Assembly (NCBI GenBank): GCA_029194535.1
Contig: JARFXR010000002.1
Span: 310,001-374,000 of the forward strand
Source of the DNA: Nitrospira sp.
Lineage (GTDB): Bacteria; Nitrospirota; Nitrospiria; Nitrospirales; Nitrospiraceae
Reading direction: 5' to 3'
DNA length: 64,000 nucleotides
The translations under genes and the position numbers were made by a program. Below are positions 1 through 64,000 of this stretch, one piece after another. The notes below the pieces were generated by a model. That model did no database searches. It was not told the origin of the DNA and saw only the letters and a program-made list of their open reading frames with translations. Positions within the stretch are counted from its first letter, which is position 1. Every line of letters starts with the position of its first letter.

Positions 1-798
1 ACTCAGGCGACCCTGAACGTCCTCACAGGCGAGCGCTACAAGGTCATCACGAATGAAACGAAGAACTATTTTCTCGGCCTGTACGGTCGCGCGCCGGGGC
101 AAGTGGCCCACGACGTCATGGCTCGCGCCATCGGCGACGATGAACCGATCAAGACCAGGCCCGCCGATCGACTGGAACCGGAAATGGAAGCGACCAGGAA
201 GGATCTGCCCGCATCCGCCGACACGGTCGAGGATCACCTGTCGTTTGTTCTTTTTCCAGCCATCGCCCGCGACTTCTTCGAGGCCCGCGAGAAGGGGGAT
301 CTGGTCCCGGAGCCGCTGGAGGGAAGCCTGCCGAAAGGTCCGGCCGTCGCGGGCGAACTCCACTTGGCTCCGGTGGAATTCAATGTGACCGTCCATGGCG
401 AAACCTATCACGTGAAGGTGTCCGGATCCGGACGCAAAGTTGACGGACGGAAACCCTATTACATCCGGGTCAACGACAAACTCGAAGAGGTGTCCCTCGA
501 AGCGATCCAGGAAGTCCTGGCCGGCACGCCCGAGGCCACGGAGACCGCCGGCGGAGCCAAGCCCAAACGGCCCAAACCGGCCAAACCCGGCGACGTCGCT
601 CCCCCGATGCCGGGTCGCGTCGTCAAGATCCTGGTCGCCAAGGACGATCGCGTCATGACCGGAGATCCTCTGCTCATCATCGAGGCCATGAAGATGGAGA
701 GTCAGGTCCCTGCACCGATCGATGGGACGGTGACGGGGATTCTGGTCGAGGAAGGGGAAAACGTTCGAACCGACGAGACCCTCATCCAGCTGGAGTAG
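1..798 (+). CDS. Biotin-dependent carboxylase subunit (pyruvate carboxylase subunit B / oxaloacetate decarboxylase alpha), C-terminal part
   Basis: The reading frame is open from the first base, so the gene is cut by the window edge and only its last 265 residues are seen. The first part matches the end of the carboxyltransferase region of the pyruvate carboxylase B / OadA family (NVLTGERYKVITNETKNYF, then LYGRAPGQV). A Pro/Lys/Ala-rich linker follows at about residues 180-200. The last 70 residues are a biotinyl carrier domain with the canonical EAMKMES motif, whose central Lys is biotinylated. The role would be transfer of carboxyl groups between biotin and pyruvate/oxaloacetate in the cytoplasm. 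The biotin carboxylase subunit is not in the window. Whether it carboxylates pyruvate or decarboxylates oxaloacetate cannot be decided from this fragment. Confidence 0.9.
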   Translation, partial: TQATLNVLTGERYKVITNETKNYFLGLYGRAPGQVAHDVMARAIGDDEPIKTRPADRLEPEMEATRKDLPASADTVEDHLSFVLFPAIARDFFEAREKGDLVPEPLEGSLPKGPAVAGELHLAPVEFNVTVHGETYHVKVSGSGRKVDGRKPYYIRVNDKLEEVSLEAIQEVLAGTPEATETAGGAKPKRPKPAKPGDVAPPMPGRVVKILVAKDDRVMTGDPLLIIEAMKMESQVPAPIDGTVTGILVEEGENVRTDETLIQLE

Positions 799-801
799 AC
801 C

Positions 802-1779
802 ATTCCGCCGTTTGGTACCGCCAGCCAGACCCCTGTCGGCCTCCATCGGCTTCTGACCACGCTGCTGTTCTGGCTGCCGATGACCGCCTGTTCATCGCCC
901 ACTGCGATTCCGACCCAGTTCGACGCCTTCGAACGCATTCCCGTCCACACCGCCTTGGTCCACGGACAAAGGATCGCCTATCTGGACATCGGACAGGGCG
1001 CCCCGGTGATCCTCATTCACGGGTTCGGCGGATCCATGTGGCAGTGGGAACACCAACAGACTGTCCTGGGCCGGCACTTCCGCCTGATCACCCCGGATCT
1101 GATCGGCTCCGGGCTCTCCGACAAGCCGGATATCGCCTATACCCCCGAGCAGTTGCTCGACTACTTCGCGGAGTTCATGGACACCTTGCAGCTATCCCGG
1201 GCCACCCTCGTCGGCAGTTCGATGGGGGCCGGGCTGGCCCTCGGGATGGCCTTGACCCGTCCTGAGCGCGTCGACAAACTGATCCTTATCGACGGTCTAC
1301 CGAACCAGGTCGCGAACAAGCTCACGAGTCCGACGATCAAACGGGCGCTGGAATCCCGGGCACCGACCTGGATGGTTTCCTTCGGCAATTGGCTCTTCGG
1401 AGGACTGATGGTCGAATCGATCCTGCAGGAAATAGTCCACGATCCGGCCCTCCTTACGCCCGCCGTGCTCGAACGGTCGAACCGGAACCGCCGGCGCCCC
1501 GGTATCATCCCACCGTTGATGGCCTTGCGGGACAGTCTGCCGGTGTGGGAAACCGACTTTGCACCGCGCCTCGGAACGATAACCCATCCGACTCTGATTC
1601 TCTGGGGCCAGGAAGATCGAGTTTTCCCCGTTGCCGTCGGCGAAGACTTGCACCGGACCATGAAGGGGTCGAAACTGGTGACCATCCCTCAGGCCGGACA
1701 TATTCCGCAATGGGAACAGCCGGAACAGGTGAATCAGGCTATAATGGAGTTTGTCGCATCCGCAACCGCGGAGTCGTAA
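802..1779 (+). CDS. Alpha/beta hydrolase, predicted lipoprotein, unusual start
   Basis: Alpha/beta hydrolase fold: oxyanion HGFGGS, nucleophile elbow GSSMG, acid in WGQEDRVFP and His in QAGHIPQWEQP. The substrate is unknown. The first ATG (880) would give MTACSSPT, which cuts a lipoprotein signal in half: the codons before it read LLTTLLFWLPMTAC, a hydrophobic stretch ending in a plausible lipobox Cys. The frame is open back to the TAG of the preceding gene (796-798) but holds no ATG, GTG or TTG before 880. An ATT at 802 has GGAG at 792-795 and would yield a 27-residue lipoprotein signal; CTG at 853 is another option. I therefore extend the gene to 802 and regard the start as tentative; a conservative annotation would begin at 880 (299 aa). 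Confidence 0.75.
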   Translation: MPPFGTASQTPVGLHRLLTTLLFWLPMTACSSPTAIPTQFDAFERIPVHTALVHGQRIAYLDIGQGAPVILIHGFGGSMWQWEHQQTVLGRHFRLITPDLIGSGLSDKPDIAYTPEQLLDYFAEFMDTLQLSRATLVGSSMGAGLALGMALTRPERVDKLILIDGLPNQVANKLTSPTIKRALESRAPTWMVSFGNWLFGGLMVESILQEIVHDPALLTPAVLERSNRNRRRPGIIPPLMALRDSLPVWETDFAPRLGTITHPTLILWGQEDRVFPVAVGEDLHRTMKGSKLVTIPQAGHIPQWEQPEQVNQAIMEFVASATAES

Positions 1780-1795
1780 CCGAACGGAGGATCGT

Positions 1796-2458
1796 ATGAC
1801 CGCCCCGATTATTCGCCGACGGCTGCTTCTGCTGATGTTCGTCGCGCTTGCCGTTGCTGGCTGTGCACAGTCCGGCTCGGGCTCCGTCTTCGCATACAAG
1901 AACCTTCCCGTCGCGGACGGAACGGTACAGGCGGGGGAGGGACACACGGTCCTCTACAAGGGCAGCCCGCTGGTCCTGACCGGAACCGGCATCAAGGCCG
2001 GCGACCAGTTGCGCGACGTCAAGGTGGTCCAGACCGATCTCTCGCTCGTCAATATCGCGGAGACCAAAGGCAAGGGCAAGGTCCGCATCATCAGCGTTGT
2101 GCCGTCGCTGGATACGAAGGTCTGCGAACAGCAGACACACATCCTCAGTGAGCAGAACAAGGGACTGGACCGGATGGTGGAATTGATCACCGTCAGCATC
2201 GATACACCGTTCGCCCAGAAGCGATTCGCGACCGAAGCCAAGATCGCCAATGTCACGTTTCTGTCGGACTATAGAGGCGCCGACTTTGGGAAGACCTACG
2301 GGCTGTTCCTGAAGGACCCCCACGTCCTGGCCCGAGCCGTCATGGTGGTGGATTCGCACAATAAAGTCCGACATCTCCAGGTCACCCCGGAACTGGGCCA
2401 GCTGCCGGACATGGAAGAATCCTTTAACGTAGCGCGGTCGTTGATTACGGCGAACTGA
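1796..2458 (+). CDS. tpx: Tpx-family thiol peroxidase, predicted lipoprotein
   Basis: Peroxiredoxin of the Tpx family that reduces hydroperoxides. The ATG at 1796 is chosen over an upstream in-frame ATG (1751, inside the previous gene) because GGAGG precedes it and the protein then opens with a clean lipoprotein signal ending VAGC (Cys23). The peroxidatic motif is PSLDTKVC (Cys110). The RF-C position that carries the resolving Cys in classical atypical 2-Cys Tpx reads RFA here, and there are no other cysteines apart from the lipid-attachment Cys. It therefore looks like a 1-Cys variant that would need an external reductant. A lipid anchor implies action on the periplasmic side, whereas Tpx is usually soluble. 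Length 220 aa, against about 168 for the family, due to the signal and an N-terminal extension. Confidence 0.87.
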   Translation: MTAPIIRRRLLLLMFVALAVAGCAQSGSGSVFAYKNLPVADGTVQAGEGHTVLYKGSPLVLTGTGIKAGDQLRDVKVVQTDLSLVNIAETKGKGKVRIISVVPSLDTKVCEQQTHILSEQNKGLDRMVELITVSIDTPFAQKRFATEAKIANVTFLSDYRGADFGKTYGLFLKDPHVLARAVMVVDSHNKVRHLQVTPELGQLPDMEESFNVARSLITAN

Positions 2459-2515
2459 CCACAGGGGTCTCCCGGCCACACCAACCTTGCATCCGCACAC
2501 GAACCAAGGCAACCG

Positions 2516-3922
2516 ATGAGTCGCTACGACCTCCTGGTGATCGGCACAGGCCCCGCGGGACAAAAGGCCGCCGTGCAGGCGGCCAAGCTCGGGAAAAAAG
2601 TCGGGATCGTGGAACGCAAGGAAGTCGTCGGCGGCGTCTGCATCAACACTGGAACCATTCCGAGTAAATCCCTCCGCGAAGCGGTCCTCTACCTGTCTGG
2701 CTTTCGGCAGCGGAGCATGTACGGAGCCGACTACCGGCTGAAGACGACCATCACCATCGAGGACCTTGCCTATCGCACCAATCACGTCATCAAGAACGAG
2801 GTCGGCATCGTCGAGAACCAGATGGCGCGCAACCGGGTGGACATGATCTACGGAACCGCGAGCTTCGTCGATTCTCACCGGCTGCGCATCACCCAGGCGG
2901 GCGGAGAGCGGGTCGAGCACGAGGCCGACTTCATCGTCATCGCCGTGGGATCGGAGCCGGCCAAGCCGGTCGAAGTGCCCTTCGATCACGAGTCCGTCAT
3001 CGACACCGACGAGCTGTTGACGCTCAAGCACATCCCCAAGTCCATCGTCATCGTGGGGGGAGGAGTCATCGGAACGGAGTACGCCTCGATGCTCGCGGCT
3101 CTGGGCGTGCCCGTCACCCTGATCGACAAACGTCCCAGACTCTTGGAGTTCGTGGACGCGGAAATCATCCAGGCGCTGCAACAGCAGATGAAGGAGATCG
3201 GCGTCACGCTCTGCCACAACGAGGAAGTCGTCTCGATCCACAAGCAGCAGGACGGCCTGATTCATGTCCAACTCCGGCATACGGGCCCGACCGCGGCCGC
3301 CACGCTCATGTATGCGATCGGCCGCGTGGGCGCGACCCAGGATCTCAATCTCAGCGCGGTGGGGCTCAACCCGGACACCCGCGGCCGCCTGAGCGTCAAC
3401 GAACACTTTCAAACAGCAATACCCCATGTCTATGCGGTCGGGGACGTAATCGGTTTTCCCGCCCTTGCCTCCACGTCGATGCAACAGGGCCGTCATGCGT
3501 CCTGCCATGCCTTCGGAGTTCCGGACGGGACCGACACGGAGCTGCTCCCCTACGGAATTTATTCCATCCCGGAAATTTCCATGGTGGGACGAAACGAGGA
3601 AGATCTCACAAAGGCGGACATCCCCTACGGCATCGGAATCGCGCGGTATCGTGAAATCGCGAGGGGCCAGATCATCGGTGACGAAACCGGGTTGCTCAAA
3701 CTGCTGTTCCACCGGCAGACCCGCCAACTTCTCGGCGTCCATGCCATCGGCGAGGGATCCACCGAGCTGATTCACATCGGACAGGCCGTCATGGCCTACC
3801 GAGGGCAGATCAACTACTTCATCGACACGGTCTTCAACTACCCCACGCTCGCCGAATGTTACAAGGTTGCCGCCCTCGACGGCATCAATCGTTTGCCGAG
3901 ACCGTGGGTGCCAACGAAATGA
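2516..3922 (+). CDS. sthA: Soluble pyridine nucleotide transhydrogenase (SthA-like)
   Basis: 468-residue flavoprotein disulfide reductase homologue. The N-terminal FAD motif is IGTGPAG, an NAD(P) motif IVGGGVIGTEYASML lies near residue 180, and the second FAD motif is VYAVGDV. In place of the CxxxxC redox pair it has C42-I-N-T-G-T47 followed by IPSKSLR: the second Cys is Thr, as is typical of SthA/UdhA transhydrogenases rather than lipoamide or mercury reductases. It would equilibrate NADPH and NADH in the cytoplasm. The start is an ATG preceded by AAGG. It lies 57 bp after tpx on the same strand, and the pairing of a peroxidase with a pyridine nucleotide enzyme suggests a redox theme. Confidence 0.87.
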   Translation: MSRYDLLVIGTGPAGQKAAVQAAKLGKKVGIVERKEVVGGVCINTGTIPSKSLREAVLYLSGFRQRSMYGADYRLKTTITIEDLAYRTNHVIKNEVGIVENQMARNRVDMIYGTASFVDSHRLRITQAGGERVEHEADFIVIAVGSEPAKPVEVPFDHESVIDTDELLTLKHIPKSIVIVGGGVIGTEYASMLAALGVPVTLIDKRPRLLEFVDAEIIQALQQQMKEIGVTLCHNEEVVSIHKQQDGLIHVQLRHTGPTAAATLMYAIGRVGATQDLNLSAVGLNPDTRGRLSVNEHFQTAIPHVYAVGDVIGFPALASTSMQQGRHASCHAFGVPDGTDTELLPYGIYSIPEISMVGRNEEDLTKADIPYGIGIARYREIARGQIIGDETGLLKLLFHRQTRQLLGVHAIGEGSTELIHIGQAVMAYRGQINYFIDTVFNYPTLAECYKVAALDGINRLPRPWVPTK

Positions 3923-4034
3923 AGTGCGTGAGGCGTATCTCGTGAAGCGTGACACGCGGGCGCATTGAATTGCCCCCTGGTCTTCCACCTCGGGGTCGGC
4001 TTCATGGGAAGCCATGTTCGAAAAGGAGACGTTG

Positions 4035-4703
4035 ATGTCATTTTGCGAGCATCTGCGGAAGCTGGCCGAGCCGATCTGGACTGCACAACTCTCGCATCCC
4101 TTCGTCGTGGCGCTGGGCAACGGAACCTTGCCTCAGCGCAAATTCCGCTACTACATCCTGCAGGACGCGCGCTTCCTCGGCGATCTGTCCCGCGTATTCG
4201 CGGCCGGCGCCTTGCGTGCGCCAGACTCGGAATCGGGGCTTCGGTTCGCCAAACTCGCGGAAGACACCATCACCGTCGAGCGGAGTCTCCATGAGGGCTA
4301 CGGCAAACGGTGGAGGATGACCGCCCGACAAATGACGTCCGTCCCGATGGCGCCGACAAACTACGCGTACACCAGGCACATGCTTTCAGTGGCCGCATCC
4401 GGTTCGGCCGCAGAGATCACCGTCGTCGCGCTCCCCTGTGCCTGGATCTATTGCGTCGTGGGGCGGCACTTCTTGAAACACGGAGCCCCGAAGAAGACTC
4501 ACCCCTATCGCGACTGGCTCCTGCTCTACGCGTCCCCGGAATTCGCCGACGTGCAACAATGGATGAGACGCAAAGTCGATCATTGGGCGAAAACCGCGGG
4601 ACAGGAAGAACGGCGCAGGATGGAAGAGTCCTTCGTGATCAGCTCACGCTACGAATGGATGTTCTGGGAAATGGCCTGGAACGAAGAAGAGTGGCCGGTG
4701 TAG
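4035..4703 (+). CDS. tenA: TenA-family thiaminase II (aminopyrimidine aminohydrolase)
   Basis: 222-residue all-helical TenA protein that would hydrolyse thiamine-breakdown aminopyrimidines to HMP for thiamine salvage. Active-site residues fall at the positions known from the Bacillus enzyme: Asp44 (ILQDARF), Cys135 (ALPCAWIY) and a C-terminal Glu at 207 (SSRYEWMFWE). The ATG at 4035 is chosen because AAGGAG sits at 4023-4028; an in-frame ATG at 4014 has no good site. The next thiamine gene, thiD, lies 1.9 kb downstream on the same strand, which fits a salvage route from HMP to HMP-PP. Confidence 0.88.
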   Translation: MSFCEHLRKLAEPIWTAQLSHPFVVALGNGTLPQRKFRYYILQDARFLGDLSRVFAAGALRAPDSESGLRFAKLAEDTITVERSLHEGYGKRWRMTARQMTSVPMAPTNYAYTRHMLSVAASGSAAEITVVALPCAWIYCVVGRHFLKHGAPKKTHPYRDWLLLYASPEFADVQQWMRRKVDHWAKTAGQEERRRMEESFVISSRYEWMFWEMAWNEEEWPV

Positions 4704-4770
4704 AAGGGCAGGCCCGGGCTGGAGGCTCTCTCCGCTCGCAGCCACAGAGCGCCGGTCATGGGTCCTGTCA

Positions 4771-4849
4771 ATGACCTGGAGCCTCGCCGTCCTCGCACCC
4801 CCGCCCGGTGTAGGGACCCCCGCTGCGGGCCGATGAGACTCCAGGTCAT
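4771..4849. repeat. Hairpin-flanked copy (A) of a dispersed GC-rich repeat
   Basis: An exact 11-bp inverted repeat, atgacctggag at 4771-4781 and its complement at 4839-4849, encloses a GC-rich segment. The 30 bases at 4798-4827 match the reverse complement of 31704-31733 at 28 of 30 positions. The element lies between tenA and the HEAT-repeat gene, where it may act as a transcription barrier; there is no T-run. Confidence 0.6.
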
Positions 4850-4967
4850 CGCCGCCCCTTCAGCAGTAGAGTGTATTTGCCCCAACGGCGCTCTGATTTC
4901 GCTTCGAGACCCTCCCAGCCTCCCGCCGGTTGTGATACGTCATCACTTGCCAGGAACGGGAGAGAGG

Positions 4968-6053
4968 GTGAAGAAAGATTCATTAGACATTCGAATTTCT
5001 GTATATCAGAAAGGCGGAGTGAACACGGAACAGGCTGTTTCTCATACCATCCTCACTCCGCGGCGAATCGCGGGGCATGTCCTTGCCTTGGTGATCGGTG
5101 CCGGCCTGTTGGGACTGACGTTCTGGCTGCACACCGGCGCTCGGGCCGTGCCTGGAATCATCGAGGATTTGCAGGGCCATGATTTACAGGCTCAGATGCT
5201 GGCGGCACAATGGCTGTCGGAGTCGGGCGAGGATGCGCGTCCCGCTGTGCCCCTGCTCGTCGATCTGGCTCTCCACCATACAAATTGGCTTATGCGGACT
5301 TCGGCGACAGCCGCGCTCCGGTCTGTGGATCTTCAGGCGGCTCGCCGAGTGATGCAAGAGTCCTTGCCGGGCCTCAGCGACTCGGATGCGGACGTCAGAC
5401 GTCACACCTGCTCCCTGCTCGGCAGTCTGGGACTGCTCGCGAAGCCGGCCGTACCGGCGCTGATCAAGATGCTGGCGGACGAGGACGATCTTGCGCGTGA
5501 ACGAGCGATCGAGGCGCTCGGCGCGATCGGCGTGCCGCAGACCGATGTGTCGGCCGCATTGACGACGGCACTTTTCGATCGGTCTGCGATGGTCCGACAT
5601 CGCGCCGTCTCGCTGTTCGCCTTTGCCGTCCCGATCCCGACCACGGCGCTCGCCCCGTTGGCCGGCCTGCAGAAAGACCCGGACAAGACCGTCGCCTCGC
5701 TGGCACGGATCGCGTTGGATCGCGGCGGCGGTGTCCATCGCACCGACGTCCAGATGCTCATGGCGCGACTGCAACGGCGGGACGGCCGGGAGGACGCATT
5801 GCAGCAGCTCGCCAGACTGGGACCGCCGGCGGCGGAAGCGGTACCCGCGATCATCCCCTTCCTCAACGACCGCCTCCCCCTGCACCGGTACCTGGCGGTC
5901 GAAGCGCTTGGGGCCATCGGCCCCGCCGCCGCTCAGGCTCTGTCTGCTCTTGGACAGACCCGTGCCGACCAGGACCCTGTCGTCCGCGATGCGGTGGCGG
6001 ACGCCCTGCGGTCGATCGAATCGGCGCCGCTCAGGAACGGAGGACCACCGTGA
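4968..6053 (+). CDS. HEAT-repeat protein with one N-terminal membrane segment
   Basis: 361 residues from a GTG at 4968 preceded by GGGAGAGAGG; a second GTG at 5019 is a possible alternative. A single hydrophobic segment at about residues 35-54 is followed by a long alpha-helical repeat region whose units have the HEAT pattern (for example PAVPALIKMLADEDDLARERAIEALGAIG style units, recurring about every 35-40 residues). Such scaffolds bind other proteins; no catalytic motif is visible. The helical repeats would lie on one side of the membrane, probably outside. Its stop overlaps the next gene's start as GTGA, so the two are probably translated together. Open frame upstream of the chosen start covers repeat A and is probably not translated. 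Confidence 0.72.
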   Translation: MKKDSLDIRISVYQKGGVNTEQAVSHTILTPRRIAGHVLALVIGAGLLGLTFWLHTGARAVPGIIEDLQGHDLQAQMLAAQWLSESGEDARPAVPLLVDLALHHTNWLMRTSATAALRSVDLQAARRVMQESLPGLSDSDADVRRHTCSLLGSLGLLAKPAVPALIKMLADEDDLARERAIEALGAIGVPQTDVSAALTTALFDRSAMVRHRAVSLFAFAVPIPTTALAPLAGLQKDPDKTVASLARIALDRGGGVHRTDVQMLMARLQRRDGREDALQQLARLGPPAAEAVPAIIPFLNDRLPLHRYLAVEALGAIGPAAAQALSALGQTRADQDPVVRDAVADALRSIESAPLRNGGPP

Positions 6054-6532
6054 GCCGTACACGCTCGGATTCGCGACCCGAGCGGGCTACCGTAATCCTG
6101 TACTGGACCTGCATCGGGCTGGGCTTAACCATACCCTGGATTGCCGTGATCCTGGTGGACCTGTTCAAACATCACCAGTCCATCGAACAGGCGCTACACC
6201 AATGGCGGCTCCACCTCTTTGCGCCGGGCTACAATCTATTTCTGGTCGGGCTGCTGAATACGATTCCCTTCGTCCTTCTCGCCCTCTTTCTGCTGCTCCA
6301 TCTCGGAATGACCGCAAGCCAGCCTCTGTTGCTGGTCAGACGACGAATGGCGGGTGTGGTGGCGGCCTGCCTCGGAGCGATCGGACTCAGTGCCTGGGTT
6401 CATATGGCCACCCTGTGGTTTCCCGACGCGCAAGGCGCCCTCGTATACATCTTTCTCCCGATCGGACTGACCGGACTGCTGCCGGTCGGTTACGCCATCG
6501 GACGAGTCCTCGGCCGCCTGCTGGTGCGCTGA
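6050..6532 (+). CDS. Small multi-pass membrane protein of unknown function
   Basis: 160 residues starting at a GTG that overlaps the TGA of the HEAT-repeat gene, with GGAGG just upstream. Four hydrophobic helices are visible at about residues 16-38, 64-86, 100-122 and 128-150, with an Arg-rich cytoplasmic-looking loop (VRRRMAG). I recognise no family. Translational coupling suggests that it works with the HEAT-repeat protein. Confidence 0.65.
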   Translation: MSRTRSDSRPERATVILYWTCIGLGLTIPWIAVILVDLFKHHQSIEQALHQWRLHLFAPGYNLFLVGLLNTIPFVLLALFLLLHLGMTASQPLLLVRRRMAGVVAACLGAIGLSAWVHMATLWFPDAQGALVYIFLPIGLTGLLPVGYAIGRVLGRLLVR

Positions 6533-6610
6533 CCGACTGTGCCCCGTTGCTAGACAGGCCCGATGCCCTGAGTTATAAAGACATCCGGCTCCCTGAGCTA
6601 GATATACCCT

Positions 6611-7411
6611 ATGAGCACCACACTCAAACAAGTCCTGACGATTGCCGGGTCCGATTCCGGCGGAGGGGCCGGTATCCAGGCGGACATCAAGGCCATGTCG
6701 GCCAACGGCGTCTTTGCCATGTCCGTGATCACGGCGATTACCGCCCAGAATACTCAGGAAGTGACCGAAGTCTTTGAGCTCCCCACCTCGATCGTTGCGG
6801 CGCAGCTCGACGCCGTGTTTGACGACTTCGACGTGGCGGGGGTCAAGATTGGAATGCTGTCCTCGGCAGCCGTGGTCGAGGTCGTGGCTCAACTTCTGAA
6901 ACCGCAGAACATCGCCAGCATGGTGTTGGATCCGGTGATGATCTCGAAAACCGGCCATCCCCTGCTGAAGCCGGAGGCGATCGAAGCCTTGAAGACGCGG
7001 TTGTTCCCGCTCGCCCTGCTCGTCACGCCGAACATCCATGAGGCGCAGCAGCTGTCCGGCATCGAGATCACGTCGCTGGCTGACGCGCGCCGAGCCGCCA
7101 AGGTGATCCACGGATTCGGCTGCCGGCACGTCCTGATCAAAGGCGGCCATCTGCTCGCCGAGCGGGGCACCGATCTGCTCTATGACGGACGGTTCTTCAA
7201 CGTATTTCGCAGCCCGTTCATCGAAACCCCGCACACCCACGGAACCGGCTGCACCTTCGCCTCCGCCATTACCGCCCAACTGGCCCGCGGCAAGGCGCTC
7301 AATGACGCGATCCACACCGCCAAGACCTATCTGACCGAAGCCATCCGGCACGGCTTGGCAATCGGTCACGGGCATGGCCCGACCAATCATTTCTATTTTC
7401 TGGACACCTGA
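6611..7411 (+). CDS. thiD: Hydroxymethylpyrimidine kinase / phosphomethylpyrimidine kinase
   Basis: 266-residue ThiD of the ribokinase fold. It opens with [20 protein letters not shown], the HMP-binding signature, and has the C-terminal anion-hole motif [11 protein letters not shown] that precedes the catalytic base. It phosphorylates HMP to HMP-P and then HMP-PP, in the cytoplasm, for thiamine biosynthesis or salvage. It sits in the same + strand run as tenA. The length is normal for the family. The upstream gap of 78 bp is AT-richer than its surroundings and may hold a promoter, but I cannot assign boxes with confidence. Confidence 0.94.
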
Positions 7412-7417
7412 CGCTCG

Positions 7418-8710
7418 ATGCCGCTTCCCCTCTGTCGCCCCCTGACCTTCATCATGACCGGATTTGCCTGGCTCCTGCTTGCCTCGTTGCTGGGTCTGGC
7501 CCTGCTGATTGGATTGGTTCACGGCACCCCGCTGCCGCCGGGATTGAGACTCGTGCATGTGCACGGCGCCTTGGTCGGCGGGGTCGCGCAGATCATCATG
7601 GGGGCCATGCTGACCTTTGTATCCACGCTGCTCATGACCGGCCGTGACCGCCGGGATTCCCATCCCGTACTCTTCGCGACGATGAACGGCGGGGCCCTCG
7701 CGCTCGTCCTGGGATTCGGATTCCGCGATTATCAGGTGGTGGCCGCCGCAGGTTGCATGGTGTTCGTGGCTTTCTTCTGGGTCGCCCGAGACACATGGCA
7801 ACAAGCCCGTCGAAGCCTCAATCGACCTCCGCTGAATGTCTGGTACTACGCCCTGGCCCTGGCGGCCCTGGCGGGCGGGCTCGCGCTAGGCATCGGCTTG
7901 GCAGCGCAACTCATTCAGCCGGCTTGGACCGGTGCGGCGAGGCTGATCCATCTGCATCTAAACCTAATGGGATTCGTCACGGTGACGATCGTCGGAACCA
8001 TGCACAACTTGCTTCCGACCGTCCTGCAACAGCCACTTCACAGCCCGCGTCTTGCCAGACTGGTGTTTATCCTGCTGCCGGCAGGTATCGCATTGCTGAT
8101 CGGCGGGTTTGCCCTCTCGTCCCTGTCCATCGAATTCATCGGCGGGGCCGTCCTGGCCACGGGACTGTGCCTCTACGCCTTCAACCTGTTTGTCACTTGG
8201 CGGACCTCCGGCCATGCGGGTAATGCTGCATCGGACCATCTGTTGACCGCGACGTTCTTCTTGGTCTTGGCGGTATTCATGGGTCTGCTGGTGGCGGCCA
8301 ATTATCTAGGCGAGCATCCTTTTCTGCCGTTCGGCACCTTGCACCTGGTGGCCTATACCCATACGGCGCTGGTCGGCTTCGTCATGCAAACCATCTTCGG
8401 GGCGATCTCCCATTTGGTACCGGTGACGCTCGCCGCACAGCGGATCGCCAGCAACAAGAAACGTGGGCCCTACCTCGACAGGCTGAACCGCATCGTGAAT
8501 CGGTGGCGCATCGCTCAAGTCGCCGGCTTGAGCATGGGAACGCTGGGGCTTGGCCTGGTGGCCACCCTGACTTGGACCGCACCGCTCGGTTCGGTCGCGG
8601 TGCAGACGGCGGTGTGGCTGACGTTCATTCTGTTCCTGACTTCGCTCACGCTCTTCTCGGTCAAACTTGCCTGGGTGTTCGGTGACCCGCCGGCCAAAGA
8701 TGCGGCATGA
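7418..8710 (+). CDS. Multi-pass membrane protein resembling heme-copper oxidase subunit I
   Basis: 430 residues with about 12 hydrophobic helices. Three segments repeat a HxH...G...G...P-like pattern: H47/H49 (HVHGALVGG), H178/H180 (HLHLNLMGF) and H310/H315 (LHLVAYTHTALVGF, then HLVP). The last closely recalls the heme-binding helix of CcoN/COX1 proteins. I do not find the usual CuB histidine set or a His-Tyr cross-link motif, so oxygen reduction is doubtful; a heme-binding sensor or electron-transfer role is possible. The stop overlaps the ATG of the next gene (ATGA at 8707). Family placement is by eye only. Confidence 0.6.
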   Translation: MPLPLCRPLTFIMTGFAWLLLASLLGLALLIGLVHGTPLPPGLRLVHVHGALVGGVAQIIMGAMLTFVSTLLMTGRDRRDSHPVLFATMNGGALALVLGFGFRDYQVVAAAGCMVFVAFFWVARDTWQQARRSLNRPPLNVWYYALALAALAGGLALGIGLAAQLIQPAWTGAARLIHLHLNLMGFVTVTIVGTMHNLLPTVLQQPLHSPRLARLVFILLPAGIALLIGGFALSSLSIEFIGGAVLATGLCLYAFNLFVTWRTSGHAGNAASDHLLTATFFLVLAVFMGLLVAANYLGEHPFLPFGTLHLVAYTHTALVGFVMQTIFGAISHLVPVTLAAQRIASNKKRGPYLDRLNRIVNRWRIAQVAGLSMGTLGLGLVATLTWTAPLGSVAVQTAVWLTFILFLTSLTLFSVKLAWVFGDPPAKDAA

Positions 8711-9516
8711 CCGGAGACCAATCTGCCGTACCCGGTCACGGAATGGAAGAACCGGTCACGATCCGGGATGCACAGGGGCATCGCGTATCCGCCGTCCTCA
8801 GCTCGCCCGTGCAAGCCCGCGGAATTGTGGTGCTTTGCCATGGGTTTCTCTCGAACAAACACAGCACGACGAATAAGACCTTGACCCGCCTGCTCAATGA
8901 ACGGGGCTTCGCAACCTTTCGATTCGATTTCTTCGGCCACGGCGAGAGCGATGGCCGTTTTGAAGACATCACCGTGTCGCTGGCGCTCGGCCAGGCCAAA
9001 ACGGTCGTGGATTTCGTTGCCGCTCGCAGCCGGAGCCCGATCGGACTGGTGGGGTCAAGCTTCGGCGGGTTGGTCGCGGTCCTCACGGCTGCTGACCGTC
9101 CCGTTATCGCCTGTTTGAGCCTCAAATGTCCGGTAGTAGATTTTGCCGAAGAGCTTCGCTTAGAATTTGGAGTGGACGAGTTGGCCCGCTGGAGGGACAC
9201 GAACATGGTTCCGGACATTCACGGAGGTCCGAACCGAAGACGGCTCGGCTATGGACTGTACGAGGACAGTCTCCGACAAGTCGCCTATGAGCCGGCCACG
9301 CGCATCACCGCTCCGACCTTGATCGTGCAAGGTGACCGGGATGAGTTGGTTCCGCTCCATCAAAGCCGGCGATTGATGGAAGCGCTCCGGGGACCCAAGC
9401 GGCTCGATCTGCTGCCGGGCGCAGACCATCAGTTCAGCAAAGGCGAAGATTTTCTCAGCATGACGATCGCCATCGCCGATTGGCTGACCCTGCATCTGGA
9501 TCCATCGAGGGTTTAG
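8707..9516 (+). CDS. Alpha/beta hydrolase (serine aminopeptidase / acyl esterase-like)
   Basis: 269 residues. The HG motif in LCHGFLSNK, the nucleophile elbow GSSFGG, the Asp in GDRDELVPLHQS and the His in ADHQFSKG give a complete Ser-Asp-His triad. No signal peptide is visible, so it is probably cytoplasmic. It starts at an ATG overlapping the stop of the heme-copper-oxidase-like gene. The substrate is unknown; fold-level similarity is to esterases of the BAAT/dienelactone hydrolase group. Confidence 0.8.
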   Translation: MTGDQSAVPGHGMEEPVTIRDAQGHRVSAVLSSPVQARGIVVLCHGFLSNKHSTTNKTLTRLLNERGFATFRFDFFGHGESDGRFEDITVSLALGQAKTVVDFVAARSRSPIGLVGSSFGGLVAVLTAADRPVIACLSLKCPVVDFAEELRLEFGVDELARWRDTNMVPDIHGGPNRRRLGYGLYEDSLRQVAYEPATRITAPTLIVQGDRDELVPLHQSRRLMEALRGPKRLDLLPGADHQFSKGEDFLSMTIAIADWLTLHLDPSRV

Positions 9517-9525
9517 GGGAGTCCG

Positions 9526-9975
9526 ATGCTGACGGAAGGCGTGCACCAAGTTTTGACGGTCATCTATCCCCTGTATAAAGAGGAGGTGTATAAACGTCGA
9601 GAGCAGATGATGCGACTCACGGCGATGGGCTCGTTCGGGCTGATCGTGATGCTGTTTGCTCTCCTCCTCAGCCCCCAAAAGCACCGACTTTCCTCGCAGG
9701 AAACCTTCTTGTTGGGAGTCGTCGGCGTCACATGGTGCGGGCTATTCTGCGCGTTGATCCTGCAACAGCAACACCGTCATCGCTTAGCCAAACAGGTCCT
9801 GATCCAGATCGAGCAGGCTTTGGGTTTCTACGAAGAGGGCCTGATCGTTGAAAATCAGACGCTGTATCCGGATAGCTGGAGAACCGCGTGGCTCGGCGAT
9901 CGCAGCAGAAGGTTCTATCTCTCCGTGCTCTGTCTGTTGACCGTCCTCCTCCTGATCGCTCTCCTACTGGACTGA
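9526..9975 (+). CDS. Small membrane protein of unknown function
   Basis: 149 residues, nine bases after the preceding hydrolase and preceded by GGGGAG. Three hydrophobic segments at about residues 32-50, 62-82 and 130-148 surround a soluble loop with a short helical amphipathic stretch. The N-terminal Lys/Arg/Tyr-rich region (YPLYKEEVYKRREQ) precedes the first helix. No family recognised. It probably belongs to the same transcription unit as the two genes before it. Confidence 0.6.
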   Translation: MLTEGVHQVLTVIYPLYKEEVYKRREQMMRLTAMGSFGLIVMLFALLLSPQKHRLSSQETFLLGVVGVTWCGLFCALILQQQHRHRLAKQVLIQIEQALGFYEEGLIVENQTLYPDSWRTAWLGDRSRRFYLSVLCLLTVLLLIALLLD

Positions 9976-10202
9976 TCCACCACTCCGTTCGCATTGGTAC
10001 TTCGCGCAGGGCCTTTCCTCCAGGGTAATAATCTCCGTCGAAGCGGGAACTGAGTTCTCATTTGCCATCGAATGGGAATTATCGCATCAAATTGCAGACT
10101 TCCGTGTCAAAACGATGCCGTCCACCGCCGCCAATCGTCAGACTGAGATTCGGCGCGCTGATTGCGATGCGCGACGGGAACCACCTCCGAACTGACCCGC
10201 GA

Positions 10203-11151
10203 ATGATCATTGTTCGGTTCCGAAAGACACCATCGATAAGGTCACCGTTCCCGAGTCGCCTTGCAGTTTGTCTGGCAGTCCTTTCGATGACGGTGCAGGC
10301 ATTCGGCGCGGATCAGGTCGACGGAAAGCGCCACAGCTTGATTCTCAGGCCGGTGGCCGAGCACGAGCGTCCCATGGCACCTGGTCTGTCCTTGGAAGCG
10401 CAGACCGGTATCCGGGCCGCTGTCTCGCCAGCCACGTCCTCAACGTCAGCTTCCCCGCCTCCCAGACTGGCGAAGCATCCTGAGGTCCTTTCCAACACTT
10501 CTCAGGGAACTTCTATGGCCGCGGTGGCTTCCACCAAGGCTGGACACCAACCTGTAGCCAACGTGCGTCCGGCTCAACCGATTGCGGCAAACGGGACCGA
10601 GACGAGCAGCCGGTACCGCGGTTCGCGCGCTGTGATGAACTTGCCCAACATCTCGGGCCTCGTGAATCTGCTTCAGGCTCCGCTGCCCCCCCGTGGTCAC
10701 CTCGTCGCGCAATCCTCCGGACCATCCCAAGCCGGCGCCTCAGACGGCCCCCGGCACCTCTTCTCATCCACCTTCTCATCCACCTCGCAGCACGACACCG
10801 ACCAATCGTCAGCCGAGCCCTTCCTCAGGCAATCCAGTTCCCGGCACTCAGACCGGTAATGCGCCTCCAAGCCAGTCGTCCGGCACGCCGCCTCCTCCCC
10901 CAAAAACTGGAAACGCGATGCTGTCCTGGTATCTGGGTACAGAAAAAGACCTGGCAAGCTACAAGGTTTACGTCGGCACCGCGTCTGGGACCTATAGCTA
11001 TCCGGGGTCTCCCTTTACGATCGGTCGGATCACCACCCATAAGGTCGATAACGTGCCGCTAGGACAGACCTACTACTTCGCTCTGACCGCTTATGACAGC
11101 GCGGGGAATACCAGCGCATTCTCCGCCGAGGTCCACAAGAGCATCTACTGA
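10203..11151 (+). pseudogene. Secreted Fn3-domain protein split by a C7 frameshift
   Basis: Two overlapping frames read as one protein if one C is removed from the C7 run at 10686-10692. The first frame gives a signal peptide (LAVCLAVLSMTVQAFGA) and a long Ser/Pro/Ala-rich linker; without the shift it ends at 10859. The second frame continues the Pro/Thr/Ser linker and ends in a fibronectin type III domain at about 10915-11148 (YKVYVGTASGTY, then YYFALTAYDSAGNTSAFS). The product would be an exported protein with a flexible linker and an adhesion-like domain. The shift could be a sequencing error, a true mutation, or slippage in the tract. The N-terminal start is uncertain; an ATG at 10203 fits the signal peptide. 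Confidence 0.65.
10693..11151 (+). CDS. Fn3-domain part of the frameshifted gene, as a stand-alone frame
   Basis: This 152-codon frame opens at a GTG directly after the C7 tract and is the part an automatic caller would keep. It is a Pro/Ser/Thr-rich stretch of about 75 residues followed by a fibronectin type III domain. On its own it lacks a signal peptide and has no ribosome binding site, so I regard it as the 3' portion of the gene beginning near 10203. Confidence 0.55.
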   Translation: MVTSSRNPPDHPKPAPQTAPGTSSHPPSHPPRSTTPTNRQPSPSSGNPVPGTQTGNAPPSQSSGTPPPPPKTGNAMLSWYLGTEKDLASYKVYVGTASGTYSYPGSPFTIGRITTHKVDNVPLGQTYYFALTAYDSAGNTSAFSAEVHKSIY

Positions 11152-11247
11152 ACCTGGATTCCGCAGTTGGATTTGAGCCTGTGGGGTTGGAAGCGCGATG
11201 CGTTCCCCACCAGTTTGGAAATCAGACGATCAGCCCCTGATCGCCTT

Positions 11248-11343
11248 GTCATTTCGAACCCTTCGGCTTCACTCAGGGCAGGCTCCGTGAGAAATCTTCA
11301 CGCTTGGAAGCGAGAACAGATTTCTCCCGGTGGTCGAAATGAC
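11248..11343. repeat. Interspersed inverted repeat (GTCATTTCGA... / ...TCGAAATGAC)
   Basis: The outer arms gtcatttcga (11248-11257) and tcgaaatgac (11334-11343) are exact complements, and the inner arms gagaaatct (11289-11297) and agatttctc (11318-11326) pair as well. The layout resembles the MITE/REP-like elements with GTCATTTCGA...GAGAAATCT ends found in many bacterial genomes. It lies in the 296-bp convergent gap between the Fn3 gene and the FGE-like gene, which otherwise holds nothing I can recognise. Confidence 0.65.
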
Positions 11344-11447
11344 ATTCGAGGTCAATCTCTCTGTTGCTACGGCGGAATCCGGGCTGAACGACGCCGCGCT
11401 CCCGCGTCTCGGGGGACAGGCGCCGTGAAGAGAAGGGCACCAGTCCC

Positions 11448-12275
11448 CTACTTGGCGCAACGGAAGCCGGTATAGCTGTTTCTCGTCTCCGGAGGAAGCT
11501 TGAACCGTCCGTACGTGAGGAGATACTTGGGGAGATCAGACCAGGAACCGCCGCGCACCACCTTGAATTGGCCCTGCTCCGGACCTGCCGGGTTGCGATC
11601 GGGCGACACTTCGTAGTAATTCGTTCCGTACCAATCCTGCACCCACTCGTAGACGTTGCCGGCCATCTGCAAGAGGCCGAAAGGACTCTGGCCTCGCTCG
11701 TACGAATGTACAGGCATCAGCACCTGGCTGTAACTGAATCGAGCACCGAGGGCGAAATTGGCCAGGTCCTGCGTTGGGGTTTGGTTACCCCACGGATAGA
11801 GGCGACCATCCGTCCCCCGCGCCGCCTTTTCCCATTCCGCCTCGGTCGGGAGCCGTTTTCCCCTCCACCGGCAGTAGGCGTCCGCGTCGGCCCAGTCCAC
11901 GCCGATCACGGGACGATCACCGTGGCGGGAGAGCTCGACTGTGTCCCATTGCCAGGGCGCCGGACCGCCGGTGGCCTTGAGAAACTCGGCATACTGGGCG
12001 GTCGCGACCTCATGAATCTCGATAGAAAAAGCCGCGAGCCAGGGCTGATGGGCCGGCCGCTCATCTTCCAAGGCCTGAGTCCCGTCGACGCCCATGATGA
12101 AGTCCCCTTCTGGAATCGTGATCATGGGAGTTTCGCTGGCGGCCGATGACTCGACTGTTTTGGACTTCCTCAATCGATCCAGCTGAGCGTCGGCAATCTT
12201 ATACGTATTCGTGACCGACAGAAGGACCAAAACGGTCGCCACTCCCACCCGCCCAACCCCGACCTGTTGGAGCAC
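11448..12275 (-). CDS. Formylglycine-generating enzyme (SUMF1/FGE-sulfatase) family protein
   Basis: The SUMF1 fold covers most of the protein: ITIPEGDFIMG, DERPAHQPWL, then PVIGVDWADADAYCRWRGKRLPTEAEWEKAARG, MAGNVYEWVQDWY and VVRGGSWSD, ending GFRCAK. Members either make formylglycine in sulfatases or are non-catalytic sensors; the second Cys typical of true FGE is not evident, so a catalytic role is unproven. The frame is open to 12461, but the extra N-terminus covers a dispersed-repeat remnant and looks non-coding. I prefer a GTG at 12275 (275 aa) leading into a hydrophobic segment (VGVATVLVLLSV); a GTG at 12242 and an ATG at 12428 are alternatives. It is the last gene of the prmA-MOSC-methyltransferase run. 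Confidence 0.78.
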   Translation of the reverse strand: MLQQVGVGRVGVATVLVLLSVTNTYKIADAQLDRLRKSKTVESSAASETPMITIPEGDFIMGVDGTQALEDERPAHQPWLAAFSIEIHEVATAQYAEFLKATGGPAPWQWDTVELSRHGDRPVIGVDWADADAYCRWRGKRLPTEAEWEKAARGTDGRLYPWGNQTPTQDLANFALGARFSYSQVLMPVHSYERGQSPFGLLQMAGNVYEWVQDWYGTNYYEVSPDRNPAGPEQGQFKVVRGGSWSDLPKYLLTYGRFKLPPETRNSYTGFRCAK

Positions 12276-12339
12276 GCCCTTTCCCAGGCAAGACCGAAGG
12301 AAGTTGGTCCTCCGCGGCCTATGATGTCGATACGTTGAA

Positions 12340-12405
12340 AGGTCCGAACGACCGCGAATGCCGCTCGGGACGGGGTGCGCTTCAGCGCGACGGGGCTGGG
12401 TGGGT
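12340..12405. repeat. Degenerate copy (D) of the dispersed GC-rich repeat
   Basis: Contains ctgggtgggtgaga (12391-12404), identical to a block in the reverse complement of the copy near 31.65 kb, preceded by the same order of weaker words (ggtcc, cgcg-rich block, agcgcgacgg). It overlaps the open N-terminal extension of the FGE-like gene. Confidence 0.4.
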
Positions 12406-12433
12406 GAGAGGGATATCGATTTCACCATCCTGA

Positions 12434-13096
12434 TCAATGGACGATGCCCCCGACCACCCAATGACGATCGTCAACGACGTCGATCAACAGACGAGTCAAG
12501 TTCATGCGGGCCAGCTGCGACGTGATTTCATCCTCGGTGAAAGCGGCGAGCAGCGAATTGTAGAAATCCCTCCGCAAGATGTCCGGTTCACCGGCCGCAT
12601 AACGATCCACGATGGCTCGCGCCTCTTCCGGAGAATCCGGCCTGAGGAGATCCATGACGAGCACGGGAGAGCCGGGCTTCACGAGCTGCCGTAGCTTGTT
12701 CCAGAACTGAAGCGGGTTGGGCAGATGATGGAGCAGGCTGTTGGAGACCGCCGCGTCGACGATGTTCGCTCCCGGCAACCGTTCGAACCGCTCGCACTGG
12801 AAAACGATCCGATCCTGCAATCCTTCCGATCGCACCGCCCGCTCCGCCAGCCGGATCATCGGGGCCGACGCATCGACGCCCGTGACGCGGCATCCCAGGA
12901 AGGCTTTCGCCAGCCTGATCGGAATGTCGCCGGGGCCGCATCCAAGGTCGAGGATATGGCCCGCCGCAAAGTCGGGAAAGTATTCCCGAAACCGATCGAC
13001 GAATCCCTGATTCTCTTCGGCGAAATCCGCATCGGCGTAGGCGGCGACCTGAGTTTCGTCCTCCATCAGCTCTGGTTCCGGAATGCGATCCATCAT
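12434..13096 (-). CDS. Class I SAM-dependent methyltransferase
   Basis: 220 residues from an ATG at 13096 that overlaps the TGA of the MOSC gene (ATGATG) and has AGGGAC upstream; open frame further upstream is inside the MOSC gene and is ignored. SAM-binding motif I is ILDLGCGPGDIPIRL, motif II is VTGVDASAPMI, and the later segment NSLLHHLPNPLQFWNKL is of the type seen in UbiE/Tam-like enzymes. The substrate is unknown. It is cytoplasmic and appears to be co-translated with the MOSC protein. Confidence 0.83.
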   Translation of the reverse strand: MMDRIPEPELMEDETQVAAYADADFAEENQGFVDRFREYFPDFAAGHILDLGCGPGDIPIRLAKAFLGCRVTGVDASAPMIRLAERAVRSEGLQDRIVFQCERFERLPGANIVDAAVSNSLLHHLPNPLQFWNKLRQLVKPGSPVLVMDLLRPDSPEEARAIVDRYAAGEPDILRRDFYNSLLAAFTEDEITSQLARMNLTRLLIDVVDDRHWVVGGIVH

Positions 13097-13608
13097 GCAG
13101 AGTCCCTCGAAATAGGTTGAGACTTCGCTTTTACCTCGACTGCGTCCCCCGGCTTGACGATGCCGCCTGTTAGAACGCGAGCGTAGACTCGGCTCCACCC
13201 GGGATTGCTTTCCTGATGAATCCGGCCGATATCCCGGTCGCGAAACCATCGGGCGTTCAGTTCACACGGCGCGCAATAGCTCGTAATTTCCAATTCCACC
13301 TCCGGTCCAACGCTGAGCTTGACACCGGGCACCAGGTCAGACCACTCAAGTCCGGCCAATGTCAGATTCTCGCCCGAGGACCCCGGATCGATGGGATGGC
13401 CTTCGTCCTGCAACCGCTCGATCAAATCGAGCGAATACAGGCAGACGGCCCGCTCAGGCCCTCCATGAAGCTTTCGATTGCGTTGGGCATCGCCCGAGAG
13501 CCCTTTCTTTCCGACGACCCCCTCGAGCAGGGGATACTTGGGAATCCCTCCGTCAGACACATTGATCTGATGCACGTGCGGATAGGACGGTCGGCCCGGT
13601 CCGGTCAC
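13093..13608 (-). CDS. MOSC domain-containing protein
   Basis: 171 residues with the MOSC domain layout: a central KLHGGPERAVCLYS segment, the GENLTLAGLEW motif that carries the conserved Gly-Glu-Asn, and a late Cys in ITSYCAPCELN. MOSC proteins are sulfur carriers related to the molybdenum cofactor sulfurase C-terminus (YiiM-like when stand-alone). The start is a GTG overlapping the stop of prmA (GTGA at 13605-13608), so translation is coupled. A molybdopterin enzyme (sulfite-oxidase-like, 54.9 kb) occurs in the window, but no direct link is implied. Confidence 0.88.
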   Translation of the reverse strand: MTGPGRPSYPHVHQINVSDGGIPKYPLLEGVVGKKGLSGDAQRNRKLHGGPERAVCLYSLDLIERLQDEGHPIDPGSSGENLTLAGLEWSDLVPGVKLSVGPEVELEITSYCAPCELNARWFRDRDIGRIHQESNPGWSRVYARVLTGGIVKPGDAVEVKAKSQPISRDSA

Positions 13609-14477
13609 GACTCCGCCCCGTCACAGGCATCTGGGCGAAGGAATTCCATCGCCGCCCAGCCGTCGAGCTCGCGCACCTCGCCCTCGTAGAGTCCGGCGCG
13701 TGCGAACGCCTCCACGGTCTCTCGGCGTTGATCAAGCAACAGGCCCGAGACGAGGAGCCTCCGTCCGGTGGCCACAGCCAGTTCGTCCGACAGGCTCGTC
13801 AAGGTTGCGCCGTCCAGATTCGCGAGGACGAGGTCGAACCGCTCGCCCCGTGCCAGGGTTTCGTCACTCAGCGTAAGCTCCTCGCCGAACCGGTTTTCAC
13901 GCGCGCAGCCCTGCGCGCATTCGACGGCGACCGGATCGTGATCGAGCCCGACCGCTCGGACGGCGCCGAGCCGCAGCGCCACCATGGCCAGAATCCCGCT
14001 GCCGGTTCCGACGTCGAGTACGGTCGCTCCGTCGAGCGCCAGCGTCTCCAGCCATTCCAGCAACATCCTGGTCGTCGCATGATGGCCGGTGCCGAACGCC
14101 TGCTTGGGATCGAGCACGATCTCAATTTGACCGGCTCGCACCTCCACCGCTTCCCAGCTCGGACGGATGACGATGCGCCGTCCGATCCTCAACGGCTTGA
14201 CGGATTCGGCCCATTGACGGTTCCAGTCTTGATGAGGCAGCGAGTCGATTCGAATCTCCGGTAGCGGCTGTCCTCCGCCGCGCAGCCGCCGCAGCGCGAG
14301 TCGCACCCGCTCCAACCGATCGGAGGACCAACGAACGCTCGGCCAGTAGAGATGCAACGCCTCGCCCTCTTCCCAGACACCGCCGACGTCGGGATCGTCG
14401 AGCAGTCCCAAAAATTCGCCTGCCTCAGGACAGGAAAGGATGCGGACGTCGACCCAATCGGTAGGCGTTGACGACAT
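13605..14477 (-). CDS. prmA: Ribosomal protein L11 methyltransferase
   Basis: 290 residues. The PrmA signature DPKQAFGTGHHATTRMLLEWL is followed by the SAM motif VLDVGTGSGILAMVALRLGA and GLDHDPVAVE; the substrate-side NLDG motif replaces the more common NILA-type segment. It trimethylates ribosomal protein L11. The ATG at 14477 is preferred to 14504 because GGAAG lies upstream at a good distance and the length then matches the family. It heads a run of overlapping genes on the minus strand. Confidence 0.88.
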   Translation of the reverse strand: MSSTPTDWVDVRILSCPEAGEFLGLLDDPDVGGVWEEGEALHLYWPSVRWSSDRLERVRLALRRLRGGGQPLPEIRIDSLPHQDWNRQWAESVKPLRIGRRIVIRPSWEAVEVRAGQIEIVLDPKQAFGTGHHATTRMLLEWLETLALDGATVLDVGTGSGILAMVALRLGAVRAVGLDHDPVAVECAQGCARENRFGEELTLSDETLARGERFDLVLANLDGATLTSLSDELAVATGRRLLVSGLLLDQRRETVEAFARAGLYEGEVRELDGWAAMEFLRPDACDGAES

Positions 14478-14506
14478 GTCGGGCTTCCAGTAAGGTCCCA
14501 TCACCT

Positions 14507-16333
14507 ATGGCGGCATTCTCGCGCGCGGTCCAATTGCAGCGTGTTCTCAGATCGGTCGAGCGATTGATTGCACGCGGTACGAAAACCAGTTCAGCCTATA
14601 CGACCTGGCGGTTGGCGATCTTCCTCACCGGCCTGATCTGCACAGTCGCGCTCTACAAAACCGAATGGTACCGGACCGGCAACCTGGCATTAGGCGGGTT
14701 CGTCGTGCTCTTCGCGCTGATCGCGTCTTATCATAGCAGGCTTGAACAGCGGATTCACAGGTTGCGCCTGTGGCATGCAATCAAGTCGGTTCACCTGGCT
14801 CGGATCCGCTTGGATTGGCTCGCCATCCCGCTGCCGGCAGGGACCCGCCCCGAATCGCACCCCTATGCGAACGATCTCGACCTGGTCGGCCCGCGCTCGT
14901 TGCTGCACCTGCTCGACACCACCGTCTCAGACCACGGCCGTGATCGCCTGACCTCCTGGCTGCTGGCGCAGCCTCCGTCACGTGAAGAATGGGAAACCCG
15001 TCGCCGCTTGACGCAAGAATTGACTCCCCGCTCACTCTTTCGAGACCGTCTCGTGCTCGCCTCGCGCCTCACCGGCGAGCAGGAAATCAACGGCCGCCGT
15101 CTCGCCGCCGTGCTCAGCCACCCGATCGGATTCCCCCGACTGTCTCTGATTCTCACCGTCCAGGGCGTGCTGGCCGCCTCGACTCTGCTGCTCGGCTTGG
15201 GCGCATTACTCGGTTGGCTGCCCGGCTATTGGATGTTCTCGTTCGGCGCCTACGCCGTCATCTACCTGATGACGGACCAAGGAGAAGAACTGCTGGAACA
15301 TGCGGTCGGCCTGCACGGCGAAATGGAACGTTTGGGCGTCGTGCTCGGCTATCTGGAACGTCGTGCGCGTGGCCGCCGGTCGGCGCTGAGCGAGGCCTGC
15401 GCGCCGCTCCTGCACGACCGGCGCGGTCCCTCGGCCTCGGTGAAACGCGCCGCCAAGGCGCTCCACGGCATCAGCGTGAAGGCACACCCCTTGATTCACC
15501 TGGCCGTGAACGCGCTTTGCCCGTGGGATCTGTGGTTCACCAGGCAACTGGGAGCCATACAAGCGGATATCGCGCAACAGCTCCCCGTCTGGCTCGATCG
15601 ATTGGCGGAAGTGGAAGCGGCATCGGCGTTGGCGACCTTTGCCTTCCTGCACCCGACCTACGTCTGGCCCTCTCAAACGGCTGACACCGCCGTCCGCGCC
15701 TCCGCGCTCGGCCATCCGCTCATCCCGGCCCGGACCCGCGTCGCCAACGATCTCGCACTGGCCGGCCTTGGCTCCCTCCATCTGATCACCGGCTCCAACA
15801 TGTCGGGCAAGAGCACGTTCTTGCGGACGATCGGCATCAATCTCTGCCTCGCCCAGGCAGGAGCACCGGTCTGCGCGAGTCGGCTCGACTGGTCGCCGAG
15901 CCGGCTCGCCTGCTGTATCCGCATCGACGATTCCCTCGATGCAGGCCTCTCCTTTTTCTACGCGGAAGTCAAACGCCTCAAGACCATTCTCGATGCAATC
16001 GGCGATCGAACCGCGCCGCCCGTGCTGTTTCTCATCGATGAAATCTTCAAGGGCACGAACAACCTGGAACGTCTGCTCGGAAGCCGGGCCTATATCACGG
16101 CGCTCTCGACGGGAAACGGCTTCGGACTGGTGAGCACGCACGATCTGGAACTGACGGATCTGGAGAAGGACATTCCGTCTCTGCTCAACGCACATTTTCA
16201 GGAGAGCGTGGCGGACGGCGCGCTGTCGTTCGATTACAAGCTGCGACCCGGTCCCTGCCCGACGACCAACGCACTGAAGATTATGGAGCTGGAAGGATTG
16301 CCGGTACCGAAACCCGGAGGCGAAGGAAGTTGA
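14507..16333 (+). CDS. MutS-family ATPase with N-terminal membrane segments
   Basis: 608 residues from an ATG at 14507; the open frame to 14468 would run into prmA. Two hydrophobic helices lie at about residues 33-52 and 59-76, and two more at about 220-255, between soluble helical regions. The C-terminal ATPase domain is MutS type: Walker A SGKST in GSNMSGKSTFLR, the family segment RIDDSLDAGLSFFYAE, Walker B LFLIDEIFKGTN and the STHDLEL switch. There is no mismatch-recognition domain. Such membrane-associated MutS paralogues are not repair MutS; their function is unknown. Confidence 0.82.
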   Translation: MAAFSRAVQLQRVLRSVERLIARGTKTSSAYTTWRLAIFLTGLICTVALYKTEWYRTGNLALGGFVVLFALIASYHSRLEQRIHRLRLWHAIKSVHLARIRLDWLAIPLPAGTRPESHPYANDLDLVGPRSLLHLLDTTVSDHGRDRLTSWLLAQPPSREEWETRRRLTQELTPRSLFRDRLVLASRLTGEQEINGRRLAAVLSHPIGFPRLSLILTVQGVLAASTLLLGLGALLGWLPGYWMFSFGAYAVIYLMTDQGEELLEHAVGLHGEMERLGVVLGYLERRARGRRSALSEACAPLLHDRRGPSASVKRAAKALHGISVKAHPLIHLAVNALCPWDLWFTRQLGAIQADIAQQLPVWLDRLAEVEAASALATFAFLHPTYVWPSQTADTAVRASALGHPLIPARTRVANDLALAGLGSLHLITGSNMSGKSTFLRTIGINLCLAQAGAPVCASRLDWSPSRLACCIRIDDSLDAGLSFFYAEVKRLKTILDAIGDRTAPPVLFLIDEIFKGTNNLERLLGSRAYITALSTGNGFGLVSTHDLELTDLEKDIPSLLNAHFQESVADGALSFDYKLRPGPCPTTNALKIMELEGLPVPKPGGEGS

Positions 16334-16363
16334 AGAATACGGGGGAGCGATTGAGGGGTCCTG

Positions 16364-16741
16364 TTACCTAGCCTTCAACAGTGTGATTTCCTGCATTGGG
16401 TAATCTTTGACCTCGCCCGTCGCCAAGGGAGCCCCTTCGACATATGCCGTCGCGGCGATCACACAATCGGCCAACTCCAACCGGCGGCTCGTCGTCCTCT
16501 TTTTGAAACGGCCGGCCACTTCGGCAATCTCCTGTGTCACTGGGAGAATCACAAGGCTGCCGAGAAATCTTCGCGTCGCGGCCTCTTCTTCAGCACGCAT
16601 CCCGACATGAATTTCAGCGACCGTGATGACCGAGCAACAAGGCACGAACCGATCGACCATATCTTTGAGAAACAATCTGGCGGCTTCCCGGCCTCGGAGC
16701 GCATCGATGAGCACGTCCGTGTCAAACACGATCTTGTTCAC
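16364..16741 (-). CDS. vapC: PIN-domain toxin, VapC family
   Basis: 125 residues from a GTG at 16741 that overlaps the antitoxin stop (GTGA); the open frame upstream of it lies within the antitoxin gene. The conserved PIN acidic residues are present: Asp7 (FDTDVLID), Glu43 (VAEIHVG), Asp92 (ELADCVIAA) and Asp113 (VKDYP). VapC toxins are Mg-dependent RNases that cleave tRNA or rRNA and are inhibited by the partner antitoxin. All catalytic residues are intact, so the toxin is likely functional. Confidence 0.88.
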   Translation of the reverse strand: MNKIVFDTDVLIDALRGREAARLFLKDMVDRFVPCCSVITVAEIHVGMRAEEEAATRRFLGSLVILPVTQEIAEVAGRFKKRTTSRRLELADCVIAATAYVEGAPLATGEVKDYPMQEITLLKAR

Positions 16742-17004
16742 CGGACGCCGGCACGTCTCGAACGGGACGATTTCCGAAGCGAGCGGACTAACTGTCGTGT
16801 GCCTCGAGCCAACTCGGGATGCGCTTCCTTCTTCCAACTCCCGAAGCTGCTCTCCAGGGCCTTCTTGAACCTGATCCGTTTGAGCTCATGACGTAAGGCG
16901 TCGCCGACGACCTTGCTCTGCTCCCCCTTTGGAACCGTTCTCTTCAATTCACCGAGCAGATCTTCGGGCAAGGTGAAATTGGCCTGCTTCGTTGCACCGG
17001 GCAT
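16738..17004 (-). CDS. VapB-like antitoxin, ribbon-helix-helix type
   Basis: 88 residues. The N-terminal part (ANFTLPEDLLGELKRTVP, then SKVVGDALRHELKR) fits a ribbon-helix-helix DNA-binding fold as in CopG/Arc-type antitoxins. The C-terminal half is basic and would be the toxin-binding tail. AGGAGG lies just upstream of the ATG. The pair would repress its own promoter; an ATAGA-N6-TCTAT palindrome is found 21 bp upstream. Confidence 0.75.
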   Translation of the reverse strand: MPGATKQANFTLPEDLLGELKRTVPKGEQSKVVGDALRHELKRIRFKKALESSFGSWKKEAHPELARGTRQLVRSLRKSSRSRRAGVR

Positions 17005-17024
17005 TCTGACACCTCCTCTAACCT

Positions 17025-17040
17025 ATAGAAGTGCCTCTAT
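17025..17040. promoter_or_regulatory. Candidate operator of the toxin-antitoxin pair
   Basis: The palindrome atagaagtgcctctat (arms ATAGA and TCTAT) lies 21 bp before the antitoxin ATG, where RHH antitoxins usually bind. It is short and was found by eye. Confidence 0.3.
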
Positions 17041-17217
17041 GATGGCAGAGGGAACGGTGACTGTCAGAATTGGGCGACCTGAGCCTGCCCGACAAGCAAC
17101 GCGCAGCCGATTATCGAGCTTTCTCTTCGCCGGCACGAGCCACTCGGTTTCCTTTGACCTTTGCCGGCGCTTCCTCCATATTTATCCGACCCTACGCGGA
17201 TTCCTTTGATCTGATCG

Positions 17218-20200
17218 ATGACGCAAGCCTCCCAACACCCCCTCCGCGGACTCCTGATCGCCCAATTCTGCGGGGCCTTCAACGACAACGCCTGGAAGTT
17301 GATGGTCGCCCTGCTGAGTATCCGCCAGCTCTCGTCGGTCATGGCACCGGGCCCTGAGCTTGAGGCGGCCTCCCAGGCGCAAACGACGCTCGCGTTCGTC
17401 GTCTTCACCCTTCCACTCGCGCTTGTCTCTCTTGTCTCCGGACTCCTCGCCGACCGGGTCAGTAAACGCACCGTCATCATCGTCATGAAGGGTGTGGAAG
17501 TCCTTCTGATGGGGACCGCCACGCTGGCCCTTTGGCTTAACCAGGCCGGCGGCATCCTGCCGCTGATCGTGCTCGGGGGGATGGGAGTGCACAGCGCCCT
17601 GTTCAGTCCGGCCAAGTACGGCATCCTTGCCGAGTTGGTACCGCACGAGCGACTGGCAGCCGGCAACGGGCGATTGGAAATGTGGACGTTCCTCGCGATC
17701 CTGACCGGCACCGCGGCCCCAGGGATCTTGATGTCGCTGACCGGCGAGGCTCTCTGGCTCGCCCCGCTGACCTTCTGGGGGCTGGCCGTCATCGGCTTCA
17801 CCGCCGCCTGGATCATTCCCCACGTGCCCCCGGCGCGGGCGGAGGGAGGCCTGGCGGATACATTACGCGGCGCCTGGTCCGCGCTTTCGAAGGACCGCAT
17901 GCTCCGCTTGGCGGTTATGGGGGCCGTGTTCTTCTGGACCATCGCCAGCCTGTTTGCCCAGGACATCCTCGTCTACGCCAAAGCGGTGCTGGGCGTTTCC
18001 GATTGGCAATCCGGGTTGCCCCTGATGATGCTCTCGATCGGCATTGGGATCGGGGCGCGATTGGTCGGCCGGCTCTCGCAAGGCCGCGTGGAGTACGGAT
18101 TGATCCCGCTGGGCGCGGTCGGCGTCGCAATCATGTTGTCCGCGCTGGGCCTGTTCGCGCCGGCTCTCGGAGCCACGCTGGCCATGATGGTGCTCTTGGG
18201 CATGTCCAGCGCGCTGATCTTCGTACCGCTGAACGCCTTGATCCAGTGGCGAGCCCCGGCGGATCGCCGAGGCTCGGTCATCGCGTTCGAAAATATCTGC
18301 GTGTTTACCGGCATCCTATTGGGATCGCTGGGCGCCGGAGCGCTGGCCTCCGGCGGCCTGTCCACCACGGGGATTTTCCTGGCCACGGCGGTCCTGACCG
18401 TCGTCGGAACCGGATGGGCGCTCCGGCTGCTGCCTGAGGCACTGCTGCGCGTCATCCTGGTGATCGCGACGAACACCCTCTATCGGCTCCGGATCCGCGG
18501 CCATGAGCAGGTCCCGGCCTCGGGCGGCGCGTTGCTGGTTCCCAACCATGTCTCGTTCATCGACGGCTTCCTGCTGATCGCGAGCTTGGACCGCCCCGTG
18601 CGATTCCTCGTCGACCAGCGCTATGCGGACCATGCGCTCCTCAAGCCCTTCATGAAACTTCTCGGCGCGATCCCCATCTCTTCCGAAGGCGGCTTGCGGG
18701 TCGTGCTGCGCGCGTTGCGTGACGCAGGAGCCGCGATCGACCAGGGAGAGCTGGTCTGCATGTTTCCCGAGGGACAGATCACTCGGACCGGCACGCTGCT
18801 GCCGTTCCGCCGCGGATTCGAACGCATTATGAATGGTCGGACCGCGCCCATCCTTCCCGTGCATCTGGACCGCGTCTGGGGAAGCATCTTCAGCTTCAAC
18901 GACGGCCGGGTGCTCTGGAAGTGGCCGGAGCAACTGCCCTATCCCGTCACCGTCTCTTTCGGCCGGCCGATGCCGGCCGATACCGACGTCCGCGGCATCC
19001 GCCAGGCAATTCGCGCCCTTGGGGAAGAGGCTTGGTACCTGCGCAAAGGCGACCGTCTCCCGCTGCACCGGCAGTTCATCAGAGCCGCGCGGCGCTATCC
19101 GCTCCGGTTCGCCATGGCCGACCAGCAACGTCCCCACATCTCCTACTTCCAGGCGCTCATCGGTTCGATCGTACTGGCCAGACGCCTCAGCCACGAATGG
19201 AAGGACCAGGAACGAGTCGGTGTGCTGCTCCCACCGACCGTGGCGGCGGCGCTGGTCAACGTCGCGGCGCCGTTGTGCGGCAAGACCACCGTCAATCTGA
19301 ACTACACGGTCGGCAAGGCAGGCCTGGAGGCGGCGGTACGGATTGCGGGTATCCGCACCATCGTCACCAGCAGATTGTTCGTGGAGAAAGCGAAACTCGC
19401 TCTGCCGGACGGTCCGTCCGTCATCTGGCTGGAAGATGTGCGGGAGACGATCGGGACCTCGCAAAAGCTCGCCGCCGCCCTCCTGGCCGCGCTGGCGCCG
19501 GCCCGCATCGTCGAACGGATCTGCGGTACCGAGCGAACACCGTCGATGGACGATCTGACCACGATCATTTTCAGCAGCGGGAGCACGGGCGAGCCGAAAG
19601 GCGTCATGCTGTCCCACTTTTCGGTGGACGCCAACGCCCAAGCCGCCAGCCAGGTGCTCCATCTCTACGAGAAGGAACGGATCCTCGGCATTCTGCCCTT
19701 CTTCCACTCGTTCGGCTATCTGGTCTTCTGGCTCGTCATGTTCAACAACGCCGGCCTGGTGTTTCACCCCTCCCCGCTGGACGCCGCGGCGATCGGCGAA
19801 TTGATCCGCCGGTATCGGATCACGTTCCTGGTGACCACTCCGACTTTCCTGCAGCTCTATCTGAAGCGGTGCACGCCGGAACAGTTCAGCTCCCTGCGCG
19901 TCATCCTGACGGGAGCGGAGAAGCTGCCGGCGCGGCTGGCTCAGGCGGTTGAGGACAAGTTCGGCATCGGTCCCATCGAGGGTTACGGCGTCACGGAATG
20001 TTCACCGGTCATCGCCGTCAATTGTCCGGACTACCGGGCGGCCGGCTACTATCAGCCCGGGTCACGGCGCGGCACGGTGGGTCAGCCGCTGCCAGGCGTC
20101 TCCGTGCGGATCGTCGATCCGGAGACGTTTGCCCCGTCGCCGGACGGCACGGCCGGCATGCTGCTCGTGAAGGGGCCCAACGTCATGAAAGGCTATCTCG

Positions 20201-20643
20201 GCCGCGACGACCTCACCGCCGAAGCCCTGCGGGACGGGTGGTACGTCACCGGCGATCTCGCGCTGTTGGACGACGACGGGTTTCTGACCATTACCGATCG
20301 GCTGTCCCGATTTTCCAAGATCGGCGGCGAGATGGTGCCCCATGGAACAGTCGAGGAGGCCCTGCACCAGGCTGCGGGCCTCGATACACAGAGTTTTGCC
20401 GTCACCGGGGTCCCCGACAGCCGAAAAGGCGAGCAACTGGTCGTCCTGCACACGGTGGACGAAGAGAAGATCCCGCCGATTCTGGCCAAACTGGCCGACG
20501 ATGGGTTGCCCAATCTCTTCATTCCGTCCCGGGGCAACTGCCTCAAGGTGGACGCGCTGCCGGTGCTCGGAACCGGGAAAATGGACTTGCGCAGCCTCAA
20601 ACGCATCGCGATGGAGCGACTCCTAGGAAGTGCTGAGTGCTGA
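17218..20643 (+). CDS. aas: Fused LplT-like transporter / acyltransferase / acyl-ACP synthetase (Aas-type)
   Basis: 1141 residues in three parts. Residues 1 to about 415 are a 12-helix MFS transporter like LplT (lysophospholipid flippase; FCGAFNDNAWKL at the N-terminus). Residues about 420-620 are a PlsC-type acyltransferase with the HxxxxD motif at H444 (NHVSFIDG) and MFPEGQ. Residues about 630-1141 are an AMP-forming acyl-ACP synthetase with the P-loop FSSGSTGEPKGV near residue 784 and YVTGDLALLDDDGFL. The reaction is import of lysophospholipid across the inner membrane and re-acylation at position 1. The final codons come from a heptad repeat, which provides the TGA. Confidence 0.9.
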   Translation: MTQASQHPLRGLLIAQFCGAFNDNAWKLMVALLSIRQLSSVMAPGPELEAASQAQTTLAFVVFTLPLALVSLVSGLLADRVSKRTVIIVMKGVEVLLMGTATLALWLNQAGGILPLIVLGGMGVHSALFSPAKYGILAELVPHERLAAGNGRLEMWTFLAILTGTAAPGILMSLTGEALWLAPLTFWGLAVIGFTAAWIIPHVPPARAEGGLADTLRGAWSALSKDRMLRLAVMGAVFFWTIASLFAQDILVYAKAVLGVSDWQSGLPLMMLSIGIGIGARLVGRLSQGRVEYGLIPLGAVGVAIMLSALGLFAPALGATLAMMVLLGMSSALIFVPLNALIQWRAPADRRGSVIAFENICVFTGILLGSLGAGALASGGLSTTGIFLATAVLTVVGTGWALRLLPEALLRVILVIATNTLYRLRIRGHEQVPASGGALLVPNHVSFIDGFLLIASLDRPVRFLVDQRYADHALLKPFMKLLGAIPISSEGGLRVVLRALRDAGAAIDQGELVCMFPEGQITRTGTLLPFRRGFERIMNGRTAPILPVHLDRVWGSIFSFNDGRVLWKWPEQLPYPVTVSFGRPMPADTDVRGIRQAIRALGEEAWYLRKGDRLPLHRQFIRAARRYPLRFAMADQQRPHISYFQALIGSIVLARRLSHEWKDQERVGVLLPPTVAAALVNVAAPLCGKTTVNLNYTVGKAGLEAAVRIAGIRTIVTSRLFVEKAKLALPDGPSVIWLEDVRETIGTSQKLAAALLAALAPARIVERICGTERTPSMDDLTTIIFSSGSTGEPKGVMLSHFSVDANAQAASQVLHLYEKERILGILPFFHSFGYLVFWLVMFNNAGLVFHPSPLDAAAIGELIRRYRITFLVTTPTFLQLYLKRCTPEQFSSLRVILTGAEKLPARLAQAVEDKFGIGPIEGYGVTECSPVIAVNCPDYRAAGYYQPGSRRGTVGQPLPGVSVRIVDPETFAPSPDGTAGMLLVKGPNVMKGYLGRDDLTAEALRDGWYVTGDLALLDDDGFLTITDRLSRFSKIGGEMVPHGTVEEALHQAAGLDTQSFAVTGVPDSRKGEQLVVLHTVDEEKIPPILAKLADDGLPNLFIPSRGNCLKVDALPVLGTGKMDLRSLKRIAMERLLGSAEC

Positions 20644-20663
20644 GTCCTGAGTGCTGAGTGTGG
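20629..20663. repeat. Heptanucleotide tandem repeat, five AGTGCTG-like units
   Basis: Units read agtgctg, agtgctg, agtcctg, agtgctg, agtgtgg. The stop codon of the Aas fusion (20641-20643) lies in the second and third units, so the last residues of that protein are repeat-encoded. Confidence 0.85.
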
Positions 20664-20694
20664 GTTTCGGCAAGTAACGAATACCGCTTAGCCA

Positions 20695-21681
20695 ATGATC
20701 GCTCAGAAAACGTTAATCGACTGCCACGTACATCTGGCGGCGCTGCCCGACGGCGACAACGGGTGCTACATTTCGCCGAAGATCCTCAAGAGCCCGCTGT
20801 TTCGGTTTCTCCTGTGGAAACACCGCCTGCCACCTGACAAACCGCGCGAAGCCAATCGAAAATATCTCGACGACTTGCTGAATGAACTCCGCGCCTCCCG
20901 CCATGTGCAGAAGGCGGTGCTCCTCGGCATGGACGGCGTGTACGACCACAACGGACGGCTGATCGAAGACCACACCGACTTTCTCATCAGCAACGCGTAC
21001 GTGCTGCAGACCGCCAAGGCCTATCCGCAGGACTTTCTCGCGGGCACCTCGGTCAATCCACAGCGGCGCGATGCGGTGGAGGAGGTGCATCGCGTGGCCG
21101 ACGCCGGGGCCGTGCTGGTCAAGGTGCTGCCGAATGCCCAACAGTTCAACCCGGCCGATCCGCGGTACAGACCGTTCTACCGGGCGCTCGCAGAGCGCAA
21201 ACTTCCTTTCTTGAGCCACGTGGGCTACGAGTTCAGTTTGATCGGCAAAGATCAATCGGTCGGAGATCCCGACCGTCTTCGATTGGCCCTCGATGAAGGC
21301 GCCACCGTCATTGCCGCCCATGCGTGCAGCTACGGCCTCATGGTCTACGAGAAATTTCTTCCCACGCTGCGTGACTTCATCCGCCGCTATCCCAACTTCT
21401 ATGCCGATATCTCCGCGTTGACGCTCCCAAATCGCCTGGCGATGCTGCTCAAATTGCGCCGGTATCCGGAGATCCACGAGCGGCTGCTCTTCGGCACCGA
21501 CTATCCCCTCTCGGTCTTCCATCTGGCCGCCTGGGGACGCGTTGGGCTCCGCACGATGTGGCGTCTGATCCGCACGAAGAATCGGTTCGATCGACAGGTC
21601 GAGGTGTGTGGGGGGCTGGAACTCGGCTTTCGCTCGCTCGGAGACGTCATTGCACGGCCGCAACCGGCCCAACGGCTCTAA
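20695..21681 (+). CDS. Amidohydrolase-family (TIM-barrel) metal-dependent hydrolase
   Basis: 328 residues of the amidohydrolase_2 type. Metal-binding HxH is at the N-terminus (DCHVHLAALPDG), a Lys strand LVKVLPNAQQFNP, a His in FLSHVGYEF, another in AAHACSYG and the late Asp in LFGTDYPLS. It resembles the ACMSD/uracil-5-carboxylate decarboxylase-like superfamily; the substrate is unknown. It ends four bases before the sigma factor gene and is probably co-transcribed with it. Confidence 0.8.
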   Translation: MIAQKTLIDCHVHLAALPDGDNGCYISPKILKSPLFRFLLWKHRLPPDKPREANRKYLDDLLNELRASRHVQKAVLLGMDGVYDHNGRLIEDHTDFLISNAYVLQTAKAYPQDFLAGTSVNPQRRDAVEEVHRVADAGAVLVKVLPNAQQFNPADPRYRPFYRALAERKLPFLSHVGYEFSLIGKDQSVGDPDRLRLALDEGATVIAAHACSYGLMVYEKFLPTLRDFIRRYPNFYADISALTLPNRLAMLLKLRRYPEIHERLLFGTDYPLSVFHLAAWGRVGLRTMWRLIRTKNRFDRQVEVCGGLELGFRSLGDVIARPQPAQRL

Positions 21682-21684
21682 CCG

Positions 21685-22182
21685 ATGGACCGCGATCAGA
21701 TACTCCCCGCGCTCCGCGAAAGGATACTCGCCTTCGCGACATCACGAGTATCGAGGGACCATGCGGAGGATCTCACGCAGGAGGTGCTCGCACTCTTGCA
21801 CGAGAAATATGCCGATGTCATCGAGCTGACAGAACTGGTTCCCCTCGCCTTCCAAGTCCTGCGGTTCAAGATGCTCGATGCTCATCGCAAGGCGCTTCGC
21901 CGAGGCGAGTATAATGGAGAATCCGTAGAGGACCTGCCGCTGGCCGACCCAAGCGGCGACCCGGCGACACAACTCGACCAGAAGCAGCGGGTCGATCGGC
22001 TGATGGCGGCGATGGCGAAGCTCGGCGAACGCTGCCGCGAACTATTCAAATGGAAACTGGAGGGGAAAAGTTTTCCGGAAATCCAACAGCTCATGGGCCA
22101 GACCTCGATCAACACGATCTATACCTGGGACCTGCGATGCCGGAAGCAGCTCTTGAGCCTGATGGGCGGGAGTTGGGAGTAA
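21685..22182 (+). CDS. ECF-type RNA polymerase sigma factor
   Basis: 165 residues. Region 2 is visible at the N-terminus (SRDHAEDLTQEVLALLHEKY, with the DAEDLTQ-like core), followed by a variable linker and region 4 with a helix-turn-helix (GKSFPEIQQLMGQTSINTIYTWDLRCRKQL). It would direct RNA polymerase to a small regulon, probably under control of the next gene. The stop TAA lies in a GAGTAAT heptad of a degenerate repeat array. Confidence 0.82.
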   Translation: MDRDQILPALRERILAFATSRVSRDHAEDLTQEVLALLHEKYADVIELTELVPLAFQVLRFKMLDAHRKALRRGEYNGESVEDLPLADPSGDPATQLDQKQRVDRLMAAMAKLGERCRELFKWKLEGKSFPEIQQLMGQTSINTIYTWDLRCRKQLLSLMGGSWE

Positions 22183-22253
22183 TCAATTTTGAGTGTTGAG
22201 TTTTTCGGGTGCTCTATTTTTCAATGTTCAGTGTTGAATGTGTAATTTTCAAT
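22170..22253. repeat. Degenerate heptad repeat array after the sigma factor gene
   Basis: Period-7 units gagttgg, gagtaat, caatttt, gagtgtt, gagtttt run from 22170, and a second stretch (tttcaat, gttcagt, gttgaat, gtgtaat, tttcaat) follows. It is a T-rich relative of the AGTGCTG array and fills most of the gap between the sigma factor gene and its neighbour. Confidence 0.5.
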
Positions 22254-22307
22254 TCGGGAACGGTTCATCGCGTCAGCGCCACCCGTCATTCGTCACGGTT
22301 CTCAGAA

Positions 22308-23708
22308 ATGCCTGAACACGACCTCGAAAAACTGCTGGGTGGCTTCGCGGCGGATACGCTGACGGCCGAGGAGCGCACAGTGCTTTACAAGGCCGCCTTG
22401 CAGGACCAGCAACTATTCATCGCCCTGGCCGACGAACAGGCATTGAAAGAATTGTTGAACGATCCGGCCGTGCGGCGCAGACTGTTGCAGGCTTTGAACC
22501 AACCCAGTCCGTCAGGCGCCGCCGGTTCAAGGTCATGGTTCGATTGGTTCCGACGTCCGGCCGGTCTCGCCTGGGCCGGTGGCCTCACTGCCGCAGTCGT
22601 CGCTGTCGTCCTCGGTACGAGGATGTATCAAGACAGCCTCAAACAGGCGGCGCGATCGGTCGCGACTGAAGAGACGACGCCAGCCACGCCGCCAACCCCG
22701 ATGATCCCACCGTTACAATCGGGACCTGCACTGATGAAGGAAGCAGAGTTGAAGGCCAAGAAAAATCTGGCTCCGCCTGTTGAGCCGAAACAGATCGAGG
22801 CAATGGCCGACAAGTCGGCGAAACGAGAGCGTGCCGCTCCCTCACCTCCAGCTCAGATGCAGACTGCGCCTGGTGCTTCGCGTGGCAATATCACGCTGCG
22901 AACCGGGCGGGACGAGGCACGGAGACAAGCTGAGACCCCTGTCGAAGCGGTAAGGAAGTCAGATGAGCAACCCGTCGGCACGATTGAGCGGAAGGATGCG
23001 GCGGCCATGCCGACAACGACCGAACTGGGAGCACAAGCCGCCGCTCCGCCTGCCGGCGCGGCGGCCGGCGCCCGCAGGCTGTTCTACACCGGCGGGTCTG
23101 AGCGCTCGGACCAGCGCATGACGGCCCAAGAGCAAGCGCGGAAACCTCCCTCGGAGCCGGCTCCAGAAGCCGACAAGCCTGCACGAATGTTCGAGCAGCT
23201 TTCTCAGCTGAGCGGAGCGAAACGATCTTCAGCCGCACGCACACCGCTCGGTCTCCGCTACAGCTTCGTCGTCCGCGGAGCGGACGGACGGGATCGAGTC
23301 GTCGACGCGTCGAGGGCGGCGGAGAGCGGCGACCCGGCTCAACTCACCATTGAATCGAATCAGGACGCGTATCTCCAGGTTTGGATCACTGTTGGTTCCT
23401 CGGTAATATCCTTGCTGTGGCCCGACAAAGATACCGGTCAGATCTCGATGAAAATCCTAGCCGGCCGCCGACAATCGATTTCACTGCCCTCAACCGGCGA
23501 TCCCATTACCCTTGCGGTGCGTCTCTCACGAGTGCCGTTCGGGCCGATCACTAAACAAGAAGCGGCGATGTTCGATCGACCGTCACCCGACCAACTTCAG
23601 GAATCCCTTCCACAGGAACAGGCCACCTACGTGGCCACCCCCGATCTGTCGCCGCTCGCGCAACTGACGACCGAGATCCCTCTCGGAACGTCACGCTCGC
23701 TGCGGTAG
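22308..23708 (+). CDS. Putative anti-sigma protein with DUF4384-like C-terminal domain
   Basis: 466 residues from an ATG at 22308 (the frame is open further up but covers heptad repeats). The N-terminal 75 residues are helical and acidic (LEKLLGGFAADTLTAEERTVL), as in anti-sigma factors; there is no zinc-binding HxxxCxxC motif. One membrane helix at about residues 84-104 is followed by a long Pro/Ala/Lys-rich linker. The C-terminal domain (YSFVVRGADGRD, IESNQDAYLQVW, SVISLLWPDKDTGQI) fits DUF4384, common in surface stress-sensing proteins. Adjacent to the ECF sigma gene, it is probably a membrane sensor that holds the sigma factor. Confidence 0.72.
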   Translation: MPEHDLEKLLGGFAADTLTAEERTVLYKAALQDQQLFIALADEQALKELLNDPAVRRRLLQALNQPSPSGAAGSRSWFDWFRRPAGLAWAGGLTAAVVAVVLGTRMYQDSLKQAARSVATEETTPATPPTPMIPPLQSGPALMKEAELKAKKNLAPPVEPKQIEAMADKSAKRERAAPSPPAQMQTAPGASRGNITLRTGRDEARRQAETPVEAVRKSDEQPVGTIERKDAAAMPTTTELGAQAAAPPAGAAAGARRLFYTGGSERSDQRMTAQEQARKPPSEPAPEADKPARMFEQLSQLSGAKRSSAARTPLGLRYSFVVRGADGRDRVVDASRAAESGDPAQLTIESNQDAYLQVWITVGSSVISLLWPDKDTGQISMKILAGRRQSISLPSTGDPITLAVRLSRVPFGPITKQEAAMFDRPSPDQLQESLPQEQATYVATPDLSPLAQLTTEIPLGTSRSLR

Positions 23709-23721
23709 CATTTCTTCGTCG

Positions 23722-24534
23722 TTACGTGCGTCCGGCGTAGCGTCCGAGCTTCGTCACGAACGGGAATCGCAGCATCATGAAGAGGTTCAGGCAGACCGGC
23801 GGGCCGAGATGTTCGAGGCCGATCTTCATGCCCGTCTGTCCCAGCGCCGGCTCCGGACAATAGGTGCCGAACAGCCGGTCCCACCAGGGCACGTTGAATC
23901 CGAAGTTGCTGTTCGTCTCGCGCACGTTCGTCGAATGGTGGATGCGATGCATGTCCGGCGTCACGACGACCCATCGAAGTATTCGATCGAGTCCTAAGGG
24001 CATGCGCACATTGCCGTGGTTGAACAGGGAGCTGGCGTTGAGCACGATCTCGAAGATCACGACCGCCAAGGGCGCCACGCCCAGAGCCGCCACCGATACA
24101 GCCTTGATGAACGTCGAAAGGACGATTTCCACCGGATGAAATCGGACACCGCTGGAGACATCCAGATCCAAATCCGAGTGATGCATCATGTGAAACCGCC
24201 AGAGGATCGGGACGACGTGAAATACCTGATGCTGCCAGTAGATGATGAAATCCAGCGAGACGATCGCAAGGGCGACTTCAAGCCAGGCCGGTCCCTCCAC
24301 GAGATTCAGCAGCCCCCAGCCGCTCTCCTGCGCCATCACCGCCGTCGCCACGACGCCGCCCATGAAAAACAGTCTGGCGATCACCGTGTTCACGACCACG
24401 ATCGTGAGGTTGCCGCCCCAGCGGCAACACTTTGACGCCGTCAACGCCCTCCGCGGCGCCAGCAGCTCCCATGCCGCCATCATCCCCAGGATGGATAGAA
24501 ACGATCCAACTCGAATGAGATCTCCGGACTCCAT
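23722..24534 (-). CDS. Sterol desaturase / fatty acid hydroxylase family protein
   Basis: 270 residues from an ATG at 24534 preceded by GGGGGAG. Several membrane helices and the histidine clusters of the di-iron hydroxylase family are present: HQVFH, HMMHH and HRIHH, plus FNHGN. It would hydroxylate or desaturate a lipid in the membrane; sterol, hopanoid or fatty acid substrates cannot be told apart here. It converges on the anti-sigma gene with only 13 bp between. Confidence 0.88.
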   Translation of the reverse strand: MESGDLIRVGSFLSILGMMAAWELLAPRRALTASKCCRWGGNLTIVVVNTVIARLFFMGGVVATAVMAQESGWGLLNLVEGPAWLEVALAIVSLDFIIYWQHQVFHVVPILWRFHMMHHSDLDLDVSSGVRFHPVEIVLSTFIKAVSVAALGVAPLAVVIFEIVLNASSLFNHGNVRMPLGLDRILRWVVVTPDMHRIHHSTNVRETNSNFGFNVPWWDRLFGTYCPEPALGQTGMKIGLEHLGPPVCLNLFMMLRFPFVTKLGRYAGRT

Positions 24535-24774
24535 CGCACTCCCCCTCGCGATCAATGCCGGTTCACAGGGCCAACCTACGTCCGATCCACCGAGTCAGAG
24601 ACATGAAATGTGGAATGGATTCAGAGGGAGAAGAAGGCGACCAAGACGAGTCGTGGTTCGGTGAACCTTGGTTCGAGTAGGTGAAGGGCGCGGTCCTGGT
24701 GCACGGGTATCCGGATCACGTTTCCATTGTTTCTTGTCGGCCTGTCTGGTAGAAGCGGGGGCCGCATCCAGGCA

Positions 24775-24788
24775 TCACGATAACGTGA
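24775..24788. promoter_or_regulatory. Short palindrome before the spermidine-synthase-like gene
   Basis: tcacg-ataa-cgtga is an exact inverted repeat 35 bp upstream of the ATG at 24824 in a 289-bp divergent gap. It could bind a regulator; no family is implied. The rest of the gap holds nothing I recognise. Confidence 0.3.
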
Positions 24789-24823
24789 TCAAGGCCTCCC
24801 ACAGGCTCGGTCAAAGGAACGGT

Positions 24824-27088
24824 ATGGCGGTTCTGTGGTCTGGGACGATCTTCCTCAGCGCCTTTCTGCTGTTTCTCGTCCAGCCGATGATGGCCAAGAT
24901 GATCCTCCCCATGCTGGGAGGAACGCCCGCCGTCTGGAACACCTGCATGCTCTTCTACCAAACGACGCTCTTGGGGGGGTACGGGTATGTCCATGTCTTG
25001 AATCGCAAGCTTCAGCCTGGTTTTCAAGTGCCGGTCCATCTGGTGGTTCTGGCCCTTCCGTTGTTCCTACTACCCATCGGTCTTCCGAAAGGGTGGACTC
25101 CTCCGGATCAATCGACCCCGATTCTCTGGGTGCTCCTGATGTTAACCGTTTCCATCGGGCTCCCGTTCTTTACCCTGTCCACGACCGCGCCGCTCCTCCA
25201 GCGTTGGTTTTCCTGGACGAAGCATCCTTCGGCGAATGACCCCTACTTCCTCTACGCCGCGAGCAATGCCGGAAGTATGGTCGCCTTGCTGGGATATCCA
25301 TTCGTCATTGAACCCCGGATACCGCTTAAAGGACAGGTGCTTCTGGCCCAGACTTCGCTCTGGAGCGCCGGCTATGCCGGGCTGGTGGCGATGATCTTCT
25401 GTTGCGCTTGGGTCCTCCGCCGGAACCAGGATCCATCGGTGACACCCTCGATTCCTACGCCTCACGCCGCTGCCTCGATCTCGGCGGCGCCTCTGCCGCT
25501 GAAGCAGTTGCTGCGATGGGTGGCCCTGGCCTGCATCCCGTCGAGCATGTTGCTTGGCGCCACAACGTACATCACGCTCAACGTCGCGGCTATTCCGTTG
25601 CTCTGGGTCCTGCCCCTGGCGCTGTATCTGCTGAGCTTCATCCTCGTCTTCGCCAAATGGCCTCCGCTCGCTCACCGCGCGATGGTGTTGGCGCTGCCGG
25701 TGGTGCTACTCGTGATGGTCTTCGACGCCATGCCGGCAGCGCCGCTCTTGCCCAAGGAAATCCGGCTGCTCCTGCCGGTGCTGGGATTGGGGGCGGTGGC
25801 GATGGTCTGCCACGGCGAACTGGCCCGCACCAGACCACCGGCCGAGCGGCTCACTTTGTTCTACCTGCTCATGTCCGTCGGCGGCGCGCTGGGAGGACTG
25901 TTCAATGCCCTGATCGCTCCGGTCATCTTTCGAGACATCTACGAATACCAAGCGTCCATGGTCGGCGCCGCGCTCCTCCTCCCGCGCCTCGAGGACCTGC
26001 AGGGCGCACAGGCCGGAGCGTGGCTGCGCACGATGGCGGCCGGCAAGGCCGAGTGGCTACGGGAGGCGCTGTGGCCGGCAACCGCCGTCGTCGCGACGCT
26101 GCTCACCGGGTGGATCACTTTCTCACTCGGCGAGGCGCCCTTTCTTGTCGATGCGGCGCTTGCCGCCATTCCCCTCGCTCTGTGCTACGCCTGCAGCAAT
26201 CGGCCGTTGCAGTTCGGCGCGATGGTCGGCGTAGTGCTGGTGAGTGCGCACGTGATCGGTGAGACGTTCTCGGACACGAAGCTCCATCAATCCCGCACGT
26301 TCTTCGGCGTGCTGAAGGTCATGGCGGAAGGCGATCTTCACCGGCTCAAGCACGGAACCGTGAACCACGGCATGCAGAACATGAAGGAAGGGGCTCGCCG
26401 CGATTCATTGAGCTATTTTCACCCGACCGGATCATATGGACAGGTGTTCGCGGCATTCACCGGCGCACAGGCCAAGAAGCGGATCGCCGTGACCGGGTTG
26501 GGCATCGCCGCCTTGGCGAACTACTGTGACGCGGGGCAACAGGTGACGTATTACGAAATCGATCCGGAAGTCACCGCCATCGCGCAGAACCCCCGGTGGT
26601 TCTCCTATTTTCGCGACAGCGTGGCCCGAGGCGTAGACCTCCAGGTCGTCCACGGCGATGCCCGGCTGAAGATGGAAGAGGCCGCCGATGCCGCCTACGA
26701 CATGATTATTTTAGATGCGTTCACCTCGGACGCCATTCCGGTTCACCTGCTCACCAGAGAGGCGATCGAGCTGTATCTCCGGAAGCTCGCACCGGACGGC
26801 CTGCTGGTGGTCCATATCTCCAACAAGTACCTGGCCCTCGAACCGGTCCTGGGGAATCTGGCGGAAACCCTGAATCTGTCCGGATTGAAACAGTTCGGCG
26901 TATCGGACGACGCCATCCACAGGTTTGCCGCCGATATCGTCTTGTTGGCGAGAGAGAAGGAGGCCTTCGGGTCGTTAGGAACGGACCCCCGCTGGACTCC
27001 GCTGCAACGTGTGCCATCGGTCGGGATTTGGTCCGACGACTTCTCCAACGTCGCGCAAATCATCAAGTGGAACAATGAGGTACGGTGA
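24824..27088 (+). CDS. Membrane-fused spermidine synthase-like protein
   Basis: 754 residues from an ATG at 24824 (AAAGGAACGG upstream). The first 470 residues or so are multi-helical and resemble the MFS-like membrane part of fused spermidine synthases (LSAFLLFLVQPMMAKMILPMLGGTPAVWNT). The C-terminal 250 residues have the aminopropyltransferase/SAM fold: TGLGIAALANYCDAG, YYEIDPEVTAIA, VVHGDARLKM and IILDAFTSDAIPVHLLT. Polyamine synthase activity is not certain because membrane-fused members often lack it. A HSDL-type substrate motif is not evident. Confidence 0.83.
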   Translation: MAVLWSGTIFLSAFLLFLVQPMMAKMILPMLGGTPAVWNTCMLFYQTTLLGGYGYVHVLNRKLQPGFQVPVHLVVLALPLFLLPIGLPKGWTPPDQSTPILWVLLMLTVSIGLPFFTLSTTAPLLQRWFSWTKHPSANDPYFLYAASNAGSMVALLGYPFVIEPRIPLKGQVLLAQTSLWSAGYAGLVAMIFCCAWVLRRNQDPSVTPSIPTPHAAASISAAPLPLKQLLRWVALACIPSSMLLGATTYITLNVAAIPLLWVLPLALYLLSFILVFAKWPPLAHRAMVLALPVVLLVMVFDAMPAAPLLPKEIRLLLPVLGLGAVAMVCHGELARTRPPAERLTLFYLLMSVGGALGGLFNALIAPVIFRDIYEYQASMVGAALLLPRLEDLQGAQAGAWLRTMAAGKAEWLREALWPATAVVATLLTGWITFSLGEAPFLVDAALAAIPLALCYACSNRPLQFGAMVGVVLVSAHVIGETFSDTKLHQSRTFFGVLKVMAEGDLHRLKHGTVNHGMQNMKEGARRDSLSYFHPTGSYGQVFAAFTGAQAKKRIAVTGLGIAALANYCDAGQQVTYYEIDPEVTAIAQNPRWFSYFRDSVARGVDLQVVHGDARLKMEEAADAAYDMIILDAFTSDAIPVHLLTREAIELYLRKLAPDGLLVVHISNKYLALEPVLGNLAETLNLSGLKQFGVSDDAIHRFAADIVLLAREKEAFGSLGTDPRWTPLQRVPSVGIWSDDFSNVAQIIKWNNEVR

Positions 27089-27279
27089 GGGGACCCGTCG
27101 CGCAGGGCGAATCGGAGCTTGTCCCCAGTCCCGCCCCTCTCATCAGGAATCGGGCACCTACGTCGTCACGCGGGACCGCTCCCCCGCTGCCCGCATCGAG
27201 GCGGACGTCCCGCTCGCGCGGTGAGTCTCGGTCGTCAGGAGCAGCGGTGCTACCGAAGGGGGCCTGCCGTTGCCGAGAG

Positions 27280-27750
27280 TCACAGACCGAGATCGGACAG
27301 ACCTGGATGGCCGTCCGGACGCCGCCCAAGAGTCCAATGATATTTTCGGTTCTTCTCGCTGATAGGCAGATCGTTGATGCTCGCGATCCGACGACGCATG
27401 AAACCGTGCTCGTCGAACTCCCAATTCTCATTGCCATAGGACCGATACCACTGGCCCGCATCGTCATGCCATTCATAGGCGAACCGGACCGCGATCCGGT
27501 CATCGCGGAACGCCCACAGCTCCTTGATGAGCCGGTAGTCCAGCTCCTTGTTCCACTTTCTCGTTAAGAACTCCACGATCGCCTCACGTCCGCTGAAGAA
27601 TTCCGCTCGATTGCGCCATACACTGTCCGGGGTATAGGCCAAGGAGACTCGGTGAGGGTCACGGGTATTCCAGGCATCTTCAGCCGCACGCACCTTCTGC
27701 GCGGCGGTTTGCTCATCGAAGGGCGGCAACGGCGGTCTGGGCGCGTCCAT
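27280..27750 (-). CDS. SnoaL/NTF2-like protein (DUF1348 family)
   Basis: 156 residues from an ATG at 27750 with CAGGAG upstream; the open frame beyond it is not needed. The fold is a small cone-shaped NTF2-like domain: [39 protein letters not shown], and the DUF1348-typical [24 protein letters not shown]. Function unknown; members are soluble homodimers. The gap of 191 bp to the spermidine-synthase-like gene shows no recognisable feature. Confidence 0.82.
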
Positions 27751-28270
27751 GGCAATCGCTCCTGTCTGAGGTGATGTGACCGGTCGGAATTCGGCGCGAA
27801 TCCCGCCGATGCCTTCGCCCGGCCACACGCGTCGATTCTCGCGCGAGCCAAATTTCGTTGTCAACGTCGGAATCAGTCCTTCCAGGTCTCGTCGGATTTC
27901 TTTGCGATGAAGTACATCTAGCGCAGCGGATGCTGGTCTCGTTCAAGATGCTGGACTGCGCATCCGCAGACCCTGAGGAGACACCGTCGGCGCTCGATCC
28001 GGCATGTCGTGTCCCGGCCTCCCCGGCCGTGCGCTCGCCGACTCTTGTCCTATTTGCCAAACCGTTAACGGTTCTCTGGGACGTATCTCATAAACAGACA
28101 GGCCGCCCTCTGATTCGTGAAGGGGTTCACCACCCTACCTGCCTGGACAGCATGAAGGCTGGCGCAGGATTCTTGCGCGCGCCCGATCTCCCTTGTCAAC
28201 GCGGCGAGGCGTCGCAGGCTGTCCGTCAAGGGGTAGTGGGTCACTTTGCCATCCAGACGCACTGAAGTCT
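27751..28270. other. Gene-poor stretch
   Basis: No convincing gene. A minus-strand GTG-initiated frame of 65 codons (28065-28262) has no ribosome binding site or recognisable domain. A perfect 14-bp palindrome aaccgttaacggtt is at 28060-28073. This may be decayed coding sequence. Confidence 0.4.
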
Positions 28271-28376
28271 GTCATTCCCGCGGAAGCGGGAATCCAGTCA
28301 AGGCCTCCTCTTCAGCCGTTAACTCTTCAGCAGTTAGCCGTGGTCGAGGAGTGGATGCCCGCCTCCGCGAGCATGA
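28271..28376. repeat. Interspersed inverted repeat (GTCATTCCCGCG type)
   Basis: The left arm at 28271-28297 (starts gtcattcccgcgg) and right arm at 28351-28376 (ends gcgagcatgac) pair imperfectly over about 26 bp. The left arm also has an internal cccgcggaagcggg hairpin. REP-like elements with such ends are widespread in bacterial genomes. Confidence 0.65.
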
Positions 28377-28403
28377 CGCAAGAGGAAACTGACCCATTAC
28401 CCG

Positions 28404-29846
28404 TCAAGGGACGGGGCTCGAAACAGTTGTTGCGTGAGCCTGCAGGTCTTGCAAAAGCCTTTGGAACTCCTTGTCGTTCCTGAGAAGGCGGGTCGCTGCG
28501 AGAAGCAGTCGCTCAATCTGCTCATCGGTGAGAGAAAGGTTGGTCGGGATGTTCATGAGATAGTCATGCTCTTCCGGGTTCTCCACTTCCGTCAGACTGG
28601 CATTGATGAAATAGATGTCGGCATCGGGGGCAAAGGCGCTATCTCCGCGAGGCTGCCGGCGAAGCTCCGTTTTCCAGTTCTCGACAGCTTGCCTCATGAG
28701 CTGGAATGTATCCGTGGAATATCGATTGATCGGAATATCGATGAAGGCGCGACTGACGCGTGAGAGGCCCGGGATTTCGCTCAATTGGTATTGGTTGACG
28801 TCCGGTGCGGTCTCGGCGCTGACCATGAGATACACCAGTTTTCTGATATTGTTGACCCCGAGCAACTTGAAATAGGACTCAAGATCTCCCACGAGCGCAG
28901 CCGTCTCCAAGACGCTGCGCATGCCGATATTGTCGGACAGCCCCCCGTCTAACAGATGGACATAGGGACGTTTCTTGGCGTCGAGGTACGACCGGAGTTC
29001 GTTCGCCCGTTGCCGCCCCCAGGAGGTTGCACGCTCCTTTACAAATCTGGGAGGCACTTGAAAGCCGCATTGCCCTGCGTAGTTCTTCAGCGAAATCGGG
29101 CTCAGGATGAGAGGCAATGCGCTGGACGAGGCGGTGGCAACGGACAGGGGAAGCTGATTGAGATCGGAACAAATCAGGTCGAATTGCCGCTGGTTGAACT
29201 CGAAACGCGAAAGCGTCGCCATGTCCGACGCGTGAACGAAGACAATCGGTCGTCGATGCTGTTCGACGAGATCCCCGAAGGTGTGCCCGTCAAACAGCGC
29301 TTCGTCGAGCAGTTCCGAAAAGACATGAGCCCGGCCGAAATAGGGAGACCACATCCGGAACCAGTTAGAGGGGGACCAGAAGACACGCGATTCAAGTTCG
29401 CTCTCCCAATCCTTTCTGAGGAACCGGTACTCAAAATCGTGAAAGATCCGGTCGCCGTACAGCGCGAAGTAGGCCGCCGTGAAGCTGCCGCCGGACAGGG
29501 CATTGATGATATTCAGCTCGTCGACCAGGCGTTCGTTTCGTCCTTCCCACCTGATCTGGGTTCGCGCCAGTTCCCGCAACACGCCGTAGGATAGAGCAGA
29601 CGCCCGCGCGCCGCCGCCGGAGAAGGAGGCAATGATAAACAGACCGTCGGAATTGCCGGTCGGAGGGGGAGGGAAGTTCGTCGATCGATATCCATAGTTC
29701 ACATCCCATTGTTTGAGCGGAGCGTTCACGGTCGGCCGGACATATTCGCAACCTGATACTAGACTCAACAAAATAAAGACGAGCCACGCACCGCCGAAAG
29801 AACAAATTGCGTCTTTCGACACCTTCCCGGGACCGCCTCCGCTCAT
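28404..29846 (-). CDS. Patatin-like phospholipase, predicted lipoprotein
   Basis: 480 residues. A lipoprotein signal ends LLSLVSGC. The patatin domain has the oxyanion loop FSGGGARASALSYGVL, the nucleophile in NALSGGSFTAAYF and the catalytic Asp in LLDGGLSDNIGMR, so the Ser-Asp dyad is complete. It would be anchored to the envelope and hydrolyse phospholipid or other acyl esters. The C-terminal 100 residues end in a helical region of unknown role. Its ATG overlaps the stop of the VOC gene (29843-29846), so the two are co-translated. Confidence 0.87.
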   Translation of the reverse strand: MSGGGPGKVSKDAICSFGGAWLVFILLSLVSGCEYVRPTVNAPLKQWDVNYGYRSTNFPPPPTGNSDGLFIIASFSGGGARASALSYGVLRELARTQIRWEGRNERLVDELNIINALSGGSFTAAYFALYGDRIFHDFEYRFLRKDWESELESRVFWSPSNWFRMWSPYFGRAHVFSELLDEALFDGHTFGDLVEQHRRPIVFVHASDMATLSRFEFNQRQFDLICSDLNQLPLSVATASSSALPLILSPISLKNYAGQCGFQVPPRFVKERATSWGRQRANELRSYLDAKKRPYVHLLDGGLSDNIGMRSVLETAALVGDLESYFKLLGVNNIRKLVYLMVSAETAPDVNQYQLSEIPGLSRVSRAFIDIPINRYSTDTFQLMRQAVENWKTELRRQPRGDSAFAPDADIYFINASLTEVENPEEHDYLMNIPTNLSLTDEQIERLLLAATRLLRNDKEFQRLLQDLQAHATTVSSPVP

Positions 29847-30211
29847 TCGGCCTTCCTCCGATGAATTGTCACGGAATTTCCATCAGGATCTGAAACGACC
29901 GCCATATGGCACACCGGCGTCTCCTTCGGCTCAAGGCGGAACGGACAGCCGCTTGATCTGAGGCGCGCGATCGCCGTGTCGAAGTCTTCCACTTTAAGTC
30001 CAACCGAACCGCCGTCGGCTGACGGCGTCCAATCGGGCGCGCTGTTGACGAGGGCAAGCGTGCCCGACCCGATATCGTATTCCACGAATCCCTGATGATT
30101 CGTCCCGAAGAACCGTGTTTCCTTCAGACCCAAAACCCCTACATAGAAGCGACGAGCGCGCTGTAGGGCCGTCACCGGATAACAGGTGAACGCGATCTCG
30201 GCCACCTTCAT
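29843..30211 (-). CDS. VOC-family (glyoxalase/dioxygenase fold) protein
   Basis: 122 residues from an ATG at 30211 with GAGAGGAG upstream. The beta-alpha-beta-beta-beta repeat is visible: ARRFYVGVLGLKETRFF, VEYDIGSGTLALV, VEDFDTAIARLRSSGCPF and the C-terminal SDPDGNSVTIH. Metal ligands and substrate are not clear. It lies first in a two-gene unit with the patatin lipoprotein. Confidence 0.85.
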   Translation of the reverse strand: MKVAEIAFTCYPVTALQRARRFYVGVLGLKETRFFGTNHQGFVEYDIGSGTLALVNSAPDWTPSADGGSVGLKVEDFDTAIARLRSSGCPFRLEPKETPVCHMAVVSDPDGNSVTIHRRKAE

Positions 30212-30374
30212 GTGACGCTCCTCTCTCATAGCTCGGACGGCTTGATCAGGCCGACCTGCCAGCGCGCCGTTTCGGTGCTCTGAGCCGGCGGATTCTTGCG
30301 CGTGTCCAGCGCCATGTCAACGCCCATTGATCGGAGATTTCCAATTCACGATTAATACCGCAGGTGGTGTGGCG
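30212..30374. other. Gap with a 33-codon minus-strand frame
   Basis: A short minus-strand frame (30226-30327, ATG to TGA) ends just before the VOC ribosome binding site and would read MGVDMALDTRKNPP and so on. It has a weak ribosome binding site and no recognised family; it may be a leader peptide or a remnant. Nothing else is seen before the repeat at 30375. Confidence 0.3.
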
Positions 30375-30468
30375 AACGGGGCAACGTGCTCACCCGCCCA
30401 ACCCGCCGCGCCGAGACGCGGCTATTCTCCACGCGCGCGGAACGGAAGGGACCCACTGGGGATGGCTA
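30375..30468. repeat. Dispersed GC-rich repeat, copy C
   Basis: Shares cgcgccgagacgcggct (30407-30423) exactly with 31673-31689, flanked in both copies by ctcaccc-cccaac/cag on the left and cgcgcg-gggaccc on the right. Intergenic, upstream of the RnfD-like gene. Confidence 0.6.
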
Positions 30469-30598
30469 GAGTGAGTACGGTGGGGCTGTGCGTCACGACA
30501 GGACCCGCGAAATGATTTCACAAGTTCACTTTTGCCCATGAAAGGATTGTGCAGCTCGCGCCATACCATAGATAGGCCAACCATTCGCAAGGTGCCGG

Positions 30599-31486
30599 AT
30601 GAGCTTCCACGATACCCTGTCCAGGTTCTCGTCGCTCGATCCCCGCTTCTATCAAATCATCAGTCTTGGAACGCTGCTGTCGTACGGTCTGCTGTGGCTA
30701 CACTTCGACGTCTCGATCGCCCAGGTGGCCATGACGGTCGGAGCAGCCCTGCTGACGCAATATACCGGGATGCGCTGGCACAAGCTTCCATCCTTCGACC
30801 CTCTGAGCGCGATCATTTCCGCCCTGGGGCTGTGCATCTTTCTCCGCACCACCGATCTGTCTATCGTCGCGCTGACCTCCTTCCTCGCCGTTGCCAGCAA
30901 ATTTGTCATCCGCTGGAAGAATAAGCACATCTTCAACCCGACCAATTTTGCGCTGATCATTGTGGTCGCGACGGGTCTCGGCTGGATCTCGCCCGGTCAA
31001 TGGGGACAAGTGGCATGGTTCGGATTTCTGATCGCCTGTCTGGGCAGCCTTGTGGTCACACGCGCCGCCCGCGCCGACGTCACGCTCTCGTTTCTTGGTT
31101 TCTATGTCGGGCTGCTTGTGGCTCGCGCGGTCTGGCTCGGGGACCCGCTCACGATTCCCCTGCATCAAATCGAAAGCGGCACGTTGCTCATCTTTTCCTT
31201 TTTCATGATCACGGACCCGAAGACGACGCCGGACTCCCGCGCGGGCCGTGTCTTCTTCGCTTGCCTCGTGGCTGGTTCCGCACTCTTCGTTCAGTTTGTT
31301 TTGTTCCGTCCCCACGGCCCGCTATGGGGCCTGATCGTCTGTTCGCCGCTCGTCCCGTTGATCGACCATCTACTTCCCGGTTCTCGCTACGCTTGGTCCA
31401 AGCCTACAACCGGAGAATTCTCGTTAAGCATCTCCACCTCTGCGCTCGTTCCCTTGTCCACATCACAACAAAGGAGGATCTCATGA
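30599..31486 (+). CDS. RnfD/NqrB-like membrane protein
   Basis: 295 residues, about 9 hydrophobic helices. The segments KHIFNPTNFAL, FFMITDPKTTPDSRAGRV and the overall helix pattern resemble the RnfD/NqrB family of flavin-carrying ion-pump subunits. The Thr usually flavinylated (SGAT-type motif) is not clearly present; TDPKTTPDS lies in the corresponding region. No other Rnf/Nqr gene is nearby, so a full ion-pumping complex is not encoded here. The last codons overlap the ribosome binding site and start of the next gene. Confidence 0.7.
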   Translation: MSFHDTLSRFSSLDPRFYQIISLGTLLSYGLLWLHFDVSIAQVAMTVGAALLTQYTGMRWHKLPSFDPLSAIISALGLCIFLRTTDLSIVALTSFLAVASKFVIRWKNKHIFNPTNFALIIVVATGLGWISPGQWGQVAWFGFLIACLGSLVVTRAARADVTLSFLGFYVGLLVARAVWLGDPLTIPLHQIESGTLLIFSFFMITDPKTTPDSRAGRVFFACLVAGSALFVQFVLFRPHGPLWGLIVCSPLVPLIDHLLPGSRYAWSKPTTGEFSLSISTSALVPLSTSQQRRIS

Positions 31487-33105
31487 GGAGTCATAACACC
31501 GAGACAGATGGCTTTGGGCAGAGGGATGGGCGTGGTGCTGTTCTGGAAGTCCTGCCGCCGCAGCGAGCACTTCGTCCCTTCATCTTCTTTAAAGATCCCG
31601 GAGTTTGTGACTCTGCATCCGTGCGCGGATGGCGGCGAGCGGGCGCCATTCTCACCCACCCAGGCCCTGACGCGCGCCGAGACGCGGCTCTTACCCATGC
31701 GCGCGCAGCGGGGGACCCCACACCGGGCGGGGGGGCGAGCACAGTTGGGCTGTTCGCCGATAGGATCCGCCTCCTCTTCATTTCGTTAATCATGGTTGGT
31801 CTGGTAGTCGCATGGAGCACCACCGCCTCCGCCTTTTGCGGCTTCTACGTCGGCAAGGCCGACACCAAACTCTTCAACAAGGCCTCCGAAGTGGCGATCG
31901 CCCGCCATACCGACAAGACCGTACTCACGATGGCGAATGACTTCACCGGCGACGTGAAGGAGTTTGCACTGGTCGTCCCCGTGCCGGTCGTGCTGCAGAA
32001 GGACCAGATCCACGTCGGCAACCCGGCCGTCCTGAAACACCTGGCCGACTATTCGGCACCGAGGCTCGTCGAATACTTCGACGAGAACCCCTGCGTGAGA
32101 TATGAGTCCTCGGATCGCAGGATGGACGCCATGAAAAGTCAGGCACCGGCCGCGGCGCCGAGTCGGGAGCGCGAGCGGACGCTGGGCGTGACGGTCGAGG
32201 CCCGGTACGTGGTCGGCGAGTACGACATCCTGATTCTCTCGGCCAAGGAAAGCGCGGGCCTCGAGACCTGGCTCACGGAGAACGGCTATCGCATTCCACA
32301 GGGCGCGTCGGCGGTTCTGCACAGTTATCTGAAACAGAACCTGAAATTCTTCGTCGCCAAAGTCAACCTGGGCGAGCAGGCCAAGCTGGGCTTGACCCAT
32401 CTGCGTCCGTTGCAGATCGCGTTCGAGTCTGCGAAGTTCATGCTGCCGATCCGACTCGGAACAGTGAACGCGGACGGTTCTCAGGAGCTGTTCGCCTACT
32501 TCCTGACGAAACAGGGTCGCGTGGAAACCACGAACTACCGGACGGTGCGGTTGCCCGCCTCACAGGAAGTTCCGCTGTACGTCAAAGACAGGTTCGGCGA
32601 CTTCTATCACGATCTCTTCAATCAACAAGTACGGCGCGAGAACGAGCGCGGGGTCTTCCTGGAATATGCCTGGGACATGACCTGGTGCGACCCCTGTGCC
32701 GCCGATCCCCTGTCGGCTGAAGAACTGCGAAACCTCGGCGTGTTCTGGCAGGACATTTCAGGGCGCTCGCCCAAGGGCATCCCCCAAGCTCAGAACGTCT
32801 TCCTGACACGATTGCACGTCCGCTACGACGCGGCCCACTTTCCTGAAGACTTGCTCTTTCAGGAAACGTCTGACCGGTCGAACTTCCAAGCCCGATACAT
32901 TCTCAGGCATCCCTGGACCGGCACGGACGACTGTCAGGCCGCGGCCGCCTACCGCCAGCACCTGCGTGAGCGGTATGAGCGACAGGCCGAGACTCTGGCG
33001 ACACTGACCGGCTGGAACATCGGCGACATCCGCAAGGCCATGAACATCGCCGCCATTGCCGTGCCGGAGGAAAAAGCCTGGTACCGGCGTTTGTGGAACG
33101 ACTGA
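31483..33105 (+). CDS. DUF2330 exported protein, start region interrupted by a repeat
   Basis: From the ATG at 31483 the protein has 540 residues. The ATG has AAGGAGG at 31471-31477, the best ribosome binding site nearby. The first 95 residues are low complexity and cover repeat copy B. A signal-peptide-like stretch (LLFISLIMVGLVVAWSTTASA) then precedes the DUF2330 domain (FCGFYVGKADTKLFNKASEVAIARH, then TMANDFTGDVKEFALVVPVP), which runs to the end. An ATG at 31792 would remove the basic part of the signal, and no ATG, GTG or TTG occurs in frame in between. The function of DUF2330 is unknown; the domain is usually extracytoplasmic. Confidence 0.75.
   Translation: MRSHNTETDGFGQRDGRGAVLEVLPPQRALRPFIFFKDPGVCDSASVRGWRRAGAILTHPGPDARRDAALTHARAAGDPTPGGGASTVGLFADRIRLLFISLIMVGLVVAWSTTASAFCGFYVGKADTKLFNKASEVAIARHTDKTVLTMANDFTGDVKEFALVVPVPVVLQKDQIHVGNPAVLKHLADYSAPRLVEYFDENPCVRYESSDRRMDAMKSQAPAAAPSRERERTLGVTVEARYVVGEYDILILSAKESAGLETWLTENGYRIPQGASAVLHSYLKQNLKFFVAKVNLGEQAKLGLTHLRPLQIAFESAKFMLPIRLGTVNADGSQELFAYFLTKQGRVETTNYRTVRLPASQEVPLYVKDRFGDFYHDLFNQQVRRENERGVFLEYAWDMTWCDPCAADPLSAEELRNLGVFWQDISGRSPKGIPQAQNVFLTRLHVRYDAAHFPEDLLFQETSDRSNFQARYILRHPWTGTDDCQAAAAYRQHLRERYERQAETLATLTGWNIGDIRKAMNIAAIAVPEEKAWYRRLWND
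31620..31735. repeat. Dispersed GC-rich repeat, copy B
   Basis: This copy links the family: it shares 28 of 30 bases with copy A (31704-31733 against 4798-4827), 17 exact bases with copy C (31673-31689), and tctcacccacccag with copy D in the reverse orientation. It sits inside the 5' part of the DUF2330 reading frame. Confidence 0.6.
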
Positions 33106-33117
33106 TCGCCGGCCGGT

Positions 33118-33139
33118 CCGGAGGCCGCCCGGCCTCCGG
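33118..33139. terminator. Possible hairpin after the DUF2330 gene
   Basis: Stem ccggaggc (33118-33125) pairs with gcctccgg (33132-33139) 13 bp after the DUF2330 stop. There is no T-run, so an intrinsic terminator is uncertain. Confidence 0.35.
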
Positions 33140-33197
33140 GCGGGTCTGCGCCGGTACGTCGCTTTCCCAGAAAGCCTTCCAGCCACCGAAACGCTCA

Positions 33198-33206
33198 TGC
33201 TATAGT
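33198..33206 (+). promoter_or_regulatory. Extended -10 box TGCTATAGT before the universal stress gene
   Basis: TGC-TATAGT is an extended -10 element; a poor -35 (ttccag) lies 18 bp upstream. It would start transcription near 33213, about 90 bp before the universal stress gene. The same box occurs before the J-domain and CPBP genes. Confidence 0.45.
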
Positions 33207-33251
33207 CGGACTCGCCGAGGATTGCAGAACGCCTTTCACCTGCGAGCAGTG

Positions 33252-33302
33252 ATGCAGAATCTGACCGCGCAACTCGAGCGATTGAAGGAGCGTCGGCGTT
33301 GA
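33252..33302 (+). CDS. 16-codon upstream frame overlapping the universal stress gene start
   Basis: ATG at 33252 opens MQNLTAQLERLKERRR and ends at TGA 33300-33302, whose last base is the first base of the next ATG (TGATG). The frame also contains the GGAG that serves the downstream start. Real translation is unproven; it may couple translation of the stress protein. Confidence 0.3.
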   Translation: MQNLTAQLERLKERRR

Positions 33303-34141
33303 TGTCGGAGGAACCACGCCGCCCGGCCTTCTCGCTTCGGCAAGTCTTCCATCCCACGGATCGCGCCGCCAGGGAGCAGGAGGCGTTTGCCCACGCGTTG
33401 AAGCTGACCTGCCTGGCGCAGGCTGACCTGACGATCATGCACGTGGGCCCCGAGGACTTCGACGACTTTCCCCGTGTCCGGCCGATGCTTCAAAAATGGG
33501 GCCTGCTGCCGGAAGGAAGCACCAAAGAGGACGTCACTAAGCTGGGTGTCCATATCAGCAAATTCCGAGCCGTGGCCGACCATGCGGCGGCGGCGATCCT
33601 CAGACAACTGACCCTGCAGCCCGCCGATCTCCTGGTGATGTCGACCCACCAGCGGGAAGGGTTGGCCCGTCTAACCCACGAGGCCGTGGCCGAACCGGTC
33701 GCGCGCGGGGCCCACGTCAAGACTCTGTTCGTTCCAGCCGGAGTCGCGGGATTCGTCTCGGCCCAGACCGGCATCACCAAGCTCGAGCGAATTCTCATTC
33801 CCGTCACCCGCCATCCAGACCCTCAACCGGCGATCGACGCCGCGACGGATCTGGCCGGTGCGCTCGGTGCGGAAAAGGTCCTGTTCGAACTCGTCTACTT
33901 GGGCGACGAAGCGACCTTTCCAAAGATCAACAAACCGACTCAGCCGGGATGGAGATGGGAACGGCTGATCGCCAAGGGCAATGCCGTGGATTGGATCGTG
34001 GCCGCCGGACAGGATTTCGACGTCGACTTGATCGTGATGACGACGGCCGGACACCAGAGTGTGATCGATATGCTCCGAGGCAGCACCACCGAGCGAGTCT
34101 TACGAGCAGTCCGTTCCCCCCTTCTCGCCATTCCCGAGTGA
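33302..34141 (+). CDS. Tandem universal stress protein (UspA family)
   Basis: 279 residues comprising two Usp-like domains. The first (FHPTDRAAREQEAFAHALKLTCLAQADLTIMHVG, LLVMSTHQREGLARL) and the second (ERILIPVTRHPDPQPAIDAATDLAGAL, LIVMTTAGHQSVIDMLRGSTTERVLRAVRSPLLAIP) each follow the strand-helix order of UspA. The ATP-binding GxxG-x9-GS(T/V) motif is better kept in the second domain. It is cytoplasmic. The start follows GGAG; a TTG at 33299 is an alternative start. Confidence 0.85.
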   Translation: MSEEPRRPAFSLRQVFHPTDRAAREQEAFAHALKLTCLAQADLTIMHVGPEDFDDFPRVRPMLQKWGLLPEGSTKEDVTKLGVHISKFRAVADHAAAAILRQLTLQPADLLVMSTHQREGLARLTHEAVAEPVARGAHVKTLFVPAGVAGFVSAQTGITKLERILIPVTRHPDPQPAIDAATDLAGALGAEKVLFELVYLGDEATFPKINKPTQPGWRWERLIAKGNAVDWIVAAGQDFDVDLIVMTTAGHQSVIDMLRGSTTERVLRAVRSPLLAIPE

Positions 34142-34187
34142 AGGCCTTCGCGGATGTGACCGCGCGGGCCCCGCGTTCTGTCCTCAA

Positions 34188-37100
34188 TTACGCCCTGTGA
34201 CCTGCTGCTTTGAGATCCGGGAGTAAAGCGTCCGCCCGTTCACGGCCGAGGATCGTGCGAACGATGCTTCCGTCCCTGATGATGAGAAAATTTGTGGGGA
34301 AGGCGGGCACCCGCGGTCCCGACAGAATGACGCCGGCAAGGTTGAGCGGGTCGCAGGCCGAAAGCCGGATCTCGGCCGAGTCAGTCTGGCTTCCGGCCGC
34401 CCTGCCGGCTCGAAGCGCTTCTACCGCCTCCGGCAAGGCGAACTGTTCGCCGGTAAAGCCCTCGACAAAGCGCCCGCCCCGGACCTCGCCCTTCAACTCC
34501 ATGCGCCGGTAGGCCACGAGAAAATCCCGCCAGGCGGTGACCAGGGATTCCCGCATGAGGAGATCCCGAAACACGATGCCGTACCGACGGAGCAACTGAC
34601 GGGCAACGCGCTCGTTCTGGCAGTGGTGAGTACTGAGCCCTGAGTGCTGAGTTGAGGCCGAAAGCCCGACAGCTGAGGGCTGAGGGCCGATGGCGACCTG
34701 TCTTGCCGGCCGGAGGAGCGACCAGCGGCCTGCCGCATGGCGGGGTCTTCGGCTTCGCTCGCGCCCTTCCGCGCGGCGGCGGTGCGGATCCATCAGGGCA
34801 CGTAGATTGTCGAATCCATCGGCGGTAACCACCCCGGCCGCCGCAAGTTCCCAGAGTCCCTCCTCGACTTCCGCCGGCAAATGGCGGCTCATGCGGACGA
34901 GATCGGCAAAGAAACAGGCCCCTCGCTCGGCAAGCAGGCGGCGCAGGTCCCGGGCCAGCGCGCTCACGCCCGCGAAGGGATCCGGTGCGGTCGTTTCTTC
35001 CTGAGACACCTCCAGCAGCCACTCGGTGTCGTCCCGAGGGAAAAGGCTGATCGAAGCGAGTTTGGTCGGAACGATCCGCCGAACCCGTCCCTGCTCCGGT
35101 GCCGCGCCGAGCCTCGGCGCGAGTCGTGGGTGGAGGGACAACCTGCCCCAACTGACCGCGCCGCTCAGGCAGAGCCGATCCAACAGAACCGGTTCATACT
35201 TGGCCATGCGCACGCGCAACAGATGCGGCTCCCATGACGAGGCCGCCGCTTCGAAGCCGGCCAGCTGCCTGACGGTCTCGAGAAGTCCCGCTTCTCCGTG
35301 TCGGCGAGCGCCTCCGCCGACATGCTGCCATTGCAGAAGAAACCGCATGAACTCCGCCGCCGTCACCGGCTGCACCTCCTTGCGAAGTCTGCCCACCGTG
35401 AGCCGATGGATGCGGGCCAGAAGGCGTCGATGGCACCACTCCGGCGCGTCTAGAACCTCACCGGAGAGTACTGAGTCTTGAGTGGTGCGTGCTGACTTCG
35501 AGCGAAAGCGGCCGCGGAGGACCTGTCCTTGGCCTTCCAGCCGGAGCATGGCGCTCTCCACGTCCTTGGGTAAAAGCAGCAGCCGATCAGCCAATTCCTT
35601 CGTCGTCGTCGGGCCGATGCTTTCCATCCAGCCAAGGACAATGGTATCCAGCGTCGCCTCATCTCCGTGGACAGACAACCGTTCCATCCTCTCCCGATTC
35701 TCTCCGGCAACCCACCCACCGACCTGTTGTTGTGGACCCGCTCCGCCAGACCCCGTCCCTTCCAGAACCAACACGACGGCTCGGCCATCCTGCACCAATG
35801 TGGGGAGCAGGGCGCCCCACTGTTCCGACGTCTGCTTCGGAACCCAGACAAGCGTCAGCAGTGCGTCGTGCAGTTCGTCGGCATCACGCACAATCGGCCA
35901 GGATTCCCGCGCCACCTCTTCGATCGCCGATTGGTCGAGCGCTCCGACATCCGAGGCGAGATCGACCGGCAGGGTTCGACGCAATTCGACGGCCCTGGCT
36001 CTCCGTTCTTCCAATGGAGCATCGTCCAGAAAGGCGTAGGGATTGGCGTTCAGGATCTCATGAGAAAACGGCGAGGGCGACGGCGTCTCGACCGCCACGC
36101 AGGCGATCCGCCCTGCTTCGACGCCCTGCAACAATTCGATCAACCCATCGATATCCATCGCTTCGCTCAGGCAGTCTCGCAACGTCTCCTGCACGAGCGG
36201 ATGATCGGGAATCTGCCTCGTCCGTTCTCCGATCATGTTGTCCTGACAAGCCATGGCATCGGGAAATACCGCGCCCAGGAGGTCCTCAGCCCTCATCCGT
36301 TGGATCTGAGGCGGCACCTTCTTCCCTTTCGCGAATCGCAGCAGCGCCAGAGAGCGGGACGCATTCCACCTCCAGCGTGTGGCGAACATCGGCGCAGCCA
36401 GAACCGCTTGGATGAGCACGTCCCGGACCGTGTTCGAATTGAGGAATGCGAATACCGACTCCAGCGGAAAACTGTGCTTTTCGCCCAGTGAGATCACGAG
36501 GCCGTTGTCCGTGGCCGCGGCCTGCAGCTCGAAGTCGAACGTGACGCAGAAACGTTTGCGGAGCGCGAGTCCCCAGGCGCGATTGATCCGTCCGCCGAAG
36601 GGTGCATGGAGGACCAACTGCATACCGCCGCTCTCGTCGAAGAACCGTTCCGCGACGATCGTATCTTGGGTCGGGACCACGCCCAGACTCGCCCGACCCG
36701 CCGTGACGTACTCCATCGCTTGCTCCGCGCCGCGTACGTCGAGGCCGCATTCGTGTTTGAGAAAAGACAGTGCTGAGTGCTGAGGCCTGAGTGCTGAGCG
36801 TGGAGAATCAGGAGAATCGGCTCGCTCAACGATGGCGTGTCGAAGCCGCGCAACTTCGGCCGAGAGCTCGGCGGTGCGTGATGGTGCTTCGCCCCGCCAG
36901 AACGGAATATTCGGCGGCGCGCCCTGGGCGTCCTCCACGCGGACCTTGCCCAGCTCGACACCCTTGATCCGCCAGGACGCGTTGCCGAGGAGCATGATAT
37001 CGCCTGCCAAGCTTTCGACCGCGAAATCCTCATCGACGGATCCGACGACTGTTCCAGACGGTTCGGCAACCACGGCATAATTGGCCGTATCGGGTATCGC

Positions 37101-38579
37101 TCCGCCGGACGTGATGGCGGCAAGGCGCGCCCCGCGCCGTCCCTTGATCCGGTGATTGATCCGGTCGTGATAGAGATAGGCCTGTCCCCTCCCTCGTTGA
37201 GTCGAAATGCCGTCGGCCAGCATGCGCACGACCGCGTCGAACGTTCGCCGTTCGAGCGTGCGATACGGGCCGGCTCGGCGGACCAGCGCCAGCAGCTCGT
37301 CTACGGTCCAGGTTTGCGTTGCAGCCGCCGCGACGAGCTGTTGAGCCAGAATGTCGACCGGCGCTTCCGGCACCTCGATCCGGTCCAACGCGCCGCCTCT
37401 GACCGCTCTGACGACCGCGGCGCATTCCAGCAGATCGTCGCGGGTGGTCGCGAAGAGACGCCCCTTGGGGACGGCTTTGACCCAGTGCCCGGCGCGGCCG
37501 ATACGCTGCAGGCCCGTCGCAATTGCGCGCGGAGAGCCGATTTGACACACGAGATCCACCGTCCCGACGTCGATTCCCAGCTCCAGCGAGGCGGTCGCGA
37601 CCACGACGCGAGTCTTGCCGGACTTCAGCCGCTCTTCCGCCGACAAGCGGATCTGCCGCGATAGGCTCCCATGATGCGCGGCCACCGCCTCCGGCCCCAG
37701 ATCCTGAAGCCGCTCTTCCAGATGGTGCGAGACGCGCTCCGCCAGTCGCCTGGTGTTGACGAAGACGAGCGTCGATCTGTGCTCCCGCACCAGGGTCGCG
37801 ATCCGGTCATAGATATCCGACCACAGGGCATTGGTCGCCACGCCGCTCAATTCGTCCTTCGGCACCTCCACTGCTATGTCCATGGTTCGCCGGTGGCCGA
37901 CGTCGATCACGGTCGGCAGGGGGCGATCTCCGACCAGATATCGCGCGACCGTTTCGATCGGCCGCTGGGTCGCGGACAACCCGATGCGCTGCGGAGACCG
38001 CGACGTCAGCGCCTCCAGGCGCTCCAACGACAGGGCCAGGTGGGCGCCGCGCTTATTTGGTGCCACCGCATGGATCTCGTCCACAATGACCGTACGCACT
38101 GTCTGCAGCAATCGGCGGCTCTTCTCGGCCGTCAATAGGATAAACAGCGATTCGGGAGTCGTGACCAGAATGTGCGGGGGATGCTTGAGCATCTGCTGCC
38201 GATCCGCCATCGGGGTATCGCCGGTTCGCACCAGCACGCGCAGCTCCGGCAGCAAGAGCCCGGCTTCCAGCGCGGCCTGGCCGATGTCGGCCAAAGGCCG
38301 CTGGAGATTCTTCTGCACGTCGTTGCTCAACGCCTTCAGCGGAGACACATAGAGCACCTCGGTACGGTCCTCGAGTTCCCGGGCGACGGCCTGCGTGAAG
38401 AGCCGGTCAATGCAGGACAGGAAGGCTGCGAACGTCTTGCCGGAACCGGTCGGCGCCGCGATCAACGCATGCTGTCCGGACTGGATGGCAGGCCACGCCT
38501 CCGTCTGCACGTCGGTCGGCACGCCGACCGACGCGGCAAACCACTGGGCGATGAGGGGATGGAAGCGAGACAGCGGCAT
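34188..38579 (-). CDS. lhr: Large DEAD/DEAH-box helicase Lhr
   Basis: 1463 residues (family about 1500). The N-terminal Lhr-core has Walker A APTGSGKTFAAF, DEIH in VIVDEIHAVAPNKRG, SATQRP and motif VI QRIGRAGHW, followed by winged-helix and Lhr-specific domains; the long C-terminal part is the Lhr-CTD of bacterial Lhr. It unwinds RNA:DNA hybrids and is linked to DNA repair. Three heptad-repeat insertions lie in frame at about residues 593-604 (QHSALS), 1029-1038 (TTQDSVLS) and 1297-1320 (TQHSGLSTHH). They fall outside the helicase motifs, so the enzyme may be intact. A TGGTAGCAT box lies just upstream of the ATG. Confidence 0.9.
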   Translation of the reverse strand: MPLSRFHPLIAQWFAASVGVPTDVQTEAWPAIQSGQHALIAAPTGSGKTFAAFLSCIDRLFTQAVARELEDRTEVLYVSPLKALSNDVQKNLQRPLADIGQAALEAGLLLPELRVLVRTGDTPMADRQQMLKHPPHILVTTPESLFILLTAEKSRRLLQTVRTVIVDEIHAVAPNKRGAHLALSLERLEALTSRSPQRIGLSATQRPIETVARYLVGDRPLPTVIDVGHRRTMDIAVEVPKDELSGVATNALWSDIYDRIATLVREHRSTLVFVNTRRLAERVSHHLEERLQDLGPEAVAAHHGSLSRQIRLSAEERLKSGKTRVVVATASLELGIDVGTVDLVCQIGSPRAIATGLQRIGRAGHWVKAVPKGRLFATTRDDLLECAAVVRAVRGGALDRIEVPEAPVDILAQQLVAAAATQTWTVDELLALVRRAGPYRTLERRTFDAVVRMLADGISTQRGRGQAYLYHDRINHRIKGRRGARLAAITSGGAIPDTANYAVVAEPSGTVVGSVDEDFAVESLAGDIMLLGNASWRIKGVELGKVRVEDAQGAPPNIPFWRGEAPSRTAELSAEVARLRHAIVERADSPDSPRSALRPQHSALSFLKHECGLDVRGAEQAMEYVTAGRASLGVVPTQDTIVAERFFDESGGMQLVLHAPFGGRINRAWGLALRKRFCVTFDFELQAAATDNGLVISLGEKHSFPLESVFAFLNSNTVRDVLIQAVLAAPMFATRWRWNASRSLALLRFAKGKKVPPQIQRMRAEDLLGAVFPDAMACQDNMIGERTRQIPDHPLVQETLRDCLSEAMDIDGLIELLQGVEAGRIACVAVETPSPSPFSHEILNANPYAFLDDAPLEERRARAVELRRTLPVDLASDVGALDQSAIEEVARESWPIVRDADELHDALLTLVWVPKQTSEQWGALLPTLVQDGRAVVLVLEGTGSGGAGPQQQVGGWVAGENRERMERLSVHGDEATLDTIVLGWMESIGPTTTKELADRLLLLPKDVESAMLRLEGQGQVLRGRFRSKSARTTQDSVLSGEVLDAPEWCHRRLLARIHRLTVGRLRKEVQPVTAAEFMRFLLQWQHVGGGARRHGEAGLLETVRQLAGFEAAASSWEPHLLRVRMAKYEPVLLDRLCLSGAVSWGRLSLHPRLAPRLGAAPEQGRVRRIVPTKLASISLFPRDDTEWLLEVSQEETTAPDPFAGVSALARDLRRLLAERGACFFADLVRMSRHLPAEVEEGLWELAAAGVVTADGFDNLRALMDPHRRRAEGRERSRRPRHAAGRWSLLRPARQVAIGPQPSAVGLSASTQHSGLSTHHCQNERVARQLLRRYGIVFRDLLMRESLVTAWRDFLVAYRRMELKGEVRGGRFVEGFTGEQFALPEAVEALRAGRAAGSQTDSAEIRLSACDPLNLAGVILSGPRVPAFPTNFLIIRDGSIVRTILGRERADALLPDLKAAGHRA
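34622..34690. repeat. Heptad repeat inside lhr (C-terminal insertion)
   Basis: Five period-7 units (agtggtg, agtactg, agccctg, agtgctg, agttgag) at 34622-34656, then a related run gctgagg-gctgagg at about 34672-34685. On the coding strand it reads CAGCACT-like units and adds Gln/His/Ser/Leu-rich residues. Confidence 0.8.
35467..35494. repeat. Heptad repeat inside lhr (middle insertion)
   Basis: Four units agtactg, agtcttg, agtggtg, cgtgctg, in frame with lhr and giving TTQDSVLS on the coding strand. Confidence 0.75.
36769..36803. repeat. Heptad repeat inside lhr (N-terminal-half insertion)
   Basis: Five units agtgctg, agtgctg, aggcctg, agtgctg, agcgtgg, almost the same order as the array at 20629-20663. 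In lhr it encodes a stretch including RPQHSALS. Confidence 0.85.
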
Positions 38580-38621
38580 GGCGCGCTGATGCTACCATGC
38601 CATGGAAACGGGCTCTAGAGG

Positions 38622-40265
38622 CTATGGCATGGCGCGGATGTAGATCTGGCTGTTGCCGGGAGGCGGACTAGTCAAATTGGTTGCGGACGAGGCAAACGCT
38701 GTGAATTGGCCGTTCCCGTTGACGGAGGGACTGATGGTGGTCCCGGCTCCGCTGTTCGCGGGATTTCCCGCATCATCTCTTGACACTAACGATGTCTGCT
38801 CGGTTCCGGCGCAACCGGCGGCGGCGAGAGGGCCTCGCCCATATATTTGATTTGCGGCGGAGCCTAAATTCGCGGCTGCCGAGGCGAAAGCAACAAAACA
38901 TCCGTCGTCGCTGATTGACGGCGAATCGCTTGGATTGTCTCCGGCCACTGAAGGGACGGAGTTATCCTTGGAGACCAGAATGGTTTGGTTGCCTTGCGTA
39001 TCACGAAGGTAGATTTGTGTGCCGGTCGCTCCGAAATTCGTCGCGGTGGAACGGAACGCAATAAATTGCCCATTCCCGCTTACGGACGGCTTCGTATTCG
39101 TCGATCCAGCGCTGGCCGGATTGCCCGCACTATTGCTCGACACCAAGAACGTCTGTTCTATTCCAGCGCAACCGGCAACGGCGAGAGGACCTCTACTGAG
39201 TACCTGATTCGCGGGAGCGCCTAAGTTCGTCGAGGCGGAACTGAATGCCACGAAGCACCCGTCGCTGCTGATGGAAGGGGTTGCGCTATTCCCGTTTCCA
39301 GGGATGGGGGTTGGATTCGTATTGTCCTTCGATACGAGAATGGTTTGCCCGTTAGGGAAGGGGCCGCTGGCCAGTGTGTCATGGACATAGACCTGTTCGC
39401 CGGAGGCACCCAAATTCGTGGCATCGGAAACAAAGGCAATGAACTGCCCATTCCCGCTGATCGCCGGAGATGCCATTGTGGCTCCCCCGCTAGCAGGATT
39501 CCCGGAGTTATCTCTTGAAACAAGGCTCGTCACGCCGAGTTGGAGGTCGAACAGATAGATCTGGCTCCCGGTGACGGACGGGCTTCCAGCCGGCAAGAGG
39601 TTCGTGGCGGCGGAAACGAATGCGACAAATTGACCGTCACCGCTGATTGCCGGTGTCGAGCTCGGACCATTTCCGCCTGTCGGAGAAGACACGGTTCCGC
39701 TTCTTGAGATCAGAGTCGTCTGATTGGTCTGCCAGTCATGGACATAAACCTGACTGCCCACGCCTCCTGAGTTGAGATTGCCCGCCAGAGAAGCAAATGC
39801 AACAAATCGCCCATCATCACTGATAGACGGCGAGCTACTGAGGCCATTGCCAGGTACGGGAGGTGTATTATTGTCGACAGACAGTATGTCCGTTCTCGGA
39901 TGTACGGCAAACGATACCGGCCCGGTGGCTGTGTTCCCGTTGCCGTCCCGTACTGTGAACGTCGCCGTGGAGTTCCCGGCCGTGGTCGGAGTCCCGGTGA
40001 TCGCACCGGTGGATGGATTAATGGGACCAAGACCTGCCGGCAGAGCCCCCCCGAAGAGCGACCAGGTAAACGGCGCCGTCCCACCGGTCGTCGCGAGCGT
40101 GGCTGAATAAGGATTCCCGACCACCCCAAATGGCGCGGTCGTCGTGGTGATCACAAACGATCCACTGCCACCGCCGGAGCCTCCGCCCCCGTTGCCCGGG
40201 CAGCCGTCGAGCGAGAGGAGGAGAACCAGGAGAAGCAGGACGTACTTGCGGTGATTCATGGCCAT
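38622..40265 (-). CDS. Beta-propeller lipoprotein with an Ig-like (He_PIG) domain
   Basis: 547 residues from an ATG at 40265 (ATG 40259 also possible). A lipoprotein signal ends LLLSLDGC and is followed by a Gly/Ser tether. Residues about 45-130 form a putative-Ig domain (PYSATLATTGGTAPFTWSLFGGALPAGLG). The rest has seven copies of a TolB/PD40-like unit, each with a core like SxSxDGxFVAFxSxATNL (for example GNGQFIAFVSDATNLG). Seven units fit a closed seven-bladed propeller. It would be displayed on the envelope and could bind a protein or carbohydrate; no enzyme motif is seen. It faces the Lhr gene's 5' end with 42 bp between. Confidence 0.8.
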   Translation of the reverse strand: MAMNHRKYVLLLLVLLLSLDGCPGNGGGGSGGGSGSFVITTTTAPFGVVGNPYSATLATTGGTAPFTWSLFGGALPAGLGPINPSTGAITGTPTTAGNSTATFTVRDGNGNTATGPVSFAVHPRTDILSVDNNTPPVPGNGLSSSPSISDDGRFVAFASLAGNLNSGGVGSQVYVHDWQTNQTTLISRSGTVSSPTGGNGPSSTPAISGDGQFVAFVSAATNLLPAGSPSVTGSQIYLFDLQLGVTSLVSRDNSGNPASGGATMASPAISGNGQFIAFVSDATNLGASGEQVYVHDTLASGPFPNGQTILVSKDNTNPTPIPGNGNSATPSISSDGCFVAFSSASTNLGAPANQVLSRGPLAVAGCAGIEQTFLVSSNSAGNPASAGSTNTKPSVSGNGQFIAFRSTATNFGATGTQIYLRDTQGNQTILVSKDNSVPSVAGDNPSDSPSISDDGCFVAFASAAANLGSAANQIYGRGPLAAAGCAGTEQTSLVSRDDAGNPANSGAGTTISPSVNGNGQFTAFASSATNLTSPPPGNSQIYIRAMP

Positions 40266-40304
40266 CTCATTTCGATATCGGGCAATTTCCTCGCGGGTTG
40301 TGCA

Positions 40305-40310
40305 ATTATA
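40305..40310 (-). promoter_or_regulatory. Perfect -10 box TATAAT before the propeller lipoprotein
   Basis: Minus-strand TATAAT at 40310-40305, about 40 bp before the ATG at 40265. The -35 region is poor (ttcggg at an 18-bp spacing). Confidence 0.45.
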
Positions 40311-40388
40311 CGTCCGGATGAATCGAATCCCGAATACGTAGTACAACGTATCACCTAGTGGTTGGTTCACCAAGAAAATAACAGATCC

Positions 40389-41177
40389 ATGTCACATTCG
40401 GTCGTCATTGCGGGCTCCGGCTATACCGGGCGCTATCTGGCCGAGGCTTTGACGAAAGCCTCTCGTCAATTTTTCGCCACGAGTCGAGATCCGGACAGAA
40501 ATCTTCCTCATCTCCGCAGCGAGCAGCGACTTCGGTTTGATCTGTTACAGCCGGAGACATGGCAGAATATTCCGCAGAGGGCGGATCTTGTCTGGTGTTT
40601 TCCCGCAGCGCCGCTTGAAGCCGTCAAGACCTGCGCGGAAGCCGTGAAGGCATCGTCACGCCGGCTTGTGGTGCTCGGCAGCACATCGGCCTACGACGTG
40701 ATGGAATCACAACAGTATCCGCCGCCATGGTTGGACGAGACCGCGGCGATCGATCGAACCAAGCCTCGCGTACAAGGCGAGGAGTATCTGCGGCAGGCCG
40801 GCGGCGCGATCCTGCTGCGGATTGCGGGAATATACGGCCCTGGCCGGGACCCGCTGGAATGGATCAAGAACGGTCGCGTCGGTCCTTCACGCAGGTACGT
40901 CAATCTCATTCACGTGGAAGATCTCGCCGGGATTGTCCTTGCGGCGCTGGAGCGAGGCAGGTCCGGCGAGACCTATAACGTCAGCGACGGCACCCCCAGG
41001 ACGTGGGTTGAGATTGGCAGGACCGTCGAAGACCGCTGGAAGGTACGGGCGCCGACTTCGATGCAGAATCATGGGCCGGGAAAGCGGATCGACACAAGGA
41101 AGCTCATCCAGGAGCTTCAGCCGCAGTTGTTTCACTCGAACCTGTACGAAGCGCTTGCGGCTTTACCGCGTAGCTAA
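40389..41177 (+). CDS. NAD(P)-dependent epimerase/dehydratase-like protein
   Basis: 262 residues from an ATG at 40389; the frame is open up to 40362. The Rossmann motif near the N-terminus is VIAGSGYTGRYLAEAL (GxGxxG, as in YeeZ/GalE-like short proteins). The SDR residues are partly visible: LGSTSAYDV (Ser/Thr region) and RIAGIYGPGRDPLEWI, but the canonical YxxxK is not clear (QGEEYLRQAG lies at that place). The substrate is unknown; fold-level similarity is to the atypical SDR family. It converges with the CPBP gene. Confidence 0.75.
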   Translation: MSHSVVIAGSGYTGRYLAEALTKASRQFFATSRDPDRNLPHLRSEQRLRFDLLQPETWQNIPQRADLVWCFPAAPLEAVKTCAEAVKASSRRLVVLGSTSAYDVMESQQYPPPWLDETAAIDRTKPRVQGEEYLRQAGGAILLRIAGIYGPGRDPLEWIKNGRVGPSRRYVNLIHVEDLAGIVLAALERGRSGETYNVSDGTPRTWVEIGRTVEDRWKVRAPTSMQNHGPGKRIDTRKLIQELQPQLFHSNLYEALAALPRS

Positions 41178-41203
41178 CCCGGCTTGTTTAGATTCACCGT
41201 CCG

Positions 41204-42709
41204 CTAGCGAAGTAGGGCCATGACGGCTAGACACACCAGCAGATTATTGATGGCATGCGCCAGAATCCCCGGCAGCAGGCTTCCAGTTCTTTCATAGATC
41301 CAGGCCCAGAGCACGCCGCTCCAGCAGACGCTGACGAGCCCCAGCGCCCCATAGCCATGGGCGATGCCGAAAATTCCTGCACTGATGAGCGCAGCAGGAA
41401 GGAAGCGGAACTTCCGGCGCAGGATTGCAAACAGCAATCCTCTGAACGCCAGTTCCTCGAAGATCGGGGCAAACACCACATATTCAATCAAGCTGATGAA
41501 GGTTTGGGCCGGTGATCCCCACACCAGGTCTGCGTCGAACCACTCGGTCCAATGACTCGTCCATTGCCAGCGCTCCGCCAGACGATCCATCACCCATTCG
41601 CCCCAGAGTCCTGCCGCCACCACCGCGGCCACCGCGGCGGTGAGACGCCCGATCCGGCTCCAAGGGACATCGAGACCGAAGCCCTCATCGAAGCTCAGCC
41701 CCGACGGACGGAATAAATGGTAATAGGCCAGCAGCAGGAGCGGAACATTGGACATCGGGATGGCCAACGCCCGAAGCGTCGCATTCTCAGGCGGCATGTA
41801 GAAGAGAAACGCCGCCGTGAGCAACGCTCCAAGAGCCCCGCCCCGGAGAAGTACTGCAGTTCCGACTCCCCCCGGCCATGGCGGAGGGACGCCGATCGAA
41901 TGGAGCCTGATCGGGGCTGATCCCGCCTTGCGGGCCAGCCACAGGCGGATCAGCACGACCGTGCCGACGAGCATCGCCAGCAGCTCGACGAGCGTAAGCT
42001 TCCAGGAAAGAAGGAACATGCGGTCGGCTCGAGCGATGCTCGTGGCCTGAATCGAGGCGACGAGCGCGTGATTGCCCGCATGCCTCGCCAGCCGTTCGGC
42101 CAGGCGATCATAAAACCAGCCGGCCGGAAGCCACTCAGCCGCCTCGGCCTGAAACCGCTCGAGCGTCTCCCGATCGGGCGTCGTTCCCTCGGCGTATGCG
42201 GCGCGGATCAATCCGGCCAACCGTGGGAACGGATCGCCCAGACGGTCCCATTCGTGTGCCGAGAGCAGCGCCTGCGACACTTGTGCCGACTCAGCCTGCA
42301 GGACGGCGAGTTGGAGCGGCACCACCGGAGCCTCCGAGACCTGCGCCAACTCGCGATACCAGGCGATGGCCTGCAGCCTCTCGGACTCGCTATCTCCGGT
42401 GATCCAGGCCAGCACGAGCTGTTTCCAGGCCGGCGCGCGGCGGAGCCCCTCCTGCGCATCCATCGTCCGACTCACCATCCGAGCAAGCGCAGTTTCCGGC
42501 GCGTCCATCCGCTCGAGTTTTGGAATCGAGAGGGACAGCCACAGGACCGAGGTCAAGGCCAATACCAAGAAGACCGCCGCCAGCACGCTGATCACGGGAG
42601 AAAATCGATGGGGATACTCCCCCACGGGAGCGGGAGCATCGATGGCGCACCACCAGGAAGGCGTGTCGCGCAGCGGAGACGAAGCCGGAATGTTCGACGG
42701 GGTGTCCAT
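41204..42709 (-). CDS. CPBP-family intramembrane protease
   Basis: 501 residues. The N-terminal half has a hydrophobic segment near residue 40 and a helical periplasmic-like region (YRELAQVSEAPVVPLQLAVLQAE). The C-terminal half is multi-helical and ends in the CPBP (Abi) domain: EELAFRGLLFAI (EExxR), AGIFGIAHGYGALG and ILAHAINNLL, the three metal/catalytic motifs of Rce1-like proteases. The N-terminal extension is larger than in simple CPBP proteins. The ATG at 42709 has no good ribosome binding site but a TGGTATAGT box lies 9-18 bp upstream, suggesting nearly leaderless transcription. Confidence 0.85.
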   Translation of the reverse strand: MDTPSNIPASSPLRDTPSWWCAIDAPAPVGEYPHRFSPVISVLAAVFLVLALTSVLWLSLSIPKLERMDAPETALARMVSRTMDAQEGLRRAPAWKQLVLAWITGDSESERLQAIAWYRELAQVSEAPVVPLQLAVLQAESAQVSQALLSAHEWDRLGDPFPRLAGLIRAAYAEGTTPDRETLERFQAEAAEWLPAGWFYDRLAERLARHAGNHALVASIQATSIARADRMFLLSWKLTLVELLAMLVGTVVLIRLWLARKAGSAPIRLHSIGVPPPWPGGVGTAVLLRGGALGALLTAAFLFYMPPENATLRALAIPMSNVPLLLLAYYHLFRPSGLSFDEGFGLDVPWSRIGRLTAAVAAVVAAGLWGEWVMDRLAERWQWTSHWTEWFDADLVWGSPAQTFISLIEYVVFAPIFEELAFRGLLFAILRRKFRFLPAALISAGIFGIAHGYGALGLVSVCWSGVLWAWIYERTGSLLPGILAHAINNLLVCLAVMALLR

Positions 42710-42718
42710 CGCGGTTCG

Positions 42719-42727
42719 ACTATACCA
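42719..42727 (-). promoter_or_regulatory. Extended -10 box before the CPBP protease gene
   Basis: TGG-TATAGT on the minus strand ends 9 bp before the ATG, so the mRNA would have a leader of only a few bases. Confidence 0.5.
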
Positions 42728-42858
42728 TGGGCATTTTTCAGCCAGAAACCCCTCGGAATAGTTACGGGATCACTTCGACCCTGCACGTTTCCCATGGCCT
42801 CGGACTTCGAAACTTCGCTATACTGCCGCTCGTCAATATCCCATCGTCGGAGAGTCGG

Positions 42859-44046
42859 ATGGATACTCGTGAATTCATACCGCCCAGGCGGCTGCTGCTC
42901 GGCCCCGGACCGAGTCAGGTCCATCCCCGTGTCCTCCGCGCCATGTCCACCCCCTTGATCGGCCACCTTGATCCGGCCTTCCTGACCTTGATGAACGACG
43001 TTCAATCGTTGCTACGGAGCACGTTCCACACCGACAACCGCTTCACCATCGCCATATCGGGAACAGGATCGGCCGGCATGGAGGCTGCCATCGTCAATGC
43101 CGTGGAGCCGGGCGAGACGGTCTTGGTGGGCGTCAACGGGGTGTTCGGCACGAGGTTGGCCGAGGTCGCGGAACGTTGCGGAGGGAAGACAATTCGAATC
43201 GAAGCCCCCTGGGGCAGCGCGATCGATCCGCAGGCCGTGGAGCAGGCGCTTCGCCGGTCCGGACCGGTCAAAGCCATCGCCCTGGTGCATGCGGAGACCT
43301 CGACCGGGGTCCGACAGCCCCTCGAGACCATCGCGCAGCTGGCTCGGCAACATGATGCCTTGCTGATCGTGGACGCCGTGACATCGCTGGGAGGGATTCC
43401 AGTGGATGTCGATGCCGTCGGAATCGACATCTGCTACAGCGCCACGCAGAAATGCCTGAGTTGTCCTCCCGGCTTGGCGCCGTTCACCATGAGCGAACGC
43501 GCCTTGACCGCCATCACACGCCGCCGCACCCCTTGTCAGAGCTGGTACCTCGACATGAAGCTCGTGGCCGGATATTGGACCGAAGGAACCAGAACCTATC
43601 ATCACACCGCACCGGTCTCGATGCTGTACGCGCTACGGGAGGCCCTGCGCCTCGTCGAGGAAGAAGGGCTTGCTGCCCGCTTTGCGCGGCATCACTTGAA
43701 CAGCGACGCGTTGACGACCGGACTCTTCGAGTTGGGCTTGACCCCTCTAGCTCAAGCCGGCCAGCGGCTTCCGATGCTCGCTTGCGTCACCGTGCCGAAC
43801 ATCATCCCCGAAGCGGAGGCACGTGCCCACCTGTTGACCCGCTACGGCATCGAAATCGGCGGAGGGCTCGGCCCTCTCAAGGGCAAGATATGGCGCATCG
43901 GGCTCATGGGAGAGTCCTCGACCGAAGCCCATGTCCTGCGCCTGCTGAATGCCTTGGAAGAATTGTTCATCGAAGGCGGCTGGTTCACGACGCCCGGCCT
44001 GGCGGTCGGAGCGGCGTCCCGGATCTACAGCCGCGGAAATCCTTAA
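42859..44046 (+). CDS. Class V aminotransferase (alanine/serine-glyoxylate type)
   Basis: 395 residues from an ATG at 42859 (GGAGAG upstream); the longer open frame above it covers non-coding sequence. The fold is that of AGXT-like enzymes: LLGPGPSQVHPRVLRAM, GTGSAGMEAAIVNAVEPGE, VDAVTSLGGIPVDVDAVGIDICYSATQKCLSCPPGLAPF. Lys198 of the ATQKCL motif would hold PLP. It would transaminate glyoxylate with alanine or serine, a step in photorespiration-like C2 metabolism. The exact amino donor cannot be told. It starts an operon of three genes. Confidence 0.88.
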   Translation: MDTREFIPPRRLLLGPGPSQVHPRVLRAMSTPLIGHLDPAFLTLMNDVQSLLRSTFHTDNRFTIAISGTGSAGMEAAIVNAVEPGETVLVGVNGVFGTRLAEVAERCGGKTIRIEAPWGSAIDPQAVEQALRRSGPVKAIALVHAETSTGVRQPLETIAQLARQHDALLIVDAVTSLGGIPVDVDAVGIDICYSATQKCLSCPPGLAPFTMSERALTAITRRRTPCQSWYLDMKLVAGYWTEGTRTYHHTAPVSMLYALREALRLVEEEGLAARFARHHLNSDALTTGLFELGLTPLAQAGQRLPMLACVTVPNIIPEAEARAHLLTRYGIEIGGGLGPLKGKIWRIGLMGESSTEAHVLRLLNALEELFIEGGWFTTPGLAVGAASRIYSRGNP

Positions 44047-44065
44047 CCTGGGAGGGCCATTATCC

Positions 44066-44671
44066 ATGTCGGACAACAAGCCCTTGTTGTGGGTGCTCGG
44101 CGGCGGAGCCTTTGCGTTCGTCGCTGTCACCGCCTATTGGATTTTCGCCCTGACGCTGGCGAATCATATGAAATTCGACCTGGTCCCGCCGGATAAGGCC
44201 TCCTCCTACATTCATGCGCTGATCGAAGCGAACCGGAAGAACTATACGGAAAATGTGGTCAACAAGCTCCACGCCGCCGGTATCGCGGAGGCGATTGAGC
44301 ATTGGAAGGATGAACGAGGCGTCCCGTTGCCCGCACAGTTTCTGCTTGAGACCGGCCGGCTGGTCGCCCAGAAGGATCTCAAGTTTTCGTTCCGACTCGC
44401 CAGCCTGACGCCGATCTACGCCTGGAACGGGGCCAATACCGACTTCGAGCGGAGAGGGCTCGACGCCGTGGCAAAAGATCCTGAGAAACCGTTCCAGGGG
44501 TTCGTCAAGCTGGAGGGTGGACGGTTCTACCAATCCATCTATCCGGACTACGCGGTCAATCAGTCCTGCGTCACGTGCCACAATCAACACCCCAACAGCC
44601 CCCGTCGCGACTTCAAGGTCGGCGATGTAATGGGCGGCATCATCATCACCCTTCCGATCGACGCACCATGA
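44066..44671 (+). CDS. DUF3365 (Tll0287-like) heme protein
   Basis: 201 residues from an ATG at 44066 with GGGAGG upstream. One membrane anchor at about residues 8-30, then a helical and beta domain with the c-type heme motif Cys168-Val-Thr-Cys171-His172 (SCVTCHNQHPNSP). This matches the Tll0287-like/DUF3365 domain, which binds heme and occurs as a redox or sensor module. It would lie on the extracytoplasmic side. It is between the aminotransferase and the amidohydrolase and overlaps the latter (ATGA). Confidence 0.82.
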   Translation: MSDNKPLLWVLGGGAFAFVAVTAYWIFALTLANHMKFDLVPPDKASSYIHALIEANRKNYTENVVNKLHAAGIAEAIEHWKDERGVPLPAQFLLETGRLVAQKDLKFSFRLASLTPIYAWNGANTDFERRGLDAVAKDPEKPFQGFVKLEGGRFYQSIYPDYAVNQSCVTCHNQHPNSPRRDFKVGDVMGGIIITLPIDAP

Positions 44672-45882
44672 CCGGGATCCTTGCTATTCGCTCCGCCAGA
44701 GTGATCGAGGGAACCGGGCGTCTATCGGACAAGGCGACGGTCGTCGTTCGGGGTGACCGTATCGCCGCCGTGGGTGGCCATCGGGACCTGTCCGTTCCTC
44801 GGGGAGCCCGCATCATCGACGGCCGCGGGCTGACGGTGCTGCCGGGCTTGATCGACTGTCACGTCCACTTATGCCTTGGAAGCGAAGCGGATGTCGTGGC
44901 AGCCGTCGAACAGGATAGCCCCTCGCTCACGCTGCTGAAAGCGGCACGCCGCGCCAGGCAGACCATCGAGGCAGGCATCACAACGGTCCGGGATGTGGGA
45001 TCCCGGGACCATTCGATCTTTGCCCTGCAACGGGCCATCGATGCGGGAATTCTTCCAGGTCCTCGAATCGTCGGGTCGGGGCTCGCGATCTGCATGATCG
45101 GAGGCCATGCTCGCTTCATCGGCAGAGAAGTCGAGGGAGAGGATCAGGTGCGCGCCGTCGCGCGCGAACAGCTCGCCGCCGGGGCCGGAGTTATCAAGGT
45201 CATCGCCTCAGGCGGAGTCCTGACCCCCGGCACCTCGCCGGATCTCGCGCAAATGACTGAACGAGAGCTCATGGCCGCCGTGACGGTTGCCAGGGAAGCC
45301 GGCAAGAAGGTGGCGGCCCACGCCCACGGCGCCTCAGGCATGAGGAACGCCATCCGGGCCGGCGTCCATTCGATCGAGCATGCCACGCTGCTCGACGAAG
45401 AGACCGTCGGCCTCATGCAAGAGCACGGCGTCTTCGCCGTCCCGACCCTCTCCGCCCTGGCGACTACCGCGGCCTGCCGCCGCGGCTGCGGGATTCCGGA
45501 CAGTGTGTTGGACAAGGCCAGAGCGATGACGAAGCGGCATCAGCGGAGCTTCAGAACCGCCCTTCGCCACGGTCTTCTCATTGCCATGGGCACGGATGCC
45601 GGCACGCCGTTCAATTTTCATGGAGACAACGCGCAGGAGCTGGAGCGCATGGTGTCGCTCGGCATGAGCCCGATGGAGGCGATTGTCGCGACGACCTCCG
45701 CCGCCGCGCGCTTGATCGGCATTCAGGATTCGGTGGGAGCGATTCAGAGAGGCCGGCAGGCCGATCTCCTGCTGGTTGACGGCAACCCGCTCAAGCGGAT
45801 CGGGGTGCTCTGCGAGCCGGATCGGATTGTCGGCGTGATGAAGGGAGGACAATTCGTTTCAGGCGCTCTTGCACAAGAGTGA
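44668..45882 (+). CDS. Amidohydrolase-family protein (prolidase/imidazolonepropionase-like)
   Basis: 404 residues from an ATG overlapping the stop of the DUF3365 gene. Metal-binding HxH is in GLIDCHVHLC, with later ligands in KVIASGG, AAHAHG, SIEHATLLDEE and GTDAGTPFN; the C-terminal part (VGAIQRGRQADLLLVDGNPL) closes the composite beta-sandwich typical of the subtype. It is likely cytoplasmic, hydrolysing a cyclic amide or peptide-like bond; the substrate is unknown. Its stop TGA lies at the head of a degenerate heptad array. Confidence 0.85.
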   Translation: MTGILAIRSARVIEGTGRLSDKATVVVRGDRIAAVGGHRDLSVPRGARIIDGRGLTVLPGLIDCHVHLCLGSEADVVAAVEQDSPSLTLLKAARRARQTIEAGITTVRDVGSRDHSIFALQRAIDAGILPGPRIVGSGLAICMIGGHARFIGREVEGEDQVRAVAREQLAAGAGVIKVIASGGVLTPGTSPDLAQMTERELMAAVTVAREAGKKVAAHAHGASGMRNAIRAGVHSIEHATLLDEETVGLMQEHGVFAVPTLSALATTAACRRGCGIPDSVLDKARAMTKRHQRSFRTALRHGLLIAMGTDAGTPFNFHGDNAQELERMVSLGMSPMEAIVATTSAAARLIGIQDSVGAIQRGRQADLLLVDGNPLKRIGVLCEPDRIVGVMKGGQFVSGALAQE

Positions 45883-45926
45883 GTTCTGAAGTCCCGGCAC
45901 TCAAAACCCAACACTCGCCACTATTT
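45880..45926. repeat. Degenerate heptad repeat after the amidohydrolase gene
   Basis: The sequence gagtgagttctgaag is followed by period-7 units in the opposite sense (cactcaa, aacccaa, cactcgc, cactatt). It lies between convergent genes and includes the amidohydrolase stop codon. Confidence 0.5.
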
Positions 45927-46562
45927 TTAGCGTCGTTCATAGAATAATTCCAGCGCCGAGGCGTAGCCGTGGATGCGCCCTCTGCGGATCATCGCGCCGA
46001 GCCCTTTGCGGAGTGCGCGAACGCCCGGCTCATCGTGTTTCCCGACCACCCCTTGCGAGACCATCATCTGCGTGGCCACCTCGACCAGGCGCTCCGCGCG
46101 ACCCGCCATATCGTCGGTGATGAATTCCTCCATGATTTCGGCCGCGCGCGCGTGGACGATCGTTTCCTTGAACGAATCGTATCCTTGATCGGCCACCGTC
46201 TGTTCCCGGATCACCGCGAGCTCGTCCTTGATTCGGCGGACATTCTTCATGAGGACCGCAAAGAGTTCCTTTCGTCCCTCGTCGTAGAGCTTTTTTTCCA
46301 TCTCGTCGAGAATGACGGCCGTGTCGACGACATCGTCCCTGAGCTCGTCGCCCCAGTGCAGCCGATCGTAGCTCCGCCGCTTTTCGGGGTCGCCGACGAT
46401 TTCATAGGCTGAATTAATCTCACGGATCTTGGCTTCTGCCTCTTTGCTGTCGGGATTCCGGTCTGGATGATGTTCGAAGACGAGTTTCCGGTAGGCCTTC
46501 TTGATCGTCTCATTGGAAGCCTCGCGGCTGACGCCCAGAATTCGGTAATAGTCGACGCGCAT
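45927..46562 (-). CDS. J-domain (DnaJ-like) protein
   Basis: 211 residues with an N-terminal J domain: [33 protein letters not shown], the HPD motif being His32-Pro33-Asp34. No Gly/Phe-rich, zinc-finger or C-terminal DnaJ substrate domain is present; the rest is a helical region of unknown role (about residues 75-205). It would be a class C Hsp70 co-chaperone that stimulates DnaK. It has a TGCTATAGT box ending only 8 bp before the ATG. Confidence 0.87.
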
Positions 46563-46570
46563 CGCCTTCG

Positions 46571-46579
46571 ACTATAGCA
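46571..46579 (-). promoter_or_regulatory. Extended -10 box before the J-domain gene
   Basis: TGC-TATAGT on the minus strand ends 8 bp before the ATG at 46562, predicting an almost leaderless mRNA. The -35 region is weak. Confidence 0.5.
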
Positions 46580-46757
46580 GGATGGGGAAAATCTCTTCCA
46601 GCAGCCTGATCACATCCGGCTCCTCTGGTCGAACGCGAAGCCTTGTACGCTGAGGCGTCGGCAGCCGTCCACAAACGGAACATTCGGCGGTCCATCCCGG
46701 AGCCGCCTGGCAATCCGACCCTTGACTTCATGCGTCACGTGCTTATTTCTCCTCACT

Positions 46758-47441
46758 ATGGACACGCAAACGACTGGCGAATTCCTGACCCATGACGAGA
46801 AGAAGGCGGCGGAGGCGGCATTTACGGGCCGCCCGTTCAACCCCATCTGGTCCGCAAAAGCCCGCACCGTCTATGACGGCATCGTGAAGGCGTTGCCTCC
46901 GATGTCCGAGGGCGAGACCGACCGCCCCACAGGCCATTACCTATCAGCAGCGGTCGACAGCGCCGCGCAGCGCACAGCCGACCCCGAAGCAGCATCTCCC
47001 CAGCCGGAGTCTTCCCAACAGGGGGAACCGGCACAGGAACTCGAGTCTGCTGTCTTGCCCGAAGGAATTCCCTTTGCACAGGCTCTCGAAGCAGGTACTC
47101 TCATCGATGTGACGCCCGCTGCCAAGCAATTGGGATTTTCCTTCGCGGTCAACCTGACGCGCACCCTGTGGAATACCGGGATCGCGCCCAACGGGATCAC
47201 GACTCAGGAAGAACAGTCCGCACGGCTGAGAGACGTGCTTATGGCATTGCGGCTCCGCCTGGCTGCTCATGCGACCATTTCTCCTTTGATCGACTTTCCC
47301 GCGATGTTGACGATTCCGCCCAACACCGTACCGCAACCGGTTCCGCTGTTCGCGCTGCTTCAGCGGGACAGCCAGGACGGGATGATGATCACGGTGCTGT
47401 TGCCGAATGAAGTCTCAACCACCATCATTCCGATGGGCTGA
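46758..47441 (+). CDS. Protein of unknown function
   Basis: 227 residues from an ATG at 46758. No signal peptide or membrane segment. The N-terminal 60 residues (EFLTHDEKKAAEAAFTGRPFNPIWSAKARTVYDGI) form one part, a Pro/Gln/Glu-rich linker follows at about 70-100, and the C-terminal part (IDVTPAAKQLGFSFAVNLTRTLWNTGIAP, then VPLFALLQRDSQDGMMITVLLPNE) is compact. I do not recognise a family. It diverges from the J-domain gene. Confidence 0.6.
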   Translation: MDTQTTGEFLTHDEKKAAEAAFTGRPFNPIWSAKARTVYDGIVKALPPMSEGETDRPTGHYLSAAVDSAAQRTADPEAASPQPESSQQGEPAQELESAVLPEGIPFAQALEAGTLIDVTPAAKQLGFSFAVNLTRTLWNTGIAPNGITTQEEQSARLRDVLMALRLRLAAHATISPLIDFPAMLTIPPNTVPQPVPLFALLQRDSQDGMMITVLLPNEVSTTIIPMG

Positions 47442-47459
47442 GCAGCACCGAGCCCCTTT

Positions 47460-47480
47460 GTCTCCCCCTCGCAGGGAGAC
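47460..47480. terminator. Possible bidirectional terminator
   Basis: gtctccc (47460-47466) pairs with gggagac (47474-47480) between two convergent genes. Neither side has a T-run. Confidence 0.35.
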
Positions 47481-47499
47481 GGTCCCATTCAAGGGTGTG

Positions 47500-48045
47500 T
47501 CAGCCGATTGACCGCGCGAGCTGTCTTCCTCTGGTCGCCATCACTCCTGCCATGAACAAGGCGCAGGGTACCCACACCCAGACACATTCGCTTATCAGTA
47601 CGTTCACTCCGTGCGCACCGAGGAGATCCCAAAGCGACATGGAGGCAACCTGAATGGGTCGGAAGGGGAAGAAGTACCGGGTCGGATCGAAAGGAGATAG
47701 AAAGGCCACGCCCAACCCACCATCGGTTATCGCGTCAAGCAGCCCGTGCGAGACGGTCGAGACAAACAAGAAACACCAGAGACGAATGAGACTGATGTCC
47801 TTCCCGCGCTCGGTCAGTCCGACGAGCAGCCAACTCAGCAGCATCGCGAACAGAATGGAATGAGTCAGACCTCGATGCCCCCACAGCGAACCATAGGGAA
47901 GCCCGGTCCAGAAACCGATTGCATCCAAGTCCGGCGCTTCCGCGCAGAAGATCCCGAGCGCCCAGTACCGAAGAGGGATGCGCGGGATCCGGAGCCCTAC
48001 CGCCGCAGCAACCGCCACAACCGCATGAGTGATGGGGGATGCCAT
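47500..48045 (-). CDS. YdjM-type membrane-bound metal-dependent hydrolase
   Basis: 181 residues from an ATG at 48045 (an ATG at 48054 is also open). Four to five hydrophobic helices. Characteristic YdjM/LexA-associated motifs are present: SPITHAVV at the N-terminus, APDLDAIGF, WGHRGLTHSI and VSHGLLDAITDGG, which place His and Asp residues for a metal site on the membrane. The cellular substrate is unknown. Confidence 0.87.
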   Translation of the reverse strand: MASPITHAVVAVAAAVGLRIPRIPLRYWALGIFCAEAPDLDAIGFWTGLPYGSLWGHRGLTHSILFAMLLSWLLVGLTERGKDISLIRLWCFLFVSTVSHGLLDAITDGGLGVAFLSPFDPTRYFFPFRPIQVASMSLWDLLGAHGVNVLISECVWVWVPCALFMAGVMATRGRQLARSIG

Positions 48046-48232
48046 GGGAAGCAATCTGGTCTCCGGTGAACAGTCAAGTCAAGCCTGTGCCTCCGCCTGA
48101 GTTGAATGCCGACGGCAGCAACCAGGCGGCTCTCCGCTCACCGTGCCCATTGCAGCAAGCCGCATCGAGGTGTAAGGTAAAATCCGGCTGCGGACTTGAC
48201 TTGCGACCGGGACTTACCGGAGGGAGCGGCCA

Positions 48233-48838
48233 ATGACATCCAGATTGAAGGTTTCTGTCTCCATCGCATGGACTGCGCTGGGTCTCTCAGCGCTGGCGCT
48301 CGTCCTGTCGGCGGGGTGTCACCGTGCCCCATTCGATCCGACTCCCGTCGTCCCCGCAAGTTCCACCCTCCCCTATTCGGCCAAGGTAAAGGTCAGCGAA
48401 GTCGGAACCTTTGAAGTCGAACCGGGGGCGAGCATGGATGCGGACCCGCAACTGCAGAGCCGGGTGAGCCGCGCGACCGGGCCGTTGCTGTCCACCAACG
48501 ATCCGACCGATTGGGAACGCACGACCGTCAAGTATCTGACGACGAGAAAAACCTTTCGGAGCGTCATGCACGAAGGGACGGCGGATTTGGATCTGACGCT
48601 CCGCATCAACATGTATATCGACCCCAGCGTGGCTTCCGATTTCAGTCACGTCTATCTTGCCGTGACGGATGCCACTCTCAGCGATCCTCGAACCGGCCGA
48701 TCCTTGATGCGGTATTCCGGATTCGGAAAGATGCCGGGTGACAAGAAGGACAAGGCAGCGATGGAACGAGCCCTTCATGCCGCATTTCGCGACTTATTCG
48801 GCAAGATGGAAAGCGACAAGCGGCTGTTGACGCTCTAG
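48233..48838 (+). CDS. Lipoprotein of unknown function
   Basis: 201 residues. The signal ends SALALVLSAGC, so the protein is a lipoprotein. The remainder is beta-rich with a periodic pattern (VSEVGTFEVEPGASMDADPQL, LDLTLRINMYIDPSVASDFSHVYLAVTDA) and a C-terminal helix. GGAGGGAG precedes the ATG. I do not recognise a family. Confidence 0.65.
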   Translation: MTSRLKVSVSIAWTALGLSALALVLSAGCHRAPFDPTPVVPASSTLPYSAKVKVSEVGTFEVEPGASMDADPQLQSRVSRATGPLLSTNDPTDWERTTVKYLTTRKTFRSVMHEGTADLDLTLRINMYIDPSVASDFSHVYLAVTDATLSDPRTGRSLMRYSGFGKMPGDKKDKAAMERALHAAFRDLFGKMESDKRLLTL

Positions 48839-48880
48839 ACGCGGCGGCCGGTACTTCGAGCCGACCGTTCCGGCCATCGT

Positions 48881-50215
48881 TCATCCCGCGGATTGCAAGA
48901 CCAGACGGGTGACCAACCGCTGCTCCTCGGCCACCGACCTTACCGTCCCGTCGATCCGCGCATTCAACAGACGATCCAGGATGATCTTAAATCGGGGACC
49001 GGGCTTGAGTCCCAGCTTCTTGAGGTCGCTTCCACGGACGGTCGTTTCAACATGACGATCGCTTCGAAGATAGCGGAGGAGACGCTGTCTCACCCGGCCT
49101 GCTGTCTGACGGTCTACCGACGCTCGTGCCTTGGCGACAAGCAACACGAGCGCCTCGTCCGGCAGCCCCGTCAGACGGCGGTACACCTGGGACGGCAGGA
49201 TCCGGTCACCCGACAGGTCCTTCAGCACCTGCGAGGTGAGAGCACCTGCGTAGGACAACGCCAAAGCCTGCGCCGAGGAGAGCTGCAGACGTTGTGCAAC
49301 CAGTCGAATCACCGACGGACCCGACTGTGAAAGCAGCGCCATCAGGCGGAGCGTCGGCACGTCCACGGATTGCTGACCTCCTTGTGCTCCCCACCACATC
49401 AGCGCAGCAGAGACGGACTCCAGCACCTGCCTACTCGTTTTACTGTACCGCAGCCTGGGATGAAGAAATCTCAAGAGTTTCAGGCTGACCAACCGTTCCA
49501 CCACCTGGCTGGACCGTCGCTCGCCGAGCAGGAGAAATATTTCGTTCCGAAGGCGAGGGCCGGATAGACGCTTCACGAGATCCATAGCGGCTGCCGCAGC
49601 GAGTTGACGCCTGCTTCCGGGTTCAATGGCGAAGCCGAACCGTTCTGCAAACCGGATGGCGCGGAAAATGCGGGTCGGGTCATCTTGAAAACTTCCCTCG
49701 TGGAGAACCCGGATCCGCTTGGCTCTGAGATCCTGGACACCTCCGAACGGATCCTCTAACCGCCCGAACGTACCGGCATTCAATCCAATCGCCATGGCGT
49801 TGATCGTAAAATCCCGGCGATACAGGTCATCCCGCAGGGCCGCCGGCTCAATCGACGGCAGCGCAGCTGCATGAACATAGGATTCCCGGCGGGTGGAGGC
49901 GACGTCGAGCTTCAACCCGTTCGACAATCGTAATCGGGCGGTCGCGAATTTCTCAAAGAACGTCGCTGTGGCGCGATACCGTCGACAGACGAGGCGGGCG
50001 AACGCGAGCCCGTCACCTTCTACGGTCAGATCGAAATCCAGGTTATGGCGATGTAACAGCAGATCTCGGACCACTCCGCCCACCAGATACAGCGCCACGC
50101 GCTGTTCGTCTGCCATCCTTCCAAGACCACGGAGCAAGGAACGGTGCTCGTGCGAAAGCTTCCGGAGCAGACCGGCAGGATGGGATTCACAACGGACCGG
50201 ACGACGGGGTCTCAC
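48881..50215 (-). CDS. CCA-adding / poly(A) polymerase family nucleotidyltransferase
   Basis: 444 residues from a GTG at 50215 with GGAG at a suitable distance; the longer frame lies in the next gene. The class II nucleotidyltransferase head is LYLVGGVVRDLLLHRHNLDFDLTVEGDG (GGxVRDxxxxxxxxDxDxxx), followed by ATARLRLSNGLKLDVASTRRESY, the RRDFTINAMAI motif and the RAIRFAERFGF RNA-binding segment. It could add or repair tRNA 3'-CCA or act as a poly(A) polymerase; the two cannot be told apart by eye. Confidence 0.87.
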   Translation of the reverse strand: MRPRRPVRCESHPAGLLRKLSHEHRSLLRGLGRMADEQRVALYLVGGVVRDLLLHRHNLDFDLTVEGDGLAFARLVCRRYRATATFFEKFATARLRLSNGLKLDVASTRRESYVHAAALPSIEPAALRDDLYRRDFTINAMAIGLNAGTFGRLEDPFGGVQDLRAKRIRVLHEGSFQDDPTRIFRAIRFAERFGFAIEPGSRRQLAAAAAMDLVKRLSGPRLRNEIFLLLGERRSSQVVERLVSLKLLRFLHPRLRYSKTSRQVLESVSAALMWWGAQGGQQSVDVPTLRLMALLSQSGPSVIRLVAQRLQLSSAQALALSYAGALTSQVLKDLSGDRILPSQVYRRLTGLPDEALVLLVAKARASVDRQTAGRVRQRLLRYLRSDRHVETTVRGSDLKKLGLKPGPRFKIILDRLLNARIDGTVRSVAEEQRLVTRLVLQSAG

Positions 50216-50241
50216 ATTGGTCTCCAGGACAGTATCTGATC

Positions 50242-50784
50242 TTACTTGGAGACGCCCCCCAGTTTCGGTGCACCGTCCCCTTTGCTCGTCCGATCCGGCG
50301 GCGGTCCTCCCGGCTTGACCACTCCAGCCGTTGCTTCTTGCTTGGCCTCGGCCCGCATCTGCTGTCGAACGTGCTGTGCCTGGGTGACGACATGTCCGAG
50401 GTCGATGCCGAACTCGTTCGCCATGGTTCCCCATCTGATCCTGTTGCCGCGTCGATCGCTCACTTTTGAAAGTGCGACTCCCACCGATGGGAAACCCTTG
50501 GCATCCCGCTTGGTCAGTTCCTGTGCGAATGCGAGTCGAATGCCGATTTCTCCCCACCCCACCTTGGCCTGCCGCAATTGCTCGACAACGTCCTTCTCCA
50601 CGTCAAACTGCCGGGCCATGGCTTCGGCATGGCTGGTCGGGTTCCGCCCAGCAGCATCCTCATCCATCTCCTGCTGGGTCACCTGAATCTTCACATCGTC
50701 CGAGGCAGGGGGCAGAAGTTGCGCGGCCACGGGACCGGTTCCCAACATACCCACACCGACCAGCACCCACGCCGCAGGTCGCAT
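50242..50784 (-). CDS. Small exported protein of unknown function
   Basis: 180 residues with a signal peptide (LVGVGMLGTGPVAAQ). The mature part is helical and charged, and includes segments such as MARQFDVEKDVVEQLRQAKVGWGEIGIRLAFAQEL and a Pro/Gly-rich end. AAGGAGGG lies before the ATG. It is next to the nucleotidyltransferase gene on the same strand. No family recognised. Confidence 0.68.
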   Translation of the reverse strand: MRPAAWVLVGVGMLGTGPVAAQLLPPASDDVKIQVTQQEMDEDAAGRNPTSHAEAMARQFDVEKDVVEQLRQAKVGWGEIGIRLAFAQELTKRDAKGFPSVGVALSKVSDRRGNRIRWGTMANEFGIDLGHVVTQAQHVRQQMRAEAKQEATAGVVKPGGPPPDRTSKGDGAPKLGGVSK

Positions 50785-51161
50785 AATTCGCCCTCCTTCT
50801 CAAAAGATCCGATCGAACCGCCGCTTCGCAGACTGATTCCGGAGCACCCGTTCCCGCTCCCATCGCGTTCACGAGTTCGGGAGAACATACCTGGTTTCGA
50901 CTCCGGATCGAAACCAGTCAGGCACTGCCTCACAAGCACCGGTCTGTGCGTGCCGCACCCCATGCCGTTCGGTCCAGACGGTCATATTTGCACAGTTTCT
51001 TGCCGTTTTTTCTCTGAGGACGACCTGTCCAATGACTTCAGCTTCGACATCTCATCAGAACTCTCTGTATTTCCAATGTCGAAGAAGAGAGCAGGCCTGG
51101 GCACGTGCCTTGCTGGCGCTGTGTCTTTGTGCTGAATAATCATTGTCTTAAGGAGGTTTCC
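50785..51161. other. Divergent intergenic region
   Basis: No supported gene in 377 bp. It should hold the promoters of the two exported proteins; the only box suggested by eye is a TGCTGAATAAT-like element near 51131-51141 on the plus strand, which is weak. Confidence 0.3.
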
Positions 51162-51554
51162 ATGATCAAGACAGACAAGACGATTCTGCTCTCCATGTTG
51201 GCGGCAACAACGGCCATCGTCCTCCTTGCCGCAGGAACGGCCTCAGCCAAGAATTCCAAGAAATCGCAATCCTACTCGTCTGCCGCGGCAGCCGCCTCGT
51301 CCATGGGAGCGGTCCCACAAACGCAGGAGGCGCCCAAGCCCGGACGACACGATGAAAAGCCCGGTCCAGCCTGGAAGACCATCGGCGGGACCGTTAGGCA
51401 GATCGAGGGTAATGCCTATACGGTCGAGGACTATGAAGGCAACCAGGTCAAGCTCTACGTCGGGCAGGGGACCAAGCAGATCAAGCAAAAGAAAATCGGG
51501 GATACTGTTCGGGCAGAAATTACCCGGGGTGGGTTCGCCAACTCCATTCAATAA
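51162..51554 (+). CDS. Small exported protein of unknown function
   Basis: 130 residues. The ATG at 51162 has a strong AAGGAGG. A signal peptide (ILLSMLAATTAIVLLAAGTASA) is followed by a Ser/Ala/Lys-rich stretch and a C-terminal beta-rich segment (GGTVRQIEGNAYTVEDYEGNQVKLYVGQGTKQI) like an OB-type strand arrangement. I recognise no family. Confidence 0.72.
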   Translation: MIKTDKTILLSMLAATTAIVLLAAGTASAKNSKKSQSYSSAAAAASSMGAVPQTQEAPKPGRHDEKPGPAWKTIGGTVRQIEGNAYTVEDYEGNQVKLYVGQGTKQIKQKKIGDTVRAEITRGGFANSIQ

Positions 51555-51598
51555 CTTCCCGAAGGGTCCGTGTACCCGCGCGGACCTACCCGTATCCG

Positions 51599-51636
51599 GA
51601 AGAGGCCGATCCTTGCCAGGTCGGCCTCTTCGTTTT
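51599..51636 (+). terminator. Intrinsic terminator
   Basis: gaagaggccga (51599-51609) pairs with tcggcctcttc (51621-51631) and is followed by gttttcc. It ends the small exported protein gene and lies between convergent genes, so it may work in both directions. Confidence 0.75.
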
Positions 51637-51653
51637 CCTTCAGTCTCGACGAC

Positions 51654-52403
51654 TCATCGTCCGTAGCGTCGAAATTCAATGTCGCCGTAGAAGGCCACGG
51701 CCCGTTCCCTGGTATTGTCTGTGTCGGTCATGATCGCTACCCCGTTGATCAGAGAGGGCTCTCCGCCGAAAGCCCTCTTGTAATCTTCATAGATATTTCG
51801 CTCCTCCTCAGCCCACTGCCCAACTTTCTCCTGTCCGCTTTCGACTACAATCATTTGAGCAAAATCGGTATAGGCGTTCGAAACGATGCTCTCAATGGGA
51901 GTTCTGGTTTCCCAGATATAGTTCAACGCCGCGATGGGAACATCCCCGAAAATGGCTTTCGCAGCCATGTATTTGAGTCTTCTTGAAAAGCCGATCTTGT
52001 CGGGGTCATAGGCAAAAGTGATGTAGAGTCTGGCCGGATAATCATCGCCTTGCTTGCGCGCAACATCGCTCTTTTTCAGCAGATTCTCGACTTTCCAACT
52101 CCACCTCACCATCGGAAACTCTTTCGGATCGATCGTGACCTGTTTGACCAAACCCGAAGCCGCCGCCTCGCTGACAGCCTTCACGACGACTTTCTCGCCG
52201 TCGCCCACCACTTCGTAGACCGTGTGGCGGAGAATCTTCTCGAACGTGAGCGGCCTCCAGCCTTCCGGGAAACCTTGTCCAATTCGCGCTGAGGAGAACT
52301 CTCCCACTCGGAGCGTGGAGGGTGAATCCGCCGGAGTATCGGCGGGCCCGAAGAGCAGGGAACAGGCGCAAACGCAGACCGGTGTGATCAATCCCTTTTT
52401 CAT
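51654..52403 (-). CDS. DUF3047 family exported protein
   Basis: 249 residues from an ATG at 52403 that overlaps the stop of the upstream flavoprotein gene (ATGA). A signal-like start (MKKGLITPVCVCACSLLFG) is followed by the DUF3047 pattern: VRWSWKVENLLKKSD, DDYPARLYITFAYD, IVVESGQEKVGQWAEEERNIYEDYKRAFGGEPS and IMTDTDNTRERAVAFYGDIEF. The function is unknown. Translation is coupled to the mercuric-reductase-like protein, so a shared role is likely. Confidence 0.85.
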   Translation of the reverse strand: MKKGLITPVCVCACSLLFGPADTPADSPSTLRVGEFSSARIGQGFPEGWRPLTFEKILRHTVYEVVGDGEKVVVKAVSEAAASGLVKQVTIDPKEFPMVRWSWKVENLLKKSDVARKQGDDYPARLYITFAYDPDKIGFSRRLKYMAAKAIFGDVPIAALNYIWETRTPIESIVSNAYTDFAQMIVVESGQEKVGQWAEEERNIYEDYKRAFGGEPSLINGVAIMTDTDNTRERAVAFYGDIEFRRYGR

Positions 52404-53956
52404 CCTTTTCGTGTCCAGACGAACCACTTTTTCAAGATGTTCTTCTGTCTTTCCGTAAACCGGGCTTTCCGCCAAAGATTTGCTGCCTTCTTATTGGCCT
52501 CAGCTTGCGTCGGATAGGGATGAATGGCGGCCGCGATTGTCTTGGCCCCCGCCCCGACCTTCATCAGTACCGAGAACTCGCTGATCATATCACCGGCATG
52601 GCCCCCGACGATCGTCGCGCCGAGAATCTTGTCGCTCCCTTTGCGAACATGAATCCTGGCAAAGCCTTCCTCCTCACCATCAAGGACGGCACGATCCACT
52701 TCATCCAAGCGATAGGTATACGTTTCAACCTCGATGCCCAACGCCTCGGCATCGTGTTCATAGAGCCCTATATGAGCCACCTCCGGTTGCGTATAGGTGC
52801 ACCAGGGTATGGTGAAGGAATCGATGCTCGCATAGGCTAGTCCGAACGGATGAGGAAAGAGGGCGTTCTGAACGACGACTTGCGCCATGGCATCGGCGGC
52901 ATGGGTGAACTTGTATCGGGAACAGACGTCGCCTGCCGCGTAGATTGTGTGATTGGTCGTTTGCAGCCGCGCATTCACCTTCACGCCGGCGTCGTCGAGA
53001 TCCACTCCCACTGCCTCAAGGCCGAGAGCCTCCACATTGGCCGTTCTGCCGGTACCGAGGAGGATCCGATCAACGGTCACATGATGTCGTTCGCCGTGCG
53101 ACGTCAGAGTTACGTGCGTCCCATCCTCACTCATGCTCACGTGGAGATCCTTCGCGCAACAGAGGACGCTCACACCGTCGCGTTCCATCCGGCCCTGCAA
53201 GATCTCCGCGGCATCGCGATCCTCTCGCTGAAGCACCCCATGCTGTGTCTCGAAGACATGTACGCGGCTCCCGAACCGTGCGAACGACTGCGCCAACTCG
53301 CACCCGATGGGACCGGCACCGATCACCGCAAGCCGCTGCGGCAGCTCGGTGAGCGAGAAGACCGTCTCATTGGTGAGGAATCCCGCCTCCTTCAGGCCGG
53401 GAATCGGCGGGACTGTCGGTCGTGCTCCGGTACAGATCGCCGCCCTCGCAAACCTCAGTGTTCGTCCACCGGCGGGCCCCTCCACCCGAATGGTCCCGGA
53501 AGCTGTAAACTGTCCGCGGCCGATATACACGTCGACTCCTAATCCTGCATACCGACCGACGGAATCATGGCGGCTGATGCGAGCCCGAAGTCTGCGCATG
53601 CGCGCCATCACGGCTGCAAAGTCGTACGTGACACCGGATGGGATGCGAAGTCCGAACTCAGCCGCGTTGCGCAAGTCCGACCATGCACGAGCCGCCCGAA
53701 TGATGGCTTTCGACGGCACGCATCCGACGTTCAAGCAATCTCCCCCCATCAGATGCTGCTCTATCAATGCGACCTTGGCCCCGATACCGGCTGCGACTAC
53801 GGCGGTAATGAGGCCCGCGGTTCCTGCACCCAGTACCACGATGTTATACCGGGCGCTGGACTCCGGGTTCACCCAATTTGAGGGATGGACATGATCCAGC
53901 AGGACCCGATTGTGTTCATCCATGGGTGCAATCGAGCCCGGTTCACCGTGAATCAT
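52400..53956 (-). CDS. Mercuric-reductase-like FAD-dependent disulfide oxidoreductase
   Basis: 518 residues from an ATG with AAGGAAG upstream. FAD motif VVLGAGTAGLITAVVAA, redox pair in MGGDCLNVGCVPSKA (both Cys present), NAD(P) motif VIGAGPIGCELAQSF, and FAD motif YAAGDVC. The C-terminal dimer domain ends with HPYPTQAEANKK. No N-terminal HMA domain and no C-terminal vicinal Cys pair, so it is not a classical mercury reductase; the natural disulfide or other substrate is unknown. It is followed by DUF3047, and this coupling may point to an envelope redox role. Confidence 0.83.
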   Translation of the reverse strand: MIHGEPGSIAPMDEHNRVLLDHVHPSNWVNPESSARYNIVVLGAGTAGLITAVVAAGIGAKVALIEQHLMGGDCLNVGCVPSKAIIRAARAWSDLRNAAEFGLRIPSGVTYDFAAVMARMRRLRARISRHDSVGRYAGLGVDVYIGRGQFTASGTIRVEGPAGGRTLRFARAAICTGARPTVPPIPGLKEAGFLTNETVFSLTELPQRLAVIGAGPIGCELAQSFARFGSRVHVFETQHGVLQREDRDAAEILQGRMERDGVSVLCCAKDLHVSMSEDGTHVTLTSHGERHHVTVDRILLGTGRTANVEALGLEAVGVDLDDAGVKVNARLQTTNHTIYAAGDVCSRYKFTHAADAMAQVVVQNALFPHPFGLAYASIDSFTIPWCTYTQPEVAHIGLYEHDAEALGIEVETYTYRLDEVDRAVLDGEEEGFARIHVRKGSDKILGATIVGGHAGDMISEFSVLMKVGAGAKTIAAAIHPYPTQAEANKKAANLWRKARFTERQKNILKKWFVWTRKG

Positions 53957-54248
53957 AATTCTTCCTTCCCCTCTGCCTTCTCAACATGATGACGGAGCAG
54001 GGAATTGTGGTGTTATGGGAAGGATCATGGACTGAGATGCGCCCGTATGGAAAGTCTTGAGGGACGAAACCATCATTGAAGACGTATCATGGGAATTCCG
54101 GTTCCAACTGTCAACGTCGGTTCCGGTAAGCCCTCATTGGTTCAACCAGGCGGCAATGGAGGTACGATGGGTCCACCGGCTCGAGCGGTGAAGGGAGATC
54201 ATCGTCTGGGAGCGAAGGGGGAGCCGTCTCCGGCTTTGAGTTCACGAC

Positions 54249-54791
54249 CTAGCGAGGCTGGAGATCATGCTCCATGTCCAATCGGCCGAGTGTCCGTTCG
54301 ACCGGATCGACATGGCCGTCCTGATTACGGTCGAGCTCAACAAACTGGTCCTGTGCGAGCTCCGGTGTCTGAATAGCCGGCATCCTTGCTGCACGGTGAT
54401 TCAAACGAGGGTCGTATCGCTGCGGGGTTTCTAGTAGACCATGAAACGCCAACTCCCGCCGAGACGGTTGGATCGTAACCTTGGCGTGCGGCATCCTATT
54501 CACGTGTGTACGCCGATGAGTCTTGCTGCGGCGCGCCTGGGAGGTCTCCGCGAAGTGCTTGGGTCGTTGAACGACCTGCGCTTGCTTATTCCCGACAGCC
54601 GGCCGGATCGCTCCGATACCGACGGGAGCGCCTTGCATTGCCTGTTTCTCCAATGACCCTTTCGCTGTTCCCTCCGCGGAGATCCGTTCCTTGGCCTCCC
54701 TCACTCCCGCCCAGCCGGGACTGACAAGCGTCGCGATCAGTATGGCGGCGGACAAGCACACATCGATCGATTGTTGAGCACGTCGGAACAT
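54249..54791 (-). CDS. Exported EF-hand-like protein
   Basis: 180 residues from an ATG at 54791; the frame is open far upstream, but that part lies under the sulfite-oxidase-like gene. A signal peptide (SIDVCLSAAILIATLVSPGWAG) precedes a basic, low-complexity region. The C-terminus has one EF-hand-like loop (ELDRNQDGHVDPVERTLG). It could bind calcium outside the cytoplasm. Function unknown; the gap of about 290 bp on the far side is featureless to me. Confidence 0.58.
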   Translation of the reverse strand: MFRRAQQSIDVCLSAAILIATLVSPGWAGVREAKERISAEGTAKGSLEKQAMQGAPVGIGAIRPAVGNKQAQVVQRPKHFAETSQARRSKTHRRTHVNRMPHAKVTIQPSRRELAFHGLLETPQRYDPRLNHRAARMPAIQTPELAQDQFVELDRNQDGHVDPVERTLGRLDMEHDLQPR

Positions 54792-54948
54792 GACCCCTCG
54801 TATGGAGTGAATCCTTACAAGTGTAGCAGGCCGAGCCAACACCATTGTGGGCCAAGCAGTTAGGAGATTGGTTCGCCGCGATCCTGATTCCGAGACACTT
54901 GTCAGATGCGGGCTTGTTCCCTTACCCTGTGCAAGGGGAGGATTGGAC

Positions 54949-55593
54949 ATGAGCGACCCGAGTCGATTGACCCAGAAGAAAGAGCAGTGGGCAAAAGCCC
55001 GCCGTGGTGGAGAGGAACGGGAGGTCTTTTTTGAAGGTGACGAACGTCTGCCTCCTGGCCAGCATGTCGTCGAAACCTTCCCCGTTCTCGATCTCGGTTT
55101 CAAGCCGGAAATTCTTCACAGCGAATGGACGTTGTCGCTTGGAGGGTTCGTGACCTCCCCTGTGACCTGGACATGGGAACAGTTTCTGGCGCAGCCTCAG
55201 TTCAGGGACGTCTCCGATTTCCACTGTGTGACCAGTTGGAGCCGTTATGACAACGAGTGGGAAGGGGTCAGTTTCAAACACATCCTGTCGGCGGTCGCAC
55301 CATTGCCACTGGCCAAGTTCGTCCTGTTCAAGTCCTACGACGACTACACCACCAATCTCCCCCTGGAAGCCTGTGACGATCATGACGTACTTCTCGCCTG
55401 GAAGTGGAATGGAGTCCCTCTGACTCGTGAGCACGGCGGCCCTGTGCGGGTGATCGTTCCGAAACGGTATGCGTGGAAAGGAGCGAAGTGGGTCAAAGAG
55501 ATTACGTTTTCGGACAAGGACGAAAAGGGATTCTGGGAGGTCCGCGGCTATTCCAATACCGCACTACCCTGGATCAACGATCGGTACGCCTGA
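54949..55593 (+). CDS. Sulfite-oxidase-like molybdopterin protein
   Basis: 214 residues from an ATG at 54949 with AAGGGGAGG upstream. The sulfite oxidase/YedY-like Mo-binding fold is visible: WTLSLGGFVTSPVTWTWEQFL, DFHCVTSWSRYDNEWEGVSF with the Mo ligand Cys93, and the C-terminal HGGPVRVIVPKRYAWKGAKWVKEITFSD. No signal peptide or Tat motif is seen, unlike most exported members. Substrate unknown. Confidence 0.87.
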   Translation: MSDPSRLTQKKEQWAKARRGGEEREVFFEGDERLPPGQHVVETFPVLDLGFKPEILHSEWTLSLGGFVTSPVTWTWEQFLAQPQFRDVSDFHCVTSWSRYDNEWEGVSFKHILSAVAPLPLAKFVLFKSYDDYTTNLPLEACDDHDVLLAWKWNGVPLTREHGGPVRVIVPKRYAWKGAKWVKEITFSDKDEKGFWEVRGYSNTALPWINDRYA

Positions 55594-55630
55594 AATCAAC
55601 ACGTGCTTCGAGTCATGTACTCGACCGGCG

Positions 55631-55960
55631 CTATTTCTTCACCCATCCGCCGGAGCCTTCCACATAATTCCCGGGTTGGGTATTCTGAATCGTTTTTTCT
55701 CCGGCCAGCGTCTCGACGGCATCCAACGGCGTTTTGTTCCTCCTGGCAATGTCCTCATACGCCTGGCGTCGCTTCCTGTTCACGTCATTGGTAAGAGCCT
55801 GTACATCCTGTCCTGACGAGGTTACAATTCCCAGATAGCCGTTTGCTTTCTCTCCGACCAATCCCTTGGCCTTGGCTTCCTCCAGCGAGATTCCGAACAC
55901 GATGGAGGCGGACCAGAAACACGACGCCGCAACGACGAGGATCATTCCGATCATTCGCAT
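55631..55960 (-). CDS. ydbL: YdbL family protein (DUF1318)
   Basis: 109 residues from an ATG at 55960 (GGGGG upstream; a TTG at 55978 is also possible). A signal peptide (MIGMILVVAASCFWSAS) precedes the DUF1318 pattern: ISLEEAKAKGLVGEKANGYLGIV, VQALTNDVNRKRRQAYEDIARRNKTPLDAVETLAGEK and GNYVEGSGGWVKK. It is the third gene of the ydbH-ynbE-ydbL set and is thought to assist YdbH in the periplasm. Confidence 0.88.
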   Translation of the reverse strand: MRMIGMILVVAASCFWSASIVFGISLEEAKAKGLVGEKANGYLGIVTSSGQDVQALTNDVNRKRRQAYEDIARRNKTPLDAVETLAGEKTIQNTQPGNYVEGSGGWVKK

Positions 55961-55981
55961 CGAGGCCCCCAGCTTCAACCT

Positions 55982-56200
55982 TCAGAACAGCCCGCTATCG
56001 CTCGACAGCACACGATCCAATTCTTTATCGACCTTCACGCGGATCTCGTGATCGATCTTGACGTTCAAATTGATCGTAATCGGCTTCTCGGGAGCCGCCA
56101 CCTCGACCCTCGGCGTACAGCCGGCCAGGCAAGCCGCCATGCCGGCAAGGATCCAGCCGACGGTGGCTGCTGAGTGTCGCTTACGATGATACGTCGTCAT
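55982..56200 (-). CDS. ynbE: YnbE-like lipoprotein
   Basis: 72 residues from an ATG at 56200 (a GTG at 56206 is also open). The lipobox is LAGC, followed by the short YnbE tail PEKPITINLNVKIDHEIRVKVDKELD. In E. coli YnbE is an outer-membrane lipoprotein that pairs with the YdbH tip to bridge the envelope. The order YdbH, YnbE, YdbL is kept here. Confidence 0.87.
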   Translation of the reverse strand: MTTYHRKRHSAATVGWILAGMAACLAGCTPRVEVAAPEKPITINLNVKIDHEIRVKVDKELDRVLSSDSGLF

Positions 56201-56211
56201 CGCCACCTACC

Positions 56212-58998
56212 CTATGGCAGGACAAATCGGTTTTCGACCGAAGTCTCGATATCCTGGACGAGTCTGAGGCTTTTCAAGAGAGCCGGAACGCTTTCCTGCA
56301 CTGTCAAGTTGAGATGGATCGGGGGCGACTGCTTCAAGTCGGGATTTCGTCCTTCGAGTCGAGCCTTGAGGTGCAATTGCCCGTCCTCTTCGTACTGGGA
56401 TTCAACTTGTAGCACATTATAGTGGAAGTTGTTGAGTGCCTTGAGCACGAGTTCCATGCTGGCATTGGCGTCCGTCAAGGCCTTGCTAGTTTCAGAAGAT
56501 GCAGAGTAGCGGATGACCCCGCCGGGCGGGCGGGATTCAAACGCTCCGTCTTTGATGCTGATCCCGCCTGAAGTCACGCTCACAGGAATGGTTCCATCCA
56601 GGAGCCCGGTTCCCTCCAACCCCTTTTGCTGCTCCAGATTCAAGACCTTCCCCAGATCCACCGCTCTCGCCAGCACGGTAAACGCATAGGGAGGATGGGA
56701 CAGATCCGCCCGTACACCCTGACTCGTCATGGTCCCTCCCAAAACCTCCCACCGTACGTCACGGATTTCGAGGATGAGAGGTCCTCCTTGCGAATCCGAT
56801 TCGCTTTGTACCGTGAAGGAAATGTGCGTGGCCTCAATCCCTCGCCTGAACGAGGCGATTTCAACTTTAGTAGGCCGTAACGTCACCCCTTTCTCAGGCG
56901 ACGTCGCGGCAAGGTCCAGGGTCGTGTGCAGACCCACAAATGCAAATTCGCGATAGTAGCCCCGAAGGTTCTCCAGCGTAATCACCGCCGTGCCGGATTT
57001 CACGGCAACGGCGTCCGAAAGACCCGCGTCCCATGTCAATTCCCCGCTCGCTTGCGCCCTGCCTCCTTCTATGTCTAACGGATAGGGCCAAGAATTCCAC
57101 AGCCGTCGTAACCGGACCTTGTCATGATCAAAACGGATGGGGCCGATCGTACCGCGTGCCCATCCTCTGTGTGTCGCAAGAATATGTTCGGCCTCCGCGT
57201 CCAACGTCACGACATGGTCCGGTGTATCGACCCGAACATCGGCCTTGACCGCGACTTCATCGGCTGCAAGCCGAACGGTAAGGTCGGCGGGGATACTACG
57301 ACCCGCCTGTCGTCCAACGGAGATGCCCTGAACCACTGCCGTCCCTCTCCCCCTCCACCTGGTCAGGTATGCCCCTCCCGCCTCCTCCATCTTCAGCAGA
57401 GCGTCCTGAACCATCACCTCTTCATCAGCCCAGCGAAGCACCGGGACTCGCAGTGCGAAGGCCGCGAGGGTAACGGTCCATTCTCCCGTCCCCGGAACGA
57501 ATCGGAACATCGGGGTATTGGCCAGCACAATCGAACCACGATCCACCCTGACTGCCCCTTGACGGAACTTGACGGCTGTAATCGAGGACGATGGGAGGAG
57601 AGATCCTTGAATTTCAGCATCGCGCATGGAAAATCGTCCTTCCACCTTTCCCATGACTCGTTGGATGGAGAGGCTCTCGCTGAGCGGCTTCGGAAGGTCT
57701 CCGACGAGATCGAACGTGCCTTCCGCTGATTCAAGCCGGCTGCCGCGGAGCGTGACGAGGGCAAGAGACATCTCCGCATGTGCGGCATCCTGTGTGGAAT
57801 TCATCGACAGCATCAAAGGACCTTGCACTCGGATGCTCGGGGGCGAGTCGGCTGCGCGCAGTTCGCCGCTCACCCCCCGCCCGCTTTCGATCCGGAAAGT
57901 CTGAGTGTCGGGGGGCAACAATTTTCGATATGGCGCAAGGCCAGCCATGTTCTTTAATTCGATGTCGGCCGTCGCGATCGTACCCGGCTCGATCGTCCAG
58001 CGCAGTTGCCCGGGACTTCCGGAAAAGGTTCCGATCATGGCCGCTGTCAGTTTGCGCCCTAGACCTGCAAGGGCTGGAAGCTTCACGGCCAGCTGCATCG
58101 TCCCTTGCACCTGCGTGTCGGGATCGTGCCAGACTGACGCTAGCGCCGCCGCAGTGGAGGCGGTTCCGACCCAATTGGCCTGGATGCGACCGGTCGTCTC
58201 CCGCCATTCGGATCCGGCGGGCAGCACAAGCGCAAGGAACGGCGCCAACGCCTGAACATTGACGTCGATCATTCCGCGAAGCTGCGCATGCGCCTCACCG
58301 ACGATTGCTTCCGATCGCCAACTGAGGATCGGGACAGAAGAGGAGTCGTTCGCCGCCAATTGAAGCGACATGATGCCGGTAGCGAGATCGGACACGCGCA
58401 GCTCGTAGGCTTGGGTGTCGCTTCCCTGAACGGTGATGGTCGCAAGTAACCCCTCCCCCCGTTGGCGGACCGATCCGCCTACCTTCAACTGCCTGAACGG
58501 CCCGGTCGCACGTTCGCGAGTGATTTCCAACCGCCCGAGTTGCAGATCGTCCCAGGGAAGCAGAGGGATACCCCTGACCAGATCGCTGACGGTGACCATA
58601 TTGAAAAGTGAAAAAAACTGTTCCTGCGCGTGCCTTTCATCCCCCTCAGACTCCTGCGGAATCGGAGGTGGAACAGCCGTCAATCCCATGCGCACATCCG
58701 GCAGCGCGACCTCATCGAACCGTCCAGCCAGGAGACCGGCCAAGCTGTATCTGATTACCGTCTCCCTTGATTCGATGATCAGTGCCTCATCCTGAAGGAG
58801 GTGCTTCAGTCGAATGTTCGAGAGAGAAATCAGACCCCATCCGGGCAATTCCACCCGGATCGTCGCTTCCTCAAATCCTGCGTTATGCAGCCACCGTTCA
58901 AGCAGAAGGGATGCGGCCGTCGGCACGAGCAGCCACACCGCCGCCGTCAGACCGCACAGAGCTATCCCTATCGTAGCGACCGCAAACCCTTTCCTCAT
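56212..58998 (-). CDS. ydbH: YdbH-like AsmA-type intermembrane lipid transport protein
   Basis: 928 residues. An N-terminal anchor (ATIGIALCGLTAAVWLLVPTAASLLLERWL) is followed by a long repetitive beta-rich region, the layout of the AsmA-like YdbH family that forms a hydrophobic groove across the periplasm. The C-terminal part (LNLEQQKGLEGTGLLDGTIPVSVTSGGISIKDGAFESRPPGGVIRY) is a typical YdbH/DUF3971-like segment. It would carry phospholipid between inner and outer membrane together with YnbE. The length is close to the E. coli protein. Confidence 0.87.
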   Translation of the reverse strand: MRKGFAVATIGIALCGLTAAVWLLVPTAASLLLERWLHNAGFEEATIRVELPGWGLISLSNIRLKHLLQDEALIIESRETVIRYSLAGLLAGRFDEVALPDVRMGLTAVPPPIPQESEGDERHAQEQFFSLFNMVTVSDLVRGIPLLPWDDLQLGRLEITRERATGPFRQLKVGGSVRQRGEGLLATITVQGSDTQAYELRVSDLATGIMSLQLAANDSSSVPILSWRSEAIVGEAHAQLRGMIDVNVQALAPFLALVLPAGSEWRETTGRIQANWVGTASTAAALASVWHDPDTQVQGTMQLAVKLPALAGLGRKLTAAMIGTFSGSPGQLRWTIEPGTIATADIELKNMAGLAPYRKLLPPDTQTFRIESGRGVSGELRAADSPPSIRVQGPLMLSMNSTQDAAHAEMSLALVTLRGSRLESAEGTFDLVGDLPKPLSESLSIQRVMGKVEGRFSMRDAEIQGSLLPSSSITAVKFRQGAVRVDRGSIVLANTPMFRFVPGTGEWTVTLAAFALRVPVLRWADEEVMVQDALLKMEEAGGAYLTRWRGRGTAVVQGISVGRQAGRSIPADLTVRLAADEVAVKADVRVDTPDHVVTLDAEAEHILATHRGWARGTIGPIRFDHDKVRLRRLWNSWPYPLDIEGGRAQASGELTWDAGLSDAVAVKSGTAVITLENLRGYYREFAFVGLHTTLDLAATSPEKGVTLRPTKVEIASFRRGIEATHISFTVQSESDSQGGPLILEIRDVRWEVLGGTMTSQGVRADLSHPPYAFTVLARAVDLGKVLNLEQQKGLEGTGLLDGTIPVSVTSGGISIKDGAFESRPPGGVIRYSASSETSKALTDANASMELVLKALNNFHYNVLQVESQYEEDGQLHLKARLEGRNPDLKQSPPIHLNLTVQESVPALLKSLRLVQDIETSVENRFVLP

Positions 58999-59116
58999 GC
59001 CTCGCTCAACTGCTCCTGCTCGATGTTCTCAACCAGTGAAGGTTGGAAGTCAAGCCTGCGGATCTGGTACCCGATCGTCGCACAATCGGCTGACTTCGTC
59101 GGTGCATCCGGGTAAC

Positions 59117-60253
59117 ATGTCGCGCACGCAGATATATCACATGCGGCCCGAGAGCCTCACGATTCGCAGGATTGAATTCTGGCCTGTTGATGTGCCGATG
59201 GCGGACCCTTTTGTCGTCGCGACCGGAGTCCGCTTGTCGGCGGAGAATGTCTTCGTGCGCATGACACTATCGAACGGGGTGCAGGGTTACGGCGAAGCGG
59301 CTCCCTTTCCCGAGGTCGGGGGAGAGAATAGGATCTCGTGTCTGAATGCATTGAAGAGACTCGGTGAGCGCGTGATCACAGAACGAGTCGCCCCCTTCGC
59401 CCACTTTGCGGATATCCTCAAGGACCACCAGCCGCATCAGCCGGCCGCGCGCTGCAGCTTGGAGACCGCCGCCGTCGATGCCTACTGCCGATCCTTGGGT
59501 ATCCCCATGTGGACGCTCTGGGGAAGGGCCGACGTTCGGAGACGAGAAAGCGATATCACCATCCCGATCTGCGATCTGGCAAAAACTATCGACCTGGGGC
59601 GCCGTTGGTACGCCAGAGGCTTCCGCCTCTTCAAGATGAAGGTCGGCAAAGATGTGGAGGAAGATATCAGGCGCTTGGAGGCACTCCATCGTAGGTTGGC
59701 GGGAATCGCGTTTATCGCCGACGGCAACCAGGGCTTTTCACGCGACGAGTGTTCGGCTTTCGTCGCAGGCGTGAACCAATTCGGAGGTGTGTTGACCTTG
59801 TTGGAGCAACCGCTTCCACGCAACGATCTCGAGGGACTCGCGGCCATTCGACGCGACACCGGGATCCCCGTCGCGGCCGACGAATCCGTCCGCTCGCTCG
59901 CCGACGCTCACAGCGTCGTGGCCAGTCAAGCCGCCGACTTCATCAACATCAAGATCATGAAGACCGGACTGATCGAGGCTCGAGAAATCGCGGCCTATAC
60001 ACTTTCCTCAGGACTGCGCCTGATGGTGGGCGGGATGGTGGAAACCAGAGTGGCGATGGGTTGTTCCTTCAGTCTGGTCCTCGGGATCAAGGGATTCGAG
60101 GTGCTAGATCTCGATACGCCGTTGCTTCTGGTGAACGACCCCGTTACGGGTGGGTATCACTACGAAGAAAATCGGCTCGTCCCTTGGAACGCTCCGGGCC
60201 TGGACCTCTCAGTGCAACTCGGCCCAACCGCGACCGTCATCGAGCACGGATAG
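59117..60253 (+). CDS. Enolase-superfamily dipeptide epimerase-like protein
   Basis: 378 residues from an ATG at 59117 (ATG at 59141 is an alternative). N-terminal lid: IEFWPVDVPMADPFVVATGVR. The barrel has the KxK (FKMKVG), Asp in ADGNQG, Glu in LLEQPL, Asp/Glu in ADESV and the second Lys in INIKIMKTGLIEA, the acid/base and metal ligands of the muconate-lactonizing/dipeptide epimerase subgroup. L-Ala-D/L-Glu epimerase is the likeliest; a related racemase cannot be ruled out. It would act in murein peptide recycling. Confidence 0.84.
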   Translation: MSRTQIYHMRPESLTIRRIEFWPVDVPMADPFVVATGVRLSAENVFVRMTLSNGVQGYGEAAPFPEVGGENRISCLNALKRLGERVITERVAPFAHFADILKDHQPHQPAARCSLETAAVDAYCRSLGIPMWTLWGRADVRRRESDITIPICDLAKTIDLGRRWYARGFRLFKMKVGKDVEEDIRRLEALHRRLAGIAFIADGNQGFSRDECSAFVAGVNQFGGVLTLLEQPLPRNDLEGLAAIRRDTGIPVAADESVRSLADAHSVVASQAADFINIKIMKTGLIEAREIAAYTLSSGLRLMVGGMVETRVAMGCSFSLVLGIKGFEVLDLDTPLLLVNDPVTGGYHYEENRLVPWNAPGLDLSVQLGPTATVIEHG

Positions 60254-60255
60254 AT

Positions 60256-60828
60256 CTACTTGCTCGCCGGCTTAGGAGCACTGGAAGGCTTCGGGTTCGA
60301 CACGGTTTTCTCAATCCCGCCCTTTTGGGCTCCGCCGGTCTCCAGCCGAATGATGCCTTCGTCGCTCCAGCCTTCCCCACCGAATGCCAGCTCGGGACCG
60401 CTTCCTTGACCGGACAGACCGGCTCCGCCGCTTGACGAAGGTTTGCTCGCTGCGTACTGCACGACGGAAAAGGTCTGCCCCCCGGAACCGGACAAGGGGA
60501 CGGCCAAGGCGCGGAACGCACCATTGCCCGACTCGCCCGCGACTTGAACGAACAACGAATGATACTTGAGAGGCTGAAAAGGCCTGAATCCCAATTCGTC
60601 GACATTCGCCGTGTACGTTCCGGTCGAGGCATAATGGATCTGCTCCAGACGGTGAATTTCGGAGAGTGCGATCTCCGCTTCCACGGACTTGGCTTTGGTG
60701 ATGAACCGGGAATACGATGCCGCACCCACGGCAATCAGCACCGACACGATGGCCAGTACCGTCATCAACTCCGTCAGCGAAAAGCCTCCGGTCGTTAATG
60801 ATCGCTTCTCGATATCCATGACGTGCAC
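60256..60828 (-). CDS. Type IV pilin-like (pseudopilin) protein
   Basis: 190 residues. The prepilin cleavage and methylation motif is G-FSLTELMTVLAIVSVLIAV, with Glu at position 5 of the mature form. The N-terminal helix is followed by AEIALSEIHRLEQIHYASTGTY, the typical pilin alpha-beta loop. The C-terminal half is Gly/Ser-rich and ends in a Pro/Lys tail. No other pilus gene is near. The start is a GTG at 60828 with GGAA upstream; an ATG at 60819 is possible. Confidence 0.85.
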   Translation of the reverse strand: MHVMDIEKRSLTTGGFSLTELMTVLAIVSVLIAVGAASYSRFITKAKSVEAEIALSEIHRLEQIHYASTGTYTANVDELGFRPFQPLKYHSLFVQVAGESGNGAFRALAVPLSGSGGQTFSVVQYAASKPSSSGGAGLSGQGSGPELAFGGEGWSDEGIIRLETGGAQKGGIEKTVSNPKPSSAPKPASK

Positions 60829-60835
60829 GCCGTTC

Positions 60836-61465
60836 CTACCGGCGAGTGAACCGAAACTTCCGGAGAATCTCTGTCATTTTGACAAGGGCATCGTTGACCT
60901 CGTCGAGCCCCTGCAGGGCCTTCCGCGATGAACCCGGCTGCGTCTCGAGTGCCGCGCGAATGTGGTCCAGGGCCATTTCCGCGCGTGCCTGTTCTTGCGC
61001 GATGTTCGCAAACGAGGCGTCGATCGCCTGCATCCCTGCGTTAATCGACGTTTCAAGTGCGTCGAGTCGATCTACCTGCCGAAACCGCAGTCGGGTCGTC
61101 AGGTCCCCATCCGCCCACCGGACGATGCTCTCCTCCAGAACGTGGAGCGGACGGGCCACTCGTTTTGTCAGCACCAGGCTGAAGATCGCCGCCCCCAGAC
61201 ACAGAACCGGGATCGCAACCGACACCGTTTCGCTGAGGGAAAGGAGTTTCAGCGCCGCCTCCTGGCGGTCGGCCGGAGAACTGCCCACGTACAGTGTCAC
61301 GAGAGGCTGCAGATGCGGGCCGAAAAACGCAAGGGTGAAAAACAGGGCGGAGTAAAGGAAGAGCAACAATCCAATCCACAAAACGTATCCCCGCTGAATT
61401 CCTCGGGGAGCCCGTTTGGAAGCATTACCGGACGGCTGCGAATCCGCCACAGTGAGTGTGGTCAT
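60836..61465 (-). CDS. Membrane protein with a HAMP domain
   Basis: 209 residues with AAGGAGGGAAG before the ATG. Two transmembrane helices (about 27-49 and 82-103) enclose a short extracytoplasmic loop, followed by a HAMP domain (KRVARPLHVLEESIVRWADGDLTTRLRFRQVDRLDALETSINAGMQAI) and a coiled coil. No kinase, cyclase or methyl-accepting domain follows; the protein ends in a helical tail. It may pair with another sensor protein. It follows the DUF3565 gene and precedes the pilin gene. Confidence 0.8.
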   Translation of the reverse strand: MTTLTVADSQPSGNASKRAPRGIQRGYVLWIGLLLFLYSALFFTLAFFGPHLQPLVTLYVGSSPADRQEAALKLLSLSETVSVAIPVLCLGAAIFSLVLTKRVARPLHVLEESIVRWADGDLTTRLRFRQVDRLDALETSINAGMQAIDASFANIAQEQARAEMALDHIRAALETQPGSSRKALQGLDEVNDALVKMTEILRKFRFTRR

Positions 61466-61571
61466 CTTCCCTCCTTGGATCGGACGGGCGCCTTCTCAGC
61501 CTCATTCTCCGACCGCTTCTCCAGAAGAAGAATAGCATCGAACCACTACACACCAAACAGATTCAGGCATA

Positions 61572-61760
61572 TCAGCTTGATTCACACTTCTTGCAGAAGA
61601 GGACCTCTCCAAGGTGCTGCTCACGACCCTCCCGCGTCAGGACCCAGGGGCGATTCGTCATCGGCGGTTGATGGCGCACATGTTGTCCATGCCCACAGGC
61701 GAGGTCCGCCACCCAGTCCCCTTGTTCGTCCTGATGATAACCCACAATCGGTTGGTTCAG
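61572..61760 (-). CDS. DUF3565 family small protein, likely CTG start
   Basis: 62 codons. The protein fits the DUF3565 family: IVGYHQDEQGDWVADLACGH, QHVRHQPP, NRPWVLT and a CKKC tail. Cys22, His24 and the final CxxC (56, 59) look like a metal site. A TGA lies a short way upstream, and in the open part there is no ATG or TTG; the only GTG (61745) would cut the conserved QPIVGYHQD start. A CTG at 61760 has GAGG five bases before it and gives the expected N-terminus. The gene is short and not an obvious caller hit, so it could be missed by annotation. Confidence 0.82.
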   Translation of the reverse strand: MNQPIVGYHQDEQGDWVADLACGHGQHVRHQPPMTNRPWVLTREGREQHLGEVLFCKKCESS

Positions 61761-61801
61761 ACTGGCCTCATTCAGACATCATCGGATCGGGCTGATCGCA
61801 G

Positions 61802-62257
61802 CTACAACCTCTCAAACGGCTGCTCTGGACGCGCGGTGGCCGGGAAAAATCTCCACCGGCGTTCGCGATCGAGATCGAACGTGCCCAGGTAATCCAACCG
61901 ACCCTCCAGCGAACGAAACTCCTGCAGCTCAACCGAACAGCTGTCCCTATTGAACACGCGGACGTCGTATTGTCCTACCATGTACAGTAACCCCGTGATT
62001 CCCGCATATACGTTGCGTCGACTCGCGCCTCCGGTATCAGGAAACAGCTCACTGGTCGCAGAACACCTCCCTCCCGCCGTGGCCTTCATGCTGAGGTTGT
62101 ACCGGGCCAGGAATGGATGTGTGGCCACCCGCGTCACGGTGACCACGAGGTCAAGGGACGGCATCTCGGCCACAGCGACCTCGGGAACATCGCTGTTGCA
62201 TGCGGCAAGATAGCTCCAGGCCCACAGTATGATGGTCGCGTGGGCCAGCTGTCTCAC
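61802..62257 (-). CDS. Lipoprotein of unknown function
   Basis: 151 residues from a GTG overlapping the stop of the GlcG-like gene (GTGA). The signal ends SYLAAC, so it is a lipoprotein. The mature part is beta-rich with a single Cys pair possible (GRCSATSEL and RDSCSVELQ). No family recognised. It is coupled to the GlcG-like protein and presumably acts with it. Confidence 0.68.
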   Translation of the reverse strand: MRQLAHATIILWAWSYLAACNSDVPEVAVAEMPSLDLVVTVTRVATHPFLARYNLSMKATAGGRCSATSELFPDTGGASRRNVYAGITGLLYMVGQYDVRVFNRDSCSVELQEFRSLEGRLDYLGTFDLDRERRWRFFPATARPEQPFERL

Positions 62258-62802
62258 TTTGGAGCAGGAACTTTCGGGGATGCGCCGATGGCGTCCAGTC
62301 CGGCCTGAGCGCAGGCGTCGTCGAGATGCGCACCCGGGGCACCTCCCACGCCGATACCGCCCACAACCTCACCCCCGATCTCGATCGGCAATCCCCCGCC
62401 CAAGATCAGCACGTTCTCATTCATGTCGCGCAACGCCTGCAAGGCTGGGACTTTACCGACCAGGTCGGCCAACTCGCTCGTGGGACGGCGCAAGCTGACG
62501 GCCGTATAGGCCTTCTTTCTGCTGCTGTCTATCGTGTGCGGTCCGGCACCGTCTGCACGCCCCATGGCTCGTAGCTCGCCAGCACGGTCCACCACCGAAG
62601 CGCTGACCTTATACCCGTCCTTCTTACAGGCCTCCACCGCCGCCTGTACGGCTTTGCTGGCCATCATCAGCGGCAATACCGACTCTTTGGGCAACTCCTC
62701 AGCCGCGTGACCAACTCCCGAGAGCGCCAGACCAAACATCAGTACCACGCGCGCTGTTTTGCGCGAACCGCGCACACACACCGATCGTGCAATCGACGGC
62801 AT
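62254..62802 (-). CDS. GlcG/HbpS-like (DUF336) exported protein
   Basis: 182 residues with GGAGGAG before the ATG. A signal peptide (VVLMFGLALSGVGHA) precedes the GlcG/HbpS fold: MMASKAVQAAVEACKKDGYKVSASVVDRAGEL, GADG-like loop, and GGLPIEIGGEVVGGIGVGGAPGAHLDDACAQAGLDAI. Relatives bind heme or small ligands in the envelope. Function unknown here. Confidence 0.88.
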   Translation of the reverse strand: MPSIARSVCVRGSRKTARVVLMFGLALSGVGHAAEELPKESVLPLMMASKAVQAAVEACKKDGYKVSASVVDRAGELRAMGRADGAGPHTIDSSRKKAYTAVSLRRPTSELADLVGKVPALQALRDMNENVLILGGGLPIEIGGEVVGGIGVGGAPGAHLDDACAQAGLDAIGASPKVPAPK

Positions 62803-62918
62803 AGGTAGCTCCTCCAGGAGTGAATGATAAGCCGATGGCGAATCTGTGGCAGCCTACGAAGGCAAGAACGGCCTGTCAAGGGGAGTTGCGAGGAAACGGA
62901 TCACGAGGGAAGGAAGGT

Positions 62919-63167
62919 CTAGCTCCAGACAACTCGTTCTTGGTTCAGAAGATAGTCGATTACCTCGATGCTGTCGCGCATTTGCGTTTGTGCCCGCTCC
63001 GACATGGGGATGACGGCCCCAACAATCTTTCCCGGCTCGATATCATCGAGCGACGGAATTCCATCCCCGGATCGTTGCTCAAGTTCTTGTCGGTAACTTG
63101 CCAAACTGTCCTCCGACTTTCTGTGTTGATCCTTAGCTCTCTTCAACAGCGGCAATTCGAACAGCAA
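62919..63167 (-). CDS. Small protein of unknown function
   Basis: 82 codons from a TTG at 63167. The helical N-terminus (LFELPLLKRAKDQHRKSEDSLASYRQELEQRS) is followed by a short compact part (PGKIVGAVIPMSERAQTQMRDSIEVIDYLL). No ribosome binding site is clear, and no family is recognised. It may be a small real gene. Confidence 0.42.
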   Translation of the reverse strand: MLFELPLLKRAKDQHRKSEDSLASYRQELEQRSGDGIPSLDDIEPGKIVGAVIPMSERAQTQMRDSIEVIDYLLNQERVVWS

Positions 63168-63283
63168 TTCACGCGCCAGGATCGCTCACAGTGCGTCTCA
63201 ATGTACTGTTAGCATAGCACATGGGCATGGGGGCGCAGGGAGTCTGCCGACAACCGTTTGATAACGCGGCTGTTTCTCCTGAC

Positions 63284-64000
63284 CTAGTGAGAAGATGTGG
63301 AGGTCGGAGGAAGTGCGCCGAGGAAGGGAAACGTGCCCACCTTGAGCAGAGGCGTGTCGCCTCTTAAGCGAAAATCGTCGTGTCCAGGGTCAACAAAGTG
63401 CGGATCGTCCGTAATATCCGATTGCGCTTTCAATTCGGGAGCCGGCTGATCGGGATTGCCGGCTCGGACATAGTCGTGATCGGAGTTATACAACGCGTTG
63501 TAGGAGGTGTGCGCCCGACTTGACGGCGCGATCAGGAAGCCTACGCGGTTCAACCCCACTACATTTCCAGTCACCTCGCTCTGAGACTGCCCAAGAAATG
63601 CCGCCCCGCCCCCGTTCTTTACGAGCGTGTTGCTGATGACCACGGCCTTCGCCTTGTCGTTCACGACCACGGCTTCGTAGAGGCTCCGAGTAATGACATT
63701 TCGCTCAATACGAACGTCGGACTTGCCGGCAACGTTGACTCCATGATCGTTGTCGTGGATGAAATTCCCCGCCAGCACCGCCTGGGTATCTGCGAACTGA
63801 ACTCCCGTGGTCTCGCTTCCGCCGATCATGCAATCCTCGATATGTGCATCCTGAACCTGCTGGCTGAACAGCATCCCGTTCACCGTCAGCCGTTTGAGCG
63901 TCACACCGCGCCCGTTGAACAGACCGACGGCATGTCCACCGTGCTCATTGATCGTCATATCGCTGATTTCCACATCCGTCGCTCCATACGGCCACTTTCC
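63284..64000 (-). CDS. Right-handed parallel beta-helix (NosD-like) protein, 5' end cut by window
   Basis: The frame is open to the window edge, so the N-terminus is missing. The visible 238 residues are a series of beta-helix rungs (GVTLKRLTVNG, HIEDCMIGGSETTGVQF, NFIHDNDHGVNVAGKSDVRIERNVI), a pattern of NosD/pectate-lyase-type copper or carbohydrate-related proteins. The last 60 residues leave the rung pattern. It is probably exported; the signal would lie beyond the edge. Confidence 0.8.
   Translation of the reverse strand, partial: GKWPYGATDVEISDMTINEHGGHAVGLFNGRGVTLKRLTVNGMLFSQQVQDAHIEDCMIGGSETTGVQFADTQAVLAGNFIHDNDHGVNVAGKSDVRIERNVITRSLYEAVVVNDKAKAVVISNTLVKNGGGAAFLGQSQSEVTGNVVGLNRVGFLIAPSSRAHTSYNALYNSDHDYVRAGNPDQPAPELKAQSDITDDPHFVDPGHDDFRLRGDTPLLKVGTFPFLGALPPTSTSSH

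Follow-up and report, generated by a model that had tools for sequence, protein, structure and literature searches.

Palindromic repeats that are read in frame within protein genes are already known, as in Rickettsia. A MITE review describes the Rickettsia palindromic elements (RPEs) as ~150-bp sequences that have joined protein genes in frame, and considers a similar mechanism outside Rickettsia conceivable (PMC10969869). REPs are short extragenic palindromes, and Nitrospira moscoviensis is one of the species for which bulk REP counts have been tabulated (PMC12306157). On the protein side, long signal sequences are described for autotransporters (PMC2805444). Our literature searches found no paper for DUF2330, none for Nitrospira NQR2 fusions, and, among the papers listed on Nitrospira MITEs or REPs, none that names the repeat family described below.

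The locus that we compare with these systems lies in a window of 64,000 nucleotides, positions 310001-374000 of contig C2 in a Nitrospira genome of 3.98 Mb and 5 contigs (G000). A gene for an NQR2/RnfD/RnfE-like membrane protein (30599-31486, forward strand; PF03116, E 4.8e-13) stands directly upstream of a DUF2330 gene on the same strand. The initial annotation took AAGGAGG plus ATG at 31471-31485 as the natural start of the latter, and both are present there, AAGGAGG at 31471-31477 and ATG at 31483-31485; the stop TGA of the NQR2-like gene overlaps this start as ATGA, which supports ATG 31483 as the ancestral start. From this codon the frame remains open for 540 codons to 33105 with no frameshift. 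It passes through 45 codons of unique DNA (31486-31620), a long-type copy of a dispersed palindromic element (copy B, 31625-31770), read in frame as GWRRAGAILTHPGP...GLFADRIR, and a predicted 24-codon export signal, RIRLLFISLIMVGLVVAWSTTASA (31762-31833), whose first 3 codons derive from the end of copy B. The mature DUF2330 protein and its stop codon follow at 31834-33105 (PF10092, E 9e-80), all on the forward strand; the PF10092 domain covers residues 115-459 at 268.3 bits, against a curated Pfam cut-off of 24.7. Two further repeat copies in the window are copy A, of a different subfamily from copy B and upstream of the NQR2-like gene (30365-30511, forward strand), and a short-type copy on the reverse strand (4758-4859), which is the best model match within the window (65.9 bits, E 4e-14).

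Comparison with orthologues supports an in-frame insertion between the DUF2330 start codon and the signal peptide, as had been proposed from the letters of the window. Orthologues were collected by whole-genome search, in which the DUF2330 query matched 12 of 61 genomes, and from genome contigs, where 80 of 103 loci were kept; a query of leader plus mature start gave matches in 79 of 175 genomes, a count that includes repeat copies and signal-only hits. Merging duplicates and dropping loci short of upstream DNA left 48 distinct Nitrospira orthologues, a set that excludes L026 (too little upstream DNA), L057 (5' end cut off), six repeat matches lacking the DUF2330 motif (L123, L124, L126, L128, L134 and L147), and genomes whose DUF2330 matched only from the signal onward. 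When only in-frame ATG, GTG or TTG codons with a Shine-Dalgarno-like word are counted as starts, the distance from start codon to the conserved FCGFYV is 23-32 codons in 45 of the 48: in 42 it is exactly 24, counted from an ATG that follows a Shine-Dalgarno-like site, and four of these (L017, L035, L036 and L048) also have a second, more distant start candidate; in one it is 23 and in two 32. The three exceptions are the window with 117 codons, Nitrospira sp. CR1.3 (G003) with 96 and HEB_FP_1_bin.25 (G006) with 47, corresponding to 93, 72 and 23 extra codons. In all three the NQR2 stop lies one base behind the same ATG, and this position, which does not depend on the in-frame search, indicates that each extension begins at the ancestral start and is in frame. 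The G003 leader contains a repeat in the same orientation and frame as that of the window, while the G006 leader has only the repeat's 3' end, read in another frame, with a new ATG just behind it (AGGA-N7-ATG).

An orthologue with the extra residues but neither the repeat nor a piece of it, which would have spoken against an insertion, does not occur among the 48, two sequences with a short 8-codon extension aside; a long leader ancestral to the DUF2330 family was dropped as a candidate, since 45 of the 48 are without it. The leader is thus unusually long, as first proposed. Its description as about 95 low-complexity residues covering the repeat holds for the long extension but needs correction in two respects, as the insertion amounts to 93 codons and the repeat makes up only about half of it.

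The inserted segment of ~279 nt consists of the 45 codons of unique DNA followed by a 146-bp repeat copy, and the presequence up to the predicted cleavage site measures 117 residues. Another known element as the source of the 135-bp unique part was considered and set aside: among the best ≤4 candidates per genome in 175 family genomes, the only strong match of 31486-31620 was to itself, the next reaching E 0.0025 over 22 nt. Copy B belongs clearly to the dispersed family, with its five best other copies in the same genome at E 2.7e-32, 5.6e-29, 4.0e-21, 5.0e-17 and 1.7e-16. Its outer stem pairs GCGGAT (31625-31630) with ATCCGC (31765-31770), a double change relative to the family consensus GCGGGT/ACCCGC. 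The codon use of the leader is not gene-like, with log-odds per codon of 0.013 overall, -0.077 in the unique part and -0.021 in the repeat, compared with 0.317 in the mature part. For the repeat-derived residues, dN/dS is 0.67 in frame and 0.88 and 1.24 in the other frames, values resting on ~40 synonymous sites, which is at best a weak hint of protein-level constraint; selection on these residues was dropped as a claim because the sites are too few for dN/dS to decide.

The repeat occurs in two forms. In the short one, of ~90-100 bp, a variable arm and its complement flank a conserved loop (CCCGCAGCGGGG..CCCNACACCGGGCGGGGTGCGAG), with GCGGGTGGCG... before the first arm and ...GACAGGACCCGC after the second. 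The long form, copy B included, has ~48 nt more between the 5' arm and the loop. We aligned 16 copies from seven genomes by structure, picked from 22 (L007, L153, L157, L159, L164 and L171 stayed outside) and with three rows trimmed. In this alignment, from which the structure was itself derived so that structure is favoured, standard pairs fill 95.1% of pair cells, and at 15 of 31 pairs both sides have changed; the covariation score and three of four other measures were reached by 0 of 500 shuffles, and the number of further pair types by 10 of 500. Sliding the partner columns by 1-3 lowers the paired cells to 24-45%. The outer stem GCGGGT...ACCCGC forms terminal inverted repeats with 97.5% of cells paired, in copies that were chosen partly by their ends.

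A covariance model built from copies of the same genus, whose counts are lower bounds, found at least 22 copies in the window's genome, at least 15 in G003, at least 10 in the insert-free sister species G001, at least 6 in G006, at least 4 in G021, and at least 3 each in G004, G019 and G089. With 150 candidates scored per genome, G034, G127, G038 and G050 gave no match, so that the element is found in 8 of 12 genomes. We saw no gene of its own for the element. Genes of the Y1_Tnp (RAYT-type) family are present in three of four genomes searched, and the best element match within ~1.5 kb either side of 8 Y1_Tnp loci of G000, G001 and G003 had E 0.029; these loci give no support to a RAYT-mobilised REP, which was set aside.

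Where do the copies usually lie? Counting 21 model matches and 3 further DNA matches, the window's genome has 24 copies besides copy B, of which 21 lie wholly between open reading frames (ORFs) with gene-like codon use while the other 3 reach no further than the 5' end of an ORF that was taken to begin at its first possible start. None of the 24 is interior to a gene-like ORF, so habitual in-frame insertion into genes is not seen in this genome as judged by a rough classifier (cut-off 0.15, mean of the 30 training ORFs 0.165) that may miss genes. Within these classifier limits, a copy behind the start codon and inside a conserved gene is an exception.

In our reading, the extended product carries a long leader that stays in the cytoplasm, followed by an internal signal peptide that still works. 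The explanation that we regard as likely combines the insertion with initiation at ATG 31483, an internal Sec signal and cleavage to the usual mature protein. Ribosomes would still begin at ATG 31483, the translationally coupled start AAGGAGG-N5-ATGA, and produce a 540-residue precursor, of which the first ~93 residues would form a disordered, arginine-rich tail kept in the cytoplasm; the old signal peptide, now internal and strongly hydrophobic, would then serve as the Sec signal, and cleavage after TASA by signal peptidase I would free the usual mature protein and discard a presequence of ~117 residues.

The signal segment itself is consistent with this. The 24 residues preceding FCGFYV were lined up without gaps across 48 orthologues, a set that differs from the leader-spacing set by one (L026 in, L055 out). 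An AxA-like cleavage motif is kept in all 48, and the window signal RIRLLFISLIMVGLVVAWSTTASA|F has a positive n-region, a hydrophobic core and AxA before the predicted cut (31834), features expected of a Sec and signal peptidase I substrate, which the DUF2330 precursor is predicted to be. The first methionine of the signal is replaced by R, L and N in the three extended proteins. Their peak hydropathies are 3.01, 2.75 and 2.60, against a median of 2.42 (range 1.79-3.10) in the other 45, a difference with a one-sided Mann-Whitney p of 0.015 (a post hoc comparison of three sequences); the window segment is the second most hydrophobic of the 48. An AlphaFold2 model built with 33 sequences, of moderate confidence (mean pLDDT 61.3), shows coil for residues 1-89, almost all with pLDDT <50, and a single helix (residues 90-110) ahead of the DUF2330 domain. 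A search for solved DUF2330 relatives by sequence returned none at E 1, and the fold search, run with a model of mean pLDDT 61, gave a single hit under E 0.001, to baculovirus P35 (E 9.8e-4, rmsd 12.5, query TM 0.22), which we do not trust.

The first reading of the locus allowed that the insertion may inactivate export, leaving the protein stuck in the cytoplasm or the gene on its way to a pseudogene. Such long n-regions are unusual, and the codon use of the leader would fit a loss of function. The comparison, however, does not support this outcome: the frame is uninterrupted, and signal segment, cleavage motif and mature domain appear conserved. Between the window and G001 the mature part shows dN 0.076, dS 0.64 and w 0.12, although much of the conservation seen in this pair could be older than the insertion; four pairs other than this one give w 0.06-0.07, and the window against G003 gives 0.07. 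The window's branch in the mature-gene tree is not long, at 0.079 compared with 0.14 for G001, and the in-frame copy of G003, if it stems from the same insertion, stayed open while synonymous sites neared saturation. The gene has apparently not been ruined by the insertion, and we consider inactivated export improbable.

It is also conceivable, if unlikely, that translation starts inside or behind the insertion, at ATG 31792, GTG 31621 or a near-cognate codon, and that the long leader is mostly untranslated. The initial annotation saw no in-frame ATG, GTG or TTG before 31792, but it overlooked the GTG at 31621; besides these two codons nine near-cognate codons are in frame, and the new ATG of G006 would be a precedent for a start just behind the element. 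Neither GTG 31621 nor ATG 31792 has a Shine-Dalgarno sequence, however. A start at ATG 31792 would give a 14-residue signal without a charged n-region, whereas one at GTG 31621 would still keep the whole repeat. An open frame from ATG 31483, found in G003 as well, would be needless for an untranslated leader, an argument that is weak in G+C-rich DNA.

We consider it highly improbable that the leader is not coding and instead regulates DUF2330 as an RNA or attenuator element. The family does fold as a covarying hairpin, and two short copies fold markedly better than shuffled sequences as RNA (z -3.56 and -3.26), but copy B folds no better than shuffled (z 0.15 as RNA, 1.25 as DNA), and the G003 copy scores -0.17. 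Moreover, copy B sits downstream of the start codon, 30230-31860 contains no terminator-like site, and no Rfam match reached the cut-off in 7 loci searched. An attenuator was therefore dropped as a candidate, and translation of the leader from ATG 31483 remains our preferred reading.

Relatives in which the DUF2330 signal lies within a longer frame bear indirectly on whether an N-terminal extension is compatible with export. Among 39 distinct orthologues (window counted), the junction with NQR2 is an ATGA overlap in 22, a single fused NQR2-DUF2330 frame in 14, TGATG in 2 and separate in 1; L026, L055, L056 and L058 are without the NQR2 motif, and L059 duplicates G034. Pfam places both domains on a single G001 protein, and parsimony on the mature-gene tree, whose forks are weak, requires 7 changes between fused and not fused. 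With the same signal segment internal to each of these 14 fused frames, extra N-terminal residues may be normal in the family, and the fused frames lend indirect support to the view that an extension does not forbid export. All 14 also keep an internal Shine-Dalgarno-like site with ATG, so a separate DUF2330 may be made too, in which case the fused relatives would not show that an extension is tolerated.

How the three extended leaders came about is a separate matter. A single insertion whose remnant is copy B, common to the window, G003 and G006 by descent or by recombination of an NQR2-leader segment, would concern only this history and is compatible with the long-leader reading. We lean slightly in favour of such sharing, which we hold to be a little more probable than its opposite. 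The window and G003 copies agree in gene, side, orientation and frame. Among long-type copies they group together with L003 (84/91), and a tree constrained to pair just these two is 0.10 log units worse (AU p 0.40). Over its 3' half, copy B most resembles the G003 copy, at 92% compared with ≤89% for other copies. Over its 5' half, in contrast, L003 of the window's own genome is nearer, with 93% identity against 81% for the G003 copy. Distances to the ATG and to the signal also differ among the leaders, and G006 uses another frame.

Neighbouring sequence gives a similarly mixed picture. The mature-gene tree joins the window with the insert-free G001 (99/94), and a clade of the three extended species is absent from it, yet is not rejected either, as holding the three extended proteins together costs 29.7 log units with AU p 0.066. 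In NQR2, however, the window resembles its sister G001 no more than it resembles other species, whereas on both flanks it is closer to G001: window-G001 identity is 74% for the NQR2 protein, compared with 94% upstream and 84-89% downstream, and third positions fall from ~0.60 in the NQR2 5' part to 0.27 at the 3' end. Such divergence between closer flanks suggests either that the NQR2-leader segment was exchanged or that G001 has changed fast. The NQR2 3' segment of G001 is itself unlike everything (best 0.72), so fast change there could also produce the mosaic. The repeats of the window and G003 are only 14% diverged, while synonymous sites of the gene are near saturation (pS 0.637), which counts against a shared insertion; yet several family copies from different genomes are 92-94% alike over 70-110 nt, so low repeat divergence alone proves nothing. 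Orthology of copy A between the window and G003 was not supported: the G003 copy A is 94% identical to another copy of the window's genome and 87% to the window's own. It is possible, though we doubt it, that a mobile element hit this start-proximal site repeatedly, each time in frame, so that the signal became internal, preceded by as many as 93 leader residues, and that a stronger hydrophobic core evolved afterwards and kept export working.

Compared by description, both the repeat family and its insertion site look new. Like REPs and MITEs, the Nitrospira element is short, palindromic, mostly intergenic and present in many copies, and it carries no visible gene. It differs from them in its length of ~90-150 bp, its conserved inner loop and covarying arms, and the lack of a convincing copy beside the 8 Y1_Tnp genes. 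With autotransporters the locus shares an N-terminal extension ahead of a Sec signal; here, in contrast, the extension comes from inserted DNA, occurs in 3 of 48 orthologues of an unrelated protein and shows no clear protein-level constraint. Its absence from the other 45 and the DUF2330 domain downstream set it apart from the extended signal peptides of autotransporters. The fused NQR2-DUF2330 relatives likewise carry the signal segment inside a longer reading frame, but their extension is the neighbouring membrane protein, whereas that of the window is unique DNA plus a repeat.

As a natural experiment, the locus probes the distance from the N-terminus at which a Sec signal can lie, sister species that lack the insert serving as controls, and it points to a structured repeat family and to recurrent NQR2-DUF2330 frame fusions. 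If export is unaffected, the insertion would be evolutionary tinkering without consequence. The closest likeness is to the RPEs: as these are characterised in the review cited above, the Nitrospira repeat is likewise dispersed, palindromic, of comparable size and in frame in a gene. It differs in phylum, in its other copies, which lie between ORFs or touch only an ORF's 5' end, and in having no demonstrated conserved coding frame. Thus, it provides a case outside Rickettsia of a palindromic repeat adding coding sequence to a conserved gene.

Among the 39 Nitrospira orthologues compared, comprising the window (30599-33105) and its relatives, the gene for the NQR2/RnfD/RnfE-like membrane protein and the DUF2330 gene overlap by an ATGA in 22 and are spanned by a single reading frame in 14. 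Mapped on the tree by parsimony, this arrangement requires seven state changes. The NQR2-like gene of the window (30599-31486) is only 74% identical to that of the insert-free sister species G001 (L207), whereas its neighbours are closer, with 94% identity for the upstream ORF, which we take to be SnoaL-like, and 84-89% for DUF2330, Usp and the gene that is presumably Lhr. Such low identity between close flanks may reflect either recombination or fast change in G001.

Patatin-like and glyoxalase genes lie between a 156-aa ORF and the NQR2-like gene in the window (28404-30229), and neither was found in the stretches examined of the related genomes G001-G006, G019 and G021. DUF2330 has no match in G002 or G005, both incomplete genomes of the genus, and neither NQR2 nor DUF2330 was found beside Lhr in G002:C84:29500-38000 or G005:C214:6500-14000.

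Copies of the dispersed palindromic element occur in other settings as well. The short-type copy at 4758-4859 of the window is flanked by a 229-aa ORF and by another ORF, presumably HEAT-repeat-like, whose first possible start lies at the edge of the repeat. In the related genome G004 (C1:880694-880929; L160, L166, L170 and L175), the extra module of the long type forms a tandem array with a period of about 47 nt.

In two DUF2330 orthologues (L045 and L067) the leader is lengthened by a short stretch of 8 codons, an extension of a different type, and a second ATG occupies the customary start position. In HEB_FP_1_bin.25 (G006; L050, ~4905-5045), which has an extended leader, the 3' end of the element alone is retained behind the start codon, in a different frame, and a new ATG lies 7 nt past an AGGA. 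This arrangement possibly represents a later stage, in which the export signal would be regaining a start of its own.

Follow-up and report, generated by a model that had tools for sequence, protein, structure and literature searches.

Does translation of a small conserved gene in this Nitrospira genome begin at CTG? The window, by which we mean the whole 64,000-nucleotide stretch that was analysed, carries on its minus strand the frame TGA TGT CTG AAT GAG GCC AGT CTG AAC CAA CCG ATT GTG GGT TAT CAT. Translation from the second CTG in this frame (61758..61760) gives the protein (M)NQPIVGYHQDEQGDWVADLACGHGQHVRHQPPMTNRPWVLTREGREQHLGEVLFCKKCESS, 62 residues long and with its frame intact. The corresponding coding sequence (61572..61760, minus strand) comprises 62 sense codons followed by TGA. 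The original prediction had placed the gene at these coordinates without naming the strand, and its assignment to the DUF3565 family is borne out by a Pfam match to PF12088 at 110.4 bits against a cut-off of 25 (E = 4e-32), covering model positions 1-56 of 58. The residues that the family conserves in this lineage (CGH..H, RPW, GR, and CxxC), as seen in an alignment of 41 sequences, are all present. The protein is an ordinary member of DUF3565, except that its gene starts with CTG in place of ATG, GTG, or TTG. It is encoded by a single-copy gene in the window genome (3.98 Mb, five contigs searched). DUF3565 matches were found in 122 of 147 genomes searched, the relatives being Nitrospira, and most of the best 80 loci of a separate collection likewise carry Nitrospira or Nitrospirota-type names. 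No paper naming DUF3565 or PF12088 was found in the literature searched. Two observations from elsewhere concern copy number and integrity: one genome of the order has two DUF3565 copies on the same contig (G095:C82, 7592-7762 minus and 20720-20890 plus), and a match with an internal TAG (G031:C367:359-505) lies in a fragmented genome that is 72% complete, reflecting either decay or an assembly error.

The column occupied by the CTG was read in 122 distinct homologues, of which 106 have ATG, nine GTG, three TTG, two CTG, and two no start codon. An ordinary start codon therefore stands in exactly that column in 118 of 122 sequences, in agreement with the proposal that the CTG marks the N-terminus of the family. 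A programmatic tally of 120 distinct sequences gave ATG 105, GTG 8, TTG 3, CTG 2, and none 2. The search motif was missing from 10 of 150 sources; eight of these, stretches of unrelated purpose or lacking the gene (L136, L139-L143, L148, and L149), were left out, while L058 and L123 contain the gene with a changed motif and were read by hand as ATG and GTG, bringing the total to 122. The two homologues with no start in the column are L111, from Acidobacteriaceae, which has an ATG eight codons upstream, and L147, from another family of the phylum, with an ATG 15-16 codons upstream. These are the only two of the 122 with the more upstream ATG that the original prediction had set against its own start, and neither is a close relative. 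Their N-termini are not applicable to the window gene because an in-frame TGA (61779..61781, minus strand) lies seven codons before the CTG, with no in-frame ATG, GTG, or TTG between the two. Across the order, a pattern accepting ATG, CTG, or GTG at the start column matches 187 of 235 genomes and a CTG-only pattern just two, both patterns missing genomes with a TTG start or a diverged motif. The two are the window genome and G001, a genome of the same genus.

G001, a single 4.08-Mb contig, is the nearest genome compared, with 82-83% DNA identity in the region. For the remaining five genomes of the genus identity is 65-78% over the pieces found, and all five start the gene with ATG, so that CTG is present in two of seven genomes, the two closest to one another. 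The window sequence TGAGGCCAGT CTG AAC CAA CCG ATT GTG GGT corresponds to TGAGGCTAGT CTG AAC CAA CCG ATC GTA GGT in G001. Conservation of the CTG and of the Shine-Dalgarno motif in relatives had been suggested as a check, and this closest relative has kept both, together with the 5-nt spacer, despite about 82% identity at the locus. In the alignment, 20 of 32 columns before the GAGG region match, compared with 9 of 10 in TGAGGCCAGT and 16 of 18 from the CTG to the GTG. The N-terminal codon changes (ATT/ATC and GTG/GTA) are all synonymous, and over the whole gene there are 21 synonymous versus 7 non-synonymous codon differences. On this comparison of sequences, the reading frame is under protein constraint. 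G001 has no ATG, GTG, or TTG between its in-frame TAG and the CTG, nor downstream of the CTG until Val17. The CTG start is favoured because the closest species retains it and has lost the sole nearby ordinary alternative. We therefore put at roughly 85% the probability that the window holds a genuine and functional DUF3565 gene, present in a single copy and translated from the CUG at 61760-61758 of the minus strand.

A probable Shine-Dalgarno motif, GAGG (61766..61769, minus strand), precedes the CTG with a spacer of 5 nt; motif and spacer length are the same in G001. Matches to the ribosome-binding site of at least four bases were observed in 72 of 120 upstream regions of homologues, as against about 34 of 120 after shuffling, and a four-base GAGG match taken by itself is weak evidence of a start. 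Around the start, the mRNA of the window shows less folding than 198 of 200 shuffled versions, and the G001 mRNA has average openness at its start (z = -0.10). In a search for the anti-Shine-Dalgarno sequence, two patterns gave no match, and an rRNA family search found a partial 16S gene at a contig end of G000 and none in G001. A change in the anticodon stem of the initiator tRNA has been described, in the passages of the source that bear on it, as relaxing discrimination against CUG (PMC11497404). An unusual initiator tRNA was considered as the cause of CUG tolerance here and rejected: in the window genome and G001 alike, the stem is GGG/CCC and so has its usual three G-C pairs.

Translation could instead begin at the GTG encoding Val6 (61743..61745, minus strand). 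No other canonical start lies near the N-terminus in the window, and gene finders limited to ATG, GTG, and TTG would choose this one; an ORF list restricted in this way holds only the resulting 57-aa version (61745-61572). The original prediction had argued that GTG would truncate the protein. With respect to the Pfam match this does not hold, since the profile begins at V6 and the match starts at the same residue from either codon; the match therefore cannot decide between CTG and GTG. The argument does stand for the conserved N-terminus. Neither Q3 nor I5 varies among the 41 aligned homologues, and an AlphaFold2 model (mean pLDDT 87.5, pTM 0.72) places a first strand at residues 2-10 with a block pLDDT of 94. 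With a GTG start, residues 1-5 would be lost, among them both invariant residues, and so, judged by this model, would half of the first strand. Further, the codon is GTA in G001, so a GTG start is unusable there, and the next canonical codon common to both species is the GTG at Val17. GTG is present at this position in 6 of 120 distinct homologues. Initiation at Val6 is accordingly an unlikely reading.

It might also be supposed that the start has been lost and the gene is decaying, or that an ATG has been miscalled as CTG. The occurrence of CTG in only 2 of 235 genomes of the order would fit either idea. However, the same codon is found in a separate genome that is 18% diverged, and the intact frame and the excess of synonymous changes noted above are those of a maintained gene, making loss or error very improbable. 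Some genes, such as infC, use a rare start codon, and the Ile5 codon (ATT, window; ATC, G001) could in both species be a rare start. The GAGG lies 17 bases from it, however, and in the 41 homologues Ile5 is no more than a residue that never varies, with an ATG upstream of it serving as the start in most of them; a start at this codon is hardly credible. A frameshift from an upstream ATGATG (window ATGATGTCTGAATGA) was dismissed, G001 having ATCATA there.

Initiation at the CTG remains the preferred reading, and it can be set against what is reported of such starts. In the passages of two papers relevant here, CUG is said to make up 0.024% of bacterial initiation codons and to yield about 0.86% of the output of AUG in E. 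coli (PMC11497404), and 2 of 61,358 ancestral AUG starts are reconstructed as having switched to CUG (PMC5622118). Those same passages mention neither DUF3565 nor the lineage of the window. Given this reported rarity, retention of a CUG across about 18% divergence is unusual, though of a known kind: the window gene shares its start codon with natural CUG-initiated genes of bacteria, and is set apart by the retention of that codon in two species. A rough screen of 60 ORFs against the syntenic G001 region, covering about 48 kb of alignable DNA in the window region, found no second convincing CTG start. Nine of the ORFs for which the two genomes share no canonical start close to the N-terminus were inspected by hand, and these looked like non-coding frames, open frames, or genes that start elsewhere. 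Two segments of the window (22208-30538 and 51560-54245) align little to the otherwise syntenic G001 region and so are probable insertions or replacements.

Upstream of the DUF3565 gene on the same strand are two further genes. The nearer ORF (61802..62257, minus strand) encodes a 151-aa probable lipoprotein (..AACNSD..), ends 41 nt before the CTG, and is a probable operon partner; the gap is 41 bases in the window and 42 in G001. This lipoprotein family (..CNSD..) has no match in Pfam or NCBIfam. The lipoprotein gene is overlapped by 4 nt by an HbpS-like gene (62254..62802, minus strand; PF03928, E = 2.4e-34). The HbpS-like, lipoprotein, and DUF3565 genes form a three-gene row that recurs in Nitrospira (61802-62802, minus strand, for the two upstream members in the window). 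Among the upstream neighbours over 99 loci, some of which are two copies of one assembly, the lipoprotein family accounts for 46 ORFs and the HbpS-like family for 45, so that each is found upstream at roughly half of the loci. The DUF3565 gene is likely co-transcribed with these genes as an operon. On a Pseudomonas aeruginosa megaplasmid (L151, NZ_CP131792.1, 3863-5385), DUF3565 overlaps the start of an acetate kinase gene by one base, with pta following. Since DUF3565 there directly precedes acetate kinase and phosphate acetyltransferase, its context differs between phyla.

Five residues of the protein (C22, H24, H27, C56, and C59) are invariant in 41 sequences. On this basis the protein, small and probably cytoplasmic, is a putative metal binder, for which a zinc ribbon is one candidate form. 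A Foldseek search of the PDB with the model returned no match at E <= 0.001. The best hit of a sequence search of the PDB was a cupin with E = 0.13, and this search found no solved relative. The best alignment from VIA-align 2, to a 30S ribosomal protein chain (Z 4.7, 48 residues, rmsd 3.0), was too weak to be accepted.

We propose that a single A-to-C change converted an ancestral AUG into CUG in the common ancestor of the window species and G001, and that the codon was then kept in both. The ordinary initiator tRNA would read the CUG as formyl-methionine, and the start would be positioned by the GAGG, the ribosome-binding site that precedes it by five bases. Initiation is probably assisted by ribosomes that terminate on the lipoprotein gene, 41 bases before the CUG. 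Initiation at CUG is probably inefficient and the output of DUF3565 protein probably low; the E. coli value of about 0.86%, as given in the passages cited above, leads us to expect little of it. CUG initiation in the cell is read as probable from comparative data. More tentatively, and with considerable doubt, the poor start may have been selected in this Nitrospira clade as a fixed low-output setting that keeps DUF3565 low or condition-dependent. If so, its level could follow, for instance, how active the initiation factors are or how its translation is coupled to that of the lipoprotein gene before it.

Comparative support for naturally occurring CUG starts is rare, because the codon is left out by gene finders and in a single genome such a start cannot be told from an error. 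As G001 removes the alternative start, this locus offers a clean case in which to test how a normal initiator tRNA serves initiation at CUG. It also shows that annotation may shorten or miss a small conserved gene.
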